In this document: in pieces, positions 1 to 64,000 of the stretch
Layout: each line of letters opens with the position of its first letter
Position numbering within the stretch: position 1 is the stretch's first letter
Source: Planotetraspora kaengkrachanensis
GTDB lineage: Bacteria; Actinomycetota; Actinomycetes; Streptosporangiales; Streptosporangiaceae
DNA: 64,000 bases
NCBI RefSeq assembly: GCF_016862895.1
Contig: NZ_BONV01000036.1
Span: 62,001-126,000 of the forward strand
Direction of reading: 5' to 3'
Program-made: the position numbers and the translations under genes
Notes under the pieces: generated by a model
Told to the model about the DNA's origin: nothing
Seen by the model: the letters and a program-made list of their open reading frames with translations, nothing else
The model's database searches: none

Positions 1-1208
1 GCGACCAGTTGGGCCCGCAGATGCGTGGGCGGGTGAGTCGTGTCCACGGAGGTCATGTGCAGAGCCGACAGACGGAAGCGCCGCACCCGTTCGGTCTCCG
101 GGATCGAGGCGATGTACTCCCGCAACTCCTGCCACAGTGCGAGGTCGTCCCCCTCTGTCGAGCCGGCGCGTCTGTTCCGGCGGGCGGCCGCCTGGCGCTG
201 GAGCGACGTCTCCACGCTCTGCCCGAGCATCGTGGTGTCCAGCGCGGATCGGGCCGCCGCCGGCGAGGCGACGCGAGCGGAGAGCTCGTCCGCCTGGTAC
301 TCCGCGCGCTGGCCGTCACGCAGGGTGAAACGGTGCAGCAGCGACAGGGCCAATGCCGCGATCAGGTGGGGAACGATCAGCAGCACGGTGAAGACGACGT
401 CGGCGATGGGGTTGGAAAGGAAGGATCCACGCGAGGCCGAACTGGGCCGGGTGAGTACGTACCACTGGGTCAGTGCCCCGGAAGCCGACCTGAGCCACAG
501 ACCGCGCCGGGCGTCGCCGTTGACGGCGTGACCGAACTCGTGCCCGAGCAGTGCGATGCGCGCCTGGGGAGTCAGCAACTCCCACAGGGCCAGGCCGATG
601 GTGAGGACGCTGCGTCTGCGCAGTCCGGCCCGGCCGAAGGAGGCGTTGAACTCCGGAGTGACCCGGATCAGGTCGACGGGACGCACCCCGAGTTCCGCGG
701 CGACCCGGTCCGCGAGCGCGTATAGGTGGGGTGCCTCGGTGCGGGTCAACGCCCATTCGTCACTCTCGAACCTGCCCAGGCGCGGCCGGACGAGATAGGC
801 GACGGCGAGCCCGATCACACCCACGATGCGGGTCATGATCGTTCCGGTGATCAGCAGCCAGACGGAGCCCGCCACCAGTGCGACCGTGGTGAGATGGACC
901 GCCCCGGCGAGGCCCATCGCCGCGAACCACGCCCCGCCGCGACCGGGCCGCATGCCCGTTCCGGCGGAGACGTCCGCGTACAGGCGCTCGACCACCGACC
1001 GATCGGCCGTACGTCGTGCCTCACGCCACCGGGCCCCGAGACCTCGCCGGGAACCGGCTGTGGATGAGGTCTCCGCCATGGGATCGACGTTCCAGTCGCA
1101 GGCGGCACACCAGGAGCTGAACCGCGGATCGGCGGCGAGGGGGGCCGAGCAGGAGGGGCACAGGCCGTCGGTCGGGACGGCAGGGGCCGGGATCATGGTG
1201 GAGATCAT
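1..1208 (-). CDS. M48-family zinc metalloprotease with N-terminal zinc ribbon (3' end cut by window)
   Basis: The reading frame is open from the window edge to an ATG at 1208. The protein begins with a small treble-clef-like Cys pattern (CPSC, then CAAC about 20 residues later), followed by hydrophobic membrane segments and the HExxH zinc motif as HEFGH (complement of about 527-541). The last visible residues (DTTHPPTHLR) resemble the end of M48 peptidase domains, so only a short C-terminal piece is probably missing. M48 proteases of this HtpX-like type act at the membrane in protein quality control. An alternative ATG lies at 1196; neither start has a good ribosome-binding site. Confidence 0.8.
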   Translation of the reverse strand, partial: MISTMIPAPAVPTDGLCPSCSAPLAADPRFSSWCAACDWNVDPMAETSSTAGSRRGLGARWREARRTADRSVVERLYADVSAGTGMRPGRGGAWFAAMGLAGAVHLTTVALVAGSVWLLITGTIMTRIVGVIGLAVAYLVRPRLGRFESDEWALTRTEAPHLYALADRVAAELGVRPVDLIRVTPEFNASFGRAGLRRRSVLTIGLALWELLTPQARIALLGHEFGHAVNGDARRGLWLRSASGALTQWYVLTRPSSASRGSFLSNPIADVVFTVLLIVPHLIAALALSLLHRFTLRDGQRAEYQADELSARVASPAAARSALDTTMLGQSVETSLQRQAAARRNRRAGSTEGDDLALWQELREYIASIPETERVRRFRLSALHMTSVDTTHPPTHLRAQLV

Positions 1209-1233
1209 GCCGTACGCGGATGTCTCATCCGAA

Positions 1234-1626
1234 TCAGCGCATGCCGACTACTCTCTCCGGTTCGATCACGAAGATCACCCGGACCTGGTCGCGGCCTCCG
1301 TACCAGGGGTAGGGCGTGCCGAGGTACTTCTTGGCGAGCGCGTCGATGTGCTCAGCCGCGCCGTCCGTGGTGACCTCGAGGACCCGGCCGCGTACCTGGA
1401 CATAGCGTGAGGGGTCGTCGGGGTCGGAGACGGTCAGGGCGACTCGCGGGTCCCGCTCGATGTTCCGTGTCTTGACGTGAGTCTGCACGCTGTTGATGAG
1501 CACGTGCTCGCCGTCGGTGTCGACCCATGTCTGGGTCAGCTGCGGTGAACCGTCGGCCATCGATGTGGCGAGGTAGCAGATGCTCGGCCTGCGCAGCAGG
1601 TCCAGCAGTTCTTCGCTGAGTTTCAC
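1234..1626 (-). CDS. PPOX-class (split-barrel) F420/FMN-dependent oxidoreductase
   Basis: This 130-residue protein has the layout of the pyridoxamine-5'-phosphate-oxidase-like split barrel found in actinobacterial F420-dependent reductases (Rv1155 type): an N-terminal LATSMADGSPQ strand pair, then a TWVDTDGEHVLINS segment and the TRNIERDPRVALTV phosphate-site region. The start is GTG (1626). It acts in the cytosol on an unknown substrate. It sits alone between the M48 gene and the HD gene on the same strand, with about 190 bp of sequence upstream in which I see no other gene. Confidence 0.85.
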   Translation of the reverse strand: MKLSEELLDLLRRPSICYLATSMADGSPQLTQTWVDTDGEHVLINSVQTHVKTRNIERDPRVALTVSDPDDPSRYVQVRGRVLEVTTDGAAEHIDALAKKYLGTPYPWYGGRDQVRVIFVIEPERVVGMR

Positions 1627-1819
1627 CGCACCGTTCTACGGCATGAGCCCTGCGGAGCGGTGATCGAGGTGGGGTGTGTCGCCCCACCGGCGGAGACACC
1701 GTCCGGTGGTAGCCGGATCGCCGGCCCGGGTTCCGTTGTCTCGCCGCTCGAACCGATGGCGACGTCCTGAGTCTTGGCAGGCCTGACGATTCACAGCGGC
1801 GGACGGGCGCAATCGCACG

Positions 1820-2827
1820 TCAGCGCTGACGGGTGCCTGGTCCGGCGTTCACGAAAGCGAGATGGGGCAGTTCGCGTTGGACGACGTCGATGTCGGGGAC
1901 GAACTCGGTGCGGGTGAAGGGCGAGTGGGGCGCCGACGTCACTTCGTCGACGAATTGCGTTTCGTCCATCTCCAGAAGGCGCGCACGACTGCCCCCCTTC
2001 ATTTGGAAATACCAGGGAAGGACCTTGTGGCGAAGCCATGAGGAACGACAGACGCGCTCGTTGTTGATCGGAAAGATCACCGGCCGTGTGAAGGTCTCCT
2101 TCACCATGCGGGCGATATCGAAGACGCCTGGATAGTCCTGCTCGATGTCGTACACGTGATGATGGGAGAGGAATCTTTGGACCAGTTCCTGGAACAGTGA
2201 GTTGAACCCCGCGCAGTACAGCTCGACGTCGGGGAACCGCGCATCGTGGAACTGCTCGGTGAGCGCGCGGCACTCGGACAGCAGGGGATCCTTTTTCAGC
2301 GCGTATCCCAGAAGGGCGTCGATGTCGTCCGGGATCAGCCGGGGGTGGACGTTGAGCCCGGTGACGGCGAACAGCAGGTCCTCGACGATTCCGGTGAGGG
2401 CGTCGGCGAAGAGGACGACCCGAGCTTCCGGGGAGAGAGACAAGAGATCTTTCCTGTGGATGCCCCCGAGATCGGAGATGTCCCGCCCCGGCAGGCCCAG
2501 ACCTTCGAAGTAGTCTGCGACGTTCGCCGCCTGGTCGAAGCTGCCGCGTTCGATGTTGTGGGCGAAAGGCCACCGATTGAGATCATGCATCCACGCCAGG
2601 CCGATGATGCGGTCGAGGTCGACAGAATCCGAATCCGTCGCCAGTTGGCGCGCCAGAGACGTGACCCGTTGCACGTGCCAGAGGCGGGCGAACACCTTGA
2701 CTCGCGGATCCTGCTCCTCGCCGAAAGTCGTCACGAAGCCTGTGATGTGGCGGAGCCGCAGAATACGGTGGCGGAGCTCGTCAGGCAGCGAGACGGGCGC
2801 ATTGACCCCGTCAAGGTCGATCTTCAT
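1820..2827 (-). CDS. HD-domain phosphohydrolase, dGTPase-like
   Basis: The 335-residue protein has the full HD metal-site set: His51 (LWHVQRV), His81-Asp82 (MHDLNRWPFAHNIE) and a later Asp near 142 (VVLFADAL). The HD-x4-PFAH-x2-E context is the one seen in dNTP triphosphohydrolases of the dGTPase type, so a nucleotide or nucleotide-like phosphate ester is a plausible substrate; this is inference. It is the third gene of a lower-GC cassette, starting 16 bp after the radical SAM stop codon, so co-transcription is very likely. The C-terminal half (about 170-335) matches no family I recognise. Confidence 0.75.
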   Translation of the reverse strand: MKIDLDGVNAPVSLPDELRHRILRLRHITGFVTTFGEEQDPRVKVFARLWHVQRVTSLARQLATDSDSVDLDRIIGLAWMHDLNRWPFAHNIERGSFDQAANVADYFEGLGLPGRDISDLGGIHRKDLLSLSPEARVVLFADALTGIVEDLLFAVTGLNVHPRLIPDDIDALLGYALKKDPLLSECRALTEQFHDARFPDVELYCAGFNSLFQELVQRFLSHHHVYDIEQDYPGVFDIARMVKETFTRPVIFPINNERVCRSSWLRHKVLPWYFQMKGGSRARLLEMDETQFVDEVTSAPHSPFTRTEFVPDIDVVQRELPHLAFVNAGPGTRQR

Positions 2828-2843
2828 AAGTACCGGAATCCCT

Positions 2844-4001
2844 TCACCAGGGCCCTGGCCAGGCTTTCTGGGCGACGATTGAGTGAAAGATCACCTCTTG
2901 GAGACCCTTCGTGGCATGCAGGATCGTGTTGTAGTCGAACTCTGACACGTCGGCGCCCACGTGAAGATACCCCGTTTGCGGGTCGCGCGTAACGAGTTCA
3001 TCTGACAGGCCAAGGAAGCTGCTAATGCGCGCACGCCAATGCGAACCATTCTGGTCTTCTGTTGTCGGTGCGCATCTCGACCGTTGTGTTCGGGGGCAAG
3101 AACAGGGAAGGCAGCGACTCGGGGACATCGCCGGTCTCCACGTGCCCAGATATTCCTTTATTCCGAGGTTGAGTGCGATGGCACATGATGTGTGCCGATA
3201 CAAGGGATACTGAACGTTTCTACTTATCTTGGCCAACCGGCGCCATCCGGCGTGGTCGAACACCTCGTCTGAATTTCCCGCGGCCTTCATGCCGGATGGA
3301 ATATGGGTGACGATGCGCGGATCGTCGACGGGAACGCCGGGGCCCAGCTTGGGCCCGACCACCACCGAGCAACTCATCCCCGACTCCTTGAGCCGGTTGA
3401 CTGTCAGCTCTTCATCATGCACGCCGTTCGACAGTTCAGTGACGAATGGTCGCCAGAAGTGGATCGCCCTTTGATTCCGAGTTCCGGATATCATGCGCGC
3501 GTTCGCCAGCGTGGTCGCAAAGGACGCGACAGGGCCCGCTTCGAGAGGAATTCTCGCGTCTCTGGCGAATGATTGGCTGAAGAACCAGAGGATCGGCCAT
3601 TCCAGGGCGTCGAGAGCCTCGACGAGATCCGATGGAACCGAAGATTTCGTGATGAGTATTACCGGGCGCATGGAGGGCAGAATCCCGACTATCTGCTCCA
3701 GGTATTCGACCGTAGCCTCACGGTTCCTGGGAGTCATCAGCATGTCGGTGTAGTTGCCCAAGCAGACCGGTGTTCCGTCGGTCGTGGGGTCGATCAACTC
3801 CGCGCGTCTGCCGAAGAGATAACCGAGCAGCGCCGATGCCGTTTCGGAGGGGGAGGCGCGCGGGCTCGGGCGGGTGTTGCGCAGGTCCAAAGGGCCGAGA
3901 TAGCAGTATGCGCAGTTCGCGGGGCAGCCTATGACGGGATCAACGCTTATCCACGTGTCGTGCTCGGAGACGAGTGCGACCGAATGATTATTCATGTTCA
4001 T
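2844..4001 (-). CDS. Radical SAM protein with extra C-terminal Cys cluster
   Basis: A 385-residue protein with the radical SAM cluster motif C26-x3-C30-x2-C33 (GCPANCAYCYLG), preceded by SVDPVIG as in spore-photolyase-like and related subfamilies. Near residues 297-310 there is a second group, C-x2-C-x-C-x7-C, which could bind an auxiliary iron-sulfur cluster or a metal. The substrate is unknown. The start codon overlaps the end of the upstream kinase gene by 14 bp, which indicates translational coupling, and the HD gene follows after 16 bp. GC is lower than in most of the window. Confidence 0.8.
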   Translation of the reverse strand: MNMNNHSVALVSEHDTWISVDPVIGCPANCAYCYLGPLDLRNTRPSPRASPSETASALLGYLFGRRAELIDPTTDGTPVCLGNYTDMLMTPRNREATVEYLEQIVGILPSMRPVILITKSSVPSDLVEALDALEWPILWFFSQSFARDARIPLEAGPVASFATTLANARMISGTRNQRAIHFWRPFVTELSNGVHDEELTVNRLKESGMSCSVVVGPKLGPGVPVDDPRIVTHIPSGMKAAGNSDEVFDHAGWRRLAKISRNVQYPLYRHTSCAIALNLGIKEYLGTWRPAMSPSRCLPCSCPRTQRSRCAPTTEDQNGSHWRARISSFLGLSDELVTRDPQTGYLHVGADVSEFDYNTILHATKGLQEVIFHSIVAQKAWPGPW

Positions 4002-5883
4002 TTCGGCTGCGATTCCACAAGTGGAGAAACGAATTCTTGAGCGCGTCGTAGTCCGCCGATCGTGTCAGCAGGCTCTCAAGATCGTCCGAGTTCCTCCAGT
4101 AGAATTCGAATGTCTCCTCCAGCAGCGTTTTCGCGTGGAGTCCGCTGATATCGAACTGGAGCTCGAACGAATCGAACAGCACCTGCTGCCTGCGATCCCT
4201 TCTCGCTCGGAAGTACGGCTCATAGAAGAGCCCGCCCTCCGACAGCAGTATGGTCGCCCCGAGCCCGAATCTGGCGAGGCGCAACTCTACGAGCGAATTG
4301 AACTCGCCGTGCAGCATCCGATAGCCGTCCAGGCTCTCCTCGGATTTCCGCTTCAGGTCCGAATGGATTCCGTACGCGTTACCCGGCCGGGCTTCGTAGC
4401 TCTCCGACATGCCGTAGTAGTCCGGTAGGGCGGGGTTGCTGATCACGACCTGGAGGCTCCCGCCGGCGGAGAGCACATCGCGTATCTCTGAGTTGAACAT
4501 CCCTCGAGGAGAGAGATACGACTGGCCGGTTTCCGCCAGGAGGCGGACTGTGGACGCCTTCACCGCGGACTCCCGCAGAGCCGCCTTCTTCGCCTCGTTC
4601 CGCTTGGTGTTCACAGGGCGCTCCGAGCCGCGCGTGGGCACGTATGCCGCCCGGCAGTGCAGGGCGGCGGCCAGCGTCTGGGGTGCCGTGGATATCCAGG
4701 AAGAGGTCAGCTCGTTCTGGCTCAGATGCTGCCTCAGGGCACAGATCGTGTACACGAGAGAGGCGGTGTCCACACCGGCGTCCTTGGCCGTGGAGTTCGC
4801 CACCCAACGGGTCCGCCTCAGGCACTCGGCGAGGAGAAACCATCGGTACATGGTCGGCGCACCGTGTTTCGTCATGGCGGGGAACTCCTGATAGACCACC
4901 TGCCGCCACATGTTCATGCATCGCAGTTGCCGGTTGTCGTCGGCGTGGACGGGCCCCGCGGCCAACTCGTCTCGAAGGAGATAGCCGACGGCCAGGGCGA
5001 GTTGACTTCGGTCCAGATCGCCGTTGTCGTCCGCCGTGCCGGTCGTGCGGAACAAGAGATCGATCTCGAATCGAGCCAGATCTTCGAATACGTGACCTTC
5101 CTTGGCGTTGCCGAAGTCGATGAGATGAACCTCGGCGTGGACGGAGTCGATGAGGAAGTTCGCGAATCGTGCGTCTCCGTGCAGGAAGCGACGGTCCGGG
5201 ACCGGCGCGACCCGGATGTTCTCCGTTGTCGACTCCCACCATGCCCGGAATCCGACCAGATCTGGAAGATCGGGGCAGAAGGCGGCCGCCGTGTTGAGGG
5301 TTGCCTGAATGCCCTGGTCCCAGGCCAGATAGGGAAGGTATTCCACCAGGGGTTGCGCCATCCCCGGCTTTTCCTCTGATCTCTTCTCCACCAGTATGCG
5401 AGCCACTGTGCGAAGGCATTCTCTGATGGTCGGTTCAGGTGGGGCCTGGTCGCGATTCTCGTTCCATACGTACGTTCGAAGGAACTGCTCGAAATCGCTG
5501 TAGTGTTCGATTTCCTCGAACGATCGGCCGCCGATATAGCTGTAGGCGATGCAGGACCATCGATCTGTACGGTTGTCCAGTTCGATCTCGATGGGGCCGT
5601 GAACGCCGTTGATTTCGGGAGCAGGCGGAGAAGGGGCCGTGCCGGCGAAACTGAGACGGTGGGCGTGCTCCGCCTCGATCTCTTCCGCCGGCCCGGCTTT
5701 CATGACGATCGGATCCAGCTTCCCGAACCAGATGAGGGCGACGAGTGAGCCGCTGTATCCCCCGGCGAGGATGCGGATCAACGGGATTCCCACCAGATCC
5801 TTGGGGATGCGTTCCAGCAGTATGTCAGTGAGTCGTCGGATGTCCCCCTGGGAGACCTCGGAATGGCGACCTATGATTTTCAA
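3988..5883 (-). CDS. APH/TCAD9-like kinase-fold protein with C-terminal PLD-like (DUF5919-like) region
   Basis: First gene of the cassette, 631 residues. The N-terminal half has an aminoglycoside-phosphotransferase-like fold: Lys62 in IVMKAG, HGD at 235-237 with Asn242 (HGDARFANFLID), and DFG at 256-258. The following EDLARFEIDLLF resembles the TCAD9 domains described in NTP-dependent bacterial conflict systems; this is from memory and needs a profile search. Residues from about 395 on form a separate domain resembling PLD-like DUF5919 regions, without HKD motifs, ending in a GLHAKTLLEETFEFYW segment. The start is TTG at 5883 with GGGAGGA a few bases upstream. It could be a phosphotransferase or a ligand-binding pseudokinase. 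Confidence 0.65.
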   Translation of the reverse strand: MKIIGRHSEVSQGDIRRLTDILLERIPKDLVGIPLIRILAGGYSGSLVALIWFGKLDPIVMKAGPAEEIEAEHAHRLSFAGTAPSPPAPEINGVHGPIEIELDNRTDRWSCIAYSYIGGRSFEEIEHYSDFEQFLRTYVWNENRDQAPPEPTIRECLRTVARILVEKRSEEKPGMAQPLVEYLPYLAWDQGIQATLNTAAAFCPDLPDLVGFRAWWESTTENIRVAPVPDRRFLHGDARFANFLIDSVHAEVHLIDFGNAKEGHVFEDLARFEIDLLFRTTGTADDNGDLDRSQLALAVGYLLRDELAAGPVHADDNRQLRCMNMWRQVVYQEFPAMTKHGAPTMYRWFLLAECLRRTRWVANSTAKDAGVDTASLVYTICALRQHLSQNELTSSWISTAPQTLAAALHCRAAYVPTRGSERPVNTKRNEAKKAALRESAVKASTVRLLAETGQSYLSPRGMFNSEIRDVLSAGGSLQVVISNPALPDYYGMSESYEARPGNAYGIHSDLKRKSEESLDGYRMLHGEFNSLVELRLARFGLGATILLSEGGLFYEPYFRARRDRRQQVLFDSFELQFDISGLHAKTLLEETFEFYWRNSDDLESLLTRSADYDALKNSFLHLWNRSRNEHE

Positions 5884-6174
5884 CCATTCCTCCCGAACAA
5901 ATAACCCGATTTAGGTCATCCGAAAATGAAAGGCCGGAACATGAACAGTGTAAGCCGCCGGGTAATGCCGAGTCATCGCAGATAATGATATGTCAGCTAT
6001 TGTGTTAAACGCTATATTTGCCCGCTTTGGCAGCGGGTGTTTCAACGGGAATCGCGTCATCGGAAGTGGGAACATCGAGGGCCGGGATCGGCGGCTGGTC
6101 GTCGCCCACGGTCCGTGCTGCCGGTGGTTTTCGCCCACCTGAGGGCGACGAGCTCCGCATCCACTCCTCCAGCG
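5884..6174. other. AT-rich intergenic region upstream of the kinase/rSAM/HD cassette
   Basis: About 290 bp without a convincing gene. It is one of the most AT-rich stretches of the window (6000-6030 has several TATA-like words). It must contain the promoter of the cassette. On the minus strand a TTTAAC followed 16 bp later by CATTAT is a possible -35/-10 pair, but this is weak. A 75-codon minus-strand frame (5911-6138) has no recognisable content. Confidence 0.5.
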
Positions 6175-7026
6175 CTAGAACGCCTCATCGCCCGCGGCCG
6201 GTGCGTCGAGGATCGGGATGAGCTGCTCCTCCTCGTAGGTCAGGTGCCGTTCGAGCTCGTCGATGAGCCGTTCGACCTGCGGGAGCACCGCGATGGGATC
6301 CGCTTCATCGGAGGAGACGACCTCCTGCAACTCGCCGACCAGGGCCGCGATCTTCTCGTGTTCCCCGCGCAGCCGGTCGAGGACCGGGGCCAGCTCCGGA
6401 CGGGCCTTCTCGAAGGCCGGGAACATGCCGCCGTCCTCATGGGTGTGATGCTGATGCAGTCCGTGGCAGACGGTCAGGCAGTTCACCCGGAGCTGCGCGC
6501 CGAGACCTGGACCCGATTCCGCGATCTCCGTGCGGACCAGGGCGAGCTCCCGCCGGAACGCGTTGTGGATCATCTTCAGGGCGGCGCCCAAGGACGCCGC
6601 TCGTGGCGGCCCTCCGGTGACCGCGCGCAGGGCGACCACGGGGATCAACCGTGACGTCTTGGCCTGGTAGTCCGCCCACCCGGGGTCGGCCTCCGCGGCG
6701 CGGGCGAAGGCGCGGTCCCGCTCGTCGCCCTCCAGTTCGGCGGCCTCCGCCTCGTATGTGAAGGCTCCGTCCTCGACCTGGACGCGGGGATTCGCGACCA
6801 GGTTGCGGAACCAGTCCGGATGCTCTGGGCCGCCGCCGGCCGAGGCGATGATCAGCACCCGTTCGCCGCCGTCCGGAAGGTAGCCCACCGGGACCGTGTG
6901 CGGAGCGCCCGATCGCGCTCCGGTCGTGGTCAGCAGGAGCAGTCGGGCTCCTTCGAAAGGACCGCCGACCCGCCCTTCGTTGGCGCGGAACTCCTCGATG
7001 ATCTGTCGGTTGAAATCGTTCGGCAC
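6175..7026 (-). CDS. F420-dependent nitroreductase (DUF385)-hemerythrin fusion protein
   Basis: This 283-residue protein joins two domains. Residues 1 to about 130 are a deazaflavin-dependent nitroreductase of the Ddn family (LLLLTTTGARSG, HPDWFRNLVANPRV). Residues from about 148 on are a hemerythrin-like four-helix bundle with iron-ligand His/Glu motifs (HQHHTHEDGGMFP, LRGEHEKI, HLTYEEEQLIP). The start is GTG at 7026 behind AGGAAG. Such fusions occur in actinobacteria; an oxygen- or redox-sensing reductase is a reasonable inference. A stand-alone hemerythrin gene lies 0.8 kb away at 7857. Confidence 0.88.
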   Translation of the reverse strand: MPNDFNRQIIEEFRANEGRVGGPFEGARLLLLTTTGARSGAPHTVPVGYLPDGGERVLIIASAGGGPEHPDWFRNLVANPRVQVEDGAFTYEAEAAELEGDERDRAFARAAEADPGWADYQAKTSRLIPVVALRAVTGGPPRAASLGAALKMIHNAFRRELALVRTEIAESGPGLGAQLRVNCLTVCHGLHQHHTHEDGGMFPAFEKARPELAPVLDRLRGEHEKIAALVGELQEVVSSDEADPIAVLPQVERLIDELERHLTYEEEQLIPILDAPAAGDEAF

Positions 7027-7467
7027 TGTTTCTTCCTACTCCAGAGATATGGGGACGCGCGATTCGCGGCATGGCGAAGAATCGTTCGACATGCCGGACG
7101 GAATTCAGAGGAGATGGCCGTGACCCTGTTTCGAGAATGGCGGAAGAACACGGCTTTCCCGGCCGGGTCATGAACGGGAGATCGGCACTGACCAGCGGAG
7201 ACGAGCACGTGGAAACGTCACACTGAATGTGGGGATGCGGCGGGCGGAAAAATTCGGCGGGCCTCGCGCCCGCCCGGCCTTCACGCCTCGGCCGGGTGCC
7301 CCACTCGCTCTTGGCCCATGGCCGACCCGGCAGTCACGGTCATCACCGTAATGCCATCGAGGTGATTGAGGCAATCCGCGGTTCCCCGATCCGGATGGCA
7401 TTCGCCCATGCGATTGCGTCGCCGATGAGGTCCGGCCTCGGAGAAGGCTTACGAATGCTCCGGCGGG
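7027..7467. other. Gene-less divergent region between nitroreductase and VOC genes
   Basis: About 440 bp with no ORF I can support on either strand. It carries the promoter of each divergent gene. A GC-rich hairpin (GGCGGGC-ctcgc-GCCCGCC, 7256-7274) lies inside without a T-run. No tRNA-like structure is visible. Confidence 0.5.
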
Positions 7468-7473
7468 TAGGTT
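7468..7473 (+). promoter_or_regulatory. Predicted -10 box (TAGGTT) of leaderless VOC gene
   Basis: TAGGTT fits the actinobacterial TAnnnT consensus and ends 6 nt before the GTG at 7480. No Shine-Dalgarno sequence is present, so transcription probably starts at the start codon. Confidence 0.5.
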
Positions 7474-7479
7474 GCCGTG

Positions 7480-7830
7480 GTGACTCTCTTATGGGAACAA
7501 GTGGTGATCGACTCGGCCGATCCGGTACGGCTCGGGCAGTGGTGGACCGAGGCGCTCGGCTGGACCGTCGTCAACGACGCCGAGGAGGAGTTCGAGATCC
7601 GGATGGCTCCCGACATCCTGCCCGGCATCATCTTCGTCCCCGTCGGCGACGAGAAGAAGGCGAAGAGCCGGCTCCACATCGACTTCCGTCCGGACGACCA
7701 GGAGGCCGAGGTGAGCCGCCTCCTGGCGCTCGGCGCCACCCACGCCGACGTGGGTCAGGGCGCCTCGTCCTGGGTGGTGCTCGCCGATCCGGAAGGCAAC
7801 GAGTTCTGCGTGCTCGCCTCCAGGAAGTGA
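7480..7830 (+). CDS. VOC-superfamily (glyoxalase-like) protein
   Basis: Short protein (116 residues) with the paired beta-alpha-beta modules of the vicinal oxygen chelate fold: VVIDSADPVRLGQWWTEALGW at the N-terminus and VVLADPEGNEFCVL at the C-terminus. The function is probably small-molecule binding or conversion; the substrate is unknown. Two consecutive GTG codons (7477, 7480) are possible starts; 7480 is chosen because it lies the expected distance from a TAnnnT box. It converges on the hemerythrin gene with a shared terminator between them. Confidence 0.85.
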   Translation: MTLLWEQVVIDSADPVRLGQWWTEALGWTVVNDAEEEFEIRMAPDILPGIIFVPVGDEKKAKSRLHIDFRPDDQEAEVSRLLALGATHADVGQGASSWVVLADPEGNEFCVLASRK

Positions 7831-7837
7831 CGACCCC

Positions 7838-7877
7838 GAGGAGGGGCTGCGCGCCGTCAACCGTCCCGCCCCTCCTC
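7838..7877. terminator. Bidirectional hairpin between convergent VOC and hemerythrin genes
   Basis: GAGGAGGGGC (7838-7847) pairs perfectly with GCCCCTCCTC (7868-7877) around a 20-nt loop. The right arm lies in the last codons of the hemerythrin gene. There is no U-tract, as is common in actinomycete terminators. Confidence 0.5.
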
Positions 7878-8420
7878 CGGCGAGGTGATCAGGAAGGCCG
7901 GAGGTGAGCCGCGCCAGGCCGGGACCTCGAGACCGTTGAGCGCCTCGACGATCCGTTTCTCCTCGTAGACGAAATGCGACTCCAGGAGTGCGGACAGGCC
8001 GTCCAGTTCGGCTCGCACGCGTTCGGCGCCGGCGGGATCGCCCGCGTCGGCGTCGCCGGCCAGTTCCTCCAGTCTGCGCAGGATGCCGGCCACCATCTGA
8101 TGGTCGTGCCGCAGTTCGTCGAGGACGGGCCGCAGGTCTGGAAACCGCTCTGCGAGGAGGGAGAACGCTCCCTCGTCCTCGCCCTCGTGGTGCCGGCTCA
8201 GTGCCGAGCAGAAGGTCAGGCAGTGAGCCCGCAGCTCCCGAGGCCGTTCGGTACGGCCTTCGCGGCGGGAGTCGACGTCCTCGCGAAGCCGGGCGAGCTC
8301 CTCACGAAGCCAGAGGTGCACGCCGACCAGCTGATTGCCGAACGCTTTGACGCGGTCGTCCGGCTCGATGGGTGTCTCGATGGGTGTCTCCATGGGCTTC
8401 CCATGGTCCGGCGCCTCCAT
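7857..8420 (-). CDS. Hemerythrin-domain protein
   Basis: 187-residue protein with a single hemerythrin-like four-helix bundle. Visible ligand motifs are HLWLREELARL, SRHHEGEDEGAFSLL, LRHDHQMV and ESHFVYEEKRI. The N-terminus is an acidic low-complexity tail (METPIETPIEPDD). It is probably a cytosolic non-heme di-iron protein for oxygen or nitric oxide sensing or storage. It is related to the hemerythrin half of the fusion at 6175. A GAGGG sequence precedes the ATG. Confidence 0.87.
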   Translation of the reverse strand: MEAPDHGKPMETPIETPIEPDDRVKAFGNQLVGVHLWLREELARLREDVDSRREGRTERPRELRAHCLTFCSALSRHHEGEDEGAFSLLAERFPDLRPVLDELRHDHQMVAGILRRLEELAGDADAGDPAGAERVRAELDGLSALLESHFVYEEKRIVEALNGLEVPAWRGSPPAFLITSPEEGRDG

Positions 8421-8539
8421 GCCCTCGGCGGTCTCTTCACCGGGTGCACCGCGACGCTGGCGAGAACCTCATCACCCGTCCTACCGGGCCGTCAAGCCGG
8501 CCGGGCTCGCTTCCGGCGCGGACCACTGACGCGAGGACG

Positions 8540-8563
8540 GCGGCCCGCCGAGGGGCGGGCCGC
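8540..8563 (-). terminator. Hairpin terminator downstream of the aminotransferase gene
   Basis: A perfect 10-bp stem GCGGCCCGCC/GGCGGGCCGC with a GAGG loop, just after the stop codon at 8581 on the minus strand. Confidence 0.7.
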
Positions 8564-8580
8564 GGTGACGGCGACCGTCG

Positions 8581-9795
8581 TCAGGAACGGCCCGGAGACA
8601 ACTCCTCGATGCCGTCGAGCAGGCGGTCGACGTCCGACCGGTCGTTGTAGTGGACGAGCCCGGCACGTACGGCGGAGCCCGAGTCGCGGATGCCGAGCGC
8701 CCGGGTCAGCTCCCACGCGTAGCAGTGGCCGTCCCACACGTTGACCTTGCGCGCCGCCAGGTGTTCGGCCACCTGCCGCGGCGTGTGCCCGGCCACGGTG
8801 AAGTAGGCGGTGGCCGTACGGCGGGCGGGCGATCCGACGAGGTTCACGTGAGGCAGGGACGACAGCCCCTTGAGCAGGTGGGCGAACTCGGCCTGCTCGT
8901 GGGCCTCGACCGCCGCCATCGAGGTGAGCAGCCGCCGGCGCCGGTCGCCCGTCGCGTCGGGGTCCAGGCCGGCGAGGTGGTCGACGGCGGCGGCGACTCC
9001 GGCCAGGTCCGCGAACGGCGCCGTTCCCGTCTCGAACCGGTCGGGCACCTCGTCCGGTGAGGAGGCGAGCTTGTCGGGCGACAGCCGCTCCAGCAGCTCA
9101 GGACGTGCGACGACGGTTCCGATGTGCGGCCCCGACCACTTGTACGCGCTGGTCGCGTAGAAGTCCGCGCCGAGCTCGACCATGTCGATCGGGGTGTGCG
9201 GGGTGGCGTGGACGCCGTCGACGTAGGCCAGGGCGCCCACCGCGTGCGCCCGGTCGGTGATGCGCCGGACGTCCGGCCTGGTCCCGAGCACGTTGCTCGC
9301 CGCCGTCACGGCCACCAGCCGCGTGCGCTCGTTCACGAGCTCGTCGTACTGGTCGGCGGGCAGTTCCCCGTTCGGCACCTCGACCGACGCCCAGCGGACC
9401 CGCGCGCCGGCCTGGGCCGCCGCCTGCACCCACGGGCGGACGTTCGCGTCGTGATCGAGCTGAGAGACCACGATCTCGTCGTCCGGTCCCCAGCCCTTCG
9501 CCAGGGCGTAGGCGAACCGGTAGGTGAGTGTGGTCATGTTCGGGCCGAAGACCACGCCCCCGGGGTCGCCGCCCACGAGGTCGGCGACGGCCTGACGAGC
9601 CTCGGAGACGATCTGGTCGGACCTGGCGCTGGCGGGAAACGCCCCGTGCGTGTTGCCGATGCCGCGGACGTACGCGCCGCTGACGGCGTCGATGACCGGC
9701 TGGGGCACCTGGGTGCCCGCCGCCGCGTCCAACCAGGCATATCCGTCAGAAAGGGCGGGGTAGAGAGCACGAATGCGTGAAATGTCGAGGCTCAT
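8581..9795 (-). CDS. Cysteine desulfurase-like class V aminotransferase
   Basis: 404-residue PLP enzyme of the class V (NifS/SufS-like) fold, belonging to the 'cysteine desulfurase-like' branch. The N-terminus (IRALYPALSDGYAWLDAAAGTQVP) and the PLP lysine segment TSAYKWSGPHIG are clear, as is the GIGNTHGAFPASARSD region. The start ATG at 9795 is where homology begins; the frame is open further upstream, but that part reads antisense to the SDR gene. It is divergent from the SDR gene with 85 bp between the starts. No iron-sulfur assembly partners are nearby, so a role in cluster assembly is not supported. Confidence 0.88.
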   Translation of the reverse strand: MSLDISRIRALYPALSDGYAWLDAAAGTQVPQPVIDAVSGAYVRGIGNTHGAFPASARSDQIVSEARQAVADLVGGDPGGVVFGPNMTTLTYRFAYALAKGWGPDDEIVVSQLDHDANVRPWVQAAAQAGARVRWASVEVPNGELPADQYDELVNERTRLVAVTAASNVLGTRPDVRRITDRAHAVGALAYVDGVHATPHTPIDMVELGADFYATSAYKWSGPHIGTVVARPELLERLSPDKLASSPDEVPDRFETGTAPFADLAGVAAAVDHLAGLDPDATGDRRRRLLTSMAAVEAHEQAEFAHLLKGLSSLPHVNLVGSPARRTATAYFTVAGHTPRQVAEHLAARKVNVWDGHCYAWELTRALGIRDSGSAVRAGLVHYNDRSDVDRLLDGIEELSPGRS

Positions 9796-9867
9796 GGCTA
9801 CTGAGTTTCGCGCCCCACCCCCGCTGAGGGGAAGGCGGCCAGGCGTCAACGAGGCATTTGCACCTGT

Positions 9868-9873
9868 TAGTCT
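9868..9873 (+). promoter_or_regulatory. Predicted -10 box (TAGTCT) of leaderless SDR gene
   Basis: TAGTCT ends 7 nt before the GTG at 9881; no Shine-Dalgarno sequence is present. Confidence 0.5.
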
Positions 9874-9880
9874 CCCGGAC

Positions 9881-10627
9881 GTGAATGGACGAGCAGTGCT
9901 GGTCACCGGGGCGTCGCGAGGCATCGGACGGGCGGTCGCGACGGCGTTCGCAGCCGCCGGCGATCGGGTCGCCATCCACCATCGGTCCTCTCCTGATCTC
10001 GCGGAGGACCTGCGCGCCGGGCTGCCGGGCGAGGGCCACGTGGTCGTCCAGGCCGACGTCGCCGACCCCGCCGCCGTCCGCCGCATGGTCGACGAGGCCG
10101 CCGGCGCGCTGGGCGGGCTCGACGTCGTGGTCAACAACGCGGGCGTCTTCCTCGCCCACCCCGTGACCGAGGTCTCCTACGAGGAGTGGCAGGCCGCCTG
10201 GCACGACACCCTCGCCACCAACCTCCTCGGTGCGGCCAACGTCGCCTGGTGCGCCGTACGGCACATGTCCCGGGGCGGCAGGATCGTCAACGTCTCCTCG
10301 CGCGGCGCCTTCCGCGGTGAGCCCGACAGCCCCGCCTACGGCGCGAGCAAGGCCGGCATGAACGCCATGGGCCAGTCGCTCGCGATCGCGCTGGCTCCGC
10401 ACGGCATCACCGTGGGAACCGTGGCGCCCGGCTTCGTCGAGACCGACATGACCAACGAGCACCTCAAGGCGCCTCGCGGCGACGCCATCCGGGCGCAGAG
10501 CCCGTTCGGGCGCGTGGCGATGCCCGAGGAGATCGCCGCCGCCGTCGTGTACCTGGCCTCACCCGCGGCCGAGTGGGCCAGCGGCACCATCATCGACCTC
10601 AACGGCGCGTCCTACCTGCGCAGCTAG
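9881..10627 (+). CDS. Short-chain dehydrogenase/reductase (SDR)
   Basis: 248-residue classical SDR: cofactor motif TGASRGIG at the N-terminus, NNAG after about 80 residues, active-site Ser and YGASK (SPAYGASKAG), and a C-terminal IIDLNGASYLRS. The reaction is NAD(P)H-dependent oxidation or reduction of a carbonyl/alcohol; the substrate is unknown, with FabG-like enzymes the closest in layout. The frame is open back to 9773, but homology begins at the GTG at 9881, which also has a correctly spaced -10 box. Confidence 0.9.
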   Translation: MNGRAVLVTGASRGIGRAVATAFAAAGDRVAIHHRSSPDLAEDLRAGLPGEGHVVVQADVADPAAVRRMVDEAAGALGGLDVVVNNAGVFLAHPVTEVSYEEWQAAWHDTLATNLLGAANVAWCAVRHMSRGGRIVNVSSRGAFRGEPDSPAYGASKAGMNAMGQSLAIALAPHGITVGTVAPGFVETDMTNEHLKAPRGDAIRAQSPFGRVAMPEEIAAAVVYLASPAAEWASGTIIDLNGASYLRS

Positions 10628-10679
10628 AACCGGGCGCCTCCTCCTGAAATCCCGGGAGGACGGCCGCGGCCCGGAGATC

Positions 10680-10685
10680 TATGGT
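10680..10685 (+). promoter_or_regulatory. Predicted -10 box (TATGGT) of leaderless STAND gene
   Basis: TATGGT ends 7 nt before the ATG at 10693. The box overlaps the alternative upstream start at 10681, which argues against that start. Confidence 0.45.
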
Positions 10686-10692
10686 CGAGGTC

Positions 10693-13056
10693 ATGGATCC
10701 GCTGAACGCGGTCGCCGCCGTGGTCGGAGTGGTGGCACTCGGCGTGGGAATCTGGCAGCTCCGTGTCGCGATCATGGATCGGCGGGACGCTCGTTCCGCC
10801 GCCGTTCCCCGGAGCGACCCGGAGCCGACGGGGACGGTGACGAGCGGGTCCCTTCCCGTCGTGGCGCCTCTTGGCCGCCTTCCCGTCGAGGTCGTGGGGC
10901 GTGACGACCTTCTCGCGGAGTTGCGGCGCGCTCTGGGGCGCAGAAGGGGCGGACCCCCTGGCGTGTGGGTGCTCGCCGGAATGGGCGGTGTGGGCAAGTC
11001 GACGATCGCGTTGTGGCTGGCGGCCGAGGCACGCAGGCTGGGCCGGCCGGTGTGGTGGGTGAACGCCGCGGACTCCCTGTCACTGCGGGGCGGGAGTCTC
11101 GAGATCCTTCGGCAGCTCGGAGCACCCGAGTGGGTCGCGCGGGAGGTACGAGACGCCGCTCCCACCGCCGCCGACCGATTCTGGACGTTCCTCGATGGTC
11201 CGTCGACGGTGCGGCGAGGGCTGCTGATCTTCGACAACGCGGACGCGCCGGAGCTGCTTTCCGCTGATGGCGTGTCCACTCCCGCGGACGGCACGGGATG
11301 GATCCGTCCGAGCAGGCGCGTCCTCACCGTTGTGACGACGCGCAACGGTGAGCCGGGTATGTGGGGCAACGCCGTCCACCTGAGACCTTTGAAGGTCCTC
11401 GACGACGTCGCCGCGGCGTCCGTGCTACGTGCGCTTGCACCGCAGGTAGCGGACTCCGACGGGAGCGGGGCCAGGGCCCTGGCGCGGCGACTCGGCGCAT
11501 TGCCTCTCGCGCTGCATCTGGCGGGCACCTACCTTGCCTCCCCCTTCGCTCGCTGGCGTGACTTCGACGACTACAGGCAGGCGCTGGACGGCGGCGAGGG
11601 GCCGGAGGCGATCGCCGAGTTGGACTCCGTCCGCACGGAGGCACGGGCGACGGTCTCCCGGACCTGGGAGTTGTCCCTGGACGCGCTTGCGGGCCAGGGG
11701 CTCGTGGAGGCCCGCGGACTGCTCTACGTGCTGTCCTGCTTCGCCCCCTCGACCGCCATCCCGACATCGATCATGCGGACGACGGTCGGAGAAGAGAGCA
11801 GACGGACCGTGCCCGCCCTTCGTGGTCTGGCCGAGGTCGGCCTGCTCGACGTCGGCGGTTCGTCGTCGGCGGCACAGTCCGAGGTCACCGTACATCCCGT
11901 GGTCGCCGACACCTGCAGGGCGCGGTTGCTCGCGCCCCCTGACCCAGATGGTCCGGACGGAGCTTCGATCATGGCGGCCCCGGTGCGGCTCCTGCGGGTC
12001 GCAGCGGAGGAACTCGACAAGGAGCAGCCGGAGGACTGGCCGTCCTGGGAACGGCTGATCCCGCACGTAGCGGCTCTGGTGACCTGGATCGCCCGGCACC
12101 TTGACACCGCCGATCTCTCCGCGCTGCTCACTGTCGGCCGCGAGGCATTGACGTCGTTGTGGCTGAACGGGGGACGGGCGGCGTACGACAGGGAGGCGCT
12201 GGCGCGCGCCAACCTGAGGGCGGCCGGGCGGTTGGGGGACGATCATCCCGACAGGCTCGCCGCCCTGAATGATCTGGCCGGGGCGCTCGACGGCCGGGGG
12301 CGGCACCGCGAGGCCGAAGACCTCTTTGGCTCGGTGCTCACCGGAAGGCGTCGGGTGCTCGGGGACGAAAACGTCGAAACGCTCCTCACCAGGGATCATC
12401 TGGTGGGCGCCATCCTGGCCCAGGGTCGCTTCGGCGAAGCCGAGCAGATGTACCGCGACCTCATCACGGACATGGGACGGACGCTGGGCGCCGAACATCG
12501 GGAGACGCTGACGACCAGCGTGGACCTCGCCTGGTCGATCGGCATGCAGGGGCGTGCGGAAGAGGCCGCGGAGATCTGCCGGCGGGTCCTCGACGCCGGG
12601 CGACGAGTGATCGGGGCCGAACATCCGAGGACGCTCGACGCGTGGGCGGATCTCGCCCGGTGGACCGGTGAACGGGGCGAGCATGAGCAATCAGAGGAGA
12701 TGTGTCGTGAGCTGCTGGAAGTGGAGCGACGCGTTCTGGGTGCACGGCATCCGCTGACCATGTCCACCGAAACGACACTGGCGCGGGCGCTCGCCGGGCA
12801 GGGAAGGTTCGGCGAATCGGAGAAGTTGCTGCGTGACCTCCTGGCGGAAATGGAACAGATCATCGGGGCGGGGGACGCTCGTGCGATCACGGCCCGGTCC
12901 CACCTCGCCGACGGTCTGGCCGCTCAGGGACGCACGGACGAGGCGAAGCGGATCTACCAGCACGTTCTGGAACTCCAGCAATTGTGGATGGGGGATGAGC
13001 ACCCGGAAACAGTGAGAACGCGCCAAGTGCTGGCAGCGATGGCCGTCGTCAGGTGA
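10693..13056 (+). CDS. Membrane-anchored STAND NTPase with NB-ARC and TPR repeats
   Basis: 787 residues. A hydrophobic helix at about 5-23 suggests an N-terminal membrane anchor. An NB-ARC-type NTPase follows (P-loop GMGGVGKST at 96-104; Walker B-like LLIFDNAD), then a winged-helix-like region. From about residue 485 the protein consists of some six TPR units of roughly 42 residues (for example GRHREAEDLFGSVL and GEHEQSEEMCRELL), the ligand-sensing half in such proteins. STAND proteins switch on by nucleotide-driven oligomerisation; many are regulators or antiphage sensors. No effector domain or partner gene is visible, so the output is unknown. Confidence 0.85.
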   Translation: MDPLNAVAAVVGVVALGVGIWQLRVAIMDRRDARSAAVPRSDPEPTGTVTSGSLPVVAPLGRLPVEVVGRDDLLAELRRALGRRRGGPPGVWVLAGMGGVGKSTIALWLAAEARRLGRPVWWVNAADSLSLRGGSLEILRQLGAPEWVAREVRDAAPTAADRFWTFLDGPSTVRRGLLIFDNADAPELLSADGVSTPADGTGWIRPSRRVLTVVTTRNGEPGMWGNAVHLRPLKVLDDVAAASVLRALAPQVADSDGSGARALARRLGALPLALHLAGTYLASPFARWRDFDDYRQALDGGEGPEAIAELDSVRTEARATVSRTWELSLDALAGQGLVEARGLLYVLSCFAPSTAIPTSIMRTTVGEESRRTVPALRGLAEVGLLDVGGSSSAAQSEVTVHPVVADTCRARLLAPPDPDGPDGASIMAAPVRLLRVAAEELDKEQPEDWPSWERLIPHVAALVTWIARHLDTADLSALLTVGREALTSLWLNGGRAAYDREALARANLRAAGRLGDDHPDRLAALNDLAGALDGRGRHREAEDLFGSVLTGRRRVLGDENVETLLTRDHLVGAILAQGRFGEAEQMYRDLITDMGRTLGAEHRETLTTSVDLAWSIGMQGRAEEAAEICRRVLDAGRRVIGAEHPRTLDAWADLARWTGERGEHEQSEEMCRELLEVERRVLGARHPLTMSTETTLARALAGQGRFGESEKLLRDLLAEMEQIIGAGDARAITARSHLADGLAAQGRTDEAKRIYQHVLELQQLWMGDEHPETVRTRQVLAAMAVVR

Positions 13057-13080
13057 TCTCGCACCCCGGGACGGGCGGAT

Positions 13081-13107
13081 CGGCCGGGCGCGCGGCGAAC
13101 CCGGCCG
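13081..13107 (+). terminator. Hairpin downstream of the STAND gene
   Basis: CGGCCGGG pairs with CCCGGCCG (8-bp perfect stem, 11-nt loop), 25 bp after the stop codon. Confidence 0.5.
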
Positions 13108-13206
13108 ACACACCTGTTCATGGCACGACGACCTGCGACTTCAGGCGATGGGGAGGGGAATACTCGCGGGGAGCGGTCGCCCACCTCATCCGGCGGCCAC
13201 GGACGG

Positions 13207-13614
13207 ATGGGCAGGACGATGAGTGATCTGGAGACGCGGGTCAGCCCGTACGGCCACGCCGAGACGGTGCGACGGCTGGAGCGGGAGATAGGCGGCCGCG
13301 GTGCGACGATCTACGGGCGCGTCGATCATGCCGCCAACGCGGCGTCGGTGGGGCTCCAGATGCCGCCGACCGTCGTGCTGATCTTCGGCAACCCCCGCGG
13401 CGGAACCGCGATCATGCTGAGCGCCCCGGCGGCCGCCTACGACATGCCCGTGCGGGTCCTGGTGCGTGAGGCGGGACCTGAGGTGCTGGTCGAGTGGCGG
13501 CGGCCGGAACTGCTCGCCGCGGCCTTCGGCCTGGACGCGGAGACGGTCGCCCCGCTGCAGGTGCTCAAGGCGGTCGTGGAGGCGGCGATCGCGCCGTCGG
13601 CGCCCGCGACCTGA
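13207..13614 (+). CDS. DUF302-domain protein
   Basis: 135-residue protein (131 if it starts at the second ATG, 13219) with the DUF302 fold: SPYGHAETVRRLEREI, then GRVDHAANAASVGLQMPPTVVLIFGNPRGGTAIM. DUF302 proteins are small and cytosolic; their biochemical role is not established, though some bind metals or nucleotides. The frame is open further upstream to 13120, but that part shows no homology. A hairpin follows the gene. Confidence 0.82.
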   Translation: MGRTMSDLETRVSPYGHAETVRRLEREIGGRGATIYGRVDHAANAASVGLQMPPTVVLIFGNPRGGTAIMLSAPAAAYDMPVRVLVREAGPEVLVEWRRPELLAAAFGLDAETVAPLQVLKAVVEAAIAPSAPAT

Positions 13615-13635
13615 GGAAACTCGATCATCAACTGT

Positions 13636-13658
13636 TCCGGGATGTGACAGGTCCCGGA
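13636..13658 (+). terminator. Hairpin downstream of the DUF302 gene
   Basis: TCCGGGA (13636-13642) pairs with TCCCGGA (13652-13658) around a 9-nt loop, 22 bp after the stop codon. Confidence 0.45.
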
Positions 13659-13754
13659 TTTGCTGGAGCTCCGACCCGCTGTCAAGTGGATGGATCGGAG
13701 CAGGTTGAATACAGAGAGGCAGATAACCGGAGCGCCCGAAACGGTGAGATTGTG

Positions 13755-13826
13755 ATGACCAGAATCTGGCCGCCGATCGTGACCGACGTGACCGACCACG
13801 AGAGCGCCGACGCGCGCCTCGGCTGA
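13755..13826 (+). CDS. Possible 23-residue leader ORF upstream of the AraC gene
   Basis: ATG at 13755 with GGTGAG upstream; the frame ends at 13826, eight bases before the AraC start. It contains no recognised motif. It could be a translated leader or chance. Confidence 0.2.
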   Translation: MTRIWPPIVTDVTDHESADARLG

Positions 13827-13834
13827 CCGGCGTC

Positions 13835-14758
13835 GTGGACGAGACCCACCCGTTCAAGTCGCTCGACCTCGACCAGAGCGCCTTCACGGAACGAACCTTC
13901 TGCAGCTGGTACGAGACCGGCTGGAGGTCGGTTCTGCTGCGCCGCTTCGACGACCACCCCGTCGCCGACGACGTCTATCTCCCTCCCACCGACGACCAGC
14001 ACCTCGTCCTCGTCACGGCGGGCGAGTCCACGATCGAGTCCTTCGGAGAGGGCGGCCGGCGTACGGCCAGATACGTCCCCGGCCAGATCGGGCTCACCCC
14101 ACCGGGCGTGCCGACCCGGTTGCGATGGCGGTCTGAGTCCGCCCCGCGGACGCTCCACCTTCATCTGCCCGCCCGCCTGCTGACTCGGGCCGTGCGGGAG
14201 TTGTGGGGCACCGAGGAGAGCCCGTTGAGCCGGCCGGACGCGCTGGCGCTCTCCGATCCCGTCGTCGAGCAGATCATGCTGGCCCTGGACACCGCGGCGG
14301 CCAGGGGCATGGACGATCTCTACGCCGAATCCGCCGCCCACTTCCTCGCCGTCCACCTGCTTGCCCGGCACGGCGGGATGCCCGTGCCGCGGCTTTCCCG
14401 CCGAGAGGACACCCGGGTGCGCAGGGCCATCGAGATCATGCGGGACGGCCTGAACCAGTCGCTGACCCTCACCGACATCGCGAGCCAGGTCTGGCTGAGC
14501 ACCTTCCACTTCGTCCGGGTCTTCAAGGCGGCGACGGGCGAGACGCCGCATCGCTACCTGACCCGGCTGCGTATCCAGGCGGCGTGCCGCCATCTGGAAC
14601 GCGGAACCGGCTCGATCAGTGAGATCGCCCAGCTCTGCGGCTTCAGCAGCCCCTCACACCTGTCCGCGGCCTTCGCCCGGGAGATGGGGACCTCGCCCTC
14701 CGCCTATCGGCGCGACGTCCAGGAGCGGAACCACCAGGTCCACCTGCCCGACCACTGA
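13835..14758 (+). CDS. AraC-family transcriptional regulator
   Basis: 307 residues. The C-terminal third is the double helix-turn-helix of the AraC/XylS family (LTDIASQVWLSTFHFVRVFKAATGETPHRYL, then ISEIAQLCGFSSPSHLSAAFAREMGTSP; both split here only for description). The N-terminal part looks like a cupin-type sensing domain (HLVLVTAGESTIESF, VPGQIGLTPPGVPTRL). The gene starts at GTG 13835 and ends 14 bp before the molybdenum hydroxylase operon, so it is probably the local regulator of that operon, perhaps responding to an aldehyde. Confidence 0.88.
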   Translation: MDETHPFKSLDLDQSAFTERTFCSWYETGWRSVLLRRFDDHPVADDVYLPPTDDQHLVLVTAGESTIESFGEGGRRTARYVPGQIGLTPPGVPTRLRWRSESAPRTLHLHLPARLLTRAVRELWGTEESPLSRPDALALSDPVVEQIMLALDTAAARGMDDLYAESAAHFLAVHLLARHGGMPVPRLSRREDTRVRRAIEIMRDGLNQSLTLTDIASQVWLSTFHFVRVFKAATGETPHRYLTRLRIQAACRHLERGTGSISEIAQLCGFSSPSHLSAAFAREMGTSPSAYRRDVQERNHQVHLPDH

Positions 14759-14772
14759 AGGAGGGAGCCACG

Positions 14773-15372
14773 ATGACCGCAATTGTTCGAGGGTCCGGCG
14801 GCAATCCTGCGAATGCGGCCGATGAAGGCGTCTGCCTAGCGTTGGGCACCATGGGGAGTGCTGAATCGACGATCGCGTCCGCCTGCCGTACCGAGACGAC
14901 GTTCACGGCCAACGGCCGGCCCGTACGGGTGGAGCTGGACCCGCGTGAGTCGCTGCTCGACGTCCTGCGGGAACGGCTGGGGCTGACCGGGACCAAGAAG
15001 GGCTGCGACCACGGGCAGTGCGGAGCGTGCACCGTCCATCTGAACGGCCGCAGGATCGTGTCCTGCCTGACGCCGGCCGTGCAGGTGAACGGCCAGGCCG
15101 TGACGACGATCGAAGGGGTGGCCGACGCCGACGGGACGCTGCACCCGCTCCAGGAGGCGTTCATCGACAACGACGCGCTGCAGTGCGGGTACTGCACGCC
15201 CGGTCAGGTGATGTCCGGGCTCGCCTGCATCGCCGAGGGCCATGCCGGCAGCGACGACGAGATCCGCGAGTACCTCAGCGGCAACCTGTGCCGCTGCGGC
15301 GCGTACGCCGGGATCCTGGCCGCCGTCCGTGAGACGGCCCGCCGCCTGAACTCCCCGGTGAGCGAGGGCTGA
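14773..15372 (+). CDS. Molybdenum hydroxylase small subunit, two [2Fe-2S] clusters (PaoA/CoxS-like)
   Basis: 199 residues. The plant-type ferredoxin cluster ligands are Cys78, Cys83, Cys86 and Cys98 (GCDHGQCGACTVHL); the second cluster ligands are Cys138, Cys141, Cys173 and Cys175 (QCGYCTPG, NLCRCGAY). The subunit passes electrons from the Mo centre to FAD. The ATG at 14773 has a strong GGAGGGAG ribosome site; an internal ATG at 14851 is close to where family homology begins, so the first 26 residues may be an extension. They lack a twin-arginine signal, so a cytosolic enzyme is likely, unlike periplasmic PaoA of E. coli. Confidence 0.92.
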   Translation: MTAIVRGSGGNPANAADEGVCLALGTMGSAESTIASACRTETTFTANGRPVRVELDPRESLLDVLRERLGLTGTKKGCDHGQCGACTVHLNGRRIVSCLTPAVQVNGQAVTTIEGVADADGTLHPLQEAFIDNDALQCGYCTPGQVMSGLACIAEGHAGSDDEIREYLSGNLCRCGAYAGILAAVRETARRLNSPVSEG

Positions 15373-15375
15373 CCG

Positions 15376-16380
15376 ATGAGGCCCTTCAGCTACGCGGTGC
15401 CCGCCACCCTCGCCGAGGCGGTCTCCGCCCTCGCCGCGTCCGAACCGGGCACGAAGATCCTCGCCGGCGGCACCACGCTCTACGACCTGATGAAGCTCGA
15501 CATCGAGGCGCCCCCGGCGGTCGTCGACGTCCACCGACTCGCCGAGCTCGCCGCAATCGACACGACCCGCCCTGACGAGTTCTCCTTCGGCGCCGGCGCC
15601 AGGATGGCCGACGTCGCCGACGACCCGGTGGTGCGGCGCGACTTCCCCGTGCTGGCCGAGTCGCTCGCCAAGGCCGCCTCACAACAACTGCGCAACATGG
15701 CCACGGTCGGGGGCAACCTGCTTCAGCGCACCCGATGCGGCTACTTCCGCGGCGGGCCCGCGTTCCCCTGCAACAAACGGGAGCCGGGCAGCGGCTGCTC
15801 GGCGATCGGCGGCCTGGACCGGGGGCACGCCCTGTTCGGGGCAGGGGACGCCTGCGTCGCCACCTATCCGGGCGACTGGGCGGTCGCCCTGCTGGCGTTC
15901 GACGCCGAGATCGACGTCATCGGTCCCCGTGGTGTGCGCACGGTGGCGGTCGGGGACCTCCACGTCGAGCCGGGCGACGATCCGCAGAGGGAGCACACCC
16001 TCGCCGGCGACGAGCTCATCGTCCGCATCCGCGTCCCGGTCACTCCCTCCGGCCGGGGCTCCACGTATCACAAGATCCGCGACCGGGAGTCGTACGCCTT
16101 CGCGCTCGTCTCGGTCGCGGCGGGGGTGGCCTTCGACGACCGCGGGGTGGTCGAGGACTGCCGCATCGCTCTGGGCGGGGTCGCCACCCGGCCGTGGCGC
16201 TCCCCGGCCGCCGAGGCGGTCCTGATCGGCGAGCGGCTGACCGAGGCGACCGCCCGCCGGGCCGGCGAACAGGCGTTCGCCGGGGCGCGCCCGGGGACCG
16301 GCAACGCGTTCAAGATCGAGCTTGGCATCCGCGCGGTGGGCGACGCGCTGCGGATCGCCGGAGAGCGAGCAGGCCGATGA
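15376..16380 (+). CDS. Molybdenum hydroxylase FAD subunit with extra [4Fe-4S] insert (PaoB-like)
   Basis: 334 residues. FAD-binding motifs are ILAGGTTLYDLMK near 28-40 and ATVGGNLLQRTR at 109-120. Directly after the latter comes an insert with Cys121, Cys132, Cys141 and Cys160 (RCGYFRGGPAF, PCNKREPGSGCSA), the segment that binds a [4Fe-4S] cluster in E. coli PaoB; ordinary CoxM/XdhB subunits lack it. This places the enzyme with PaoABC-type aldehyde oxidoreductases. The gene begins 3 bp after the small-subunit stop codon and its stop overlaps the next start. Confidence 0.92.
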   Translation: MRPFSYAVPATLAEAVSALAASEPGTKILAGGTTLYDLMKLDIEAPPAVVDVHRLAELAAIDTTRPDEFSFGAGARMADVADDPVVRRDFPVLAESLAKAASQQLRNMATVGGNLLQRTRCGYFRGGPAFPCNKREPGSGCSAIGGLDRGHALFGAGDACVATYPGDWAVALLAFDAEIDVIGPRGVRTVAVGDLHVEPGDDPQREHTLAGDELIVRIRVPVTPSGRGSTYHKIRDRESYAFALVSVAAGVAFDDRGVVEDCRIALGGVATRPWRSPAAEAVLIGERLTEATARRAGEQAFAGARPGTGNAFKIELGIRAVGDALRIAGERAGR

Positions 16381-18554
16381 GCACTCCGACCCGGCGGGTG
16401 GACGCCCGCGAAAAGGTGACCGGCGCGGCGCGCTACGGCGCGGACCGGACGTCCCCGGACCTCGCCCACGCCGTGTTCGCCGTCTCCACCATCGGCAAGG
16501 GCCGTGTCGTGAACGTCGACACCGCCGCCGCGGAGGCCGTCCCCGGCGTGCTGACGGTGGTGACCCGCATCGACCCGGCCGAGCTGGGTTCGCCCGGCTT
16601 CCTCATGGGCGGGGGCTACGGCTTCCAGAGTCTGCAACCGCTGACCGACGACCGCATCGCCTATCGCGGCCAGCCCATCGCGCTGGTCGTGGCCGACACG
16701 CTCGTCGCCGCGACAGAGGCGGCGAACCTGGTCCGGGCCGACTACGAGCCCGAGCCGATCGCGACCGACCTCGACGACGAAGGCGCGGAGACCCTCGTGC
16801 AGGAGGAGGCCATCCCGCTTCCGTTCCTCGCCGACATCGTCGTGGGCGACGCCGACGCCGCCTTCGTGAAAAGCCCGGTGCGGATCGAGGCGTCCTTCGA
16901 CCTTCCCCGGCAGCACCAGGTGCCGATGGAGCTGATCGGCGGCGTCGTGGAGTGGCGCGGCGACACGCTGGTGGTGCACGAGGGGACCCAGAACGCGGGC
17001 GCCCTGCGCGGCGGCCTGGCGAGACAGCTCGGCATGGATCTCGCGAAGATCGAGGTCATCGCCCCCTACACGGGAGGCGGGTTCGGCCAGAAGAACTCCC
17101 TTCAGCCCCATGTGGGACCGCTCGCGCTGGCCGCGCGCAGGCTCGGCCGGCCGATCAAGTTCGTCATGCCCCGGACGCAGACGTTCCACCAGGCCAGCTT
17201 CCGCCCGGCGAGCCGCCACCGGGTACGGCTCGGCGCCGACGAGACCGGCCGCATGCTGGCCGCGGTCCACGAGGTCGACCAGCAGACCTCCCGGCACGAC
17301 CTGTTCCCCAGCATGTCGACGGAGATCACCAGCCGTCTCTACGGGATCGGCGATTTCCGCGGCCGTCAGCGGCTGGTCCGCACCGACGTGCAGACCCCCG
17401 GCTTCATGCGCGCGCCGTTCGAGCACCCCGCCGCTTTCGCGTTCGAGTCGGCCGTCGACGAGCTCGCCTACGCCGTGGGGCAGGATCCCGTCTCTCTGCG
17501 CCTGGCCAACGACACCGACGTCGACCCGGTCACCGGGCAGCCGTTCTCGTCCCGCCACCTCGCCGAGTGCCTGCGGCGCGGAGCCGACATGTTCGGCTGG
17601 GCCGGCCGTACGCACGAGCCCCGCTCGATGCGTGCGGCGGACGGATCGCGGATCGGCTGGGGGGTCGCGGCCGGCGTCTACCCCGCGTCGCTCGCACCGG
17701 CCGTCGCCCGCGTGACCGCCACCTCGGAAGGAAAGGTCACCGTCGGGGTGGACGGCCACGAGATGGGCCAGGGCATCCGCACCGCGATCACCCTGCTGAT
17801 CTCCGAGGACCTGTCCATCGAGGTCGGCGACGTGACCGTGTACGTCGGCGACACCCGGGTCGCGCCGCAACATCTCACCGCCGGCTCGTGGGGCACGGCC
17901 ACGGCGTTGCAGGCCGTCCACGCCGCACTTCGTGAGCTGCGCAAACACCTCAACGTGGCGGACAGCGATCCCGTCGACCTGGGGGCGGCGGTCGCCGCGA
18001 CAGGACAGACGAGCGTCGAGGTGGAGGCGACCACCATCGCGCCCGGCCAGCCACCCGAGATCATCGAGCACTCACGCGCGGGACTGGTCTCCTTCGCGGG
18101 GCCCGTCTACCCCGGCTTCGTCGCGTTCAGTTTCATCGCGCACTTCGTCGAGGTGCGGATCGAGCCGACCACGCGGCGCATCCGGGTGCCGCGCGTGGTC
18201 AGCGTGGCCGACTGCGGCAGGGTCGCCAGCCCGGTGACCGCCGCAAGCCAGCTGCGTGGCGCCGTGGTCTGGGGGATCGGGGCGTCGTTGCGGGAGGAGA
18301 GCGAGGTCGACCCCCGATTCGGCGGGTTCGCCAACGCGACCCTGGAGGAGTACCCGATCCCGGTCAACGCCGACATCGGCGAGATCGAGGTCGGTTTCGT
18401 CGACGAGCCCGACCCGATGCTCAACCCGGTCGGCGTCAAGGGACTCGGCGAGGTGGCCATGGTGGGTGTGGCCGCCGCCATCGCCAACGCCGTGTTCCAC
18501 GCCACAGGCCGCCGACAGCGACGACTGCCGATCCGCATCGAAGACGTGCTCTGA
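16377..18554 (+). CDS. Molybdenum hydroxylase large subunit (PaoC/xanthine dehydrogenase family)
   Basis: 725 residues, starting at ATG 16377, which overlaps the TGA of the FAD gene (ATGA). It starts with the usual RRVDAREKVTGAARYGADR. Mo-cofactor motifs include TGGGFGQKN and the late VKGLGEVAMV, whose Glu corresponds to the catalytic base of the family. With the two preceding genes it forms a complete Mo-Fe/S-FAD hydroxylase. The 4Fe-4S insert in the FAD subunit favours aldehydes over xanthine as substrates. No Mo-cofactor insertion chaperone (XdhC/PaoD-like) follows; the next gene is a kinase. Confidence 0.92.
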   Translation: MSTPTRRVDAREKVTGAARYGADRTSPDLAHAVFAVSTIGKGRVVNVDTAAAEAVPGVLTVVTRIDPAELGSPGFLMGGGYGFQSLQPLTDDRIAYRGQPIALVVADTLVAATEAANLVRADYEPEPIATDLDDEGAETLVQEEAIPLPFLADIVVGDADAAFVKSPVRIEASFDLPRQHQVPMELIGGVVEWRGDTLVVHEGTQNAGALRGGLARQLGMDLAKIEVIAPYTGGGFGQKNSLQPHVGPLALAARRLGRPIKFVMPRTQTFHQASFRPASRHRVRLGADETGRMLAAVHEVDQQTSRHDLFPSMSTEITSRLYGIGDFRGRQRLVRTDVQTPGFMRAPFEHPAAFAFESAVDELAYAVGQDPVSLRLANDTDVDPVTGQPFSSRHLAECLRRGADMFGWAGRTHEPRSMRAADGSRIGWGVAAGVYPASLAPAVARVTATSEGKVTVGVDGHEMGQGIRTAITLLISEDLSIEVGDVTVYVGDTRVAPQHLTAGSWGTATALQAVHAALRELRKHLNVADSDPVDLGAAVAATGQTSVEVEATTIAPGQPPEIIEHSRAGLVSFAGPVYPGFVAFSFIAHFVEVRIEPTTRRIRVPRVVSVADCGRVASPVTAASQLRGAVVWGIGASLREESEVDPRFGGFANATLEEYPIPVNADIGEIEVGFVDEPDPMLNPVGVKGLGEVAMVGVAAAIANAVFHATGRRQRRLPIRIEDVL

Positions 18555-18601
18555 GGGCTCGCACTGAGCGATTCCGATCAATGTCGTGGTAGGCATGGCA
18601 C

Positions 18602-20137
18602 ATGTCACCGCCCGCCCCTCTGCGTGCCGACGACCCCCGGCGCCTCGGTGTCTATCGTCTGGCAGGGCGCATCGGCCAGGGGGGCCAGGGAGTGGTGTTC
18701 CTCGGCACCGCTCCCGGCGGCGGCCACGTCGCGGTGAAGCGCATGCACCAGGAGTTGGACGACGAGAAGGCCAGGCGACGGTTCATCGCCGAGGTGGATG
18801 CGGTGCGGAGGGTCGCACCCTTCTGCACGGCGCAGGTGCTCGACGCCGACCTCGACGGAGAGCGCCCCTACATCGTCAGCGAGTACATCGACGGGCCCTC
18901 CCTCCGCGAGGACATCACGACCTCCGGCCCCCGCACCGGAGGATCGCTCGATCGGATCGCCGTGGCCATGGCCACCGCGCTCGCGGCCATCCATCGGGCC
19001 GGCGTGGTGCACCGGGACTTCAAGCCGGGCAACGTCCTGCTCGGCCCCGACGGCCCGCGCGTGATCGACTTCGGCGTCTCCCGGATTCTGGACGCGACGG
19101 AGACCGCGACGATCACTCCGGTCGGCACGCCCGCGTACATCTCTCCCGAGCAGCTCAGGGGAGAAAAGGTGAGTCCGGCGGCCGACATGTTCGCCTGGGC
19201 TCTCACCGTCGCCTACACCGCGAGCGGGCGGCACGCCTACGGCGCGGAATCCTTCGAGGCGATCCTCGGCAGGATCCTGTTCGGCACGGCCGACCTCGGG
19301 CCTCTCAGCGGCCGGTTACGCGACATCGTCGTCACCTGCCTCGCGGCGGACCCCGCCGAGCGGCCGACCGCTGACCAGGTGCTGCGTCACCTCATCGGCC
19401 CTGACGAGTTCGGCCTCCCCGGCGCGACACCCGGCACCGTGCTCGAGGCGGGAGCGCTCCTGGCCGGCGACACCCGCCCGACCTCCTCGGCGAACGAGGC
19501 GGAGGAGAGCGTCTCCGCGGACGCCGTCACCGACCCCCAGGCGGCACCGGGCGCCGAGGAGGTCGTCTCCGTGCCCGACCGGGACGGAATCGAGCACACC
19601 CGTCCAGGCCCCGTCTCAGGGTGGTTCCTGCGAAAGCCCGCCCTCGTGACGGTGGCCGCCGTACTCGTTGCCGGTGTCGTCGGGGCGGCGTTGTGGTGGA
19701 CCGGTCACGTCCCCGCGGGCACGATCGCCTCGCCGTCCCCGTCCTCAGTGCCTGTGTCCTCCTCCACTGCGCCCGCCACGCCGACCGCCACCCCTTCGCC
19801 GCCGGGAGCGTTCTCGTACGTGGGCCGCTGGACCGGAAGCGCCGAGTACTCCACGAGAGACCTGGTCTTCTCCGTGGAACTCGTCCTGGCCGCGGACTCG
19901 GCCGAGTCCGGCTCCATGAGGTGGGGGGAGAACCTTCAGTGCTCGGGGCGGTTGAGCCGGATCCGTGAGACGGCCGTCACCCTCACCATGCGGCTCGGCA
20001 AGGTCACCGGCCCCAGCGGGTGCTACCCGGGCACGCTCGCGCTCACTCCGCAGGGCAGCGACACCATGGCCTTCCAGGTCACCCGCACAGGAGAGGATCG
20101 GCCCCGGTATTCCGGCCTCGCCGTCCTGACCCCCTGA
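18602..20137 (+). CDS. Receptor-like Ser/Thr protein kinase
   Basis: 511 residues. Kinase domain about 15-265: glycine loop GRIGQGGQGVV, VAVKRM lysine, catalytic loop HRDFKPGNVLL near 136 (Phe for the usual Leu), DFGVSR near 155, and GTPAYISPEQL. After a linker rich in acidic residues a single membrane helix lies near 348-368 (VTVAAVLVAGVVGAALWW), then a Ser/Thr/Pro-rich stalk and an external domain of about 110 residues with two Cys (LQCSGRL, SGCYPGT) that could form a disulfide. The extracellular ligand is unknown. The first 53-bp repeat array starts 14 bp downstream. Confidence 0.9.
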   Translation: MSPPAPLRADDPRRLGVYRLAGRIGQGGQGVVFLGTAPGGGHVAVKRMHQELDDEKARRRFIAEVDAVRRVAPFCTAQVLDADLDGERPYIVSEYIDGPSLREDITTSGPRTGGSLDRIAVAMATALAAIHRAGVVHRDFKPGNVLLGPDGPRVIDFGVSRILDATETATITPVGTPAYISPEQLRGEKVSPAADMFAWALTVAYTASGRHAYGAESFEAILGRILFGTADLGPLSGRLRDIVVTCLAADPAERPTADQVLRHLIGPDEFGLPGATPGTVLEAGALLAGDTRPTSSANEAEESVSADAVTDPQAAPGAEEVVSVPDRDGIEHTRPGPVSGWFLRKPALVTVAAVLVAGVVGAALWWTGHVPAGTIASPSPSSVPVSSSTAPATPTATPSPPGAFSYVGRWTGSAEYSTRDLVFSVELVLAADSAESGSMRWGENLQCSGRLSRIRETAVTLTMRLGKVTGPSGCYPGTLALTPQGSDTMAFQVTRTGEDRPRYSGLAVLTP

Positions 20138-20150
20138 CCCACCCCCCGGC

Positions 20151-20428
20151 GTGATCATGCACGGGTTCGGCCGCGCATGGTCTGACGTGCCCGAACCCTT
20201 GGCGTGATCATGCACGGATTCGGAGACGTACGGCCTGATCAGGTGTGATGCGGTTCGCGATCATGCATAAGGCCCTTGCCTGCATGATCACGGATGGTGA
20301 AGAACCAGTTCGGGTGGGTCTTCGCAGAATCTGTGCATGATCACAAACTATGTTCCCGCTGGTCGCGGGACACCTCACCGAGTCTGTGCATGATCACCCC
20401 AAGGGGGTCATGATCACCCCAAGGGGGG
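20151..20428. repeat. 53-bp-period repeat array, locus 1 (opposed blocks)
   Basis: Unit heads in forward orientation (GTGATCATGCAC and variants) start at 20151, 20204 and 20257; heads in reverse orientation (GTGCATGATCAC and variants) start at 20280, 20333 and 20386. All steps within a block are exactly 53 bp. The conserved part is about 19 bp (consensus GTGATCATGCACAGATTCG); the remaining 34 bp is degenerate but alignable, with a shared CTGACCTG-like word. A further pair of TGATCACCCC copies 20-21 bp apart closes the array (20397-20429). It lies between the convergent kinase and HxlR genes. Confidence 0.85.
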
Positions 20429-20959
20429 TCATGACTCGGCTGGTTCGCTCGCGCGTCCGGCGAGGGCGGCCACGCGGCCGGGGACGCCCGCGTATCGCCC
20501 GCGCATTCCTTCACCGGCACCCGGACCCGCGGCGAACCGCACCCCGGACGCCGTGATGGGCTCACCGGTCTTCCGGTCGACCAGGACCGGATCGATCTCG
20601 CGCCCGGTCTCGGAGTCGACCACGATCACCGGCCGTTCGCCGTCGGCCCGCAGTTCGTCGCCCCAGGTGCTCAGCGCGAGCAGTACCGGCAGGAATCGCC
20701 GCCCGCGCTCGGTGAGCACGTACTCGTACCGAACGGGACGCTGCTGGTACGGCCTGCGGGACAGGACGCCGGCCGCCACAAGTGCCTTGAGTCGGCGGGT
20801 CAGCATGTTGGGCGCGATGCCCAGGCTGCGCTCGAACTCGTCGAAGCGGCTGTAGCCGTCGAAGGCGTCACGCAGGATGAGCATGCTCCACCAGTCGCCG
20901 ACCTGGTCCAGGCTCGCGGCCATGGGGCACTCGGCCCCCGAGAAGCTGGTGCGCTGCAT
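20429..20959 (-). CDS. HxlR-family transcriptional regulator
   Basis: 176 residues with the HxlR winged helix: CPMAASLDQVGDWWSMLILRD, then the recognition region FDEFERSLGIAPNMLTRRLKAL and a YVLTERGRRFLPVL wing. HxlR proteins often sense electrophiles through an N-terminal Cys; Cys11 is present. It is the second gene of an operon with the aldo/keto reductase (4-bp gap). It probably autoregulates through the palindrome upstream of that gene. A TAGCGT box 6 nt before the ATG may give an additional leaderless transcript. Confidence 0.9.
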   Translation of the reverse strand: MQRTSFSGAECPMAASLDQVGDWWSMLILRDAFDGYSRFDEFERSLGIAPNMLTRRLKALVAAGVLSRRPYQQRPVRYEYVLTERGRRFLPVLLALSTWGDELRADGERPVIVVDSETGREIDPVLVDRKTGEPITASGVRFAAGPGAGEGMRGRYAGVPGRVAALAGRASEPAES

Positions 20960-20963
20960 CAGA

Positions 20964-22019
20964 TCACGCTACCGGCACGGCGGGCCGGTCGAACCGGCCG
21001 CGGTCGCCGCCGAGCATGACGTCGAGCATGCCCTCGTTGACCTCGTGCGGAACGCCCGCGGGAACGGCGCTGACCCGGTCGAGCAGGGAGTACTGCGCCT
21101 CGGACAGGCCGACCTCCAGTGCGCCGAGGTAGTCCTCGAGCTGCTTCACGCTCCGCGGTCCGATGATCGGCACGTACGCGGTGGTGGAGCGGCGGCCACG
21201 TTCGAGCAGCCAGGCCACCGACACCTGTGAGGGCGAGGCGCCGGTCTCCTCCGCGATCGCCAGGACGGCGTCGATGACGGCGGTCTTCTGAGTGCTGTCC
21301 TCGCTGTGGACGAGCCGGCCCCAGTCGCTCAGCCGGCCCTCCGCGCTCACGCGGTACTTGCCGGTCAGGAGGCCGCCGCCGAGCGGAGACCACTGCGCGA
21401 CCCCCAGCCCGAGCGCGTCGGCCATGGGCAGCAGTTCACGCTCCGGGGTCCGCTCGACCAGGCTGTATTCCACCTGGATTCCGGCGACCGGGGCCCATCC
21501 GCGCAGGTCGGCGATCGCCGCGGCGTGGGACACCCGCCAGGCGGGGAAGTTCGAAAGGCCGAAGTGCAGGATCTTCCCGGTGCGGACCAGGTCGTCGAGC
21601 CCGCGCAGGATCTCCTCGATCGGCGTCACCGAGTCGGGGAAGTGCACCCAGTAGAGGTCGAGGTAGTCGGTCCCCAGCCGCCGGAGGCTGGCCTCCACCG
21701 ACCGGAACATGTTCTTGCGGCTGTTGCCCGTGAGGGAGACGCCGCCTGAGGTGCCCGTGCCCGAGGTGTACTTCGAGGCGAGGACGAAGCTCTCCCGGTC
21801 TGCGGCGAGGAACTCGCCCAGCAGCCTCTCCGACTCGCCGAGCTGGTAGCCGTCCGCCGTGTCGATCAACGTGCCGCCCGCCTCGGCGAACTTCTCGAAG
21901 ATCGCCTTCGCGTCGTCTCGCCCGGCCCCGGTGCCCCAGCCGGTGCCGAAGTTGCCGGTCCCCAGTCCGTACGTCGAGACGCGCAGGCCCGTGCCGCGGC
22001 CGAATGTGGTGTACCTCAT
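20964..22019 (-). CDS. Aldo/keto reductase
   Basis: 351-residue TIM-barrel reductase. The catalytic tetrad is visible as LIDTADGY (Asp, Tyr), VLASKYTSG (Lys) and LYWVHFPD (His). The ATG at 22019 has a strong AGGAGG ribosome site; the frame is open to 22049, but that extension is not needed. It uses NADPH to reduce aldehydes or ketones of unknown identity. Co-transcription with HxlR suggests induction by a reactive carbonyl or similar stress. Confidence 0.92.
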   Translation of the reverse strand: MRYTTFGRGTGLRVSTYGLGTGNFGTGWGTGAGRDDAKAIFEKFAEAGGTLIDTADGYQLGESERLLGEFLAADRESFVLASKYTSGTGTSGGVSLTGNSRKNMFRSVEASLRRLGTDYLDLYWVHFPDSVTPIEEILRGLDDLVRTGKILHFGLSNFPAWRVSHAAAIADLRGWAPVAGIQVEYSLVERTPERELLPMADALGLGVAQWSPLGGGLLTGKYRVSAEGRLSDWGRLVHSEDSTQKTAVIDAVLAIAEETGASPSQVSVAWLLERGRRSTTAYVPIIGPRSVKQLEDYLGALEVGLSEAQYSLLDRVSAVPAGVPHEVNEGMLDVMLGGDRGRFDRPAVPVA

Positions 22020-22047
22020 CGCGAACCTCCTGCGCATGACTTTCATC

Positions 22048-22069
22048 ATGCAAGCTAACTTACTTGCAT
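22048..22069. promoter_or_regulatory. Palindromic operator, probably for HxlR
   Basis: A perfect inverted repeat ATGCAAG-N8-CTTGCAT in an AT-rich stretch 29 bp upstream of the aldo/keto reductase start. Size and position fit an HxlR-dimer site. Confidence 0.55.
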
Positions 22070-22101
22070 CATAAAAGCAACAAGGTGCACGGGCAGGCCC
22101 G

Positions 22102-22527
22102 TCAGACGGCCTGGTCGTCGGCGGGGCGTTCCTGCAGAACCCAGCCGTTGCCGTCCGGGTCGCTGAAGAACACGAAGGAGTTCCACCGGCCGCCGGGCCC
22201 GTCGGCGAGGGCGCCGTCCGGCCCGAAGTGCTGCACCGGGCTGACCACGACGCCGCGCTCGGTCAGGTGGGCCCGGGCCGCCTCGATGTCGGGAACGACG
22301 ATCTGAACCCCCTGCACAGAACCCGGCGGCATGCCCGAGCTCGCGCCCAGGACGATCGAGCACGCGGAACCGGGCGGGGTCAGCTGGACGAAACGTGTTC
22401 CAGGCCCGGCCTGGGTGTCGTGGTCGACGGCGAAGCCGACCTGCTCGCCGTAGAAGCTCTTCGCCCGGTCGATGTCCGACACGGGGATGGGGACGACTTC
22501 GAGTTTCCAGTCCATGCGGTGGCGCAT
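22102..22527 (-). CDS. VOC-superfamily (glyoxalase-like) protein
   Basis: 141 residues with the VOC fold: VVPIPVSDIDRAKSFYGEQVGF at the N-terminus (given in part), PDIEAARAHLTERGV in the middle and FFSDPDGNGWVLQE at the end. An internal ATG at 22515 (MDWKLEV) is where homology begins and may be the real start; GAGAGG lies upstream. The substrate is unknown. It lies upstream of the aldo/keto reductase promoter on the same strand and may join the same electrophile response, which is inference. Confidence 0.85.
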   Translation of the reverse strand: MRHRMDWKLEVVPIPVSDIDRAKSFYGEQVGFAVDHDTQAGPGTRFVQLTPPGSACSIVLGASSGMPPGSVQGVQIVVPDIEAARAHLTERGVVVSPVQHFGPDGALADGPGGRWNSFVFFSDPDGNGWVLQERPADDQAV

Positions 22528-22609
22528 CCTCTCGCGAGGCCCGGATCGTGTGGTCGTCTCACCGTTTCATCGATTCGGGCTCGCGGACGGACATCGGCGA
22601 ATCTCTTCC

Positions 22610-25405
22610 TCACGCCCACGTGACGCGGAGGGTCGTGGTCACGTCGAGCGGCGACCGTCCGTCCTGCGCGGCGAGGATGCCCGCGCCCTCCGGCGTACGG
22701 GCGTAGCGCGCCCGGCCGGCGCTGACCCACCGTGACCAGGCCTCGGCGAACAGGTCGGCGGACTTCCTGCTGCCCGCGAGCATGCTCGGGACCGCGTGGT
22801 GCACCACCGCGTTCGGCGCGGGGCGACCGGCCAGCCAGCGTGCGCCACGCCAGGTGGCGGACAGGAACGTGCGCGGCGGAGGGCTCACGATGTATCGGGG
22901 GACGAGGTAGCGCGGATCGGCCGGAGGCGACAGGACCTCGTCCAGCGCGACCACGAAGGCGCTGGAGGCGGCCGGGGGCACTCCCTCCAGGTCGACGCGG
23001 TACCTGCCCGTCTCGTCGACCTCCACGGTCACCGCCTCCGCGCCGAGCGGCGTGACCCCCGTCTCGCGCAGCGCGTCGGCGGTGGCGCAGGCGATCGCGC
23101 GCAGGTCCACGTCGGCGTCCGCGGCGCGGGAGAGCAGGCGTCCCGCGCCGGCGGCCGACACGAGCCCGTGGACCGCCAGGCCTCCCGCCGCCAGGGTCAG
23201 GACGGTCAGGAACGGCGACACCTGCGGGAGGGTGAGGGCGCCCAGCAGTGCGGCGGCGACGCCCGTCACCGGCCGCGGCCTGCCCGGACGGGGGACGCCC
23301 GGCCGCAACGAGAGCCCGTGTGCGGCGGGTACGAGGTCGGGGACGGCGACGGCCGTGCCGCCATCGCTCGCGAGCCGCCGTCCTTCCCGACGCGTCACAC
23401 GCAGGGTGTGGACGAGCCGGTCGGCGTAGGGCGTGCCCACCCGCCACGTCCGGCGGGTCCGGTCGCGGTCCGCGCCCCGCTGGAGCATCACCGCGTTGAG
23501 GCGGGGGAACCCGGCGGATTCCGGCGGTGCGTGGGGCGAGAGCTCGGGATGCACGTGGGCGACTCCGGCCATGATCTCGCCCGCGTCGGTGATGCCGAAG
23601 TAGCCGTCGTGCTTGTGGACGAAACGCGTCCAGTCGGCCGCGCCCTTGGGATGCCCGTCCGCGACGCAGACGACCGACCAGATGTTGGCGACCTTCTCGG
23701 GCCACTCCGGGTCGATCCGCAGGGCCCGGCCGCGTGTCTGCACGACGGCGGTGGCGGTCGTGGCCTCGGTGAGGTCGACGAGCGTGTTCACCCCGCGGGC
23801 GTCCCAGCCTTCGCCGAGCAGCGCGCGTGTCCCGATGAGGGTACGGCTGCCGCCCTGGGCGAAGAACCGGGTGACCAGCCCGACCCACTGGCGGCCGGTC
23901 CAGGATCCGCTCACCTCGACCGCACCCGTCACGTCGGCCTCGATGGGGTCGAGCCGTACGCCGGGAGCGTGAGCCGTGCAGAACTCCACGAGCGCGCGGG
24001 CGGTCGGCGCGGCGGCGGCGACCGTGCTCCCGGTCAGGAGCACGGGGTCGAGGACGGCGGTGCGCTCGTCGGCCACGAGCTCCTCCAGCACGAGCCTGGC
24101 CGATCCCGCCTGTTCGTCGAGGACGCCCGCCAGCCGGGCCGGCGGTGTGGCGGTGGCGCGTTCGTAGTCGCACAGGACGACCGCGCGCAGCCGTTCCCCG
24201 AGACTCGCGTGTTCGGCGGCGAGGATCTCCCGGACGCCCTGGGTCTTCGCCTCGCTGCGGGCGAGCACCCGGTCGACGGGGGAGCGGCCGCCGCGGATCC
24301 CGTTGCCGCCGAGCTGGTAGCCGACGGACGGGAGAGCGGCGCGGATCGCCGCGAGCGCGTCGGCGTCGGCCCTGCTCGAACTGCGCCGCAGGCACCGTGT
24401 CACGTAGTCGCCGAGCAGGACGACCCAGTCGTCCGCGGTCGGCGGATGGCGGTGTTCCTCGCGGATCCGGGCACCTTCGGGGCGGGCGAGCAGCCCGCCG
24501 AAGTGGAAGCGGAGCCCGGCGGCCGCGATCTCCGGCCGGTCCCGTTCGAAACGGTGCCAGGGCAGGATCGTGCCGTTGAGGTCGCGGCGCACGATCCGCT
24601 CGTCCAGCCAGCCGAGGAACGGACTGTCGGTGAACGCCGGATCGAGCAGGTCGGTCGTCAGTTCGGCGAACCGCTCCGCCTCGGCGGCCAGCCACTGCGA
24701 CTCCGCGGCGGTCGGGGTGACCAGCCAGGCCAGCTCGGCGAACGGTGCGAGATGCCCTTCGCGGACGACCGCGGGTATGGAGGGGCCGACGACGGGTGGG
24801 CCGAACAGCTTCCGCACGAGTTCCGCCTCGGCGGCGGTCAGGCGGTCCGGCGGTGTGGCGGTGAGACCGATCACCGTCGCCTCGGGAAGCCGGTCGAGGA
24901 GCTCGGCGACCAGCTCGCCCCAGGTGTCGAGGAGGTGGTGGCACTCGTCGAGCAGCAGCGTCACCGGTCCGGTGCCGCGTAACGCCTCCACCAGCATGCG
25001 GCCCCGCGGGCGCAGCCTGTCGAGGTGACGCCGCCGCCCGTGCCCGTCCTCGTCGACCTCGGCGTCCGGGTCGAACGTGGCGAGGGCCTGGTAGGTCAGC
25101 ACGGTGACGGGCGTGGGCATGTCCCGGTCGTCCGTCGCGCGAACGGGAGAGGGAGTGAAACGCGACCACTCGGCCATCCACTGCCCCTGGATGGCGGTGT
25201 TCGGGCCGAAGGCCACGATCGGCCGCCCGAGCCGACGGGCCGCCTCCAGGCCCACGAGCGTCTTGCCCGTTCCCGGGGGAAGGACGACCCATGCCCGGCG
25301 CCGGCCCGTCTCGAAGGCCTCGGCCAGCCGGTCGAGAGCGGCGAGCTGGTGACGGCGGAGGGGATGCGGCGGCCGGGTGTCGGCGAGGTCCGCTGGCCCG
25401 TTCAC
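22610..25405 (-). CDS. SF2 (DEAD/DEAH) helicase with hydrophobic, probably membrane-associated C-terminal region
   Basis: 931 residues. The helicase core has Walker A PPGTGKT (43-49), DECHH (153-157), a GLTATPPDR motif III near 180, and a second RecA domain with LIGTRALLGEGWDARGVNTL and a QTRGRALR motif VI. This layout resembles type III restriction/UvrB-like translocases. Between the helicase core and the last 150 residues lies a strongly hydrophobic stretch of about 45 residues near 715-760 (two helices), rare for a helicase. The final domain is not recognised. The GTG start has a TACGAT box 6 nt upstream and no Shine-Dalgarno sequence. Confidence 0.82.
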   Translation of the reverse strand: MNGPADLADTRPPHPLRRHQLAALDRLAEAFETGRRRAWVVLPPGTGKTLVGLEAARRLGRPIVAFGPNTAIQGQWMAEWSRFTPSPVRATDDRDMPTPVTVLTYQALATFDPDAEVDEDGHGRRRHLDRLRPRGRMLVEALRGTGPVTLLLDECHHLLDTWGELVAELLDRLPEATVIGLTATPPDRLTAAEAELVRKLFGPPVVGPSIPAVVREGHLAPFAELAWLVTPTAAESQWLAAEAERFAELTTDLLDPAFTDSPFLGWLDERIVRRDLNGTILPWHRFERDRPEIAAAGLRFHFGGLLARPEGARIREEHRHPPTADDWVVLLGDYVTRCLRRSSSRADADALAAIRAALPSVGYQLGGNGIRGGRSPVDRVLARSEAKTQGVREILAAEHASLGERLRAVVLCDYERATATPPARLAGVLDEQAGSARLVLEELVADERTAVLDPVLLTGSTVAAAAPTARALVEFCTAHAPGVRLDPIEADVTGAVEVSGSWTGRQWVGLVTRFFAQGGSRTLIGTRALLGEGWDARGVNTLVDLTEATTATAVVQTRGRALRIDPEWPEKVANIWSVVCVADGHPKGAADWTRFVHKHDGYFGITDAGEIMAGVAHVHPELSPHAPPESAGFPRLNAVMLQRGADRDRTRRTWRVGTPYADRLVHTLRVTRREGRRLASDGGTAVAVPDLVPAAHGLSLRPGVPRPGRPRPVTGVAAALLGALTLPQVSPFLTVLTLAAGGLAVHGLVSAAGAGRLLSRAADADVDLRAIACATADALRETGVTPLGAEAVTVEVDETGRYRVDLEGVPPAASSAFVVALDEVLSPPADPRYLVPRYIVSPPPRTFLSATWRGARWLAGRPAPNAVVHHAVPSMLAGSRKSADLFAEAWSRWVSAGRARYARTPEGAGILAAQDGRSPLDVTTTLRVTWA

Positions 25406-25411
25406 GGACGA

Positions 25412-25417
25412 ATCGTA
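25412..25417 (-). promoter_or_regulatory. Predicted -10 box (TACGAT) of leaderless helicase gene
   Basis: On the minus strand TACGAT ends 6 nt before the GTG at 25405. Confidence 0.45.
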
Positions 25418-25586
25418 CGCGTGGGGCGGCCGCGTGGCGGTTCAAGCTCCGCGTTACCTGCTGACCTGCTGTGAGGAAAAGGAACGACAGATGAGAAGTT
25501 CGTGAACAAGGCGCCTTATAAACCTCATTACGACTTCTGCGGTAGTTCGCGTGACTAGCCTATTTTTGCCCTTTTCAGGTGATACG

Positions 25587-25592
25587 TAAGGT
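25587..25592 (+). promoter_or_regulatory. Predicted -10 box (TAAGGT) of leaderless efeO
   Basis: TAAGGT ends 7 nt before the GTG at 25600, which is the start that gives a well-formed lipoprotein signal peptide. Confidence 0.5.
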
Positions 25593-25599
25593 GAGATCA

Positions 25600-26766
25600 G
25601 TGCACGTCAGGCGGGCGAGCGCGGTGATCGCATCGTCGCTCTTCCTTGTGGCCGGATGTTCCGATTCCGGTGTCAAAGCGGCCGCCCCCTCCACGCCGGC
25701 GGCCGGCTCCCCCATTCAGATCTCGACGAGCCACTGTGGCCAGGGATGGACGCATCCCGCCGCGGGCCGGCAGACGTTGACGATGACCAACACCGGCACC
25801 GTGGCCGCGGACGCCTACGTCATCGACGTGCCGGGCGGCGCCGTCTACGGCGAGATCGAAGGACTCGCGCCCGGCGTCACGAGATCTCTGCCGATCATGC
25901 TCGGCCAGGGCACCTACGCGATCAGGTGCCAGCCTGAGGACGGCGACCCGCTCGTCGGCCCGTCCGTCCGCATCGGCGGAACGGACGCCTCCGGTCCCGC
26001 CGCCGTCCCGGTCACCTACAACGATCTGTACGGTCCGACGAAGCAGTACCAGGAGTACGTCGCCGGGGGCGTGAAGACGCTGCTCGCCAAGACCAGGACG
26101 CTGACCTCCGCGGTCGACCGTGGTGACCCCAAGGCCGCGAAGAGGGCATGGCTGCCCGCCCACCTCGCCTACGAGAAGCTGGGCGCGGCCTACGACACCT
26201 TCGGCGACTTCGGCGACGCGATCGACGGCCTTCCCGTCGGCCTGCCGAAGGGCGTGCACGATCCCGGCTTCGCCGGCTTCCACCGGGTGGAGTACGGCCT
26301 GTGGCACGGCGAGTCCATGTCCTCCTTGCGCAAGCCCGCCGACCAACTGCTCAAGGACGTCAAGGGGCTCAAGGCCGACCTCCCCAACGAGGACATGGAG
26401 CCCGGCGACCTCCCGCTGCGCGCGCACGAGATCATGGAGAACACCCTCCAGTTCGAGCTCACCGAGAAGGCCGACCAGGGCAGCGGCACGTCGCTGGCCA
26501 CCGCGTCGGCGAACCTCGAGGGCACCCGCGAGGCCGTCGACCTGCTGCGGCCGCTGCTCCAGTCGCGCTACACCGGGCTGAAGCAGATGGACGCGCAGCT
26601 CGACCGGGTCCAGAGGCTGCTCGACGCACAAAAGCACGGCGACTCGTGGACGCCCGTCGCGAGCCTCGACCCGTCGGCCCGTGAGTCCATCGACGGCGCG
26701 GTGGGCGAACTGCTCGAGCGCCTGGCCCCCATCGCCACCATCTGCTATCCGAGGCGGACCTCATGA
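25600..26766 (+). CDS. efeO: EfeO-type iron-uptake lipoprotein (cupredoxin-like plus M75 domain)
   Basis: 388 residues with a lipoprotein signal (SSLFLVAGC). A cupredoxin-like domain of about 100 residues follows, then the imelysin/M75 domain from about 135 on, with the metal-site HxxE motif in GFHRVEYGLWHG. EfeO binds ferrous/ferric iron outside the membrane for the EfeUOB uptake route. The frame is open back to 25579, but the GTG at 25600 has the -10 spacing and signal peptide. efeB overlaps the stop (ATGA). No EfeU permease is in the window. No clear IdeR box is seen. Confidence 0.92.
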   Translation: MHVRRASAVIASSLFLVAGCSDSGVKAAAPSTPAAGSPIQISTSHCGQGWTHPAAGRQTLTMTNTGTVAADAYVIDVPGGAVYGEIEGLAPGVTRSLPIMLGQGTYAIRCQPEDGDPLVGPSVRIGGTDASGPAAVPVTYNDLYGPTKQYQEYVAGGVKTLLAKTRTLTSAVDRGDPKAAKRAWLPAHLAYEKLGAAYDTFGDFGDAIDGLPVGLPKGVHDPGFAGFHRVEYGLWHGESMSSLRKPADQLLKDVKGLKADLPNEDMEPGDLPLRAHEIMENTLQFELTEKADQGSGTSLATASANLEGTREAVDLLRPLLQSRYTGLKQMDAQLDRVQRLLDAQKHGDSWTPVASLDPSARESIDGAVGELLERLAPIATICYPRRTS

Positions 26767-27992
26767 GCGGCTACGACCGCAGAACCTTCCTTCGCGGCGC
26801 TCTCGCGACCGGGATCGCCGGCACCGTGGCCGGAGCGACCGTGGACAGGGCGTCGGCGGACTCCTCTCCGGCTTCGGCGGCCGGTGCGCCGCCGATCCCT
26901 CCGTTCCACGGCCTCCACCAGGCCGCAGTCCTCAGCGCCCCAAGGCGGCGGACGATCGTCGCCGCCTTCGACGTGGTCACGGAGGGACGCGGGGAGCTCG
27001 CCGACCTGTTCCACACCATGACCGACCGGGCGCGCCTGCTCACCACCGGGGGAGCCACTCCGCAGGTGGGCATCACCGCGCCGCCGGCCGACTCCGGCAT
27101 CCTCGGTCCGGACGTGCCGGGCGGGGATCTGATGGTGACGCTGGGCGTCGGCGCGTCGTTGTTCGACGACCGGTACGGCCTGGCCGCGCTCAAGCCGGCC
27201 GGGCTGACGACGATGCCGATGTTCCCCAACGACGACCTCGACCCCGCCTGGTGCCACGGCGACCTGGTCCTGCAGCTCGAGGCGGACGACGACGACACGG
27301 TGCTGCACGCGCTGCGTGACATCGCCCGCCACACGCGCGGCGCCATGCAGGTCCGCTGGCGCATGAACGGCTTCACCAGCCCGCCCAGGCCGACCGGCAC
27401 GCAGCGCAACCTCCTGGGCTTCAAGGACGGCATCGCCAACCCCGCGACCAAGAACGCCGCCGAGATGGACGGACTCGTCTGGGTGAACGGCAAGGCGCCG
27501 GAACCCGCGTGGACGGCCGGCGGCAGCTACTTCGTCGTCCGGCTCATCCGGATGCTCGTGGAGTTCTGGGACCGCGTCGGGATCGACGAGCAGGAGGAGA
27601 TGTTCGGCAGGTCCAAGGACACCGGCGCCCCGTTGGACGGCGCGCGGGAACAGGACGTCCCGCAGTACCACCTGGACCCTGAGGGCACCGTCATCCCACT
27701 CACGAGCCACATCCGGCGGGCCAACCCGCGGACGGCCGAGACCGACGCCGGCCGGATCCTGCGGCGGGGCTTCAACTACGACAAGGGCATGGACTCCGTC
27801 GGCGACCTCGACGTGGGCCTGATCTTCACCTGCTACCAGCAGGACCTGCGGCGTCAGTTCGAGGCCACCCAGAAACGCCTGGAGGACGAGCCGCTCGTCG
27901 ACTACATCTCGCCGTTCGGCGGGGGCTATTTCTTCGCCCTCCCCGGCGTACAGGATGCTTCCAGGTCATTTGGAGGTTTTATAGAGGTTTGA
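26763..27992 (+). CDS. efeB: EfeB-type DyP peroxidase/deferrochelatase, Tat-exported
   Basis: 409 residues with a twin-arginine signal (RRTFLRGALATG, cleavage probably after ASA near 35). The DyP peroxidase family motif GFKDGIANP is present, and the heme-ligand His lies in TSHIRRANPR. EfeB works with EfeO in iron acquisition, oxidising ferrous iron or, as proposed for E. coli, removing iron from heme. The start overlaps the efeO stop, so translation is coupled. About 150 bp of unusually T-rich sequence follows before the next gene. Confidence 0.93.
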   Translation: MSGYDRRTFLRGALATGIAGTVAGATVDRASADSSPASAAGAPPIPPFHGLHQAAVLSAPRRRTIVAAFDVVTEGRGELADLFHTMTDRARLLTTGGATPQVGITAPPADSGILGPDVPGGDLMVTLGVGASLFDDRYGLAALKPAGLTTMPMFPNDDLDPAWCHGDLVLQLEADDDDTVLHALRDIARHTRGAMQVRWRMNGFTSPPRPTGTQRNLLGFKDGIANPATKNAAEMDGLVWVNGKAPEPAWTAGGSYFVVRLIRMLVEFWDRVGIDEQEEMFGRSKDTGAPLDGAREQDVPQYHLDPEGTVIPLTSHIRRANPRTAETDAGRILRRGFNYDKGMDSVGDLDVGLIFTCYQQDLRRQFEATQKRLEDEPLVDYISPFGGGYFFALPGVQDASRSFGGFIEV

Positions 27993-28141
27993 CGGTTTTC
28001 AGGTGGTGTTTAGATGGATGTCACTTTTCTGCGGGATAAGCGTCGACCGCCTCCGATGACATTTCCTGGGCACCATGGGGGCGTTGTGCCTCGGGTGCCA
28101 TCCGGGCCGAACCTGGCCCGGCATCGTCAGTAGGAGGCATT

Positions 28142-29800
28142 GTGGGCATTCGCCCAAACAGGAAGACGACGCTGCGCTGGTCCGCCGTAGCGGCCGGCGT
28201 GGTGGCCGCCGGGGCACTGGTCGTCACGACCATCACCCCCGGCTCCGCCGCCACCGGAACGGTGGCGCCCAAGCCGAAGACCGCGGTCGCGCTGTACAAG
28301 AACGACGCCAAGACCACGACGCCCATCAAGCACGTCGTGGTGCTGTTCGACGAGAACGTGTCGTTCGACCACTACTTCGGCACCTACCCGAGCGCGGCCA
28401 ACACCGACGGCACGCCGTTCAAGGCCGCCAAGGGCACCCCGTCCGTCGACGGCCTGACCAGCAAGCTGCTGACCAAGAACCCGAACCTGTACAACCCGAA
28501 GCGCCTGACCCACGAGCAGGCCCTCACGTGCAGCCAGGACCACGGGTACGGCCACGAGCAGCTCGCCTACGACGGCGGCAAGATGGACCAGTTCGTCCAG
28601 CACACCGAGCACAACACGTGCACCGGCCAGCCGGTCATCTACGGCGCGCCCGGCCTGGTCATGGACTACTACGACGGCAACACCGTCACGGGTATGTGGA
28701 ACTACGCTCAGCACTACGCGATGAGCGACAACTCCTACAACACCAACTTCGGCCCGTCGACCCCCGGTGCGCTGAACCTCATCTCCGGTAACACGAGCGG
28801 CGTCTACCCGGTCGACCCGGTGAAGCACACGGCGGTCAGCGACCCGAGCGTGGTGTCGTCGCCCAACGGCACCGGCGCCGGCACGGTCATCAACGACCCC
28901 GACCCCGCGTTCGACGACTGCTCGGACAACAACCACACCTCGACGAACAACCTCGCGATGGCGACGGGCCCGAACGTCGGTGACCTGCTCAACCGCAACC
29001 ACGTGACGTGGGGCTGGTTCCAGGGCGGCTTCAAGCCGACCGATGCCTCCGGCAACTACGTGGTGTGCGGCGCGACGCACAAGAACGTCGGCGGCAACGC
29101 GGTCGTCGACTACAGCCCGCACCACTCGCCGTTCCAGTACTACCAGTCGACGGCGAACCCCAAGCACCTGCCGCCGTCGTCGGTCCCGGCCATCGGTCAC
29201 ACCGACCAGGCCAACCACAACTACGACCTGACCGACTTCGACGCCGCCCTCGACGCGGGCAACCTGCCGGCGGTCAGCTTCCTCAAGGCCGGCGCGTACC
29301 AGGACGGTCACCCGGGCAACTCCGACCCGCTGGACGAGCAGACCTTCCTGGTCAACACGATCAACAAGATCCAGAAGTCGAAGTTCTGGGACTCGACGGC
29401 GATCGTCATCGCCTACGACGACTCCGACGGCTGGTACGACCACAAGGCCGCCCCGATCGTCAACGGCTCCGCCGACCCGGCGCAGGACAGCGCCGCGCTC
29501 TGCGGCAAGGCCAAGATCGCCGGTGGCTACGACGACCGTTGCGGCTACGGCCCGCGGACGCCGCTGCTCGTGATCTCGCCCTACGCCAAGGTCAACCACG
29601 TCGACCACACCCTCACCGACCAGACCTCGGTCCTGAAGTTCATCGAGGACAACTGGAACCTCGGCAAGATCGGCGACTCGTCCTACGACGGGCGCGCCGG
29701 TTCGCTGAAGGGCATGTTCGACTTCGGCCGGCCGAAGGCGGACACCGTGATCCTCAACCCCACCACGGGTGCGGTGGCCTCGATCGCCCACCACAAGTGA
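28142..29800 (+). CDS. Secreted phosphoesterase (phospholipase C/acid phosphatase superfamily)
   Basis: 552 residues with an N-terminal signal (SAVAAGVVAAGALVVTTI, cleavage near GSAA). The alkaline-phosphatase-like phosphoesterase fold shows VVLFDENVSFDHYFGTYP near the N-terminus and IVIAYDDSDGWYDHKAAP late, both typical metal-site segments. It probably releases phosphate from organic esters or phospholipids outside the cell. Start GTG 28142 with AGGAGG upstream. A strong hairpin terminator follows. A long antisense frame over this gene is a codon-bias artefact. Confidence 0.9.
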   Translation: MGIRPNRKTTLRWSAVAAGVVAAGALVVTTITPGSAATGTVAPKPKTAVALYKNDAKTTTPIKHVVVLFDENVSFDHYFGTYPSAANTDGTPFKAAKGTPSVDGLTSKLLTKNPNLYNPKRLTHEQALTCSQDHGYGHEQLAYDGGKMDQFVQHTEHNTCTGQPVIYGAPGLVMDYYDGNTVTGMWNYAQHYAMSDNSYNTNFGPSTPGALNLISGNTSGVYPVDPVKHTAVSDPSVVSSPNGTGAGTVINDPDPAFDDCSDNNHTSTNNLAMATGPNVGDLLNRNHVTWGWFQGGFKPTDASGNYVVCGATHKNVGGNAVVDYSPHHSPFQYYQSTANPKHLPPSSVPAIGHTDQANHNYDLTDFDAALDAGNLPAVSFLKAGAYQDGHPGNSDPLDEQTFLVNTINKIQKSKFWDSTAIVIAYDDSDGWYDHKAAPIVNGSADPAQDSAALCGKAKIAGGYDDRCGYGPRTPLLVISPYAKVNHVDHTLTDQTSVLKFIEDNWNLGKIGDSSYDGRAGSLKGMFDFGRPKADTVILNPTTGAVASIAHHK

Positions 29801-29825
29801 TCTTCTGAGGAAGTTCACCTGAGCG

Positions 29826-29857
29826 AGGGGCCCGCACCCGTCCCGGTGCGGGCCCCT
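29826..29857. terminator. Strong bidirectional hairpin terminator
   Basis: AGGGGCCCGCACC pairs perfectly with GGTGCGGGCCCCT (13 bp, 6-nt loop) between the convergent phosphoesterase and sigma-associated genes. Confidence 0.85.
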
Positions 29858-29894
29858 CCGCTTTCCACCGCCCGTCGCGCCGCGGCCTCCGTGC

Positions 29895-31160
29895 TCAGCG
29901 GTCCACGGCGAGCATGTTGAGCACCTCCAGCCCGCCGTGCCCGTCCTCCCAGGAGAACAGCGTTGTGGGCGACGACGTCGGCCCCCGCTCGTAGGCGACG
30001 TCCTTGCCCTGCTTCGCCCGTCCGATGGTCGCGGTCGTTCCCGTGGCCAGGTCGTAGATGGTCCCCTCCACCTCGACGAAGTGGGAGCCGGCGGGCCGCG
30101 CCTCGAACGACGCGAACCGCGGAACGCGGCTGAGCCCCGAGCCGTCCGGACGCATGACGATCATGTCGCGCCCCAAAATGCCGGAGCACCAGGAGGTCGA
30201 GCAGCGCAGGCCGACCACGCCCGGTGGGATGACGAAGTCGCGCTTCTCGCCTGTCTCCAGGTTGACGAGCCTGGTCTGGTTGTGGTCCGGATCCGGATTG
30301 GCCTGGTACGGCGGCAGATCCGCGGCCCACGGCCACGATGTCAACCACAGGCCGTCGCTACCGGCGATCTTCTCGGGGGAGCCCCCGGTGATCGGAACGC
30401 GGTAGATCCCGCCGTTGAAGAGCGACCAGACGAGGGAGTCCGCGGTCACGCTGATCGAGGCCGGCCATTCGTCCGTCGGCCCGCTGATCGAGGCCGGCAT
30501 GTCGTCCGTCGTCTCGGCGACCTTGATCGCCGGGCCGCCCGCACGTAGCGCGATCCAGAGGTCCGCCCCCTTGCTCGTGTCGTCCGGCGTCATGGCGTAC
30601 CAGCCGATGTACTCCGCACCCACCTCGAATCGGATCGGTCGATAGTCGTTCCCGATCACGGGCACCTGCGTCAGGACGCGGCTGACTCCCGTCCGCGTGT
30701 CGTAGACGTCGATGCGCGTGGTCTTCTCCGACTTCTTGTCGGCGCGCAGGAGCACCTCCGTCGGGCTCAGCGCGGCGAGAGCCGAGTAACGCGCGCCGTC
30801 CCCCGCCTCGGCGGGGATCGTCGACACGGCCTGCGGCCACACCACCCTCGCCGGCCGGGACTTCTTGACGGCCGGTCGATCGGAGGCATGCACGTTCGGG
30901 TCCGGCATGGTTGTGGGCGCCACCTCCTTCGTGTTCGTCCTCGTGTTCGTGGCCGGGGAGTCGTCCGCGCCCCCGCGGAAGACGACAGATCCGCCGGCCG
31001 CCACGATGACGACCCCCGCGAACGCCAGCGCGGCCTGGTAGCGGCGGCGGGTTCGCCTTCGCCTGCGGGCGCGCCGCAGGGCGCCGACCAGGCCGGCGGG
31101 CGGGGCCGCCTGGTCGGCGGCCCGCCGGAGAACCGCCCTCAGGTCCTGTTCGGTTCTCAC
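29895..31160 (-). CDS. Membrane-anchored protein encoded with ECF sigma factor (possible anti-sigma/beta-propeller)
   Basis: 421 residues. A short cytosolic N-terminus (RTEQDLRAVLRRAADQ) precedes one membrane helix near 45-60 (ALAFAGVVIVAAGGSVVF). The outer part carries repeats reminiscent of WD40/TolB-like propellers (VSRVLTQVPV, DLWIALRAGG, GIYRVPITGG). The GTG start at 31160 overlaps the sigma factor stop, so the two are co-translated. The arrangement suggests a transmembrane modulator of the sigma factor, but no anti-sigma domain is recognisable, so this stays an inference. Confidence 0.75.
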   Translation of the reverse strand: MRTEQDLRAVLRRAADQAAPPAGLVGALRRARRRRRTRRRYQAALAFAGVVIVAAGGSVVFRGGADDSPATNTRTNTKEVAPTTMPDPNVHASDRPAVKKSRPARVVWPQAVSTIPAEAGDGARYSALAALSPTEVLLRADKKSEKTTRIDVYDTRTGVSRVLTQVPVIGNDYRPIRFEVGAEYIGWYAMTPDDTSKGADLWIALRAGGPAIKVAETTDDMPASISGPTDEWPASISVTADSLVWSLFNGGIYRVPITGGSPEKIAGSDGLWLTSWPWAADLPPYQANPDPDHNQTRLVNLETGEKRDFVIPPGVVGLRCSTSWCSGILGRDMIVMRPDGSGLSRVPRFASFEARPAGSHFVEVEGTIYDLATGTTATIGRAKQGKDVAYERGPTSSPTTLFSWEDGHGGLEVLNMLAVDR

Positions 31161-31639
31161 ACTTCCTCCATCAGCGCGGGCTGCCGCTGGACGCGGAGCT
31201 TGTCGAGGGCACGCGAAGCCTGGCTGCGGACCGTTCCGGGTGAGACCCCGAGGATCCGCGCGATCTCCGTGTCCGGAAGGTCCTCGTAGTAGCGCAGGAC
31301 CAGCACGGCGCGCTGCCTGCGGGGGAGTCCCTCGAGCTCGGCCCACAGGCCGGCGTCGCCGTCGAACCGCCGGTCGGTGTAGCCGACGTCGGGGGTCTCC
31401 GCCATCAGATGTTCCCGCCGACGGCGTCGCCACCAGCTGATGTGTTGTCGCACCATGATCGTCCGGACGTACCCTTCGGGATCGTCCTTCCTGATCACCC
31501 GGTCCCAGGTGTCTCCCAGGCGCAACAACGCCTCCTGCACCAGGTCGGCGGCGTCGTCCGGGTCGCCGGTGAGGACGAAGCCGTACCGGAACAGCGCGCC
31601 TGCCCGCGCCCGGACGAAGTCGTCGAAGGTGTCGTCCAT
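31157..31639 (-). CDS. ECF sigma factor, SigE family
   Basis: 160 residues. Region 2: FRYGFVLTGDPDDAADLVQEALLRL (core written in part) with a WDRV/DPEGYVRTIMV segment; region 4: LPRRQRAVLVLRYYEDLPDTEIARILGVSPGTVRSQASR in pieces. This is the actinobacterial SigE-family type. The ATG at 31639 is preferred; the frame is open to 32086, but that sequence is antisense to the kinase gene. Overlap with the downstream membrane gene suggests paired control. A probable ECF promoter lies just upstream, so it may regulate itself. Confidence 0.9.
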   Translation of the reverse strand: MDDTFDDFVRARAGALFRYGFVLTGDPDDAADLVQEALLRLGDTWDRVIRKDDPEGYVRTIMVRQHISWWRRRRREHLMAETPDVGYTDRRFDGDAGLWAELEGLPRRQRAVLVLRYYEDLPDTEIARILGVSPGTVRSQASRALDKLRVQRQPALMEEV

Positions 31640-31649
31640 GACATCAGGG

Positions 31650-31674
31650 ACGTCTCGTCCCCGGAAAACGTTGC
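31650..31674 (-). promoter_or_regulatory. Possible ECF-type promoter (autoregulation)
   Basis: On the minus strand GCAAC is followed, after 16 nt from its AAC, by CGTC. This AAC-N16-CGTC pattern is the general form of ECF sigma promoters, and it sits 11 bp upstream of the sigma gene start. Confidence 0.4.
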
Positions 31675-31747
31675 ACGGGCCTAGGGTGGGGTTTACCCCA
31701 CCATGAATCGGGATGACCGGCCCATGTCGCCGGGCGGGGCGGATCTC

Positions 31748-31753
31748 TACCGT
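31748..31753 (+). promoter_or_regulatory. Predicted -10 box (TACCGT) of leaderless histidine kinase gene
   Basis: TACCGT ends 7 nt before the ATG at 31761; no Shine-Dalgarno sequence is present. Confidence 0.5.
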
Positions 31754-31760
31754 TGGCATC

Positions 31761-33005
31761 ATGACCGCCACCGACCTGAGCACTCCTTGGGACAGGGTCC
31801 GCGTCCACTGGTCCGCGCCGACGTGGCTTCGCACCGTCCATGTGGCGACGGGTCTTCCGATCGCGCTCGCCGCCCTCGGGGTGATCGGAGGACTGGCCGT
31901 CGTGTCGGTGGTGCTCTCCTGGACCGTTGTGGCGCCGCTGGTGGCCCTGCCGCTGCTCTTCTGGGCGGTGGCGATCTTCACGCGGCTGCAGCGGAGGCGT
32001 TTCGCCGCGTACCTGGGCGTGGAGATCGCCCCCGTGCCGAGCGCCGCCGTCGGGCGCGATCCGATCCGGAAAATGTTCCGCGACATGCGGTCGAGAGCCG
32101 TGTGGCGGCAGATCGCCTACCACGTCGTCGCTCCGATGATCAGTGTGGCCGGGTTCGTCGCGGTGATCATGGCCTGGTCGGCGTGCCTGGTCGCCGCCGT
32201 GCTCGCCGTGCGTCTGTGGCTGGTGGGCGGCGGCTGGACGGGGTCGATGCTCGCCCTGCTCGCGTTCGCGGTGTTCGTGGCCGTCCCCTGGGTCGTGCAG
32301 GGGGTCACCTCGCTCGACGTCGTCGCGGCGGAGGCCCTGCTCGGGCCGAGTCTCAACGAGCAGCTCGCCGAGCGAGTGGAAAGCCTCCAGGAGAGCCGCG
32401 CCGAGGTGGTCGAGGCGGCGGACGCCGAGCGGCGCCGGATCGAGCGCGACCTGCACGACGGCACCCAGCAACGGCTTCTCGGGATGGCCATGAACCTGGG
32501 CATGGCCCGGGCCACCCTCACCGATCTTCCCGACCCGGTCAGGGAGGTGATCGCTCAGGCGCACGAGGACTCCAAGCTCGTGCTGAAGGAGTTACGCGAC
32601 GTCGTCCGTGGCCTCCACCCGGCCGTGCTCAGCGAGGAAGGCCTCGACGCCGCGCTGTCCGGTCTGGCCGCCCGGGCGTCCTTCCCCGTGCGGCTGCGCG
32701 TCGACGTGGCGGAACGCGCCTCGCCCACAGTGGAAGCGGTGGCGTTCTTCGTCGTGTCCGAGGCCCTGACCAACATCTCCAAGCACGCCGGAGCGAGCAG
32801 CGCGGAGATCGTCGTACGGCGCGCGGGCGATCGCCTGCACCTCACGGTCGCCGACGACGGCCGTGGAGGGGCGGAGCCGGGCGCCAGGGGAGGAACGGGA
32901 CTGCGCGGCCTGATGCAGAGGATCGGCTCGGTCGACGGCACGCTGCGCATCGACAGTCCCCGCGGCGGTCCCACGAGAATCGAGGCGGAGCTTCCGTGCG
33001 CATAG
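31761..33005 (+). CDS. NarL-type sensor histidine kinase
   Basis: 414 residues. Four or so membrane helices in the first 185 residues, then a short coiled linker, the HisKA_3 dimerisation box with the phospho-His (ERRRIERDLHDGTQQRLLG) and a compact HATPase (SEALTNISKHAGAS, VADDGRGG, GTGLRGLMQRI). No large extracellular domain is present, so the stimulus may be within the membrane. The ATG at 31761 is chosen on the -10 spacing. The response-regulator gene overlaps its last 10 bases. Confidence 0.92.
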   Translation: MTATDLSTPWDRVRVHWSAPTWLRTVHVATGLPIALAALGVIGGLAVVSVVLSWTVVAPLVALPLLFWAVAIFTRLQRRRFAAYLGVEIAPVPSAAVGRDPIRKMFRDMRSRAVWRQIAYHVVAPMISVAGFVAVIMAWSACLVAAVLAVRLWLVGGGWTGSMLALLAFAVFVAVPWVVQGVTSLDVVAAEALLGPSLNEQLAERVESLQESRAEVVEAADAERRRIERDLHDGTQQRLLGMAMNLGMARATLTDLPDPVREVIAQAHEDSKLVLKELRDVVRGLHPAVLSEEGLDAALSGLAARASFPVRLRVDVAERASPTVEAVAFFVVSEALTNISKHAGASSAEIVVRRAGDRLHLTVADDGRGGAEPGARGGTGLRGLMQRIGSVDGTLRIDSPRGGPTRIEAELPCA

Positions 33006-33637
33006 TCCTGGCGGAGGACTCCGTACTGCTCAGGGAGGGACTCGTCCGGTTGCTCGCCGCCGGGGGGATGGACGTGGTCGCGGCGGTCGGCGACGCCGAG
33101 GCCCTGCTGCGCGCGGTCGACGACCACGAGCCCGAACTGGTCGTCACCGACGTCCGCATGCCGCCGTCGCACACCGACGAGGGCCTGCGCGCGGCGCTGG
33201 TCCTGCGCCGCCAGCGGCCGGAGCTGGCGATCGTCGTCCTGTCCCAGTGGGTCGAGGAACGCTACGCGAGCCGGCTGCTGTCCACGGCGACCAGCGGCAT
33301 CGGATACCTGCTCAAGGACCGGGTGGCCGACGTCACCGAGTTCTTCGACGCGCTGCGGAGGGTGGCGGGTGGAGGCACGGCTCTCGACCCCGAGGTGGTC
33401 GCCCAGCTTCTCCTGCGCAGGAACAGCGACCCGCTGGAACGGCTGACGCCCCGCGAGCACGAGGTGCTGGCGCTCATCGCGGAGGGCAGGTCGAACGCCG
33501 GGATCGCCGAGGCCCTGGTCGTGTCCGAGAGCGCCGTCGGCAAGCACATCAACAACATCTTCACCAAGCTCGACCTGCCCAGCGCCGACAAGGACCATCG
33601 CCGGGTCCTGGCCGTACTGCGATTCCTGAAGGTCTGA
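32996..33637 (+). CDS. NarL/LuxR-type response regulator
   Basis: 213 residues. Receiver domain with acidic pocket (LAEDS), phospho-Asp in VVTDVRMPP and the conserved Lys in GYLLKDRVAD. C-terminal LuxR helix-turn-helix: LTPREHEVLALIAEG, then SESAVGKHINNIFTKL. Start GTG at 32996, overlapping the kinase stop. It is the cognate partner of the kinase. The downstream membrane protein gene follows after 7 bp and is likely in the same operon. Confidence 0.93.
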   Translation: MRIVLAEDSVLLREGLVRLLAAGGMDVVAAVGDAEALLRAVDDHEPELVVTDVRMPPSHTDEGLRAALVLRRQRPELAIVVLSQWVEERYASRLLSTATSGIGYLLKDRVADVTEFFDALRRVAGGGTALDPEVVAQLLLRRNSDPLERLTPREHEVLALIAEGRSNAGIAEALVVSESAVGKHINNIFTKLDLPSADKDHRRVLAVLRFLKV

Positions 33638-33644
33638 AAGGCGC

Positions 33645-34184
33645 GTGCAGATGCGAAGCAAGGTCAGGGCCGCCTGGATCGCCGTGGGTGGCGCGTTCAC
33701 CGCCGTGGTCGTGGTCGCGATGGCCGTCGCGGTGCTGGCCGACATCCGCGTTCAGCCTGACGGCGACATCTTCCGCGCGCCCTCGGCGTGGGGTCCGGTC
33801 GGACCGACGACCGAGATCACCACCTACGCCTACGAGATCGCCGCACCGCTGATCGTCGTCCGGACGACCGGGAACGTCGAGGTCAGACTGGTGCCGGGAA
33901 CGCCCGGGCGGCTGTCCGTCAAGCGCACGCTCACCTGGGGAGAGGCGGGGCGTCGTTTCGAGGAGTCCTGGCGGGACGGCGGCATGCTGAACGCCGAAAT
34001 GAGCTGTGAGGTCGATTGCCACGCGGAGTACGTCCTGGGCGTGCCGCCGGGCGTCGGCGTCATGGCAGGCGGCCTCTCGGAACTGGTGCCGTGTCCCCGG
34101 CCCGTGAACACGGAGATCAGCTGCTACTCGTCCACTCTGGAGCAGGCGCCCTGGCCTGCGCCCACGCCAGGGAGAGGCCGATGA
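33645..34184 (+). CDS. Short exported/anchored protein, possibly a truncated DUF4097-like adhesin
   Basis: 179 residues: a short basic N-terminus and one hydrophobic helix (about 10-32), then an outer part that begins like the DUF4097 beta-helix proteins often encoded next to two-component systems (PLIVVRTTGNVEVRLVPG, CHAEYVLGVPPGVGV). After only about 30 further residues the protein turns Cys/Pro-rich and stops, where relatives continue with many beta strands. GTG 33645 or ATG 33651 may be the start. It is probably the last gene of the two-component operon. Confidence 0.65.
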   Translation: MQMRSKVRAAWIAVGGAFTAVVVVAMAVAVLADIRVQPDGDIFRAPSAWGPVGPTTEITTYAYEIAAPLIVVRTTGNVEVRLVPGTPGRLSVKRTLTWGEAGRRFEESWRDGGMLNAEMSCEVDCHAEYVLGVPPGVGVMAGGLSELVPCPRPVNTEISCYSSTLEQAPWPAPTPGRGR

Positions 34185-34336
34185 GGCCGCCCCGGGCGTC
34201 CACGGCGTCCGTGAATCGAACACATGTGTGCCATCGGCGGGTGCTCATCTGAGCCAAGCCTTGATGCCCGTCGCCGGATGGAGCGGCCCTCGGAGGGTAA
34301 GGGCGCGGTACGCGCCAGAGTGAGGAGGGCGAACCG

Positions 34337-34738
34337 ATGAGCGAATTCGAGCGGTCGCGCAGGATGCCGGCCTCCGCAGAGCAGGTCTTCGAGCGGGCGT
34401 GCGACCTCGACCGGCTCGACGAGTGGCTTCCTGGCGACCTGCACGTCCACCCGGAGGAGCTGCCCGCCGTGACCGTCCACGAGGACCGGACCGGACACGA
34501 CGCCCGTGCGCTGCTCCGGGAGGACCGCGACCAGCTCCGGCTCGAATGGGGCACCCGTGACGACGACCGTTACGCAGGGTGGCTGCAGGTGGCCGGAATC
34601 GACGAGCGGGGAAGTGAGGCGACGGTCCACCTGTCGTTCTTCGGCAGGGGGCACACGCCGCCCGCCGCCCTCGTGGAGAAGTCACTCGACGAGAGCCTTG
34701 CGCGGCTCGAGGAGCAGGTGCGCGGCCGGACGGCCTGA
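34337..34738 (+). CDS. SRPBCC-fold (polyketide cyclase/START-like) protein
   Basis: 133 residues with the START-like arrangement: an opening strand and helix (FERSRRMPASAEQVFERACD), WLPGDLHV, then strands such as QLRLEWGT and ATVHLSFFG and a long C-terminal helix (LVEKSLDESLARLEEQV). Such proteins bind hydrophobic ligands. A GAGGAGG ribosome site precedes the ATG. There is no functional hint from the neighbours. Confidence 0.82.
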   Translation: MSEFERSRRMPASAEQVFERACDLDRLDEWLPGDLHVHPEELPAVTVHEDRTGHDARALLREDRDQLRLEWGTRDDDRYAGWLQVAGIDERGSEATVHLSFFGRGHTPPAALVEKSLDESLARLEEQVRGRTA

Positions 34739-34775
34739 GCGGGGCTCCCGCCGTCAGTGCTGTGGGCCGACCGGC

Positions 34776-34985
34776 CTAACGTGCTTGCGGCGACGGCGGG
34801 GGTTCCGCCTCCGCGGACGGCCCGGGGGCGTCGGGCAACAGCGGGACGAACGACGAGACGCGGGGGCCCGCCAGCCCCAGGACCTGGCGGATCCACGCCT
34901 CGAGTCCCGTCGGGTCCGGCGGGATGAGATCCGCCGCCTCGCCGTCCTGGTCGTGTGGTGCCGCCTCCGGCCGTGCCGAGCTCAC
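34776..34985 (-). CDS. Possible small protein downstream of the LLM gene
   Basis: A 69-codon frame starting with GTG 4 bp after the LLM stop. It has a plausible amphipathic segment (LEAWIRQVLGLAG) and a Pro/Glu-rich tail. No ribosome-binding site and no family recognised. It fills what would otherwise be a long 3' gap. Confidence 0.3.
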   Translation of the reverse strand: MSSARPEAAPHDQDGEAADLIPPDPTGLEAWIRQVLGLAGPRVSSFVPLLPDAPGPSAEAEPPPSPQAR

Positions 34986-34989
34986 CGCG

Positions 34990-35910
34990 TCAGCCGACGA
35001 GGACGGGGGCGAGCAGGCGCAGGTGCTCGAGTTGCTCCGCGAGTGTGCCGGCGAGTGGTTGGACGCAGACGTGGTCGGCTCCTGCCTGGTGATGTGCGCG
35101 GACGCGCTCGCCGATGGTCTCCGGATCCCCTGAGGGCACGATGGCGTCGATGAGCGCGTCACTGCCGCCCCCCTCGAAGTCGCGATCGGAGAAGCCGAGC
35201 TCCCGCAGGTTGTTGAGGTAGTTGGGCATGGAGAGATAGACCGCGGCGTACTTGCGTGCGACGGCCCGGCCGCGTTCGACGTCGCCGGTCACCACGACGG
35301 CCTGCTCGGGAGCGAGGACAGGCTCAGGACCGAGGACGTCGCGTGCCATCGCGGTGTGCTCGGGGGTGGTGAAGTACGGGTGCGCACCCTGCGCCCTGGT
35401 GCCCGCGAGTTCGAGCATCTTGCGCCGCAGAGCCGCGAGGACTCTCGGCGCGGCCGGAGCGGAGGGCACACCGAACGAGGCGGAGTCCATGGCGTCGAGG
35501 TAGTCGCGCATGGTGGCCACCGGTCGGCCGTAGTCGTGGCCCCGCGTCGTCACCAGCGGCGCGTGGCTCACGCCCAGGCCGAGGAGGAACCGGTCTCCCC
35601 ACGCCTCCGCGAGCGTGTTCGCCCCGTTGGCCGTCGCCACCGCGTCACGCGCGTAGATGTTGGCGATGCCGGTGGCGACCTGGAGTCGCCGCGTGGCCGA
35701 GAGCAGCAGCGCCGCCTGGGTCAGCGCCTCCCTGCTCGCCGGGGTCTCGCCGAACCACAGCGCGCCGTAGCCGAGGTCCTCGATCTCCGCGGCCGTCCGG
35801 CGGACGGTCTCCGCGGACTCCGAGGTGAACGAGGCCAGCCACACTCCCGTACGGCCGAGGCGCTGCTTGACGGTGGACGGGCTCGCGGGTCGCGCCGCAC
35901 TGTCGGCCAT
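34990..35910 (-). CDS. LLM-class F420-dependent oxidoreductase
   Basis: 306 residues with the luciferase-like TIM barrel: LGRTGVWLASFTSE at the start, AEIEDLGYGALWFGE, a bulge region VATGIANIYARDA, and LLGLGVSHAPLV. The last part (GADHVCVQPLAGTLAEQLEHL) is typical of the actinobacterial F420 subfamily that includes MSMEG_4141. It uses reduced F420 or FMN on an unknown substrate. AAGGAG precedes the ATG. Confidence 0.9.
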   Translation of the reverse strand: MADSAARPASPSTVKQRLGRTGVWLASFTSESAETVRRTAAEIEDLGYGALWFGETPASREALTQAALLLSATRRLQVATGIANIYARDAVATANGANTLAEAWGDRFLLGLGVSHAPLVTTRGHDYGRPVATMRDYLDAMDSASFGVPSAPAAPRVLAALRRKMLELAGTRAQGAHPYFTTPEHTAMARDVLGPEPVLAPEQAVVVTGDVERGRAVARKYAAVYLSMPNYLNNLRELGFSDRDFEGGGSDALIDAIVPSGDPETIGERVRAHHQAGADHVCVQPLAGTLAEQLEHLRLLAPVLVG

Positions 35911-36029
35911 GCGGAGTGCTCCTTCGTGTGTCGTGCCCGGTCACCGGACCGGCGCCGGACAACTCAGCATGGCACTGCCGATGTGGCGACAACGGGCAGG
36001 GGTGGTCCCTCGGGGGTCCGTGTCGGGTG

Positions 36030-36863
36030 TCACAACATCTCCAGAGGCCGTCCCGCACGCGGCGGCGGGAACGCCGTGTCCAGCACCAGCAGGTCCTCCT
36101 CGGCCAGGCGGATCTCGAGTGCGGCGTGGTTCTCCTGCACGTGGGAGGCGTTCGACGCCTTGGGGATGGCGATGACCCCGTCGTCCCTGAGCGTCCACGC
36201 GAGCGCCACCTGAGCCGGGGTGGCGTCGTGCCGCTCCGCCACTCCGCGGATCGCCGGATGTCCCAGCAGCCGGCCCTGCTCGACCGGCGAGTAGGCCATG
36301 ATCGGGATGCCGCGGTCATGGCACCAGGGCGCGAGGTCGAACTCGCATCCGCGCCTGCACAGGTTGTAGAGGATCTGATCGGCCTGTACGGCCTGGCCGC
36401 CCGCCAGAGCCACGAGGTCCGCCATGTCGCCGGCGTCGAAGTTGCTCACGCCCCAGTGACGGACGCGCCCGGACGCGGTGAGCCGGTCGAAGGCGGACAG
36501 CGTCTCCTCCAGCGGGACGCGTCCCCGCCAGTGCAGCAGGTAGAGGTCGATCCGGTCGGTGCCCAGGCGCCGGAGGCTCTGCTCACAGGCCGCCACCGTG
36601 CCCTCGAGGGTGGCGTGGTGCGGCAGCACCTTGGTGACCAGGAACACCTCGTCGCGGCGCCCGGTGATCGCCTCTCCGGTGAGCCGTTCCGCCTCGCCCT
36701 GGGCGTACATCTCCGCGGTGTCGATCAGCGTCAGGCCCAGGTCAAGTCCGACCTGGAGCGCCCGGATCTCCTCCTCCCGAGATGAGCGGTTCTCGCCCAT
36801 GTGCCAGGTGCCCTGGCCCATGGCGGCGACCTCTTCGCCCGACGGAAGTTCGGCCATGCGCAT
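36030..36863 (-). CDS. Aldo/keto reductase
   Basis: 277 residues. Tetrad positions are visible in LIDTAEMY (Asp, Tyr), VFLVTKVLP (Lys) and LYLLHWRG (His). NADPH binding is suggested by AIPKASNASHV late in the protein, the usual phosphate-binding loop. Start ATG 36863 with a GGGAGG ribosome site. It belongs to a shorter AKR subfamily than the enzyme at 20964. The substrate is unknown. Confidence 0.92.
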   Translation of the reverse strand: MRMAELPSGEEVAAMGQGTWHMGENRSSREEEIRALQVGLDLGLTLIDTAEMYAQGEAERLTGEAITGRRDEVFLVTKVLPHHATLEGTVAACEQSLRRLGTDRIDLYLLHWRGRVPLEETLSAFDRLTASGRVRHWGVSNFDAGDMADLVALAGGQAVQADQILYNLCRRGCEFDLAPWCHDRGIPIMAYSPVEQGRLLGHPAIRGVAERHDATPAQVALAWTLRDDGVIAIPKASNASHVQENHAALEIRLAEEDLLVLDTAFPPPRAGRPLEML

Positions 36864-37060
36864 GACGTCCTCCCAGCCCGGATTCGCGTCAGCTGATGTT
36901 CTCCTGTTCCGCCTCCCTTCCCGGCCTGAACGGTGATTGGGCCAGGCGCGGGCCAAGACCGGGCAAAGTCATGTCGCCACGGTCCGTGTCGGCGCGACGC
37001 TCTATCGTCGCCGCGTGTCTCCTTGGACGCGGTGCCCGCCTATTTCCCTGGAGACCCAAG

Positions 37061-37621
37061 ATGAAGAAACTGCTGTGCGCCGGCGCGGTCATGGCCGGCC
37101 TGCTGGCGTCCGGATGCGGGAGCTCGGACAACTCCTCCAGCCCTGTCGCCGCGGACGAGTACAACGCGTCGCCGACCTCGCCGGCGTCGCCGACCGAGGG
37201 CGAGATGTCGCCGGGCTACTCCGCATCCCCCACCTCGCCGATCATGATGGCGCCCACGGGCCCCGCGAAGATCGAGGTGGCGGACACGAAGCTCGGCAAG
37301 GTCCTCGTGGGCCTCGAGGGTCGTACGCTCTACCTCTTCACGAAGGACAAGGCCGGCACGTCGATGTGCACCGGCGCCTGCGCGACCGCATGGCCGCCGG
37401 CCCTCACCCTCGGCGCACCCACGGCCGGTACGAGCGTCAAGCCTGAGCTCCTCAAGACGATCAAGCGCGACGACGGCATGACCCAGGTCACCTACAACGA
37501 CCACCCGCTGTACTACTACGCCAAGGACGAGAAGGCCGGCGACGTCAAGGGCCAGGACATGAAGGACTTCGGCGGCGAGTGGTACGCCGTGACGCCGGAG
37601 GGCAAGAAGGCCAAGCACTAG
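37061..37621 (+). CDS. COG4315-type secreted-repeat lipoprotein
   Basis: 186 residues: lipoprotein signal (AVMAGLLASGC), a Ser/Pro/Thr-rich linker of about 40 residues with SPTSPASPT-type repeats, then two copies of the PF03640 secreted repeat (GRTLYLFTKDKAGTSMCTGAC and HPLYYYAKDEKAGDVKGQD, given in part). Found across actinobacteria; the function is unknown. The two Cys in TSMCTGAC may form a disulfide or bind a ligand. Start ATG 37061. A long hairpin terminator lies downstream. Confidence 0.9.
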   Translation: MKKLLCAGAVMAGLLASGCGSSDNSSSPVAADEYNASPTSPASPTEGEMSPGYSASPTSPIMMAPTGPAKIEVADTKLGKVLVGLEGRTLYLFTKDKAGTSMCTGACATAWPPALTLGAPTAGTSVKPELLKTIKRDDGMTQVTYNDHPLYYYAKDEKAGDVKGQDMKDFGGEWYAVTPEGKKAKH

Positions 37622-37713
37622 CCAGGCCACCCCGGCAGACGGGCCGACCCCCTTCCGCGGCCTTCGCCGGAAGACTCCACGGACCCGGCACCCGACAGGT
37701 CCGGCTCGGCATC

Positions 37714-37753
37714 ACGACCGCCCCGGAGCGCACCCGCGCTCCGGGGCGGTCGT
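37714..37753. terminator. Strong hairpin terminator
   Basis: An 18-bp perfect stem (left arm 37714-37731, right arm 37736-37753) with a 4-nt loop, about 95 bp after the lipoprotein stop codon. Confidence 0.85.
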
Positions 37754-37867
37754 CGTCGTAGGGTGAAACAAAGTCGGGTTCGCCTCGCCTGCGCCGTCGG
37801 CGGCCCACTAGGCTTGTCGGCAATCCGCCCTGTGTCCGCGGCCGTTTCTCCATGGAGAAGGCATGTC

Positions 37868-38338
37868 ATGGCACAGGCGCCTGTGGTTCTCGAGAACGTT
37901 CTTGTCGGCATGGCCGACCTCTTCGGGGTCGACGGAGCCGCTCTCATGCTGCTCGACGGGCAGGATCGCCTGCGGGCGATCGGTGCTTCGGACGACGACG
38001 GCATCGCGCTGGAATCCGCCCAGGAGTCCGTCGGGGACGGTCCGGCCATAGCGAGCGCGGTCCGCGGCGACCTCATCGCGATCAACGATCTCCATGCGGC
38101 GACCCCACTGGGATTCCCCCATGTGGCGGCGCACGCCATGCCGGTACGGGCCGTCATGTCCGTGCCGCTCGTCGAGGACGCGGAACTCATCGGCGTCCTC
38201 GACTTCTACGCCAGGATCGGGCGCGAGTGGGGCCCCGCGGCGGAGCAGACCGGCTCCTGCCTCGGCGAGCTCATGGTGATCGTCCTGCGGGTTCTCGCCG
38301 AAAGCAGGACTGATTCCTCCCCGTCTGGGCAGATGTGA
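37868..38338 (+). CDS. GAF-domain protein
   Basis: 156 residues forming one GAF domain (VLVGMADLFGVDGAALMLLD; VMSVPLVEDAELIGVLDFY). GGAGAAGG precedes the ATG at 37868. It is probably a small sensory module acting with the GAF-ANTAR protein that follows after 65 bp. The ligand is unknown. Confidence 0.87.
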   Translation: MAQAPVVLENVLVGMADLFGVDGAALMLLDGQDRLRAIGASDDDGIALESAQESVGDGPAIASAVRGDLIAINDLHAATPLGFPHVAAHAMPVRAVMSVPLVEDAELIGVLDFYARIGREWGPAAEQTGSCLGELMVIVLRVLAESRTDSSPSGQM

Positions 38339-38403
38339 TGGCCGAGTCGCCAACTCTCCGCGACCGCGCCGGCGCTGAGGTGAGGTTCACGAGAGGAAAT
38401 GGA

Positions 38404-39132
38404 ATGACCCATATCGATCCGGAGGCGCTCGTCGCCAGTCTGCGCCGTCTGCAGAAGAACACGACGGCGACCGGGATCGTGCAGCACCTCGAGCGCATCG
38501 TGCAGGTCGTCGATCGGATCTTCGGATATTCGGGCGCCGGACTGATGTTCGCCGAGGAGGACCGCACGCTCCGGTACCTCTTCGCGACCGACGAGCGCGG
38601 CCGCAGCCTGGAGCACGCCCAGGCGATGACGGGCCAGGGGCCCTGCGTCGCCGCCTACGCCGGGGACACCGAGGTGACCACCGTCGATGTGCGGAGCGAC
38701 CCGCGCTGGCCCGATCTGCCCGAACTGCTGCACCCCGAGGTGCGCGCGGTGGCGGGCGTGCCCATAAGGCTGGGCGGGGTGCCCGTCGGCACGCTGAACG
38801 TCTATCAGGACACTCCGCACGACTGGGAGGACTCCGACGTCCAGGCGCTCCACGCGTACGCGCATGTGATCGAGCAGGTCCTGGTCGCCTCGATCGAGGC
38901 GGACGAGAAGGCGGTGCTCGCCGATCAGCTGCAGTACGCGCTCGACTACCGCGTGGTCATCGAGCGCGCCATCGGCTACCTCATGGGCAAGCACGACCTG
39001 ACCGCCACTCAGGCGTTCACCGGCCTGCGCAAGCAGGCGAGGGACAGCAGGCGGAGGGTCTCCGACCTGGCGGCCGAACTGCTGGGGGAACAGGGCCCGC
39101 GTGATGTTGCGAATCCAGATCACGTCGTTTGA
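38404..39132 (+). CDS. GAF-ANTAR RNA-binding antiterminator-type regulator
   Basis: 242 residues. GAF domain at about 15-165 (ERIVQVVDRIFGYSGAGLMF; AVAGVPIRLGGVPVGTLNVY) followed by an ANTAR domain (YRVVIERAIGYLMGKHDLTATQAF then LRKQARDSRRRVSDLA). ANTAR domains bind paired RNA hairpins and prevent transcription termination. The frame is open to 38335, overlapping the upstream stop, but the ATG at 38404 has AGAGGAAATGG before it. The STAS gene starts inside its last 32 bases, so the two are coupled. Confidence 0.9.
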   Translation: MTHIDPEALVASLRRLQKNTTATGIVQHLERIVQVVDRIFGYSGAGLMFAEEDRTLRYLFATDERGRSLEHAQAMTGQGPCVAAYAGDTEVTTVDVRSDPRWPDLPELLHPEVRAVAGVPIRLGGVPVGTLNVYQDTPHDWEDSDVQALHAYAHVIEQVLVASIEADEKAVLADQLQYALDYRVVIERAIGYLMGKHDLTATQAFTGLRKQARDSRRRVSDLAAELLGEQGPRDVANPDHVV

Positions 39133-39466
39133 GGGTGGAATCTCGATGACGGTCCGGGGCGATCTCGACGCGGAGGGGGCAGGGGAACTGCGGTTGTGCG
39201 TCTCCGAGGCCCTCCGGACGTACCGCCCCGGGCACATCGACCTCGAGCTGTCGGACGTCGGCTTCATCGACTGCGCGGGCTGCAGGACGCTGCTCTGGAT
39301 CAACCAGCGGGCGGGCGGGTGCGGCGGGACGGTGACCGTCGTCCGCCCGTCCTCGCTGGTACTGCGGCTGCTCCGGCTCCTGGAGTTCGATCGGGAGCTG
39401 ACCATCAGGAGCCTGCCGGAGGACACGACACCCATGAGCCTGGAGGTGAACCCCGGGCTCAACTGA
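39101..39466 (+). CDS. STAS-domain protein lacking the phosphorylatable serine
   Basis: 121 residues with an anti-sigma-factor-antagonist STAS fold ([39 protein letters not shown]). The usual D-S/x-S-G phosphosite reads Asp57-Cys58-Ala59-Gly60, so the serine phosphorylated by anti-sigma kinases is missing. It may act as a constitutively active antagonist or have another partner. GTG 39101 is followed by an ATG at 39104. It ends 22 bp before pyrD. Confidence 0.88.
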
Positions 39467-39475
39467 CGCGGACGA

Positions 39476-39481
39476 TAGTCT
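39476..39481 (+). promoter_or_regulatory. Predicted -10 box (TAGTCT) of leaderless pyrD
   Basis: TAGTCT ends 7 nt before the ATG at 39489, the same hexamer and spacing as at 9868. Confidence 0.55.
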
Positions 39482-39488
39482 GGCCGCG

Positions 39489-40541
39489 ATGTATCGATTC
39501 GTGTTCACGCAGGTCCTGAGCCGCTTCGACGCGGAGGCGGTCCACCATCTGACGATGAGGCTGCTCCGCGTCCTTTCCACGCTTCCCGTGCTGAAGCGCG
39601 TGCTCCATGCACTCCTCGCCCCACGCGACGACTCCCTCAAGATCGAGGCCTTCGGCCTCCGCTTCCCCGGGCCGCTCGGGCTCGCCGCGGGGTTCGACAA
39701 GGACGCCCGGTGCGTCGAGGCGCTCGCCGCCTTCGGCTTCGGCCACATCGAAGTGGGCACGATCACCGCCCGGCCGCAGCCCGGCAACCCCCGGCCCCGG
39801 CTCTTCAGGCTCGTGGACAGCCGGGCGATCATCAACCGGATGGGCTTCAACAACGAGGGCGCGGCGGCGGCCGCGGCGCGGCTGCGCAGGCCCCGGGTGA
39901 TCCCCGCCGTGGTCGGGGTCAACATCGGCAAGACCAAGGTGGTGCCGGAGGCGGAGGCCGTACAGGACTACGTGACCGGCGCACGGCTGCTCGCGCCTCT
40001 CGCGGACTACCTCGTGGTCAACGTGAGCTCGCCGAACACGCCCGGCCTGCGCGACCTGCAGGCGGTCGAGTTGCTCCGGCCACTCCTGACCGCGGTCAAG
40101 GAGGTGGCGGGACGCACCCCGCTACTGGTGAAGATCGCCCCCGACCTCGCCGACGAGGACGTCGACGCGGTCGCGGAACTCGCCGTGGATCTCGGCCTCG
40201 CCGGAATCATCGCGACCAACACGACGATCAGCCGGGCCGGGGTGGCCAGCAACGAGACGGGCGGCCTCTCCGGCCGGCCGCTCAAGGAGCGGTCACTCGA
40301 GGTGCTGAGGCGGCTGCACAAGAAGGTGGGCGGCCGGCTGACGATCGTGTCCGTGGGCGGCGTCGAGAACGCCGACGACGTCTGGGACCGGCTGTGCGCG
40401 GGGGCCGGCCTCGTCCAGGGCTACACGGGCATGATCTACGAGGGCCCGCTGTGGGCGTCGAGGATCAACCGCGAGCTCGCCCGCCGAGTCCGGCGTCAGG
40501 GACACACGTCGATCGGCCAGGTCATCGGCTCCTCAGCCTGA
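39489..40541 (+). CDS. pyrD: Dihydroorotate dehydrogenase (quinone), class 2
   Basis: 350 residues. The N-terminal helical membrane-association segment ([20 protein letters not shown]) marks class 2. FMN and substrate motifs follow: [21 protein letters not shown] (in part), [26 protein letters not shown] with the catalytic Ser in [13 protein letters not shown], and [10 protein letters not shown]. It oxidises dihydroorotate to orotate with quinone in pyrimidine synthesis. It has its own leaderless promoter, separate from the STAS operon. Confidence 0.97.
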
Positions 40542-40549
40542 GTGTTGGC

Positions 40550-40566
40550 ATACCCTTGGGGGGTAT
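40550..40566. promoter_or_regulatory. CsoR-like copper-responsive operator
   Basis: The inverted repeat ATACCCTTGGGGGGTAT (6-bp arms, 5-bp centre) lies 19 bp upstream of the copper chaperone start. A/T-flanked C- and G-runs of this form are typical of CsoR-family sites. No csoR gene is in the window. Confidence 0.6.
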
Positions 40567-40585
40567 CAGCACCGGGAGGATGGAC

Positions 40586-40789
40586 ATGAGCGTGAAGACC
40601 TACACCGTCCAGGGCATGACCTGCGGCCACTGCGTCAGCTCCGTCAAGGAGGAGGTCGGCGAGCTCGCCGGAGTCACCGGCGTGGAGGTCGACCTGGCGA
40701 GCGGACGGCTCGACGTCGCCGGTGAGGAAGTCACCGACGAGGCCGTGCGGCTGGCCGTACAGGAGGCCGGTTACGAGATCGTCGCCTGA
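40586..40789 (+). CDS. copZ: Copper chaperone, heavy-metal-associated (HMA) domain
   Basis: 67 residues: a single ferredoxin-like HMA domain with the metal-binding motif MTCGHC ([13 protein letters not shown]) and the closing EAGYEIVA. It hands Cu(I) to the P-type ATPase encoded 32 bp downstream. The second of two in-frame ATGs (40580, 40586) is chosen for its 6-nt distance from GGGAGG. Confidence 0.93.
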
Positions 40790-40821
40790 GCCGTCTCACG
40801 CGGCCCGGGTCCGGAGGAGAC

Positions 40822-42953
<2,132 letters not shown>

Positions 42954-42957
<4 letters not shown>

Positions 42958-43156
42958 TCACCGCACTGTGGCGGTGATCAGCACCTCTTGATGGTGATCA
43001 CCGCACCCTTGGTAGTGATCACCGCACGCACCTTGGCCGTGATCATGCACAGGTTCGCGTGAACGCCCCGCCACCTGGGCCGACCCTCATCGTGATCATG
43101 CACAGGTTCGTGGAAATACCGCCCGGCCTGCGGAAACTCAGAGCGTGATCATGCAC
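42954..43156. repeat. 53-bp-period repeat array, locus 2, with a 20-21-bp sub-block
   Basis: Forward unit heads GTGATCATGCAC start at 43039, 43092 and 43145, exactly 53 bp apart; the first two extend to GTGATCATGCACAGGTTCG. Upstream, TGATCA-containing copies (TGATCACCGCAC and variants) start at about 42954, 42974, 42994 and 43015, i.e. 20-21 bp apart. The block fills the gap between convergent copA and the GH20 gene. Confidence 0.85.
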
Positions 43157-43163
43157 GCAGGGG

Positions 43164-44798
43164 TCACATGCTGGGACGGGTCGACTCGGCCGAGAACGTC
43201 ATCTCGTCGAGGTGGCTCATCACCTCGTGCACGAGCACGACCCCCGGCCGGTGCCGACGCCAGCCCGTGCCGCCTCGCTGCCACGGACGCGGGCCGGCGA
43301 GAGGCCGGTACTCCACCCCGAAGGCGTCCAGCCGTACGAGATGGGCGTCGAGACGCGGCAGGAACTCCGCGCGTACGGCAGGGCCGCCCGTCCAGGTGAT
43401 CTCGGCGGCCGCGCAACCGCGGGGCCACGCGCGATAGTCGAGCGTGCGGCTGTCGGGGATGCGCTCACTCCACAACTGGAACTGGGCGCCGATCACCCGG
43501 TCACGCTCCTCCGGCGTCCACTCGCTCGGTGCCGGGGCGAACTCTGCGACGTCCTCGACGGTGATCGTGTCGCCGATCGCCACGGGCTCCTCCTCGGAGG
43601 CGGCCTCGGCGTAGTCGAAGTACATCGGGAAGACGGGCGTCGCGACCACGTCGTGTCCCGCGCTCGCCGCGCGGCGGCCGACGCCCTGGCCGCGCCACGG
43701 CATGACGATCGTGTCCTGCCGCAACATGCCGCTGACGAACGCCTCGTCCCACACGACGGCGCGGCTGCCGCGCTCGGCCAGCACGTCCGCGAGCCGCCTC
43801 AGGAACCAGGCGTGCAGGTCGCCGGGCGTTTCCAGACCGAGTTCCGCCTGGTACGCGCGGATCTCGGGGGAGGCCTCCCAGTCGTCGAGCACGCACTCGT
43901 CGCCGCCGATGTGGAAGTACGGCACCGAGCCCAGCGCGCCGATGATCTCGTCGATCACCGTGGCCAGGAACTCCACGGTCGCGGGCAGGGGCGACAGGAT
44001 CGCGGGCGAGACACCCCAGCGATCGAGGACGTCGTACGGCTCGCCGGGCTTGGCGCCCAGGGACGGGTAGGCGGCCAGGATCGCCGAAGCATGGCCCGGC
44101 ACGTCGATCTCGGGGACGATCGTGACCGCCCGTGCGCGCGCGTAGGCGGAGATCTCCGCCAGGTCGGTCAGCGTGTAGTACCCACCATGCGGAAGCCCGT
44201 CGAAGGTGGGCTCGTCACCGAAGGGGCTGGTCGTCGTCTGTGCACGGTGGGATCCGACCTCGTGCAGCAGCGGGTACGCCCGGCTCTCGACCCGCCACCC
44301 CTGGTCGTCGACCAGGTGGAGATGGAGCCGGTTGAGCTTGTGGAGCGCCAGCAGGTCGATCATCCGCAGCACGTCCCGCTTGGGGAGGAAATGCCGGGAC
44401 ACGTCCATGTGGGTGCCCCGCCACGAGAACCCGGGGGCATCCTCGATGCGGCCTGCGGGGAGCGTCCACACGGCGCCGGGCAGCGGCGCAGACCGGAACG
44501 CGTCGGCGGGCAGAAGCTGCCTCAGCGTCTGCGCCGCGTAGAACGCGCCGGCAGGTCCGCTCGCGGCGATCCGCACCGATTCCGCCGTGATGGTGATGCG
44601 ATAGGCCTCGTCCCCCAGTTCGGGGTCCTGCTCCACCCGCACCGCCGCCGTCTCGGCCGGTCGCAGGTCCAGTACGGCCAGGGCCGTCCGTACGGAGTCG
44701 ACGAGATGGGCGGGGCCGGAGATCCCGGCACCCGGCGCGAGTTCGAACGATCCCGGCGCCTTTTCGGCCAGTTTGGGGCGGGGAAGCAGGTAATCCAT
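43164..44798 (-). CDS. Beta-N-acetylhexosaminidase, GH20
   Basis: 544 residues. A GH20b-like N-terminal domain (to about 120) and the catalytic barrel beginning at APGFSWRGTHMDVSRHF. The adjacent catalytic Asp-Glu pair is in FHIGGDECVLDDWE. It removes terminal GlcNAc from chitin or peptidoglycan fragments. No signal peptide is visible, so it probably acts on imported fragments in the cytosol. ATG 44798 is chosen; ATG 44810 and further upstream starts are in frame. The gene is flanked on both sides by 53-bp repeat arrays in inverted orientation. Confidence 0.92.
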   Translation of the reverse strand: MDYLLPRPKLAEKAPGSFELAPGAGISGPAHLVDSVRTALAVLDLRPAETAAVRVEQDPELGDEAYRITITAESVRIAASGPAGAFYAAQTLRQLLPADAFRSAPLPGAVWTLPAGRIEDAPGFSWRGTHMDVSRHFLPKRDVLRMIDLLALHKLNRLHLHLVDDQGWRVESRAYPLLHEVGSHRAQTTTSPFGDEPTFDGLPHGGYYTLTDLAEISAYARARAVTIVPEIDVPGHASAILAAYPSLGAKPGEPYDVLDRWGVSPAILSPLPATVEFLATVIDEIIGALGSVPYFHIGGDECVLDDWEASPEIRAYQAELGLETPGDLHAWFLRRLADVLAERGSRAVVWDEAFVSGMLRQDTIVMPWRGQGVGRRAASAGHDVVATPVFPMYFDYAEAASEEEPVAIGDTITVEDVAEFAPAPSEWTPEERDRVIGAQFQLWSERIPDSRTLDYRAWPRGCAAAEITWTGGPAVRAEFLPRLDAHLVRLDAFGVEYRPLAGPRPWQRGGTGWRRHRPGVVLVHEVMSHLDEMTFSAESTRPSM

Positions 44799-44843
44799 AC
44801 GCCGAATCATGCCAAACGGGCCGAATTGACTTCGCACCGCTCC

Positions 44844-44962
44844 CTGCATGATCACGGCGGACAAAGCACCAGGTCAGAGGGTGCGCGACCGAACTCGTGC
44901 ATGATCACGCACGGGAGAGTGGCAGGTCAGGGCGTGTGCAGCCGAATTTGTGCATGATCACG
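44844..44962. repeat. 53-bp-period repeat array, locus 3
   Basis: Reverse-orientation heads (GTGCATGATCAC and a first variant with C) start at 44844, 44897 and 44950, exactly 53 bp apart. Read on the minus strand the last two units share both head (GTGATCATGCAC plus an RTTCG-like end) and a CTGACCTG word in the body. They lie upstream of the GH20 gene. A G-rich GGGGCGCGGCGAG repeat follows to 45010. Confidence 0.85.
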
Positions 44963-45019
44963 GCGAGGGGGGCGCGGCGAGGGGGGCGCGGCGAGGGAGG
45001 GGAGGGCGCGGCGAGGGGA

Positions 45020-45895
45020 TCAGGTGAGGTAGGACCGGAGGCCTTTGGCGAGGGACTCGGCGATGCGCTGGCGGAACTGGGCGCTCTTGAACTTGGCCGC
45101 CTCGCTCGCGTTGCGCATGTTCCCGCACTCGATGAAGACCTTGGGAACGGTCGAAAGGTTGAGGCCGCCGAGGTCCTTGCGGTAGTCGAGCGCGTTCTTG
45201 CCGATGTAGGTCGAGTACGGCAGGCCCGTCCCGGAGTGGAACGCGTTCCTGACCGCGACGCCGAGCTTCGCGGAGGCGCCCACGACCGGGTCGACCGGGC
45301 CGTGGATCTTCTGCGGCATGATCACGTGGAAGCCGTGCGCGCTCGCCGGGGCGCCGTCCCCGTGGATGGAGATCGCGGCGTCGGCCTTCGCCTGGTTGCC
45401 GATCGCGGCCCGCTGCGTGATGCACGGGCCGGCACCGGTGTTGTTCTTGCGGGTGAGCTTCACCGTGGCGCCCTCGGCCTTGAGGATCTTGGCCAGCCGG
45501 TTGGAGACGTCCCAGGTGAACGCGGCCTCGGAGTACCCGTCGTTGGTCGACGTCCCGGTGGTGTCGCAGGCCTTCCACTGGGTGAGGACGTTGACCTGCT
45601 TGTTGATGATCTCAGGATGCTTGAAGTTGCCCCCGTTGTGGCCGGGGTCGATCACGATGACCCTTCCGGCGAGGGGGAGCGGCGGTTTCTTCTTGCTGAG
45701 CGGAGCCTTGGAGGTCGGGACCGCGGCCGGACCGGCGTTCTTCTGGGGTACCCCCGTCACCTGGGACGTCGCGCTCACAGGCTTCGTGGTGGTCGTCTGC
45801 GAACCGGCCGCGCCCGTGCTCGCCGCGCCGCCGCAGGAGGCGGCTCCCAGGCCGGCCAGGGCGAGAGCTGCGGCGGCGAGCAGTCGAGTGGTCAC
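45020..45895 (-). CDS. N-acetylmuramoyl-L-alanine amidase lipoprotein (Amidase_3)
   Basis: 291 residues. Lipoprotein signal with Cys21 (LAGLGAASC), a Thr/Pro/Lys linker to about 72, then an Amidase_3 catalytic domain: zinc His in VIDPGHNGG, Glu in DGYSEAAF, second zinc His in AISIHGDG, and the catalytic Glu in VFIECGNMRN. It cleaves the amide bond between MurNAc and the stem peptide at the cell surface. Start GTG 45895 with AAGGGA upstream. Confidence 0.93.
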   Translation of the reverse strand: MTTRLLAAAALALAGLGAASCGGAASTGAAGSQTTTTKPVSATSQVTGVPQKNAGPAAVPTSKAPLSKKKPPLPLAGRVIVIDPGHNGGNFKHPEIINKQVNVLTQWKACDTTGTSTNDGYSEAAFTWDVSNRLAKILKAEGATVKLTRKNNTGAGPCITQRAAIGNQAKADAAISIHGDGAPASAHGFHVIMPQKIHGPVDPVVGASAKLGVAVRNAFHSGTGLPYSTYIGKNALDYRKDLGGLNLSTVPKVFIECGNMRNASEAAKFKSAQFRQRIAESLAKGLRSYLT

Positions 45896-45961
45896 GGCAA
45901 GATCCCTTCACGGAGGTCTGTCGACCCCCAACCTACGCGTAGAAGGGGCGTAATCAGTCCG

Positions 45962-46228
45962 TTATGCCGTGAAACGAGCTTCCCAAGCAGGCTCCGGTAC
46001 CTCTTGCTTGTGCAGGAGGGCGGCCAACTCGCGGGCATCTTCCGCGTCGAGTCCCAGCACCACTCGCGGCCGGCCCCATGGATGGTCGATCGAATGGGCG
46101 ACGTAGCTCGCCACGGACTCGGCGATGTCCTCGCCGTGCAGCCCGCGCGTCTCGCGCCAGTAGGCCCACGCCCGCTCGAGCTCACCCGCCGCCCGCTGGG
46201 CGCAGGAGACCAACTCCGGATCACGCAT
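45962..46228 (-). CDS. Small uncharacterised helical protein
   Basis: 88 residues, all predicted helical, with no membrane segment and no family I recognise (SCAQRAAGELERAWAYWRE; EDARELAALLHKQEV). A GGGGGGATTC ribosome-site-like sequence precedes the ATG, and base composition by codon position looks coding. It sits 66 bp upstream of the amidase on the same strand. Confidence 0.65.
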   Translation of the reverse strand: MRDPELVSCAQRAAGELERAWAYWRETRGLHGEDIAESVASYVAHSIDHPWGRPRVVLGLDAEDARELAALLHKQEVPEPAWEARFTA

Positions 46229-46355
46229 GAATCCCCCCGATGATCGTGGAAATGGTCGCCGACCTGGCGGGTCCCCCCGATGTCTGCGACCCGCCGGGGG
46301 TCGGCGTCACAGTCGGAGTCAACACCGTCCGCGATTCGACACGTCGGCGGTTGAC

Positions 46356-47459
46356 CTAGCTTTGGGACTCGCTTGGAACGGGGCAGGTGCTGCGGCGCAC
46401 GATCAGCTGAGGGGTCACCTGGCGGAGGCGGGCCGCCTTCCCCGGCTCGGTGATGCGGTCGCTGAGCAGAGCGGCCGCCGAACGGCCCATGGCCCTGCGG
46501 GGCTGGTCGACGCTGGTCAGCGAGATGTGGTTGACCGCCGCGAGGTGGGTGTTGTCGTAGCCGACGACGGACAGGTCCTCGGGGACGCGCAGGCCGAGCT
46601 CGCTCGCCGCGGTCAGAACGCCCATGGCCACGATGTCGTTGGCCGCGAATATGGCGGTCGGGCGCGGGTCGCGTGCCAGCAGCGCCAGCGCGGCGCGGCG
46701 TCCGCCCTCCTCGGTGAAGTCCCCGTGCTCGACCATGATGTACGGCGCGAGCGCGTGGCGGCGCATGGCCACCAGGTAACCCTCGCAGCGGTACCGCGCG
46801 GCCGAGGACGGAGTGCCCTCGATGTGGGCGATGCGTTTGTGGCCGAGTTCTACCAGGTGGTCGATCGCGAGGCGGGCGCCTAACTGGTCGTCGTCCACGA
46901 CGATGTCGACGCCGCTGAGTGAGACGTCGCGTTCGCCGACGACGACCGTGGGTGTGTACGCGGAGGCCTCGGCGAGCGTCGAACTCGAGGGGGCGACGCC
47001 GAGCAGCACGAGACCGTCCACGCGGAGTTCGAGAAAGGCCTCCACGGCCTCGTCCTCGAATGCGGGATCCCAGCGTCCGCTGCCGATCAGCAGCCGGAGG
47101 CCGTCCCCGTGCAGGCTCTCCTGGAGACCGTCGAGGAACTCGGCGTAGAAGGGGTTGTGGAGATCGGCCACGAGGGCGCCCACCAGATGGGTGCGGCCCT
47201 CGACCAGGCTGCGGGCCACGGCGTTGGGCCGGTACCCGAGCTCTCTGGCGGCCTGCAGGACCGCCTCCCGGCGATGCTCGCTGACGTGTGACGAACCTCT
47301 GAGCACGAGGGAAACCAGCGACTTCGAGACGCCGGCACGCTCGGCCACGTTACGGATCGTCGGCCGTGGCCGCGGGCTGAACCCGGCGTCCAGGCCACCG
47401 TCGGGCAGCGAACCCGCGACGTCGTTCCGGGCAGTGGTCTGCATGGACGGTCCTGACAT
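46356..47459 (-). CDS. LacI-family transcriptional regulator
   Basis: 367 residues. After an unusual 30-residue N-terminal extension comes the LacI helix-turn-helix (TIRNVAERAGVSKSLVSLVL) and hinge (ELGYRPNAVARSLVEG), then a periplasmic-binding-protein-like sugar domain (GALVADLHNPFYAEFLDGL, in part; LSVVGYDNTHLA). The ATG at 47459 has GGGGAG before it. It probably binds the palindrome at 47575-47584 and so controls itself; its other targets are not evident. Confidence 0.92.
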   Translation of the reverse strand: MSGPSMQTTARNDVAGSLPDGGLDAGFSPRPRPTIRNVAERAGVSKSLVSLVLRGSSHVSEHRREAVLQAARELGYRPNAVARSLVEGRTHLVGALVADLHNPFYAEFLDGLQESLHGDGLRLLIGSGRWDPAFEDEAVEAFLELRVDGLVLLGVAPSSSTLAEASAYTPTVVVGERDVSLSGVDIVVDDDQLGARLAIDHLVELGHKRIAHIEGTPSSAARYRCEGYLVAMRRHALAPYIMVEHGDFTEEGGRRAALALLARDPRPTAIFAANDIVAMGVLTAASELGLRVPEDLSVVGYDNTHLAAVNHISLTSVDQPRRAMGRSAAALLSDRITEPGKAARLRQVTPQLIVRRSTCPVPSESQS

Positions 47460-47570
47460 GGTTCTCCCCACGATGCGTGGACGTGCACCTGACACAACAA
47501 ACGATCGAGTTGCCCGTAGGGTACGGGCCGCTCACAGTTGTATTGCTTCTTTCCGGTCTGTTCGCATGTC

Positions 47571-47588
47571 CGAAAGAGCGCTCTCTCG
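47571..47588. promoter_or_regulatory. LacI-type operator
   Basis: Perfect 10-bp palindrome AGAGCGCTCT at 47575-47584, with a central CG as in LacI/GalR sites, about 115 bp upstream of the LacI gene. Confidence 0.5.
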
Positions 47589-47692
47589 TCCTCGCCACAC
47601 CTGTGGCCAGCGCGAACGTTCAGCGGAGGAATTTATGGATCCTTCCACATCGCATCTTGATCAACTAGCGTCGTGGTGCCGAGATGACCCGA

Positions 47693-47698
47693 TAGTGT
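47693..47698 (+). promoter_or_regulatory. Predicted -10 box (TAGTGT) of leaderless TetR gene
   Basis: TAGTGT ends 7 nt before the GTG at 47706; this excludes the longer frame beginning at 47697. Confidence 0.5.
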
Positions 47699-47705
47699 GC
47701 GATCT

Positions 47706-48389
47706 GTGGGTGTCACATCCCAGGCCGGAGACGACCCAGAGCGGGTGCCCGGAGCGCGCCCAGCGCGGCGCCGGCTCAGCGTCGACCGCAGGCGCGAGGA
47801 ACTGATCGCGGCCGCGCTCGAACTGTTCAGCAGGCATGACGCCGAGGATGTCTCGATAGACGACGTCGCCGCGGCGGCGGGGGCCTCTCGAGCACTCGTC
47901 TACCACTACTTCGGCGGCAAGCAGGAGCTCTATGTGGCGGCGCTTCGCAGCGCGGCGGCGGAACTCGAGGCCAGGCTCAGGCCGCAGGACGGCGGGAGCC
48001 CACTCGATGAGTTGTCGCGCGGCCTGGCGCGATACTTCGACTTCGTGGAAGAGCACGCGGCGGGCTTCGCGGCGCTGCTCAGAGGTGGCCCGGCGAACCG
48101 GGCGGGGGAGATCGGCGAGATCGTCGACGGGGTACGGCAACGCCTCTTCCGGCTCGTCATGAACCGGCTTCACGCGGGCGTGCCCGGCCCCGTGCTCCGG
48201 ATCACCCTCAGATCATGGATAGCTTCAGTGGAGACGGCGGGGCTCGACTGGCTCGAGCATCGGGACATCGACCGGCCCGAGCTGGAACGACTCCTCATGG
48301 ATCACCTGGTCGGACTGCTCGAGGTGGCGGCACGTCACGACCGGGATGCGGAGCACCTGCTCGAAGACCCAGGGCGGCCCGACCGGTGA
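47706..48389 (+). CDS. TetR/AcrR-family regulator
   Basis: 227 residues. After a flexible 20-residue start comes the TetR helix-turn-helix (RREELIAAALELFSRHDAED; VAAAAGASRALVYHYFGGK) and an all-helical ligand domain of about 150 residues (YFDFVEEHAAGFAALLRGG). The ligand and targets are unknown; no obvious enzyme or transporter partner is adjacent. It converges on bldC with about 150 bp between them. Confidence 0.9.
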   Translation: MGVTSQAGDDPERVPGARPARRRLSVDRRREELIAAALELFSRHDAEDVSIDDVAAAAGASRALVYHYFGGKQELYVAALRSAAAELEARLRPQDGGSPLDELSRGLARYFDFVEEHAAGFAALLRGGPANRAGEIGEIVDGVRQRLFRLVMNRLHAGVPGPVLRITLRSWIASVETAGLDWLEHRDIDRPELERLLMDHLVGLLEVAARHDRDAEHLLEDPGRPDR

Positions 48390-48540
48390 TCGGCGGGCTG
48401 AATGTCGGGGAGGCGCCGGGCGGGCGGCGCCCACCCACACCTTCCCGTGACCCATGGCGGCCACGGGCGTGTGGTCGACGCGCTCACATCTGTGACGCGA
48501 GCGCGTCCTTTCTTCCCCCCTGCTTCGGTGCTCGGGTGGC

Positions 48541-48744
48541 CTACTCGGAACGCTGCTGCGGTATCCCCGCGAGCAACGCCCGGACCTCGGTCTCCCGGTA
48601 GCGCCGGTGTCCGCCGAGCGTGCGGATGGATGTCAACTTGCCCGCCTTCGCCCACCGGGTGACGGTCTTGGGGTCGACGCGGAACATGGTTGCGACCTCC
48701 GCCGGGGTGAGCAATGGCTCGGCCTCGGGTGTACGAGCTGACAT
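48541..48744 (-). CDS. bldC: BldC, MerR-like developmental regulator
   Basis: 67 residues, essentially the known BldC sequence: PLLTPAEVATMFRVDPKTV followed by TRWAKAGKLTSIRTLGGH and RRYRETEVRALLAG. BldC binds DNA as head-to-tail oligomers and delays sporulation entry in Streptomyces. The GGAGGAGAGG ribosome site is 8 nt before the ATG. The order bldC, uncharacterised gene, vdh, DUF3073, purM, purF matches Streptomyces, which supports orthology. Confidence 0.97.
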   Translation of the reverse strand: MSARTPEAEPLLTPAEVATMFRVDPKTVTRWAKAGKLTSIRTLGGHRRYRETEVRALLAGIPQQRSE

Positions 48745-49063
48745 TTGTGCGGCCTCTCCTCCGTGTGGACCGGCGACAGCGATCCTGCGACATTTGTGCG
48801 CTTGTCACGGATGTCCCCCAAAGATCCATAAGGTGCGGTTTTCAGGATCATTTGCGGCATCACCCGATGTGACCATACAGGTACGTAGTGCGATTGGCGA
48901 GCCCTCTGGGCGCTACGTCTCGACCACGTGTTGTTGTCACGCTCGGTGATTCTAGCGACACGTTTCGTGGTATCGCAGTGAAAACGGCAAACTACTCAGT
49001 TCGTAGATGTGAGATCGAAGGTTCCGTGACCTGATTTGGCAGGTCACAGACCTGTCTTTACCG
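48745..49063. other. Long promoter/3' region between bldC and the uncharacterised gene
   Basis: About 320 bp with no gene. It contains the bldC promoter region and the 3' end of the gene at 49064. It is less GC-rich than its surroundings. I cannot assign -35/-10 boxes with confidence. Confidence 0.5.
49026..49047 (-). terminator. Hairpin after the bldC-neighbour gene
   Basis: Perfect 8-bp inverted repeat GTGACCTG-N6-CAGGTCAC, 17 bp downstream of the stop codon on the minus strand. No T-run follows. Confidence 0.45.
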
Positions 49064-49975
49064 TCAGTTTGCGAATTGAAGGGCTTGAACTGATCTCCAG
49101 CGGACTATCACCCGCTGATACATCGCTAAGGCAAGTTCTTCCTGACCGTTGTCCAAACCCCCGAGGGCCGTCGCCACCTCGGCCACGGACTGGTCGTTCT
49201 GCAGGGTCTCGTCGTCCATGAGATGGACGAGGCCGCCGTAGTCGAGTTCCACGAGCGAGTGCGGGTGGAACTCCTCGAGCCACCGGCCGATCTCCTCCAC
49301 CTCGCCGAGCGTGGTGACATGGCCGACGTGCCTGCGGATCACTACAAGCGCCCGGGCGACCCTGCGCCTGGCCTGGGCCATCGACGTCACGTAGAGCATG
49401 TTCCGCGGCGGCGCCGTCGTCGTCTGCACGCCCGGCTCCGCGGCCTCGCCCTGCTCCGCGCCGAGGACCAGCCAGCGCTCGGCCGGGTTGAACGGCACGA
49501 ACCACGAGGTGGGGACGTGCCAGGTGCTCGACCGGATGTGGGTTCTCAGCGAGTGCTCATACCGCTTGAACCGGTCGAAGGCGTCCGCCGTCCGCTCGGC
49601 GACGGTCTGGGGGACGAACCGGTCCGACAACTTGATCGACATGCTGCCCCGGAACGTGGTGAACGCCAGCCAGGACCGCAGCCTGCTCTGCCATGGGCAG
49701 ACGTAGAGGGTGTCGCCCAGTCGGCGGAGGTAGGCGTTGGCGCTCTCCTGCTCGGGAGCCGGCATCGGCGGCACGTACATGAGCCTGCGGACGGATTCCC
49801 TGTGCTCGATTTCCAGCGCGTGAGCCCGGCGCGGCCGGTCCCGGGACTCGGCGTAACTGGTCCACGTCTCCTGGTCTCGTGGGGCGAAGGCCGTCAACGG
49901 TTCGTACACACGGAGGTAGGCGGCGTAGGGGAGCACACCAGAATCGTGCCACGTCGACGCGGAGATGTGGCGCAC
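49064..49975 (-). CDS. Uncharacterised conserved protein of the bldC-vdh interval
   Basis: 303 residues, cytosolic, without membrane segments. I do not recognise a domain. Visible features are an N-terminal region rich in aromatic residues, a middle block CPWQSRLRSWLAFTTFRGSM, and a C-terminal helical part (VARALVVIRRHVGHVTTLG). Position between bldC and vdh corresponds to the uncharacterised gene at this place in Streptomyces. The GTG start lies behind CAGGACA. A second frame with ATG at 49997 reads out of phase. Confidence 0.75.
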   Translation of the reverse strand: MRHISASTWHDSGVLPYAAYLRVYEPLTAFAPRDQETWTSYAESRDRPRRAHALEIEHRESVRRLMYVPPMPAPEQESANAYLRRLGDTLYVCPWQSRLRSWLAFTTFRGSMSIKLSDRFVPQTVAERTADAFDRFKRYEHSLRTHIRSSTWHVPTSWFVPFNPAERWLVLGAEQGEAAEPGVQTTTAPPRNMLYVTSMAQARRRVARALVVIRRHVGHVTTLGEVEEIGRWLEEFHPHSLVELDYGGLVHLMDDETLQNDQSVAEVATALGGLDNGQEELALAMYQRVIVRWRSVQALQFAN

Positions 49976-50073
49976 TGTCCTGATTTTCCATGATCACTTT
50001 GCAATGGCGTCGCTAAGCTGGGAAGAAATCGCCGCAACGGGGCGGCGAGCATAGGCGATCAGGAGTCACCACC

Positions 50074-51177
50074 GTGACTGACGTCTTCGGGCTTTCTCAC
50101 AAGGACCCCAGCCCGGTCGTCCATTCAGGCAAGCATGAGCAGGTCGTGTTCTGCTCAGACGAACGCAGCGGTCTGCACGCGATCATCGCGATCTACAGCA
50201 CCGCTCTCGGGCCGGGACTGGGGGGTACCCGGTTCTATCCCTACGGCAATGAGCAGGCCGCCCTGGCCGATGTGCTCAATCTCTCACGCGCCATGGCGTA
50301 CAAGAACTCCCTCGCCGGGCTCGACCTCGGCGGCGCCAAGGCCGTGATCATCGGCGATCCTTCGCAGGACAAGAGCGAGGCGCTGCTGCGGGCCTACGGG
50401 CGGTTCATCGAGTCGCTCGGGGGCCGCTACTACACCGCCTGTGACGTGGGCACCTACAGCGAGGACATGGACGTCGTCGCCAGGGAGACCTCCTACGTCA
50501 CCGGGCGGACAGAAGAGCACGGCGGCGCGGGCGACTCCTCGATCCTCACCGCTTTCGGCGTCTTCCAGGGCATGCGCGCGGCAGCGGAGCACGTGTACGG
50601 CACGCCGTCCCTGAAGGGCAGGCGGGTCGGCGTCGAGGGCGTCGGTAAGGTGGGACACCGGCTGGTGGACCACCTGATCGAAGAGGGCGCCGAAGTCGTG
50701 ATCTGTGACGTGAACGACAGCGCTGTAGATCGTGTACGGCGCCGCCACCCGTCGGTCCACGTCGTCGATGACGCCGTCGCTCTCTCCTCCGCCGACATCG
50801 ACGTCTACGCCCCCTGCGCCCTGGGCGGCGCCCTGGACGACGACGCCGTGACCCGGCTCAACGCCAAGATCGTGTGCGGCGGGGCGAACAACCAGCTCGC
50901 CCATCCCGGCGTGGACAAGCAGCTCGCCGAGCGAGGCATCGCCTACGCCCCCGACTACGTGGTGAACTCCGGAGGGGTCATCCAGGTCGCCGACGAGATC
51001 GAGGGCTTCAACATGGCCCGGGCGCGTGCCAGGGCGGCGCGGATCTTCGACACCACATCGAAGATCTTTAAGTTGGCTGAGGAGGAAGGCGTCCCTCCGA
51101 GCGCGGCAGCGGATAGGCTGGCGGAGCGCAGAATGTCCGAAATAGGACGTCTGAGGGGTATTTGGCTCCGGCGCTGA
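50074..51177 (+). CDS. vdh: Glu/Leu/Phe/Val dehydrogenase (valine dehydrogenase type)
   Basis: 367 residues. Catalytic part: [12 protein letters not shown], two lysines in [20 protein letters not shown] (substrate and catalytic Lys), and [16 protein letters not shown]-binding part: [17 protein letters not shown], a Rossmann GxGxxG. It deaminates branched-chain amino acids to 2-oxo acids, feeding fatty-acid and polyketide precursors. The name follows the Streptomyces gene next to bldC; leucine or phenylalanine could also be substrates. GTG start with AGGAG upstream. Confidence 0.9.
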
Positions 51178-51328
51178 CCGGTGACGTCCGTACGACGTAC
51201 CGAGCAGCGCGCAAAACAGGTACGGTAATAGGCGAACGAGAGACTGGCGCCTGAAGTCAGGTGGCGTCGGTGCGCGGTGCGTTAGCGACGAGGGGTCGGG
51301 CACGACCCCGCATGAGGGGGTCGAGCCA

Positions 51329-51562
51329 ATGGGGCGCGGCCGAGCCAAGGCCAAGCAGGTCAAGGTCGCCCGCCAGCTGAAGTACAACAGCGGCGGCACG
51401 GATCTTGAGCGCCTGCGCGCGGAGCTCGGAGTCGTGGATGAGGACGATTCCGGCCGCAGTGACGAGCATGACCCTTACGACGAGCTGGCTGATCGCTATG
51501 CCGATTATGCGGACGTCGACGACGAGGACGACGACGACAGCGGCCGCTCCGGTCGCCGTTGA
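51329..51562 (+). CDS. DUF3073 protein
   Basis: 77 residues: a basic N-terminus that defines DUF3073 (MGRGRAKAKQVKVARQLKY) and a very acidic tail (DVDDEDDDDSGRS). Highly conserved in actinomycetes; function unknown. The basic/acidic split suggests nucleic-acid or ribosome association, which is inference. It sits between vdh and purM, as in Streptomyces. About 150 bp of 5' sequence precedes it. Confidence 0.93.
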   Translation: MGRGRAKAKQVKVARQLKYNSGGTDLERLRAELGVVDEDDSGRSDEHDPYDELADRYADYADVDDEDDDDSGRSGRR

Positions 51563-51586
51563 TCCCGCTCTGAATGCCAGGTGAGA

Positions 51587-51616
51587 CACCCGGCGGGAGA
51601 CTCTTCCCGCCGGGTG
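51587..51616. terminator. Strong hairpin between convergent DUF3073 and purM genes
   Basis: CACCCGGCGGGA pairs perfectly with TCCCGCCGGGTG (12 bp, 6-nt loop). Confidence 0.85.
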
Positions 51617-51717
51617 CCTTCGTCCTGTCCGGAGTGAGGCGCAGCGCCCCGGGCCACGTGCCCAGGACGTGATTTCGCCATGCCGGTCATGGTCAGGTTC
51701 GCGATCAAGGCTCGCGA

Positions 51718-52743
51718 TCAGGCGAACCGGGCCTCGCCGGTGCCTTCGACGATCTCACCGAGCACCCAGGCCGGTACTCCGCGCTCGGAGAGCAGCGCCG
51801 TCGCCCTGTCGACCTCGGCGGCCGGCACGATCGCGCACATCCCCACGCCGAGGTTGAACGTCTTGTCCATCTCGGCCTGCGGCACGGAGCCGTGGCCCGC
51901 CAGGACGTCGAAGATCGCCGGAGGAGTCCAGGAGCCGCGGTTCAGCAGCGCGTCGACCGTCGAAGGAAGCGAGCGGGCCAGGTTGGCCGTCAGGCCTCCA
52001 CCGGTGATGTGGGCGAACGCGTGCACCTCGGCCTCACGGATGAGGGCCAGGCAGTCGAGCGCGTAGATGCGGGTGGGCTCCAACAACTCCTCGCCCAGCG
52101 TCCGCGACAGCTCGGGGATCTCCTGCTCGAGACTCAGCCCGGCGCTTGCGATGACGTGCCTGACCAGGGAGTATCCGTTCGAGTGGATTCCGCTCGATGC
52201 AAGTGCGAGCACCACGTCGCCCGGCTTCACTCGGTCGGGCCCCAGCAGTTCGGACGCCTCGACGACCCCGGTTCCCGCGCCGGCCAGATCGTATTCGTCC
52301 GGCCCCATCGCGCCCGGGTGCTCGGCGGTCTCGCCGCCGACCAGGGCGCAACCCGCGAGGCGGCACCCCTCGGCCACGCCGCCGACGATGTCGGCGATGC
52401 GCTCGGGGACGACCTTGCCGCAGGCGATGTAGTCGGTCATGAACAGCGGCTCGGCCCCGCAGACGACGAGGTCGTCGACGACCATGCCCACGAGGTCGAT
52501 GCCGATGGTGTCGTGCTTGCCGAGGCGCTGGGCCAGCATGACCTTGGTTCCCACGCCGTCCGTCGAGGTGGCCAGGAGCGGGCGGCGGTAGCGGAGGAAC
52601 GCCGAGGCGTCGAAGAGCCCGGCGAAGCCGCTGACGTCGTGGACGACCTCGGGTCGGTGCGACCGGGCCACTCGCGACTTCATCAGCTCGACGGCGCGGT
52701 CGCCCGCGTCGATGTCGACGCCGGCGGCTGCGTAACTCGTCAT
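51718..52743 (-). CDS. purM: Phosphoribosylformylglycinamidine cyclo-ligase (AIR synthase)
   Basis: 341 residues. Family motifs: YAAAGVDIDAGDRAVELMK (start), LLATSTDGVGTKVMLAQ, GIDLVGMVVDDLVVCGAEPL (in part), ALVGGETAEHPG, SSGIHSNGYSLVR and HITGGGLTANLAR. It makes AIR from FGAM with ATP in purine synthesis. The ATG at 52743 overlaps the purF stop (ATGA), so translation is coupled. The frame is open into purF, which is an artefact. Confidence 0.96.
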   Translation of the reverse strand: MTSYAAAGVDIDAGDRAVELMKSRVARSHRPEVVHDVSGFAGLFDASAFLRYRRPLLATSTDGVGTKVMLAQRLGKHDTIGIDLVGMVVDDLVVCGAEPLFMTDYIACGKVVPERIADIVGGVAEGCRLAGCALVGGETAEHPGAMGPDEYDLAGAGTGVVEASELLGPDRVKPGDVVLALASSGIHSNGYSLVRHVIASAGLSLEQEIPELSRTLGEELLEPTRIYALDCLALIREAEVHAFAHITGGGLTANLARSLPSTVDALLNRGSWTPPAIFDVLAGHGSVPQAEMDKTFNLGVGMCAIVPAAEVDRATALLSERGVPAWVLGEIVEGTGEARFA

Positions 52744-54215
52744 CGCTGAGCCTCCAGGACGTACTTGCCGACCCTGTCCTGGTCGATCGCGATCGGGTAG
52801 ACACCGTTGAAACAGGCACGGCAGAGCCGGTCGGCGGGGATCGTGGTCGCCCGCGTGAGCCCTTCGAGTGAGATGTAGCCGAGGGAGTCGGCCCCCAGCG
52901 AGGTGCGGATCTCCTCCACCGAGAGCGAGCCGGCGATCAGCTCCGCCCGGGTGGCGAAGTCGATCCCGTAGAAGCACGGCCAGGCCACCGGGGGCGAGGA
53001 GATCCGTACGTGAACCTCGACGGCGCCCGCCTCGCGGAGCATCTTGACGATCGCCCGCTGGGTGTTGCCGCGGACGATCGAGTCGTCGACGACGACCAGC
53101 CGCTTGCCCTCGATGACCTCGCGGAGCGGGTTCAGCTTCAGGCGGATGCCGAGCTGCCGGATGGTCTGCGACGGCTGGATGAACGTCCGGCCGACGTAGG
53201 AGTTCTTCACCAGGCCCTGGCCGTAGGGGATGCCGCTCTGCTCGGCGTATCCGATGGCGGCCGGCGTGCCGGACTCGGGCGTCGGGATCACGAGGTCGGC
53301 GTCGACGGGGTGCTCCTGCGCCAGGACGCGGCCCACCTCGACCCGCGTCGCCTGTACGCCGCGCCCGGCGATCGTGGTGTCGGGCCGCGCGAGGTAGACG
53401 TACTCGAACAGGCAGCCCTTGGGCTCCGGGGTGGCGAACCTGCGCGACCGGACGCCGCGCTCGTCGATCGTCAGCAGCTCGCCGGGCTCGATCTCGCGGA
53501 CGAACGAGGCGCCGACGATGTCCAGCGCCGCCGTCTCCGAGGCGACCACCCAGCCGGTCTTCTCCTGAGCCGCAGGTCCTGAGGGGCCGGACACGCCCGC
53601 CAGCCGGCCGAGCACCAGGGGACGGATGCCCTGGGGGTCGCGGGCGGCGAACAGCGTGGTCTCGTTCATCCACACGAGCGAGTAGGCGCCCTTGACCTCG
53701 GGGAACAGCTCGGCGGCGACGTCCTCGACCGGCCGGGAGCCGTCCTGCGCAAGCAGCGCGGTCAGCACCTCGGTGTCGGTCGTGGCCTTGATCGAGCCCG
53801 CGGGAAGACGCGTGGACAGGTCGGCGGTGTTGATCAGGTTGCCGTTGTGGGCCAGCGCGAGGCCGCCGCCCTCGGAGGAGCTCAGCGTGGGCTGCGCGTT
53901 CTCCCACACGCTCGACCCGGTCGTGGAGTAGCGGCAGTGCCCGATGGCCAGGTGACCGCGGAGGGTCCCGAGGATCGACTCGTCGAAGACCTGGGCCACC
54001 AGGCCCATGTCCTTGTAGACGAGAATGCGGCTGCCTTCGCTCACGGCGATGCCCGCGGACTCCTGTCCCCGGTGCTGCAGCGCGTACAAGCCGTAGTAGG
54101 TGAGTTTGGAGACGTCCTCCCCGGGGGCCCACACTCCGAATACGCCACAGGCGTCCTGAGGTGCACGATCCCTGGGGTCGAGGTCATGGCCGAGACGGCC
54201 GTCGCCCTTCAACAC
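52740..54215 (-). CDS. purF: Amidophosphoribosyltransferase
   Basis: 491 residues. A short propeptide (LKGDGRLGHDLDPRDRAPQD) precedes the catalytic Cys of ACGVFGVWAPG. The Ntn glutaminase domain (ALQHRGQESAGIAV; GHCRYSTTGSS) is followed by the PRTase domain with VVVDDSIVRGNTQRAIVKML (in part). It commits PRPP to purine synthesis. I place the start at GTG 54215, where Streptomyces PurF begins and where a TAGACT box is 7 nt upstream; the frame is open to 54350. Operon purF-purM. Confidence 0.96.
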   Translation of the reverse strand: MLKGDGRLGHDLDPRDRAPQDACGVFGVWAPGEDVSKLTYYGLYALQHRGQESAGIAVSEGSRILVYKDMGLVAQVFDESILGTLRGHLAIGHCRYSTTGSSVWENAQPTLSSSEGGGLALAHNGNLINTADLSTRLPAGSIKATTDTEVLTALLAQDGSRPVEDVAAELFPEVKGAYSLVWMNETTLFAARDPQGIRPLVLGRLAGVSGPSGPAAQEKTGWVVASETAALDIVGASFVREIEPGELLTIDERGVRSRRFATPEPKGCLFEYVYLARPDTTIAGRGVQATRVEVGRVLAQEHPVDADLVIPTPESGTPAAIGYAEQSGIPYGQGLVKNSYVGRTFIQPSQTIRQLGIRLKLNPLREVIEGKRLVVVDDSIVRGNTQRAIVKMLREAGAVEVHVRISSPPVAWPCFYGIDFATRAELIAGSLSVEEIRTSLGADSLGYISLEGLTRATTIPADRLCRACFNGVYPIAIDQDRVGKYVLEAQR

Positions 54216-54222
54216 GTACTTG

Positions 54223-54228
54223 AGTCTA
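54223..54228 (-). promoter_or_regulatory. Predicted -10 box (TAGACT) of leaderless purF
   Basis: On the minus strand TAGACT ends 7 nt before the GTG at 54215. Confidence 0.5.
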
Positions 54229-54382
54229 GGTCGGACCCGATGCTGCTCGGACACGCGGGTGGTCGAGTCGAGGAGAAACGGTCGACTTCGCTTGGGCGTG
54301 TCGCCCCTGGTCGGCCCCGTGTTTTCAGGAGAACCTAGGCGTTCCGGCATGCCCAGATATTGAGGTACGGGAGAAAGCTACT

Positions 54383-55093
54383 GTGGCGACACTGGACGAG
54401 CCCGACCAGCCCGCGAGCTCCCCGGAGACTCCCCGAAGCGATCCCGGTGCGGCCCGGCACCCCGAAGGGGCGGCGCCGCGCGGCCAGACGCCGCCGGAGG
54501 GCCCCGGATCACCAGGAGGGCCGTCCTGGGAGGCTCCCGGTGGCGGCGGGCCCTGGCAGAACCCGCCGCCCGGGGGCTACGGCCCTGGACAGACCCCGCC
54601 GCCCGGGGGCTACGGCCCTGGACAGACCCCGCCGCCCGGCGGCCACGGGCCGGGAGAGCCGCCTCAGGGCCCGCCGCCCGGCGGTGGCGGATGGCCCCCC
54701 GGCGGCGGAGGGTGGCCTCCTCCCGGTGGCGGCGGCCCGTGGCAGGCCCAGGGACCCCGCGGCGGGCTGGGGACCGCGGCGCTCGTCCTCGGAATCGTCA
54801 GCCTCGTGCTGCTGCTCGTCTGCGGCATCGGGGCGCTCGTCGCGATCGCCGGGATCATCGTCGGCATCGTCGCGATCGCCAAGCAGTCGAACAAGCGCAG
54901 GGCGATCATCGGGCTCTGCCTGAGCGCGCTCACGCTGCTGCTGGGCCTGATCGCCGGAGCCCTGATCTACAACTGGTACCAGAGCAAGAACCTCGGCGAG
55001 TGCTTCGACCCCTCGCTCTATCCGAGCCAGGAGGCGGCCCAGCGGTGCGTGGAGGAGAAGCTGGGCGGCACCCAGCCGGAGAACGCCGTGTGA
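54383..55093 (+). CDS. DUF4190 membrane protein with Pro/Gly-rich repeats
   Basis: 236 residues. The first 125 residues are Pro/Gly-rich with an 11-residue repeat (PPPGGYGPGQT) encoded by a 33-bp tandem repeat. Two membrane helices follow (about 130-155 and 175-200) with the DUF4190 pattern AALVLGIVSLVLLLVCGIGAL (in part) and KQSNKRRAIIGLCLSAL, then a short outer tail with Cys pair. The function is unknown; the flexible N-terminus is probably cytosolic. GGGAGAAAG precedes the GTG start. Confidence 0.88.
   Translation: MATLDEPDQPASSPETPRSDPGAARHPEGAAPRGQTPPEGPGSPGGPSWEAPGGGGPWQNPPPGGYGPGQTPPPGGYGPGQTPPPGGHGPGEPPQGPPPGGGGWPPGGGGWPPPGGGGPWQAQGPRGGLGTAALVLGIVSLVLLLVCGIGALVAIAGIIVGIVAIAKQSNKRRAIIGLCLSALTLLLGLIAGALIYNWYQSKNLGECFDPSLYPSQEAAQRCVEEKLGGTQPENAV
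54557..54655 (+). repeat. 33-bp tandem repeat, three copies, in the DUF4190 gene
   Basis: Copies at 54557-54589, 54590-54622 and 54623-54655. The first two differ at one position; the third is more diverged. Each encodes one 11-residue Pro/Gly unit. Confidence 0.85.
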
Positions 55094-55103
55094 TCGGACG
55101 GGA

Positions 55104-55541
55104 TCACATCAGGGGGAGATGCTCCGACAGGTCGGCCCGTGATCCACTGGCCGAGACCCGCCCGGCCGCGACGGCGTCGGACCACGAGAGCCCGCCGGTG
55201 GCGAGTTCCAGCCAGGTGGCCGGGTCGGTCTCGATGACGTTCGGCGGGGTTCCGCGCGTGTGCCTGGGCCCCGCCACGCACTGGACCGCCGCGTAGGGCG
55301 GCACCCGGACCTCGACCGTCCGCCCCGGCGCCAGGGCCGCGAGCCGCTCAAGCAGGTGCCGTACGGCGAAGCGGGCGGCCTCCTTGAGCGGCGTGAGTCC
55401 CGCTTCGTAGGCCCCGAGGACCACCCGCACGCACGTGTCGGCGACGGCGTCGTCGGGACCTTCGAAGGGCGTCCGCCCGAGATCGGCGAGCTGGGCGTCG
55501 AGCGCCTGCCTGACCTGGGCGGGGTCCAGTCTGCGTGGCAT
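55104..55541 (-). CDS. Sterol-carrier-family (MDMPI-related) protein
   Basis: 145 residues with the actinobacterial 'sterol carrier family protein' layout: [38 protein letters not shown] (in part), [20 protein letters not shown] and a closing [16 protein letters not shown]. It probably binds a small hydrophobic ligand or thiol. ATG 55541 is chosen; GTG 55559 is also in frame. It converges on the DUF4190 gene with 10 bp between. Confidence 0.85.
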
Positions 55542-55562
55542 CCGCCCATTGTCGTGCACGGC

Positions 55563-56993
55563 TCAGGCGACCGTTTCCAGGGCGGCGGGCTCGTCGTCGC
55601 TCCCGTTACCCGCCGGCCCCGCCGTACGGCTGCGCCGCAGCGCGAACAGGCTGACCGGTACGCCCACGAGGACGATGGCGGCGGCGATCACCAGGGTGAA
55701 CTGGTAGGCGTCCAGGAACCGCTCCAGCGGGGCTCCGGTCGCGACGTTCTCGCGTGCGCTGAGGATGGCGCCGAGGATCGTGATCCCGAGTAGCCCGAAC
55801 ACCTCGCGTGAGACGTTGAGCACACCGGAGGCGACGCCCGCCCTGGCGGTGGGCATCGTGCTGAGCACCACGTTGGTCAGCGGGACGAGCAGCCCGGCGC
55901 CGGCTCCGTAGAGCAGGAACCAGGGGAGCAGGTCGAGGTAGCCGTCGCCCGCTCCCACGCTGGACAGGCCGCCGATCGCCGCGGCCATCAGCGCGAGGCC
56001 GGCGGCGACGGTGCCGGCGTTGCCGAAGCGGTCGGCCAGCCGGGGGGAGACCGTCGCGATCACCGCCATGAGCAGGGCCATCGGCACGAAGCCCGCGCCG
56101 GCCTGGATCGGGGTGAAGCCCAGCGCGCTCTGGAGGTAGAGCGCGGTGAAGAAGTAGATGCCGAACACGCCGAACGACCACATGCCCATGGAGAGCAGGC
56201 CCCCGCTGAAGATCCGCTCACGGAACAGGGTGAGGTCGATCATCGGCCGGGCCGTACGGGACTCGACGATCAGGAAGGCGACGGCGGCGACTGTGGCCAC
56301 CGCGAAGGAACCCAGGATGGGCGCCGACGTCCACCCGCGCGACGCCCCTTCGATCAGCGCGTAGGTCAGGGCGAACAGGGCGAGCGCGGAGGCGGCGAGC
56401 CCGGGCAGGTCGAGCCCGGTGCGCGCCGTCGCGCCGCGCGGCACCCGGATGGACCGGAGCCCGATGGCCGCCGTGGCGAGGCCGATGGGGGCGTTGATGA
56501 GGAAGATCCACCCCCAGTGGGCGTTCTCGCTCAGGAACCCCCCGGTGAGCGGGCCCACGGCGAGCGCGAGCGCGCCCACGGCGCTCCAGATGCCGACGGC
56601 CATGCCGCGCTCACGCGGATCGGGGAAGATCGCCGGCAGGAGGGCCAGAGAGGTCGGGGCGAGCAGTGCGGCCCCCACACCCTGTACGGCTCTCGCCGCG
56701 ATCAGCGCCTCCTGCCCGCCGGCGAGCCCGGCCGCCACGGAGGCCAGCGTGAAGACCGCGAGCCCGGTGAAGAACATCGTGCGAAGACCCACCACGTCGG
56801 CCAGCCGTCCGCCCACGAGCAGCAGGCCCGCGAACACCAGGATGTAGGCGCTCACGATCCATTCCAGCCCAGACATCGTCAGCCCGAGGTCGCGCTGGAT
56901 GGTCGGCAACGCCACGTTGACCACGTTGTTGTCCAGATACGTCATGAACGTCGCGAGCGCCACCGCGACCAGCGCCCACCATCGTCCCGTCAT
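55563..56993 (-). CDS. MFS drug transporter, DHA2 (EmrB/QacA) family
   Basis: 476 residues, 14 predicted membrane helices. Signature segments: LATFMTYLDNNVVNVALPTI in helix 1 (motif D1), GGRLADVVGLRTMF (motif A) and VQGVGAALLAPTSLALL (in part, motif C-like). A proton-driven exporter of lipophilic compounds. The ATG at 56993 has AGAGGGG upstream. It is divergent from the TetR gene, and three palindromes lie between the two starts, so TetR repression is very likely. Confidence 0.92.
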   Translation of the reverse strand: MTGRWWALVAVALATFMTYLDNNVVNVALPTIQRDLGLTMSGLEWIVSAYILVFAGLLLVGGRLADVVGLRTMFFTGLAVFTLASVAAGLAGGQEALIAARAVQGVGAALLAPTSLALLPAIFPDPRERGMAVGIWSAVGALALAVGPLTGGFLSENAHWGWIFLINAPIGLATAAIGLRSIRVPRGATARTGLDLPGLAASALALFALTYALIEGASRGWTSAPILGSFAVATVAAVAFLIVESRTARPMIDLTLFRERIFSGGLLSMGMWSFGVFGIYFFTALYLQSALGFTPIQAGAGFVPMALLMAVIATVSPRLADRFGNAGTVAAGLALMAAAIGGLSSVGAGDGYLDLLPWFLLYGAGAGLLVPLTNVVLSTMPTARAGVASGVLNVSREVFGLLGITILGAILSARENVATGAPLERFLDAYQFTLVIAAAIVLVGVPVSLFALRRSRTAGPAGNGSDDEPAALETVA

Positions 56994-57006
56994 CGGAATC
57001 CCCTCT

Positions 57007-57066
57007 TGTACGTAGTACTTGTACGGCGTACATGTACGGTGCATAGGAGACCTTGTACGGCGTATA
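57007..57066. promoter_or_regulatory. Three-copy TetR operator cluster
   Basis: TGTACGTAGTAC (57007-57018), TGTACGGCGTACA (57020-57032) and TGTACGGCGTATA (57054-57066). The middle copy is a palindrome around one central base. A further ATGTACGG half-site lies at 57032-57039. The cluster covers the divergent promoters of the MFS and TetR genes. Confidence 0.75.
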
Positions 57067-57105
57067 GTTGTCAAGCGCCGCGAGGGAAGAAGGACGGAAC
57101 GGCCG

Positions 57106-57798
57106 ATGGCACCGGAGAAGCTGACCCGACAGACCGTGATCGACAAGGCGATCGAGCTTGCCGACCTCGAGGGCCTGGAGGCCGTCACGATCAGGCGTCT
57201 CGCGCAGGAGCTGGGCGTCTCCCCGATGGCGCCCTACTGGCATTTCAAGAACAAGGAGCTACTGCTCCACGCGGTGGCCGACCACGTGCTCGCGGAGCTG
57301 ACGCCCGAATCCGATCCCGCGTCGCCGTGGAACGTCCGGCTGAGGGCGATGGTCGAGGCGCTGGTCCGCGTCCTGCGGCGGCATCCGTCGATGGTCGGGG
57401 TGTTCCCGTTGATCCACAAGGAACAGGTGAGCAGCTTCACCCGCGCCACCGAGACCGCCCTGTCCCTCCTCGGCCAGGCGGGCTTCACTCTCGAGGAGGG
57501 CTTCCTGATCTCGTCCCACCTTCTCCACGGCGTCCTGGCGCTGGTGGGCGACGAGCCGGGCGGCCCGCGGACCCTGACCGCGGGCGAGGCCGTGGAGTGG
57601 CGCAGGCAGAAGCGGCTGGCGCTGGAGTCCCTGCCTCAGGACCGGTTCCCCTGCATGGTGGCGTTCGGCAGGACCTTCGAGGCCGAGCCGGACATCGAGC
57701 ACTACTACGCGTTCGGGGTCGATCTCCTGCTCTCGGGCATCGAGGCGACGGCCGCGCACAGGACGCCGAGCACGGCCACCCCGAGCAGCACCAGGTAG
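57106..57798 (+). CDS. TetR-family repressor (TetR_C class)
   Basis: 230 residues. Helix-turn-helix: TRQTVIDKAIELADLEGLEA, then IRRLAQELGVSPMAPYWHF. The ligand domain is of the tetracycline-repressor class (LRAMVEALVRVLRRHPSMVGVF, in part). The ATG at 57106 is used; the frame is open to 57019. It is divergent from the first MFS gene and its last 94 bases overlap the 3' end of a second MFS gene on the other strand. Confidence 0.92.
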   Translation: MAPEKLTRQTVIDKAIELADLEGLEAVTIRRLAQELGVSPMAPYWHFKNKELLLHAVADHVLAELTPESDPASPWNVRLRAMVEALVRVLRRHPSMVGVFPLIHKEQVSSFTRATETALSLLGQAGFTLEEGFLISSHLLHGVLALVGDEPGGPRTLTAGEAVEWRRQKRLALESLPQDRFPCMVAFGRTFEAEPDIEHYYAFGVDLLLSGIEATAAHRTPSTATPSSTR

Positions 57799-59156
57799 GT
57801 CCGCTGGAACCCGGCCATGAGCTGCTGGAGGGCCACGGGGGAGACCCGGGAGAGGGTCCCCGCGTACACCTGCCGCCGCAACTCCGGAGGGACCGAGGCG
57901 GTCAGCACGCTGAGCGTCGTGGCCACGCTGAGCACGACGCCCACGTTCATGATCATGAGTCGGAAGCCGTTCACGACTCCGAGGCTTCCGGGAGGCAGGG
58001 CGCCCATCACCTGGGTGGTGTTGCCCGTCAGGAACGTGCCGCTGCCGCACCCGGCGACGAACAGGCCGATCCCGATCACCCAGTACGGCGAGTCCGCGCC
58101 GGCGGACAGGGCCAGGACGAGGAGGCCGGCGGCGGAGGCCGCGGCTCCGCCGATCGCGAGGACGGCGGGGTTCGTTCTGCGGCCGAGCGCGCCGGCGACG
58201 GGCGAGGCCAGGGTCATCCCGATCGGGACGGGCAGCACGGCGAGCCCTGCGGTCAGGGCGTCCACGCCGCGCGCGGCCTGGAAGTACAGACCGGCCAGCA
58301 GGATCAGCGACGCCCGCGCCAGGGCGTTGCAGAGCGAGGCGAGGTTCGCGAAGGCGAGCATCCGCCCGCCCAGCAGCGTCAGGTCGAGCACGGGGTTGGG
58401 GGCGCGCCGCTCGACGAGCACCAGCAGGGGAACGAGCGCCGCCGCGAGCAGGCCGGGCAGCAGTGCGCCCTGGCTGATCGAGATCAGCGCCGCCGAGAGC
58501 GCGGTGAACACGATCAGGTTCCCGAGCACGTCGACCGGCTCCCTGCGGCCCCGGGCGACCTTCCTGAGCGTGATCACGCCCCAGGCGAGCGCGGCCAGCC
58601 CGGGCGGCACGTTCACCCAGAAGATCCAGCGCCAGCCCAGCGTGTCGGCGATCAGGCCGCCCAGGGTCGGACCCATGAGCTGGGCCACCGACAACGTCCC
58701 GATGTAGACGCCCATCCCCTGGCTCAGCCGGTCGGGCGGGAAGGCGTCGGTGACGATGACCGTGCCGTTGGCGAGGATCATCGCCGCGCCCAGCCCCTGG
58801 ACGGCGCGCATGGCGATGAGCAACGCCACGTCTGGGGCGAACCCGGCGAGCAGGGACGCACCCGTGTAGAGGGCGAACCCGAGGAGGTAGACCTCCCGCC
58901 TGCCCAGCAGGTCGGCCATCCTGCCGAAAAGCACCAGGGTCGACGTGCTGGCCAGCAGATTCGCCAGCAGGATCCAGCTCGACGCGACCGGCCCGGCGTC
59001 GAAGTTCCTGACGACCTCGGGAAGGGCGACGTTGAGGGTGCTGGAACTCACGCCGATGAGCACGAGGCCGAGGCCGGTGACCGAGCAGACCCGCCAGGCG
59101 TAACGCAGGGCGTGGGCGTACTCGGGAGAGCCCGGCTGCGGGGGGACGACGGCCAT
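57705..59156 (-). CDS. MFS drug transporter, DHA2 (EmrB/QacA) family
   Basis: 483 residues with 14 membrane helices. Segments: GVSSSTLNVALPEVVRNF (helix 1), FGRMADLLGRREVYLLGF (motif A) and VQGLGAAMILANGTVIV. Related to but clearly different from the transporter at 55563. The ATG at 59156 is preferred; GTG 59183 is also in frame. The 3' end overlaps the TetR gene by 94 bp tail-to-tail, so transcription of one could interfere with the other. Confidence 0.9.
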   Translation of the reverse strand: MAVVPPQPGSPEYAHALRYAWRVCSVTGLGLVLIGVSSSTLNVALPEVVRNFDAGPVASSWILLANLLASTSTLVLFGRMADLLGRREVYLLGFALYTGASLLAGFAPDVALLIAMRAVQGLGAAMILANGTVIVTDAFPPDRLSQGMGVYIGTLSVAQLMGPTLGGLIADTLGWRWIFWVNVPPGLAALAWGVITLRKVARGRREPVDVLGNLIVFTALSAALISISQGALLPGLLAAALVPLLVLVERRAPNPVLDLTLLGGRMLAFANLASLCNALARASLILLAGLYFQAARGVDALTAGLAVLPVPIGMTLASPVAGALGRRTNPAVLAIGGAAASAAGLLVLALSAGADSPYWVIGIGLFVAGCGSGTFLTGNTTQVMGALPPGSLGVVNGFRLMIMNVGVVLSVATTLSVLTASVPPELRRQVYAGTLSRVSPVALQQLMAGFQRTYLVLLGVAVLGVLCAAVASMPESRRSTPNA

Positions 59157-59225
59157 GTCGTCGATTCTGCCCTTGCTGATCACCGGGGGCCCCGTCGAGC
59201 CCGCCGTCCATCATGCGGCGGCGGT

Positions 59226-59891
59226 CTAACGGGCGTGCCTGCGAAGCTCCTCCAGGTCGTGGACGACCACCCGGAGGCGGCCGGTCTCGATCAGTCCCCG
59301 GTCCCTGAGCGTGCGAAGGGCCTTGCTGACCGCCTCCCGGGAGGCGCCTGTCCAGGCGGCCAGTTCGTCCTGCGAGAGCGGCAGGGCCACCCGGACGCCT
59401 CCGCCCTCCGGCTCGCCGTACCGTTCGGCGAGCTCGACGAGCCGCGTCGCCACCCGCACGGTCGTGTCGTACGCGCCGTACTCGACCCGCTTGCGGTCGG
59501 CGTCACGCAGCCGGCCGACGATGAGCCGCATGAGCAGCACGGCCACGCGCCCGTGCCGGCGCAGGAAGTCGGGGAAGTCGCGGAGCACGATCCCCTCGAC
59601 GGGCTCCAGGGCCGTCACCGTCCCCGACCGCGGATGACCGTCGAGCGCCGACATGTCGCCCAGGAGCGCCCCCGGGCCGCGCAGGGCCAGGACGACCTCG
59701 GTGCCGCCCTCGGTGTGCGACGACACCTTGACCCGGCCGGAGGTGAGCACGAGCACCCAGTCGGCCGTCTCGCCCTCGTTCATCACGGTTGCCCCGCGCT
59801 CCCAGCGGCGGGGCCGTCCTGCCGTGCGCAGGTCGTCGATCTCCTCGGCGGTCAGCAGGTCGAGGAACTCTCCCGGCTCCGGACTGATCAC
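59226..59891 (-). CDS. Crp/Fnr-family transcription factor
   Basis: 221 residues. Cyclic-nucleotide-binding roll (VMNEGETADWVLVLTSGRVKV, in part; GPGALLGDMSALDGHPRSGTV, in part) and a Crp-type helix-turn-helix (LSQDELAAWTGASREAVSKAL). The Arg-Ser-Gly-Thr in the phosphate-binding loop corresponds to the RxS/T of cAMP-binding Crp proteins. Its GTG start overlaps the stop of the cyclase gene (GTGA), so the two are made together; it is probably the reader of the cyclic nucleotide made by that cyclase. Confidence 0.92.
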   Translation of the reverse strand: MISPEPGEFLDLLTAEEIDDLRTAGRPRRWERGATVMNEGETADWVLVLTSGRVKVSSHTEGGTEVVLALRGPGALLGDMSALDGHPRSGTVTALEPVEGIVLRDFPDFLRRHGRVAVLLMRLIVGRLRDADRKRVEYGAYDTTVRVATRLVELAERYGEPEGGGVRVALPLSQDELAAWTGASREAVSKALRTLRDRGLIETGRLRVVVHDLEELRRHAR

Positions 59892-62032
59892 CCGTTGCTC
59901 CCCTCGAGTGCGACGAGACGGTAGGCGCGGACGGTCCTGGCCTTCCCCTTCAGCGACAGGTCGCCGAGCGGAACGACGCGGGCCGGTCCGATCAGGTCGC
60001 GGGTGGCCTGACCGATCACCACGGTTCCCGGCTCGGCCAGCGCCTGGAGCCTGGCCGCGACGTTGACCGCGTCGCCCATCGCGTTGAACCCGCGGAACTC
60101 CGGGCTGCCGATGTTGCCGACCAGGGCCGTGCCCGTGTTCACCCCGACGCGGAACGTCGGCCACTCCACCGCCGGGATGCGCCCGGCCGCCTGCTCGGAC
60201 ACCACCCGCCGTGACACCGCGGCGGCCGCTTCCTGCATCTCCAGGGCGGCTCGTACGGCCTTCGCCGCGTGGTCCTCCTGACGTGCGGGCGCGTTGAACA
60301 GGGCGAGCAGCGCGTCGCCGACGAACTGCACGATCGTGCCGCCGTTGCCGAGAACGCACGGCACCGCGGCCGAGTGGTAGCGGTTGAGCATCTCGACGAT
60401 CTCGCCGGGGGAGACGCGCTCGGAGAACGACGTGAACCCGCGCAGGTCGGCGAACAGAGCCGTCACCTCGACGAGGCTGCCGCCGAGCGCGGCCTGGCCG
60501 GGATCGGCGAGGAGCGACTCCGCGACGTCGGGCGACATGTACTGCCGGAACAGGGTGTTCGACTCGCGGTAGAGCCGCGCGTTCTCCAGGGAGATGGACA
60601 CCTGGCCGGCCAGGGCGGCCGCCAGTGCCTCGTCCTGGGCCGTCGTCCCCGCGGGGACGGACAGGGCTCCGGCGAGCCTGCCCTTGACGGTCACCGGATG
60701 GACGGCCCGCCCGTCGTGGAGGACCATCCGCCCCTCCGCGAGGGCCGGGGCTACGTGTGAGGGCTCGGGAGGGCCGTCCCCGTAGGGGATGAGGCGGCCG
60801 TCCCGCATGAGACTCAGCCGGACGTCGCCGTAGGCCCGCCGCACCCGGTCCAGGACATGGGTGAGCAGTTCGGACTCCGGACGCCCGACCCGGGTCTGGC
60901 GTCCCACGTCGGCCAGCGCGCCGAGCCGTTCCGACAGGTCGCGCTCCGCGGCCAGGGCGGCCCCGGCCCGGTCGAGCACGGCCGCCTGTCCCTCGGTCAG
61001 CCGGAACCGTCCCGCGAGCCGGGTGGCGACGGGTACGCCCGACTCGGTTCTGCGGCGCAGGTGCCCGACGAGCTCCTCCAGGGCCTCCTCGTACTGCGCC
61101 TGCACGCGGCGGGCGGTAGCCGACAGCGCCACCGCGTCGAACAGGCCGCCTGCCGCGCCCTCGCGGCGGAACTGGAGGTAGGCGCTGTAGGCGACGAAGA
61201 GGAAGGCGAAGGTGAGCAGCAGGTGCCACATCCACCACGACAGGTGCCACAGGCGGTGGGACATGCCTGCGACCATCGCCTCGGCCAGCAGGGCGTACGC
61301 CGTGATGAGGCTGATCAGGACCGCCGCGGGCCGGCGGCGGTGCAACCGGAACATCATGACCGCCGCCGCCGCGTAGAGCCCGACGCCGACGAGGGAGAAG
61401 GGCCCCAGCCCCGCCCCGTGCGGCGGCAGCGGCCCGCTCAGCGGCGTGAGACCGGGTGCCAGGCACGCGACGCCGAAGGCCGTCAGCACGGCCGCCAGGC
61501 CCGCCCACAGGGCGCCGCGGGCACGCAGGACCGCTCTCGCTGCGCCCGCTCCCAGGGGCAGGGCGGAAGCGAAGGCGAAGGCGGACGCGATCGTGAGGCC
61601 GACGGGCTGGGCCAGTTCGAAGCCGAGCGTGAGGTCGACGAAGATCCCCGGTGTGGTCAGCCCGTGAAGGAGGAAGAAGCCCGCGCTGCTGAGGAAGACC
61701 AGGGAGACGAGCAGCAACCGCGCGTCCCCGCGCCGCGCCGACGCGCGGGCGACCAGGCCGCCGAGGACCACGTTGACACCCGCCACGACCAGGATGAGCG
61801 CGAAATGGCTGGGGTTGTCGTGCCATTCGACGTCGAGCGCGGGCTGGGCCAGAAGCAGCCACAGGCCCAGCAGCGGGAGGACCAGGTGGAGCACCCAGAC
61901 CACGGCCCTGATCGGCTGCGTCGCAGACGGGAGGTAGGACTCGCGCGCCGCGGGGGGCGTGTCATCGGGCCGCAAGGGTGTCCTCCACGGTCGCTCACCT
62001 GCCGCCTGATTATCCCCATGCGCCGACGTCAT
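59888..62032 (-). CDS. Membrane class III adenylate/guanylate cyclase with GAF domain
   Basis: 714 residues. About seven membrane helices in residues 40-290, a coiled linker, a GAF-like domain near 370-490, and a C-terminal class III cyclase domain. Metal Asp residues are in TALFADLRGFTSFSER and VGDALLALF; AMGDAVNVAARL carries the transition-state Asn/Arg. The position that holds the purine-selecting Lys in most cyclases (GTIxKF) is Gln here (GTIVQF), so substrate and activity need testing. The ATG overlaps the upstream pucR stop and its own stop overlaps the Crp gene start. Confidence 0.92.
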   Translation of the reverse strand: MTSAHGDNQAAGERPWRTPLRPDDTPPAARESYLPSATQPIRAVVWVLHLVLPLLGLWLLLAQPALDVEWHDNPSHFALILVVAGVNVVLGGLVARASARRGDARLLLVSLVFLSSAGFFLLHGLTTPGIFVDLTLGFELAQPVGLTIASAFAFASALPLGAGAARAVLRARGALWAGLAAVLTAFGVACLAPGLTPLSGPLPPHGAGLGPFSLVGVGLYAAAAVMMFRLHRRRPAAVLISLITAYALLAEAMVAGMSHRLWHLSWWMWHLLLTFAFLFVAYSAYLQFRREGAAGGLFDAVALSATARRVQAQYEEALEELVGHLRRRTESGVPVATRLAGRFRLTEGQAAVLDRAGAALAAERDLSERLGALADVGRQTRVGRPESELLTHVLDRVRRAYGDVRLSLMRDGRLIPYGDGPPEPSHVAPALAEGRMVLHDGRAVHPVTVKGRLAGALSVPAGTTAQDEALAAALAGQVSISLENARLYRESNTLFRQYMSPDVAESLLADPGQAALGGSLVEVTALFADLRGFTSFSERVSPGEIVEMLNRYHSAAVPCVLGNGGTIVQFVGDALLALFNAPARQEDHAAKAVRAALEMQEAAAAVSRRVVSEQAAGRIPAVEWPTFRVGVNTGTALVGNIGSPEFRGFNAMGDAVNVAARLQALAEPGTVVIGQATRDLIGPARVVPLGDLSLKGKARTVRAYRLVALEGSNG

Positions 62033-63183
62033 GGGAACGTCTGCGCCCGCGGGCGGTAGCGCCCGGAGAGTCTGGCCAGCTTCAGGCTGAGGTGCAGGCT
62101 CAGCCGCTCTCCGCCGTCCGTCAGGTCGGTCTCCGCCAGCGCCTCGACGCGCTGCAGCCGGTAGTAGAGCGAGGTGCGGTGCAGCCGCAGCCGGCGTGAG
62201 GCCTCCAGCGCGCTGCCCGCGAGGTCGAGGTAGATCTCCAGCGTTTCCAGCAGGGGCAGGTGCTGGTCGTCGCCGAGCAGCCGCTCCAGTCCGGGGTGCA
62301 GGTCGTCGGGGGGAACGCGGGTGAGCATCCGGTAGACGCCGAGTCTGGCCCATTCCACCGACCGCCCGAGTTCGGGCACCTTGGCCGCGACCTCCGCCGC
62401 GTGCAGGGCCTCCGTGTACGACTCGGCCGCCCCGGTGAGGGACGGGCGCGACCGGCCGATGCCGACCAGGACCGGCGTGTCCATGGCGGCGTGCATCTCC
62501 TCGGAGAACGTCGCCGTGCCCGCGATCAGCAGCACGGCGTGGTCGTAGCGCACGAGATGCAGGGGCTGGTGACCGGCCAGCCGGCGCCGCAGTGCGAGCA
62601 GTCCGCGTTCGAGCGTCAGCCGCAGCGCCTCGTCGGTCTCCGCCGCCGTGGGTTTGGCGACCGCCACCGTGACGGGCGCGGTCTGGGGGAAGGCTCCGGC
62701 CTCGATCAGCGCCCGGGCGGCGCCGTCCTCGCCGAGCAGGACCCCGGTGATGGCCTCGAGTTCTCGATGCGAGGTCAGCGCGGACGCCAGGCTCTCGTGG
62801 AAGAGCGCGAGCGCCAGCGCGGGTGCGGCCGCGGCCGCGACGTCGACCTCGGCCTCCGTCATGGCGGGGGCCACGTCGATGAACCAGAGGAATCCGAGCA
62901 GCCTGCCGTCGTGCCGCACGGGGACGCACACCCGGGGGAGCAACCCCAGGTCGGCGGCGCCCGGGGTGCGCAGCGGCCCCGCCGTGTCGTGGATCCCGGC
63001 GGAGTGGAGGAAGGCGCGGACCTCGGGCGTGGTGTGGCGGCGCAGAATGGAGTCCCGGCGGATGTCGTCGAGCTGCCCGTCCTGCTCGGAGTAGGCGACC
63101 ACGCGCTGCCTGCCGTCCTCGAGTAACAGCGGCCTGCGCAGGCGCGCGGCGAGATTGTCGACGATGCGCTGAAGATCCGCCAC
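62029..63183 (-). CDS. PucR/CdaR-family transcriptional regulator
   Basis: 384 residues. An N-terminal GAF-like part (LLEDGRQRVVAYSEQDG; VCVPVRHDGRLLGFLWFID), a CdaR GGDEF-like middle region (DTPVLVGIGRSRPSLTGAAE) and the C-terminal PucR helix-turn-helix (LEIYLDLAGSALEASRRLRL, then HRTSLYYRLQRVEAL). The GTG start has AGGAGG upstream. It is the first gene of the three-gene operon with cyclase and Crp, overlapping the next start (ATGA). Confidence 0.92.
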   Translation of the reverse strand: MADLQRIVDNLAARLRRPLLLEDGRQRVVAYSEQDGQLDDIRRDSILRRHTTPEVRAFLHSAGIHDTAGPLRTPGAADLGLLPRVCVPVRHDGRLLGFLWFIDVAPAMTEAEVDVAAAAAPALALALFHESLASALTSHRELEAITGVLLGEDGAARALIEAGAFPQTAPVTVAVAKPTAAETDEALRLTLERGLLALRRRLAGHQPLHLVRYDHAVLLIAGTATFSEEMHAAMDTPVLVGIGRSRPSLTGAAESYTEALHAAEVAAKVPELGRSVEWARLGVYRMLTRVPPDDLHPGLERLLGDDQHLPLLETLEIYLDLAGSALEASRRLRLHRTSLYYRLQRVEALAETDLTDGGERLSLHLSLKLARLSGRYRPRAQTFP

Positions 63184-63206
63184 CGGCCTCCTATCTGGAC
63201 TTTTCT

Positions 63207-63225
63207 ACGGTTGTCGGAAAACCGT
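63207..63225. promoter_or_regulatory. Inverted repeat between pucR and the M6 protease gene
   Basis: ACGGTT-N7-AACCGT in the divergent promoter region. It may be an operator for PucR or for the protease gene. Confidence 0.35.
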
Positions 63226-63274
63226 CATTCGATCTTCTCTACAACTGAACGATGATTTCGGTCAAGGCCGTATA

Positions 63275-63280
63275 TACCGT
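63275..63280 (+). promoter_or_regulatory. Predicted -10 box (TACCGT) of leaderless protease gene
   Basis: TACCGT ends 7 nt before the GTG at 63288, the same hexamer and spacing as at 31748. Confidence 0.5.
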
Positions 63281-63287
63281 CCGAATC

Positions 63288-64000
63288 GTGAATGCCCTCC
63301 CCAAGCTGCTCAAGGTCCTGCTGGCGGCCGCCGTGGTGGCGCCGGCCGTCTTGGCGGCTACCCCCGCATCCGCAGCCCCCGCCGACGATCCCGAGTACCC
63401 CTGGCGGCTGAACCAGTGGCCGCAGACCCAGCCCTGGCAACGTGACGAGCCGGACGCGTCGCAGTCCCTGCGCACGCTCAGCTCGTCGGCTCCCACGGTC
63501 AAGCCCATCGACCCGCAGAACTGGAAGAACCCCGACCACATGACGTGGGCGGACTACAAGAAGGTCCCGGGCACCGACTGGGCCGACCCGACGGTCACGG
63601 GGTCCACGCGCACCTTCAAGGGCGCGCTGGTGCTGCTCGACTACTCCAACCAGCCGTTCGAGGTGACCCAGCCCCAGGGTTCGTCGGTCTTCGGCAACCC
63701 CAGCGCCGAGGCCCACGACATCCCCCGGGACCAGGTCGCGAAGTTCTACCAGGACTTCCTCAACACCCCCGGCAAGCTCAACAAGGGCCACACCCTCCAC
63801 GAGTACTGGATGGAGGACTCCGGAGGCCGCTACGGCGTGGACCTCACGGGGTTCGGGCCGTACACCATGCCGGGCAAGTCCTACGAGTACGGCCTGGAAT
63901 ACCAGCGCAACGCCTGCCCGGCCGGTGACACCTGCAACAGGAACCTGCGTACGGACGGCAACACCGCCTGGGTCAACAGCGTGGGCCAGGACGTGGCCTC
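63288..64000 (+). CDS. Secreted M6-family metalloprotease (3' end cut by window)
   Basis: The first 237 residues are visible. A signal peptide (LLKVLLAAAVVAPAVLAATP, cleavage near ASAAP) is followed by a pro-region and the start of an M6 (immune inhibitor A-like) peptidase domain (GALVLLDYSNQPF; DFLNTPGKLNKGHTLHEYWM). The HExxH site is expected beyond the window. An upstream ATG at 63252 is in frame, but the GTG at 63288 gives a better signal peptide and has a properly spaced -10 box. Confidence 0.85.
   Translation, partial: MNALPKLLKVLLAAAVVAPAVLAATPASAAPADDPEYPWRLNQWPQTQPWQRDEPDASQSLRTLSSSAPTVKPIDPQNWKNPDHMTWADYKKVPGTDWADPTVTGSTRTFKGALVLLDYSNQPFEVTQPQGSSVFGNPSAEAHDIPRDQVAKFYQDFLNTPGKLNKGHTLHEYWMEDSGGRYGVDLTGFGPYTMPGKSYEYGLEYQRNACPAGDTCNRNLRTDGNTAWVNSVGQDVA

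Follow-up and report, generated by a model that had tools for sequence, protein, structure and literature searches.

The DNA between the ends of a protein kinase gene and an HxlR regulator gene in Planotetraspora kaengkrachanensis carries two facing blocks of a short word, the head, recurring every 53 bp, which raises the question of what kind of element has so rigid a layout and what it might do there. The whole stretch of DNA analysed, referred to here as the window, is 64,000 bp long (G000:C36:62001-126000) and belongs to a genome of 8.77 Mb (G000); the related genomes are those of P. thailandica (G001), P. phitsanulokensis (G002), P. mira (G003), P. silvatica (G004) and a member of a sister genus (G105). 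The initial annotation had listed twelve 12-bp heads in four blocks, and all of them are present, nine exactly and three with 1-2 mismatches (two mismatches at 20257, one each at 20280 and 44844). As it had also claimed, the spacing is exactly 53 bp within all four blocks of three heads each (Table 1). The 23 bp given for the separation of the heads of blocks A and B is the start-to-start distance from 20257 to 20280; the actual gap is 11 bp, and the two inner heads can pair into a stem that closes an 11-nt loop. When up to 2 mismatches are allowed, the 12-mer matches the window 28 times, against a mean of 4.46 in shuffled sequence (largest value 12), and the 16 matches beyond the twelve block heads are scattered or adjoin the blocks. 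The first two short tandem repeats in Table 1 each combine TGATCA with a CCCTTGG/CCCCAAGG word and are separate from the 53-bp blocks.

Table 1. Arrays, neighbouring genes and short tandem repeats in the window (window coordinates).
Feature	Position	Strand	Remarks
Protein kinase gene	ends 20137	+	upstream of block A
Block A	20151-20268	+	heads 20151/20204/20257 at 53 bp; 13 bp past protein kinase stop
Centre between facing inner heads	20269-20279		11 bp
Block B	20280-20397	-	heads 20280/20333/20386 at 53 bp; 31 bp past HxlR regulator stop
Short tandem repeat, 20-21 bp	20389-20434	-	contains TGATCA; between HxlR stop and block B
HxlR regulator gene	20429-20959	-	
P-type ATPase gene	40822-42957		upstream of block C
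Short tandem repeat TGATCACCGCACCCTTGGTGG	42955-43027	+	about 3.6 copies; starts with the ATPase stop codon
Block C	43039-43156	+	exact heads 43039/43092/43145 at 53 bp; 81 bp past ATPase stop; 7 bp from end of GH20 gene
GH20 hexosaminidase gene	43164-44798	-	convergent
Block D	44844-44961	-	heads 44844/44897/44950 at 53 bp; 58 bp past amidase stop; 45 bp upstream of called GH20 start
14-bp tandem repeat CGGCGAGGGGGGCG	44961-44997		2.6 copies; directly abuts block D
Amidase gene	45020-45895	-	

A scan of the host genome for the 12-mer showed that its spacing is not random. The genome contains 652 exact copies (320 forward and 332 reverse) and none of the reversed pattern, and 298 pairs of exact copies lie at exactly 53 bp (149 on each strand) against 0 in the control. 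Every exact head in 400 kb of contig G000:C1 falls in a block of at least three heads; this contig holds 19 blocks of 3 to 6 heads, a block with n heads having n-1 complete units, and its exact heads alone give 30 intervals of 53 bp and 4 of 106 bp among the 38 that are under 400 bp. Across six genomes the head-to-head pitch is 53 bp in 290 of 319 intervals, 52 bp in 16 and 54 bp in 6, with the remaining 7 ranging from 21 to 60 bp, as given by a block finder that favours 52-54 and 106 bp where heads are imperfect. Irregular gene-proximal head spacings of 21, 30, 31, 35 or 60 bp occur at G000:C1 28555, 100653, 282477 and 329022 and at G003:C1 22306, as if new units arise at the gene-proximal edge of the array.

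The unit comprises a 19-bp head, a word of 7 bp at +32 and a variable rest. Its consensus was derived from 303 non-redundant units (reduced from 560 distinct ones; several species mixed, G105 excluded) and starts GTGATCATGCAC. The head consensus is GTGATCATGCACAGGTTCG, in agreement with the initial estimate of about 19 conserved base pairs, and is followed by a variable stretch, by CTGACCTGCGC at +31 to +41, and by the further consensus positions AC at +44/+45, C at +47 and C at +52. A spacer word C(C/T)GACCTG is found at +31 to +38, the remainder being degenerate, so that the description of the family as a repeat unit, and not as a repeat with unique spacers, stands. Sister-genus units (n=36) share this layout, with TTCC and a middle word that differs slightly.

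This layout separates the arrays from the systems to which they might be compared. A search of window positions 19900-20700 against Rfam 15 gave a single match, to RF01325, which scores 22.6 bits where the gathering score is 37 and lies on the adjacent short repeat, and nothing above the gathering score. CRISPR arrays also have a conserved word at regular spacing, but their spacers are unique and unrelated, whereas the 53-bp spacer is part of the unit and has a conserved word common to unrelated loci. The TAACTGA direct repeats of Beggiatoaceae, proposed to be binding sites, are described as intergenic and patchy, with 169 sets of two to six in one genome (PMC4679880); as far as that description extends, they are heptamers mostly no more than several nucleotides upstream of start codons, whereas the 53-bp arrays lie at gene ends, and the two have in common only the notion of direct repeats limited to a lineage. 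The initial remark that no named element has this form was upheld, in that the family falls outside the definition of REP/BIME elements and no description of it was found in the open-access literature (subscription papers being outside the scope). We rate the family as new, with the coverage of open-access literature as a caution.

The placement of the arrays relative to genes was analysed with gene calls from a purpose-made script, on stretches some of which in G000, and all of which in G105, were picked for holding arrays. Of the 98 blocks in the five Planotetraspora genomes, 74 have their head side toward a gene 3' end, and 69 of these 74 lie within 60 bp of the stop codon and point the gene's way. 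Among the 69 own-array gene ends of the hairpin comparison below, 15 have a stop codon that is the TGA of the head itself. The corresponding figures for G105, with 2 edge blocks excluded, are 13 of 21 blocks and, within 60 bp of the stop, 8 of those 13. A strict rule by which blocks always lie in the sense direction behind a stop codon was rejected, since in 24 of the 98 blocks the head side is toward a gene 5' end. Over long contiguous stretches, arrays occupy 24 of 245 regions between convergent genes, 32 of 980 between tandem genes and none of 244 between divergent genes, counts in which orthologues enter more than once; G000 alone gives 8 of 74, 8 of 277 and 0 of 73, respectively. When all stretches are taken together, 2 of 71 array-bearing Planotetraspora regions are divergent. 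Since the arrays are mostly at gene 3' ends, their position partly addresses the question of termination.

Intergenic regions with two blocks always have them facing (27 of 27 regions in Planotetraspora and 6 of 6 in G105), so the arrangement first noticed in the window holds elsewhere in the genome. Of 33 facing pairs, those of G105 among them, 9 have a gap of exactly 11 bp, and the A/B pair of the window is one of the nine. The 39 array-bearing tandem regions include 18 with a sense block only, 12 with an opposite block only and 9 with both; the opposite blocks lie between the end of one gene and the start of the next, several of the opposite-only ones sit just upstream of the next gene, and some antisense-only blocks are conserved between species. 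The most exact heads adjoin the gene and heads decay inward, the head mismatches in G000 rising with distance from the gene as 0.11, 0.14, 0.48, 0.76 and 1.0.

The near-equal use of the two strands, the enrichment in convergent regions and a pitch near five helical turns would be expected of chromosome-architecture or topology sites, at which a nucleoid protein, condensin loading or gyrase acts where transcription-driven supercoils collect. The polarity of the arrays toward the gene and the decay of heads away from it argue against such sites, as does the absence of a significant 10.5-bp period in conservation, and we consider this explanation quite improbable. Helical periodicity of conservation was itself rejected as a candidate: the best period was 19.75, and the test over positions 12-52 gave P = 0.004 under plain permutation, 0.28 under permutation with blocks and 0.37 for the spacer alone.

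Conservation is concentrated in the head. Among orthologous units of ten species pairs (2 to 40 units each), divergence is 1-5% in the head, a figure somewhat lowered by the preselection of heads at no more than 3 mismatches, 0-8% in TTCG, 0-19% in the middle word and 15-40% at other spacer positions; head positions 11-14 are variable (13-83%), mostly in comparisons with P. thailandica. The 23 units compared between G000 and G003 show 9 differences at 253 head positions versus 88/299 and 90/299 in the spacer, and the 40 units compared between G003 and G004 show 11/440 versus 83/520 and 76/520. Between G000 and G003, intergenic DNA outside the arrays has diverged by 10.0%, and its 131 regions show 0.237 indel events for every substitution. 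Against this rate of insertion and deletion the fixed 53-bp pitch does not seem passive, and its retention favours recognition as double-stranded DNA over flexible RNA. The idea that genes shun head sub-words was rejected, as no avoidance was seen in coding sequence.

In P. thailandica the head itself has changed, by the same two bases across loci, from CAC-AGG to CAG-AAG. Of the 44 P. thailandica heads examined, 33 have G at position 11 and 33 have A at position 13; of 167 heads examined in G000, 138 have C and 105 have G, respectively, at these positions. The search 12-mer for P. thailandica included the G at position 11, and the unbiased evidence is therefore position 13 together with the contrast between exact CAC pairs, which are almost gone (1 + 1), and GTGATCA triples at 53/53, of which there are 380. 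Spacers at shared loci are recognisable for only 2-4 unit pairs per comparison. A two-base change across loci is as expected if a recognising protein had changed.

The spacers evolve quite differently. Between G000 and G003 they differ by about 30%, or three times the 10% intergenic background, an excess that points to turnover of units or to the mixing of neighbours when units were paired by spacer similarity. When orthologous blocks have unequal unit numbers, the shared units are in register at the distal end (24 cases) more often than at the proximal end (11) or at neither (1), so turnover tends toward the gene side. Whole arrays are also gained or lost between species. P. phitsanulokensis, whose identity to G000 is 94.2% along a 60-kb query, has 51 exact 53-bp pairs and lacks any block at 4 of the 12 places that could be compared, one loss leaving 16 bp where G000 has 530 bp; the heads of its remaining units are still conserved, with 4 differences at 121 positions. 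P. thailandica has 378 bp where G000, G002 and G003 have 12 bp. Its contig G001:C12 has arrays at the places corresponding to G000:C1 158928 and 209173, where G000, G002 and G003 have 0-12 bp between the genes.

The arrays are a young repeat system, seen in one genus plus a sister and occupying hundreds of sites. At least 79 stretches in named genomes match, and among the matches listed all are from Planotetraspora; exact 53-bp pairs occur in 5 of 60 genomes searched, again all Planotetraspora. Three GTGATCA words at 53/53 are found in 6 of 341 genomes of the family, namely the five Planotetraspora and G105, and are absent from the 335 others; among 296 genomes sampled from the class the triple occurs in G000 itself and in no other. 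G105 is the nearest non-Planotetraspora genome among 71 searched, as judged from one protein (90%), which we take, from a motif, to be DNA polymerase I. For G110 and G129, which are among the three next-nearest genomes, a like array with another head or pitch was rejected, as 200 kb of each showed neither a 53-bp peak nor an array word. Spread by phage or plasmid was likewise rejected, as viral contigs have no exact head pair and blastn of window positions 20140-20440 against plasmids and phages gave no match.

Wholesale appearance and disappearance, and spacers that diverge faster than other intergenic DNA, would also fit a selfish repeat of REP/BIME or MITE type that multiplied within the clade and is tolerated behind genes since its insertion upstream of them would be harmful. 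The facing blocks would then be the two arms of a founding element; of 74 pairs of equal-rank spacers from the two arms, 9.5% reach an identity of 65% or more, as compared with 3.0% of 164 pairs of other ranks at the same locus and 1.0% of 627 pairs between loci. REPs are described as lying for the most part between genes that converge or run in one direction, behind coding regions and often in opposite-facing pairs (PMC3733652), and the 53-bp arrays resemble them in being intergenic, present in many copies, downstream of genes and paired in opposite directions. However, REPs are palindromes of 20-40 bp, whereas the 53-bp unit has no conserved stem and its pitch is rigid, and neither the GTAG nor the CGTC tag of REPs is in the unit consensus. 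REPs are often associated with RAYT transposases, and a REP driven by one was rejected here, as four of the five Planotetraspora genomes, G000 among them, have no match to the Y1 transposase family PF01797. P. thailandica is the only one of the five with PF01797 matches, four in all (G001:C42, C12 and C55), one with internal stops. Heads and pitch that are held while spacers diverge, many array positions common to several species, the absence of a conserved hairpin or covariation, and the lack of matches in viral contigs, plasmids and phages likewise speak against a selfish repeat, which we regard as unlikely.

No covarying base pairs were found within the unit among the 303 units. Mutual information peaks at adjacent positions; the best Watson-Crick excess for pairs at least 4 apart has z=2.9, and the few distant column pairs slightly above the permutation maximum of mutual information have no Watson-Crick excess. 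An intra-unit hairpin between AGGTTCG and CGACCTG, complementary by eye, was not borne out by this analysis, and the mean unit fold energy is only 0.74 kcal/mol below that of shuffles, with 57% of 150 negative. Conserved islands without covariation suggest that the sequence, and not a fold, is recognised.

Strong hairpins, defined as those below -20 kcal/mol in the 100 nt past the stop, are found at 7 of 69 own-array ends and at 14 of 30 ends in array regions without an own block, and at 143 of 250 convergent and 91 of 250 tandem ends (both samples) without an array. G000 alone gives 4/30 and 7/13 for the first two classes, and 55/95 and 40/121 for the convergent and tandem ends; G105 shows no contrast, with 2/8 own-array versus 2/12 convergent ends. 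This deficit is what the replacement of hairpin terminators would look like, and is partly trivial because the array itself fills the 100 nt examined. Within the array a strong hairpin occurs in 0% of 13 close facing pairs and 14% of 56 other cases, and beyond the array in 62% and 25%, respectively, the hairpin in the 62% being formed by the inner heads themselves. A hairpin with similar GTACGGCATG-type arms lies in a facing-block gap at G000:C1 282097-282234 and at the same locus in G003, G004 and G001. T runs (any 8-mer with at least 5 T, the sole measure used) are present at 19% of 31 array ends, and C exceeds G after the array-bearing stops (skew 0.14 at 31 ends, against -0.08 to 0 in other classes).

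The skew, the hairpins that inner heads can form across central 11-nt gaps, and the sense direction of most blocks behind a stop codon are features that an RNA-level element might have, in which the binding of a protein or Rho to heads within the 3' untranslated region governs the stability of the mRNA or its termination. Against it, a pitch of strictly 53 nt is difficult to account for in flexible RNA, the units have no conserved paired structure, and 12 of the 39 tandem regions have antisense-only blocks, some of them conserved between species. Such an element seems slightly less probable again than a selfish repeat.

The rigid pitch, the polarity, the constraint without structure and the two-base head change argue for a sequence-specific protein on double-stranded DNA, and a border function is suggested by the location at gene ends and by the way paired blocks face each other. 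We tentatively favour, as a real possibility, that the arrays are phased, polar sites at which a putative sequence-specific DNA-binding protein would mark transcription-unit borders. Each unit would offer the 19-bp head and, about three helical turns on, a second contact word, and a pitch of about five turns would align the putative bound proteins on one face of the helix, where they could bind cooperatively. With the head end of the array facing the gene, RNA polymerase leaving the gene would meet the best-preserved heads first and might be stopped or slowed, possibly with the help of Mfd or Rho, and facing blocks may insulate convergent or consecutive genes from each other. In E. coli, protein roadblocks are reported to stop polymerase, which is then removed by Mfd (PMC4132739). 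The mammalian Sal box is a short site bound by the protein TTF1 that ends transcription downstream of the gene in an orientation-dependent manner (PMC11358750); it belongs to eukaryotic rDNA, whereas the 53-bp arrays are phased and lie at many loci behind ordinary bacterial genes. As far as can be judged from sequence, the polarity and constraint of the 53-bp sites could fit a Sal box-like protein-roadblock terminator.

Several observations sit poorly with the boundary reading. Plain polar termination leaves unexplained the 24 of 98 head sides at a gene 5' end and the 12 of 39 tandem regions with only an opposite block. The lack of a hairpin contrast in G105, the lack of a significant 10.5-bp period and of avoidance of head sub-words in genes, the spacer divergence of about 30% and the block losses in P. 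phitsanulokensis all count against it as well. The more specific proposal of a clade-specific boundary system, in which operator arrays and one putative protein form polar, hairpin-free barriers and the specificity has shifted in P. thailandica along with hundreds of sites, is graded lower, as somewhat doubtful. If the boundary reading is true, these bacteria would separate genes by a protein-based, array-built means outside the usual hairpin and Rho termination. Whatever the function, the strict geometry, together with one species in which many arrays have been lost and another in which the head has changed, makes the co-evolution of sites and protein testable.
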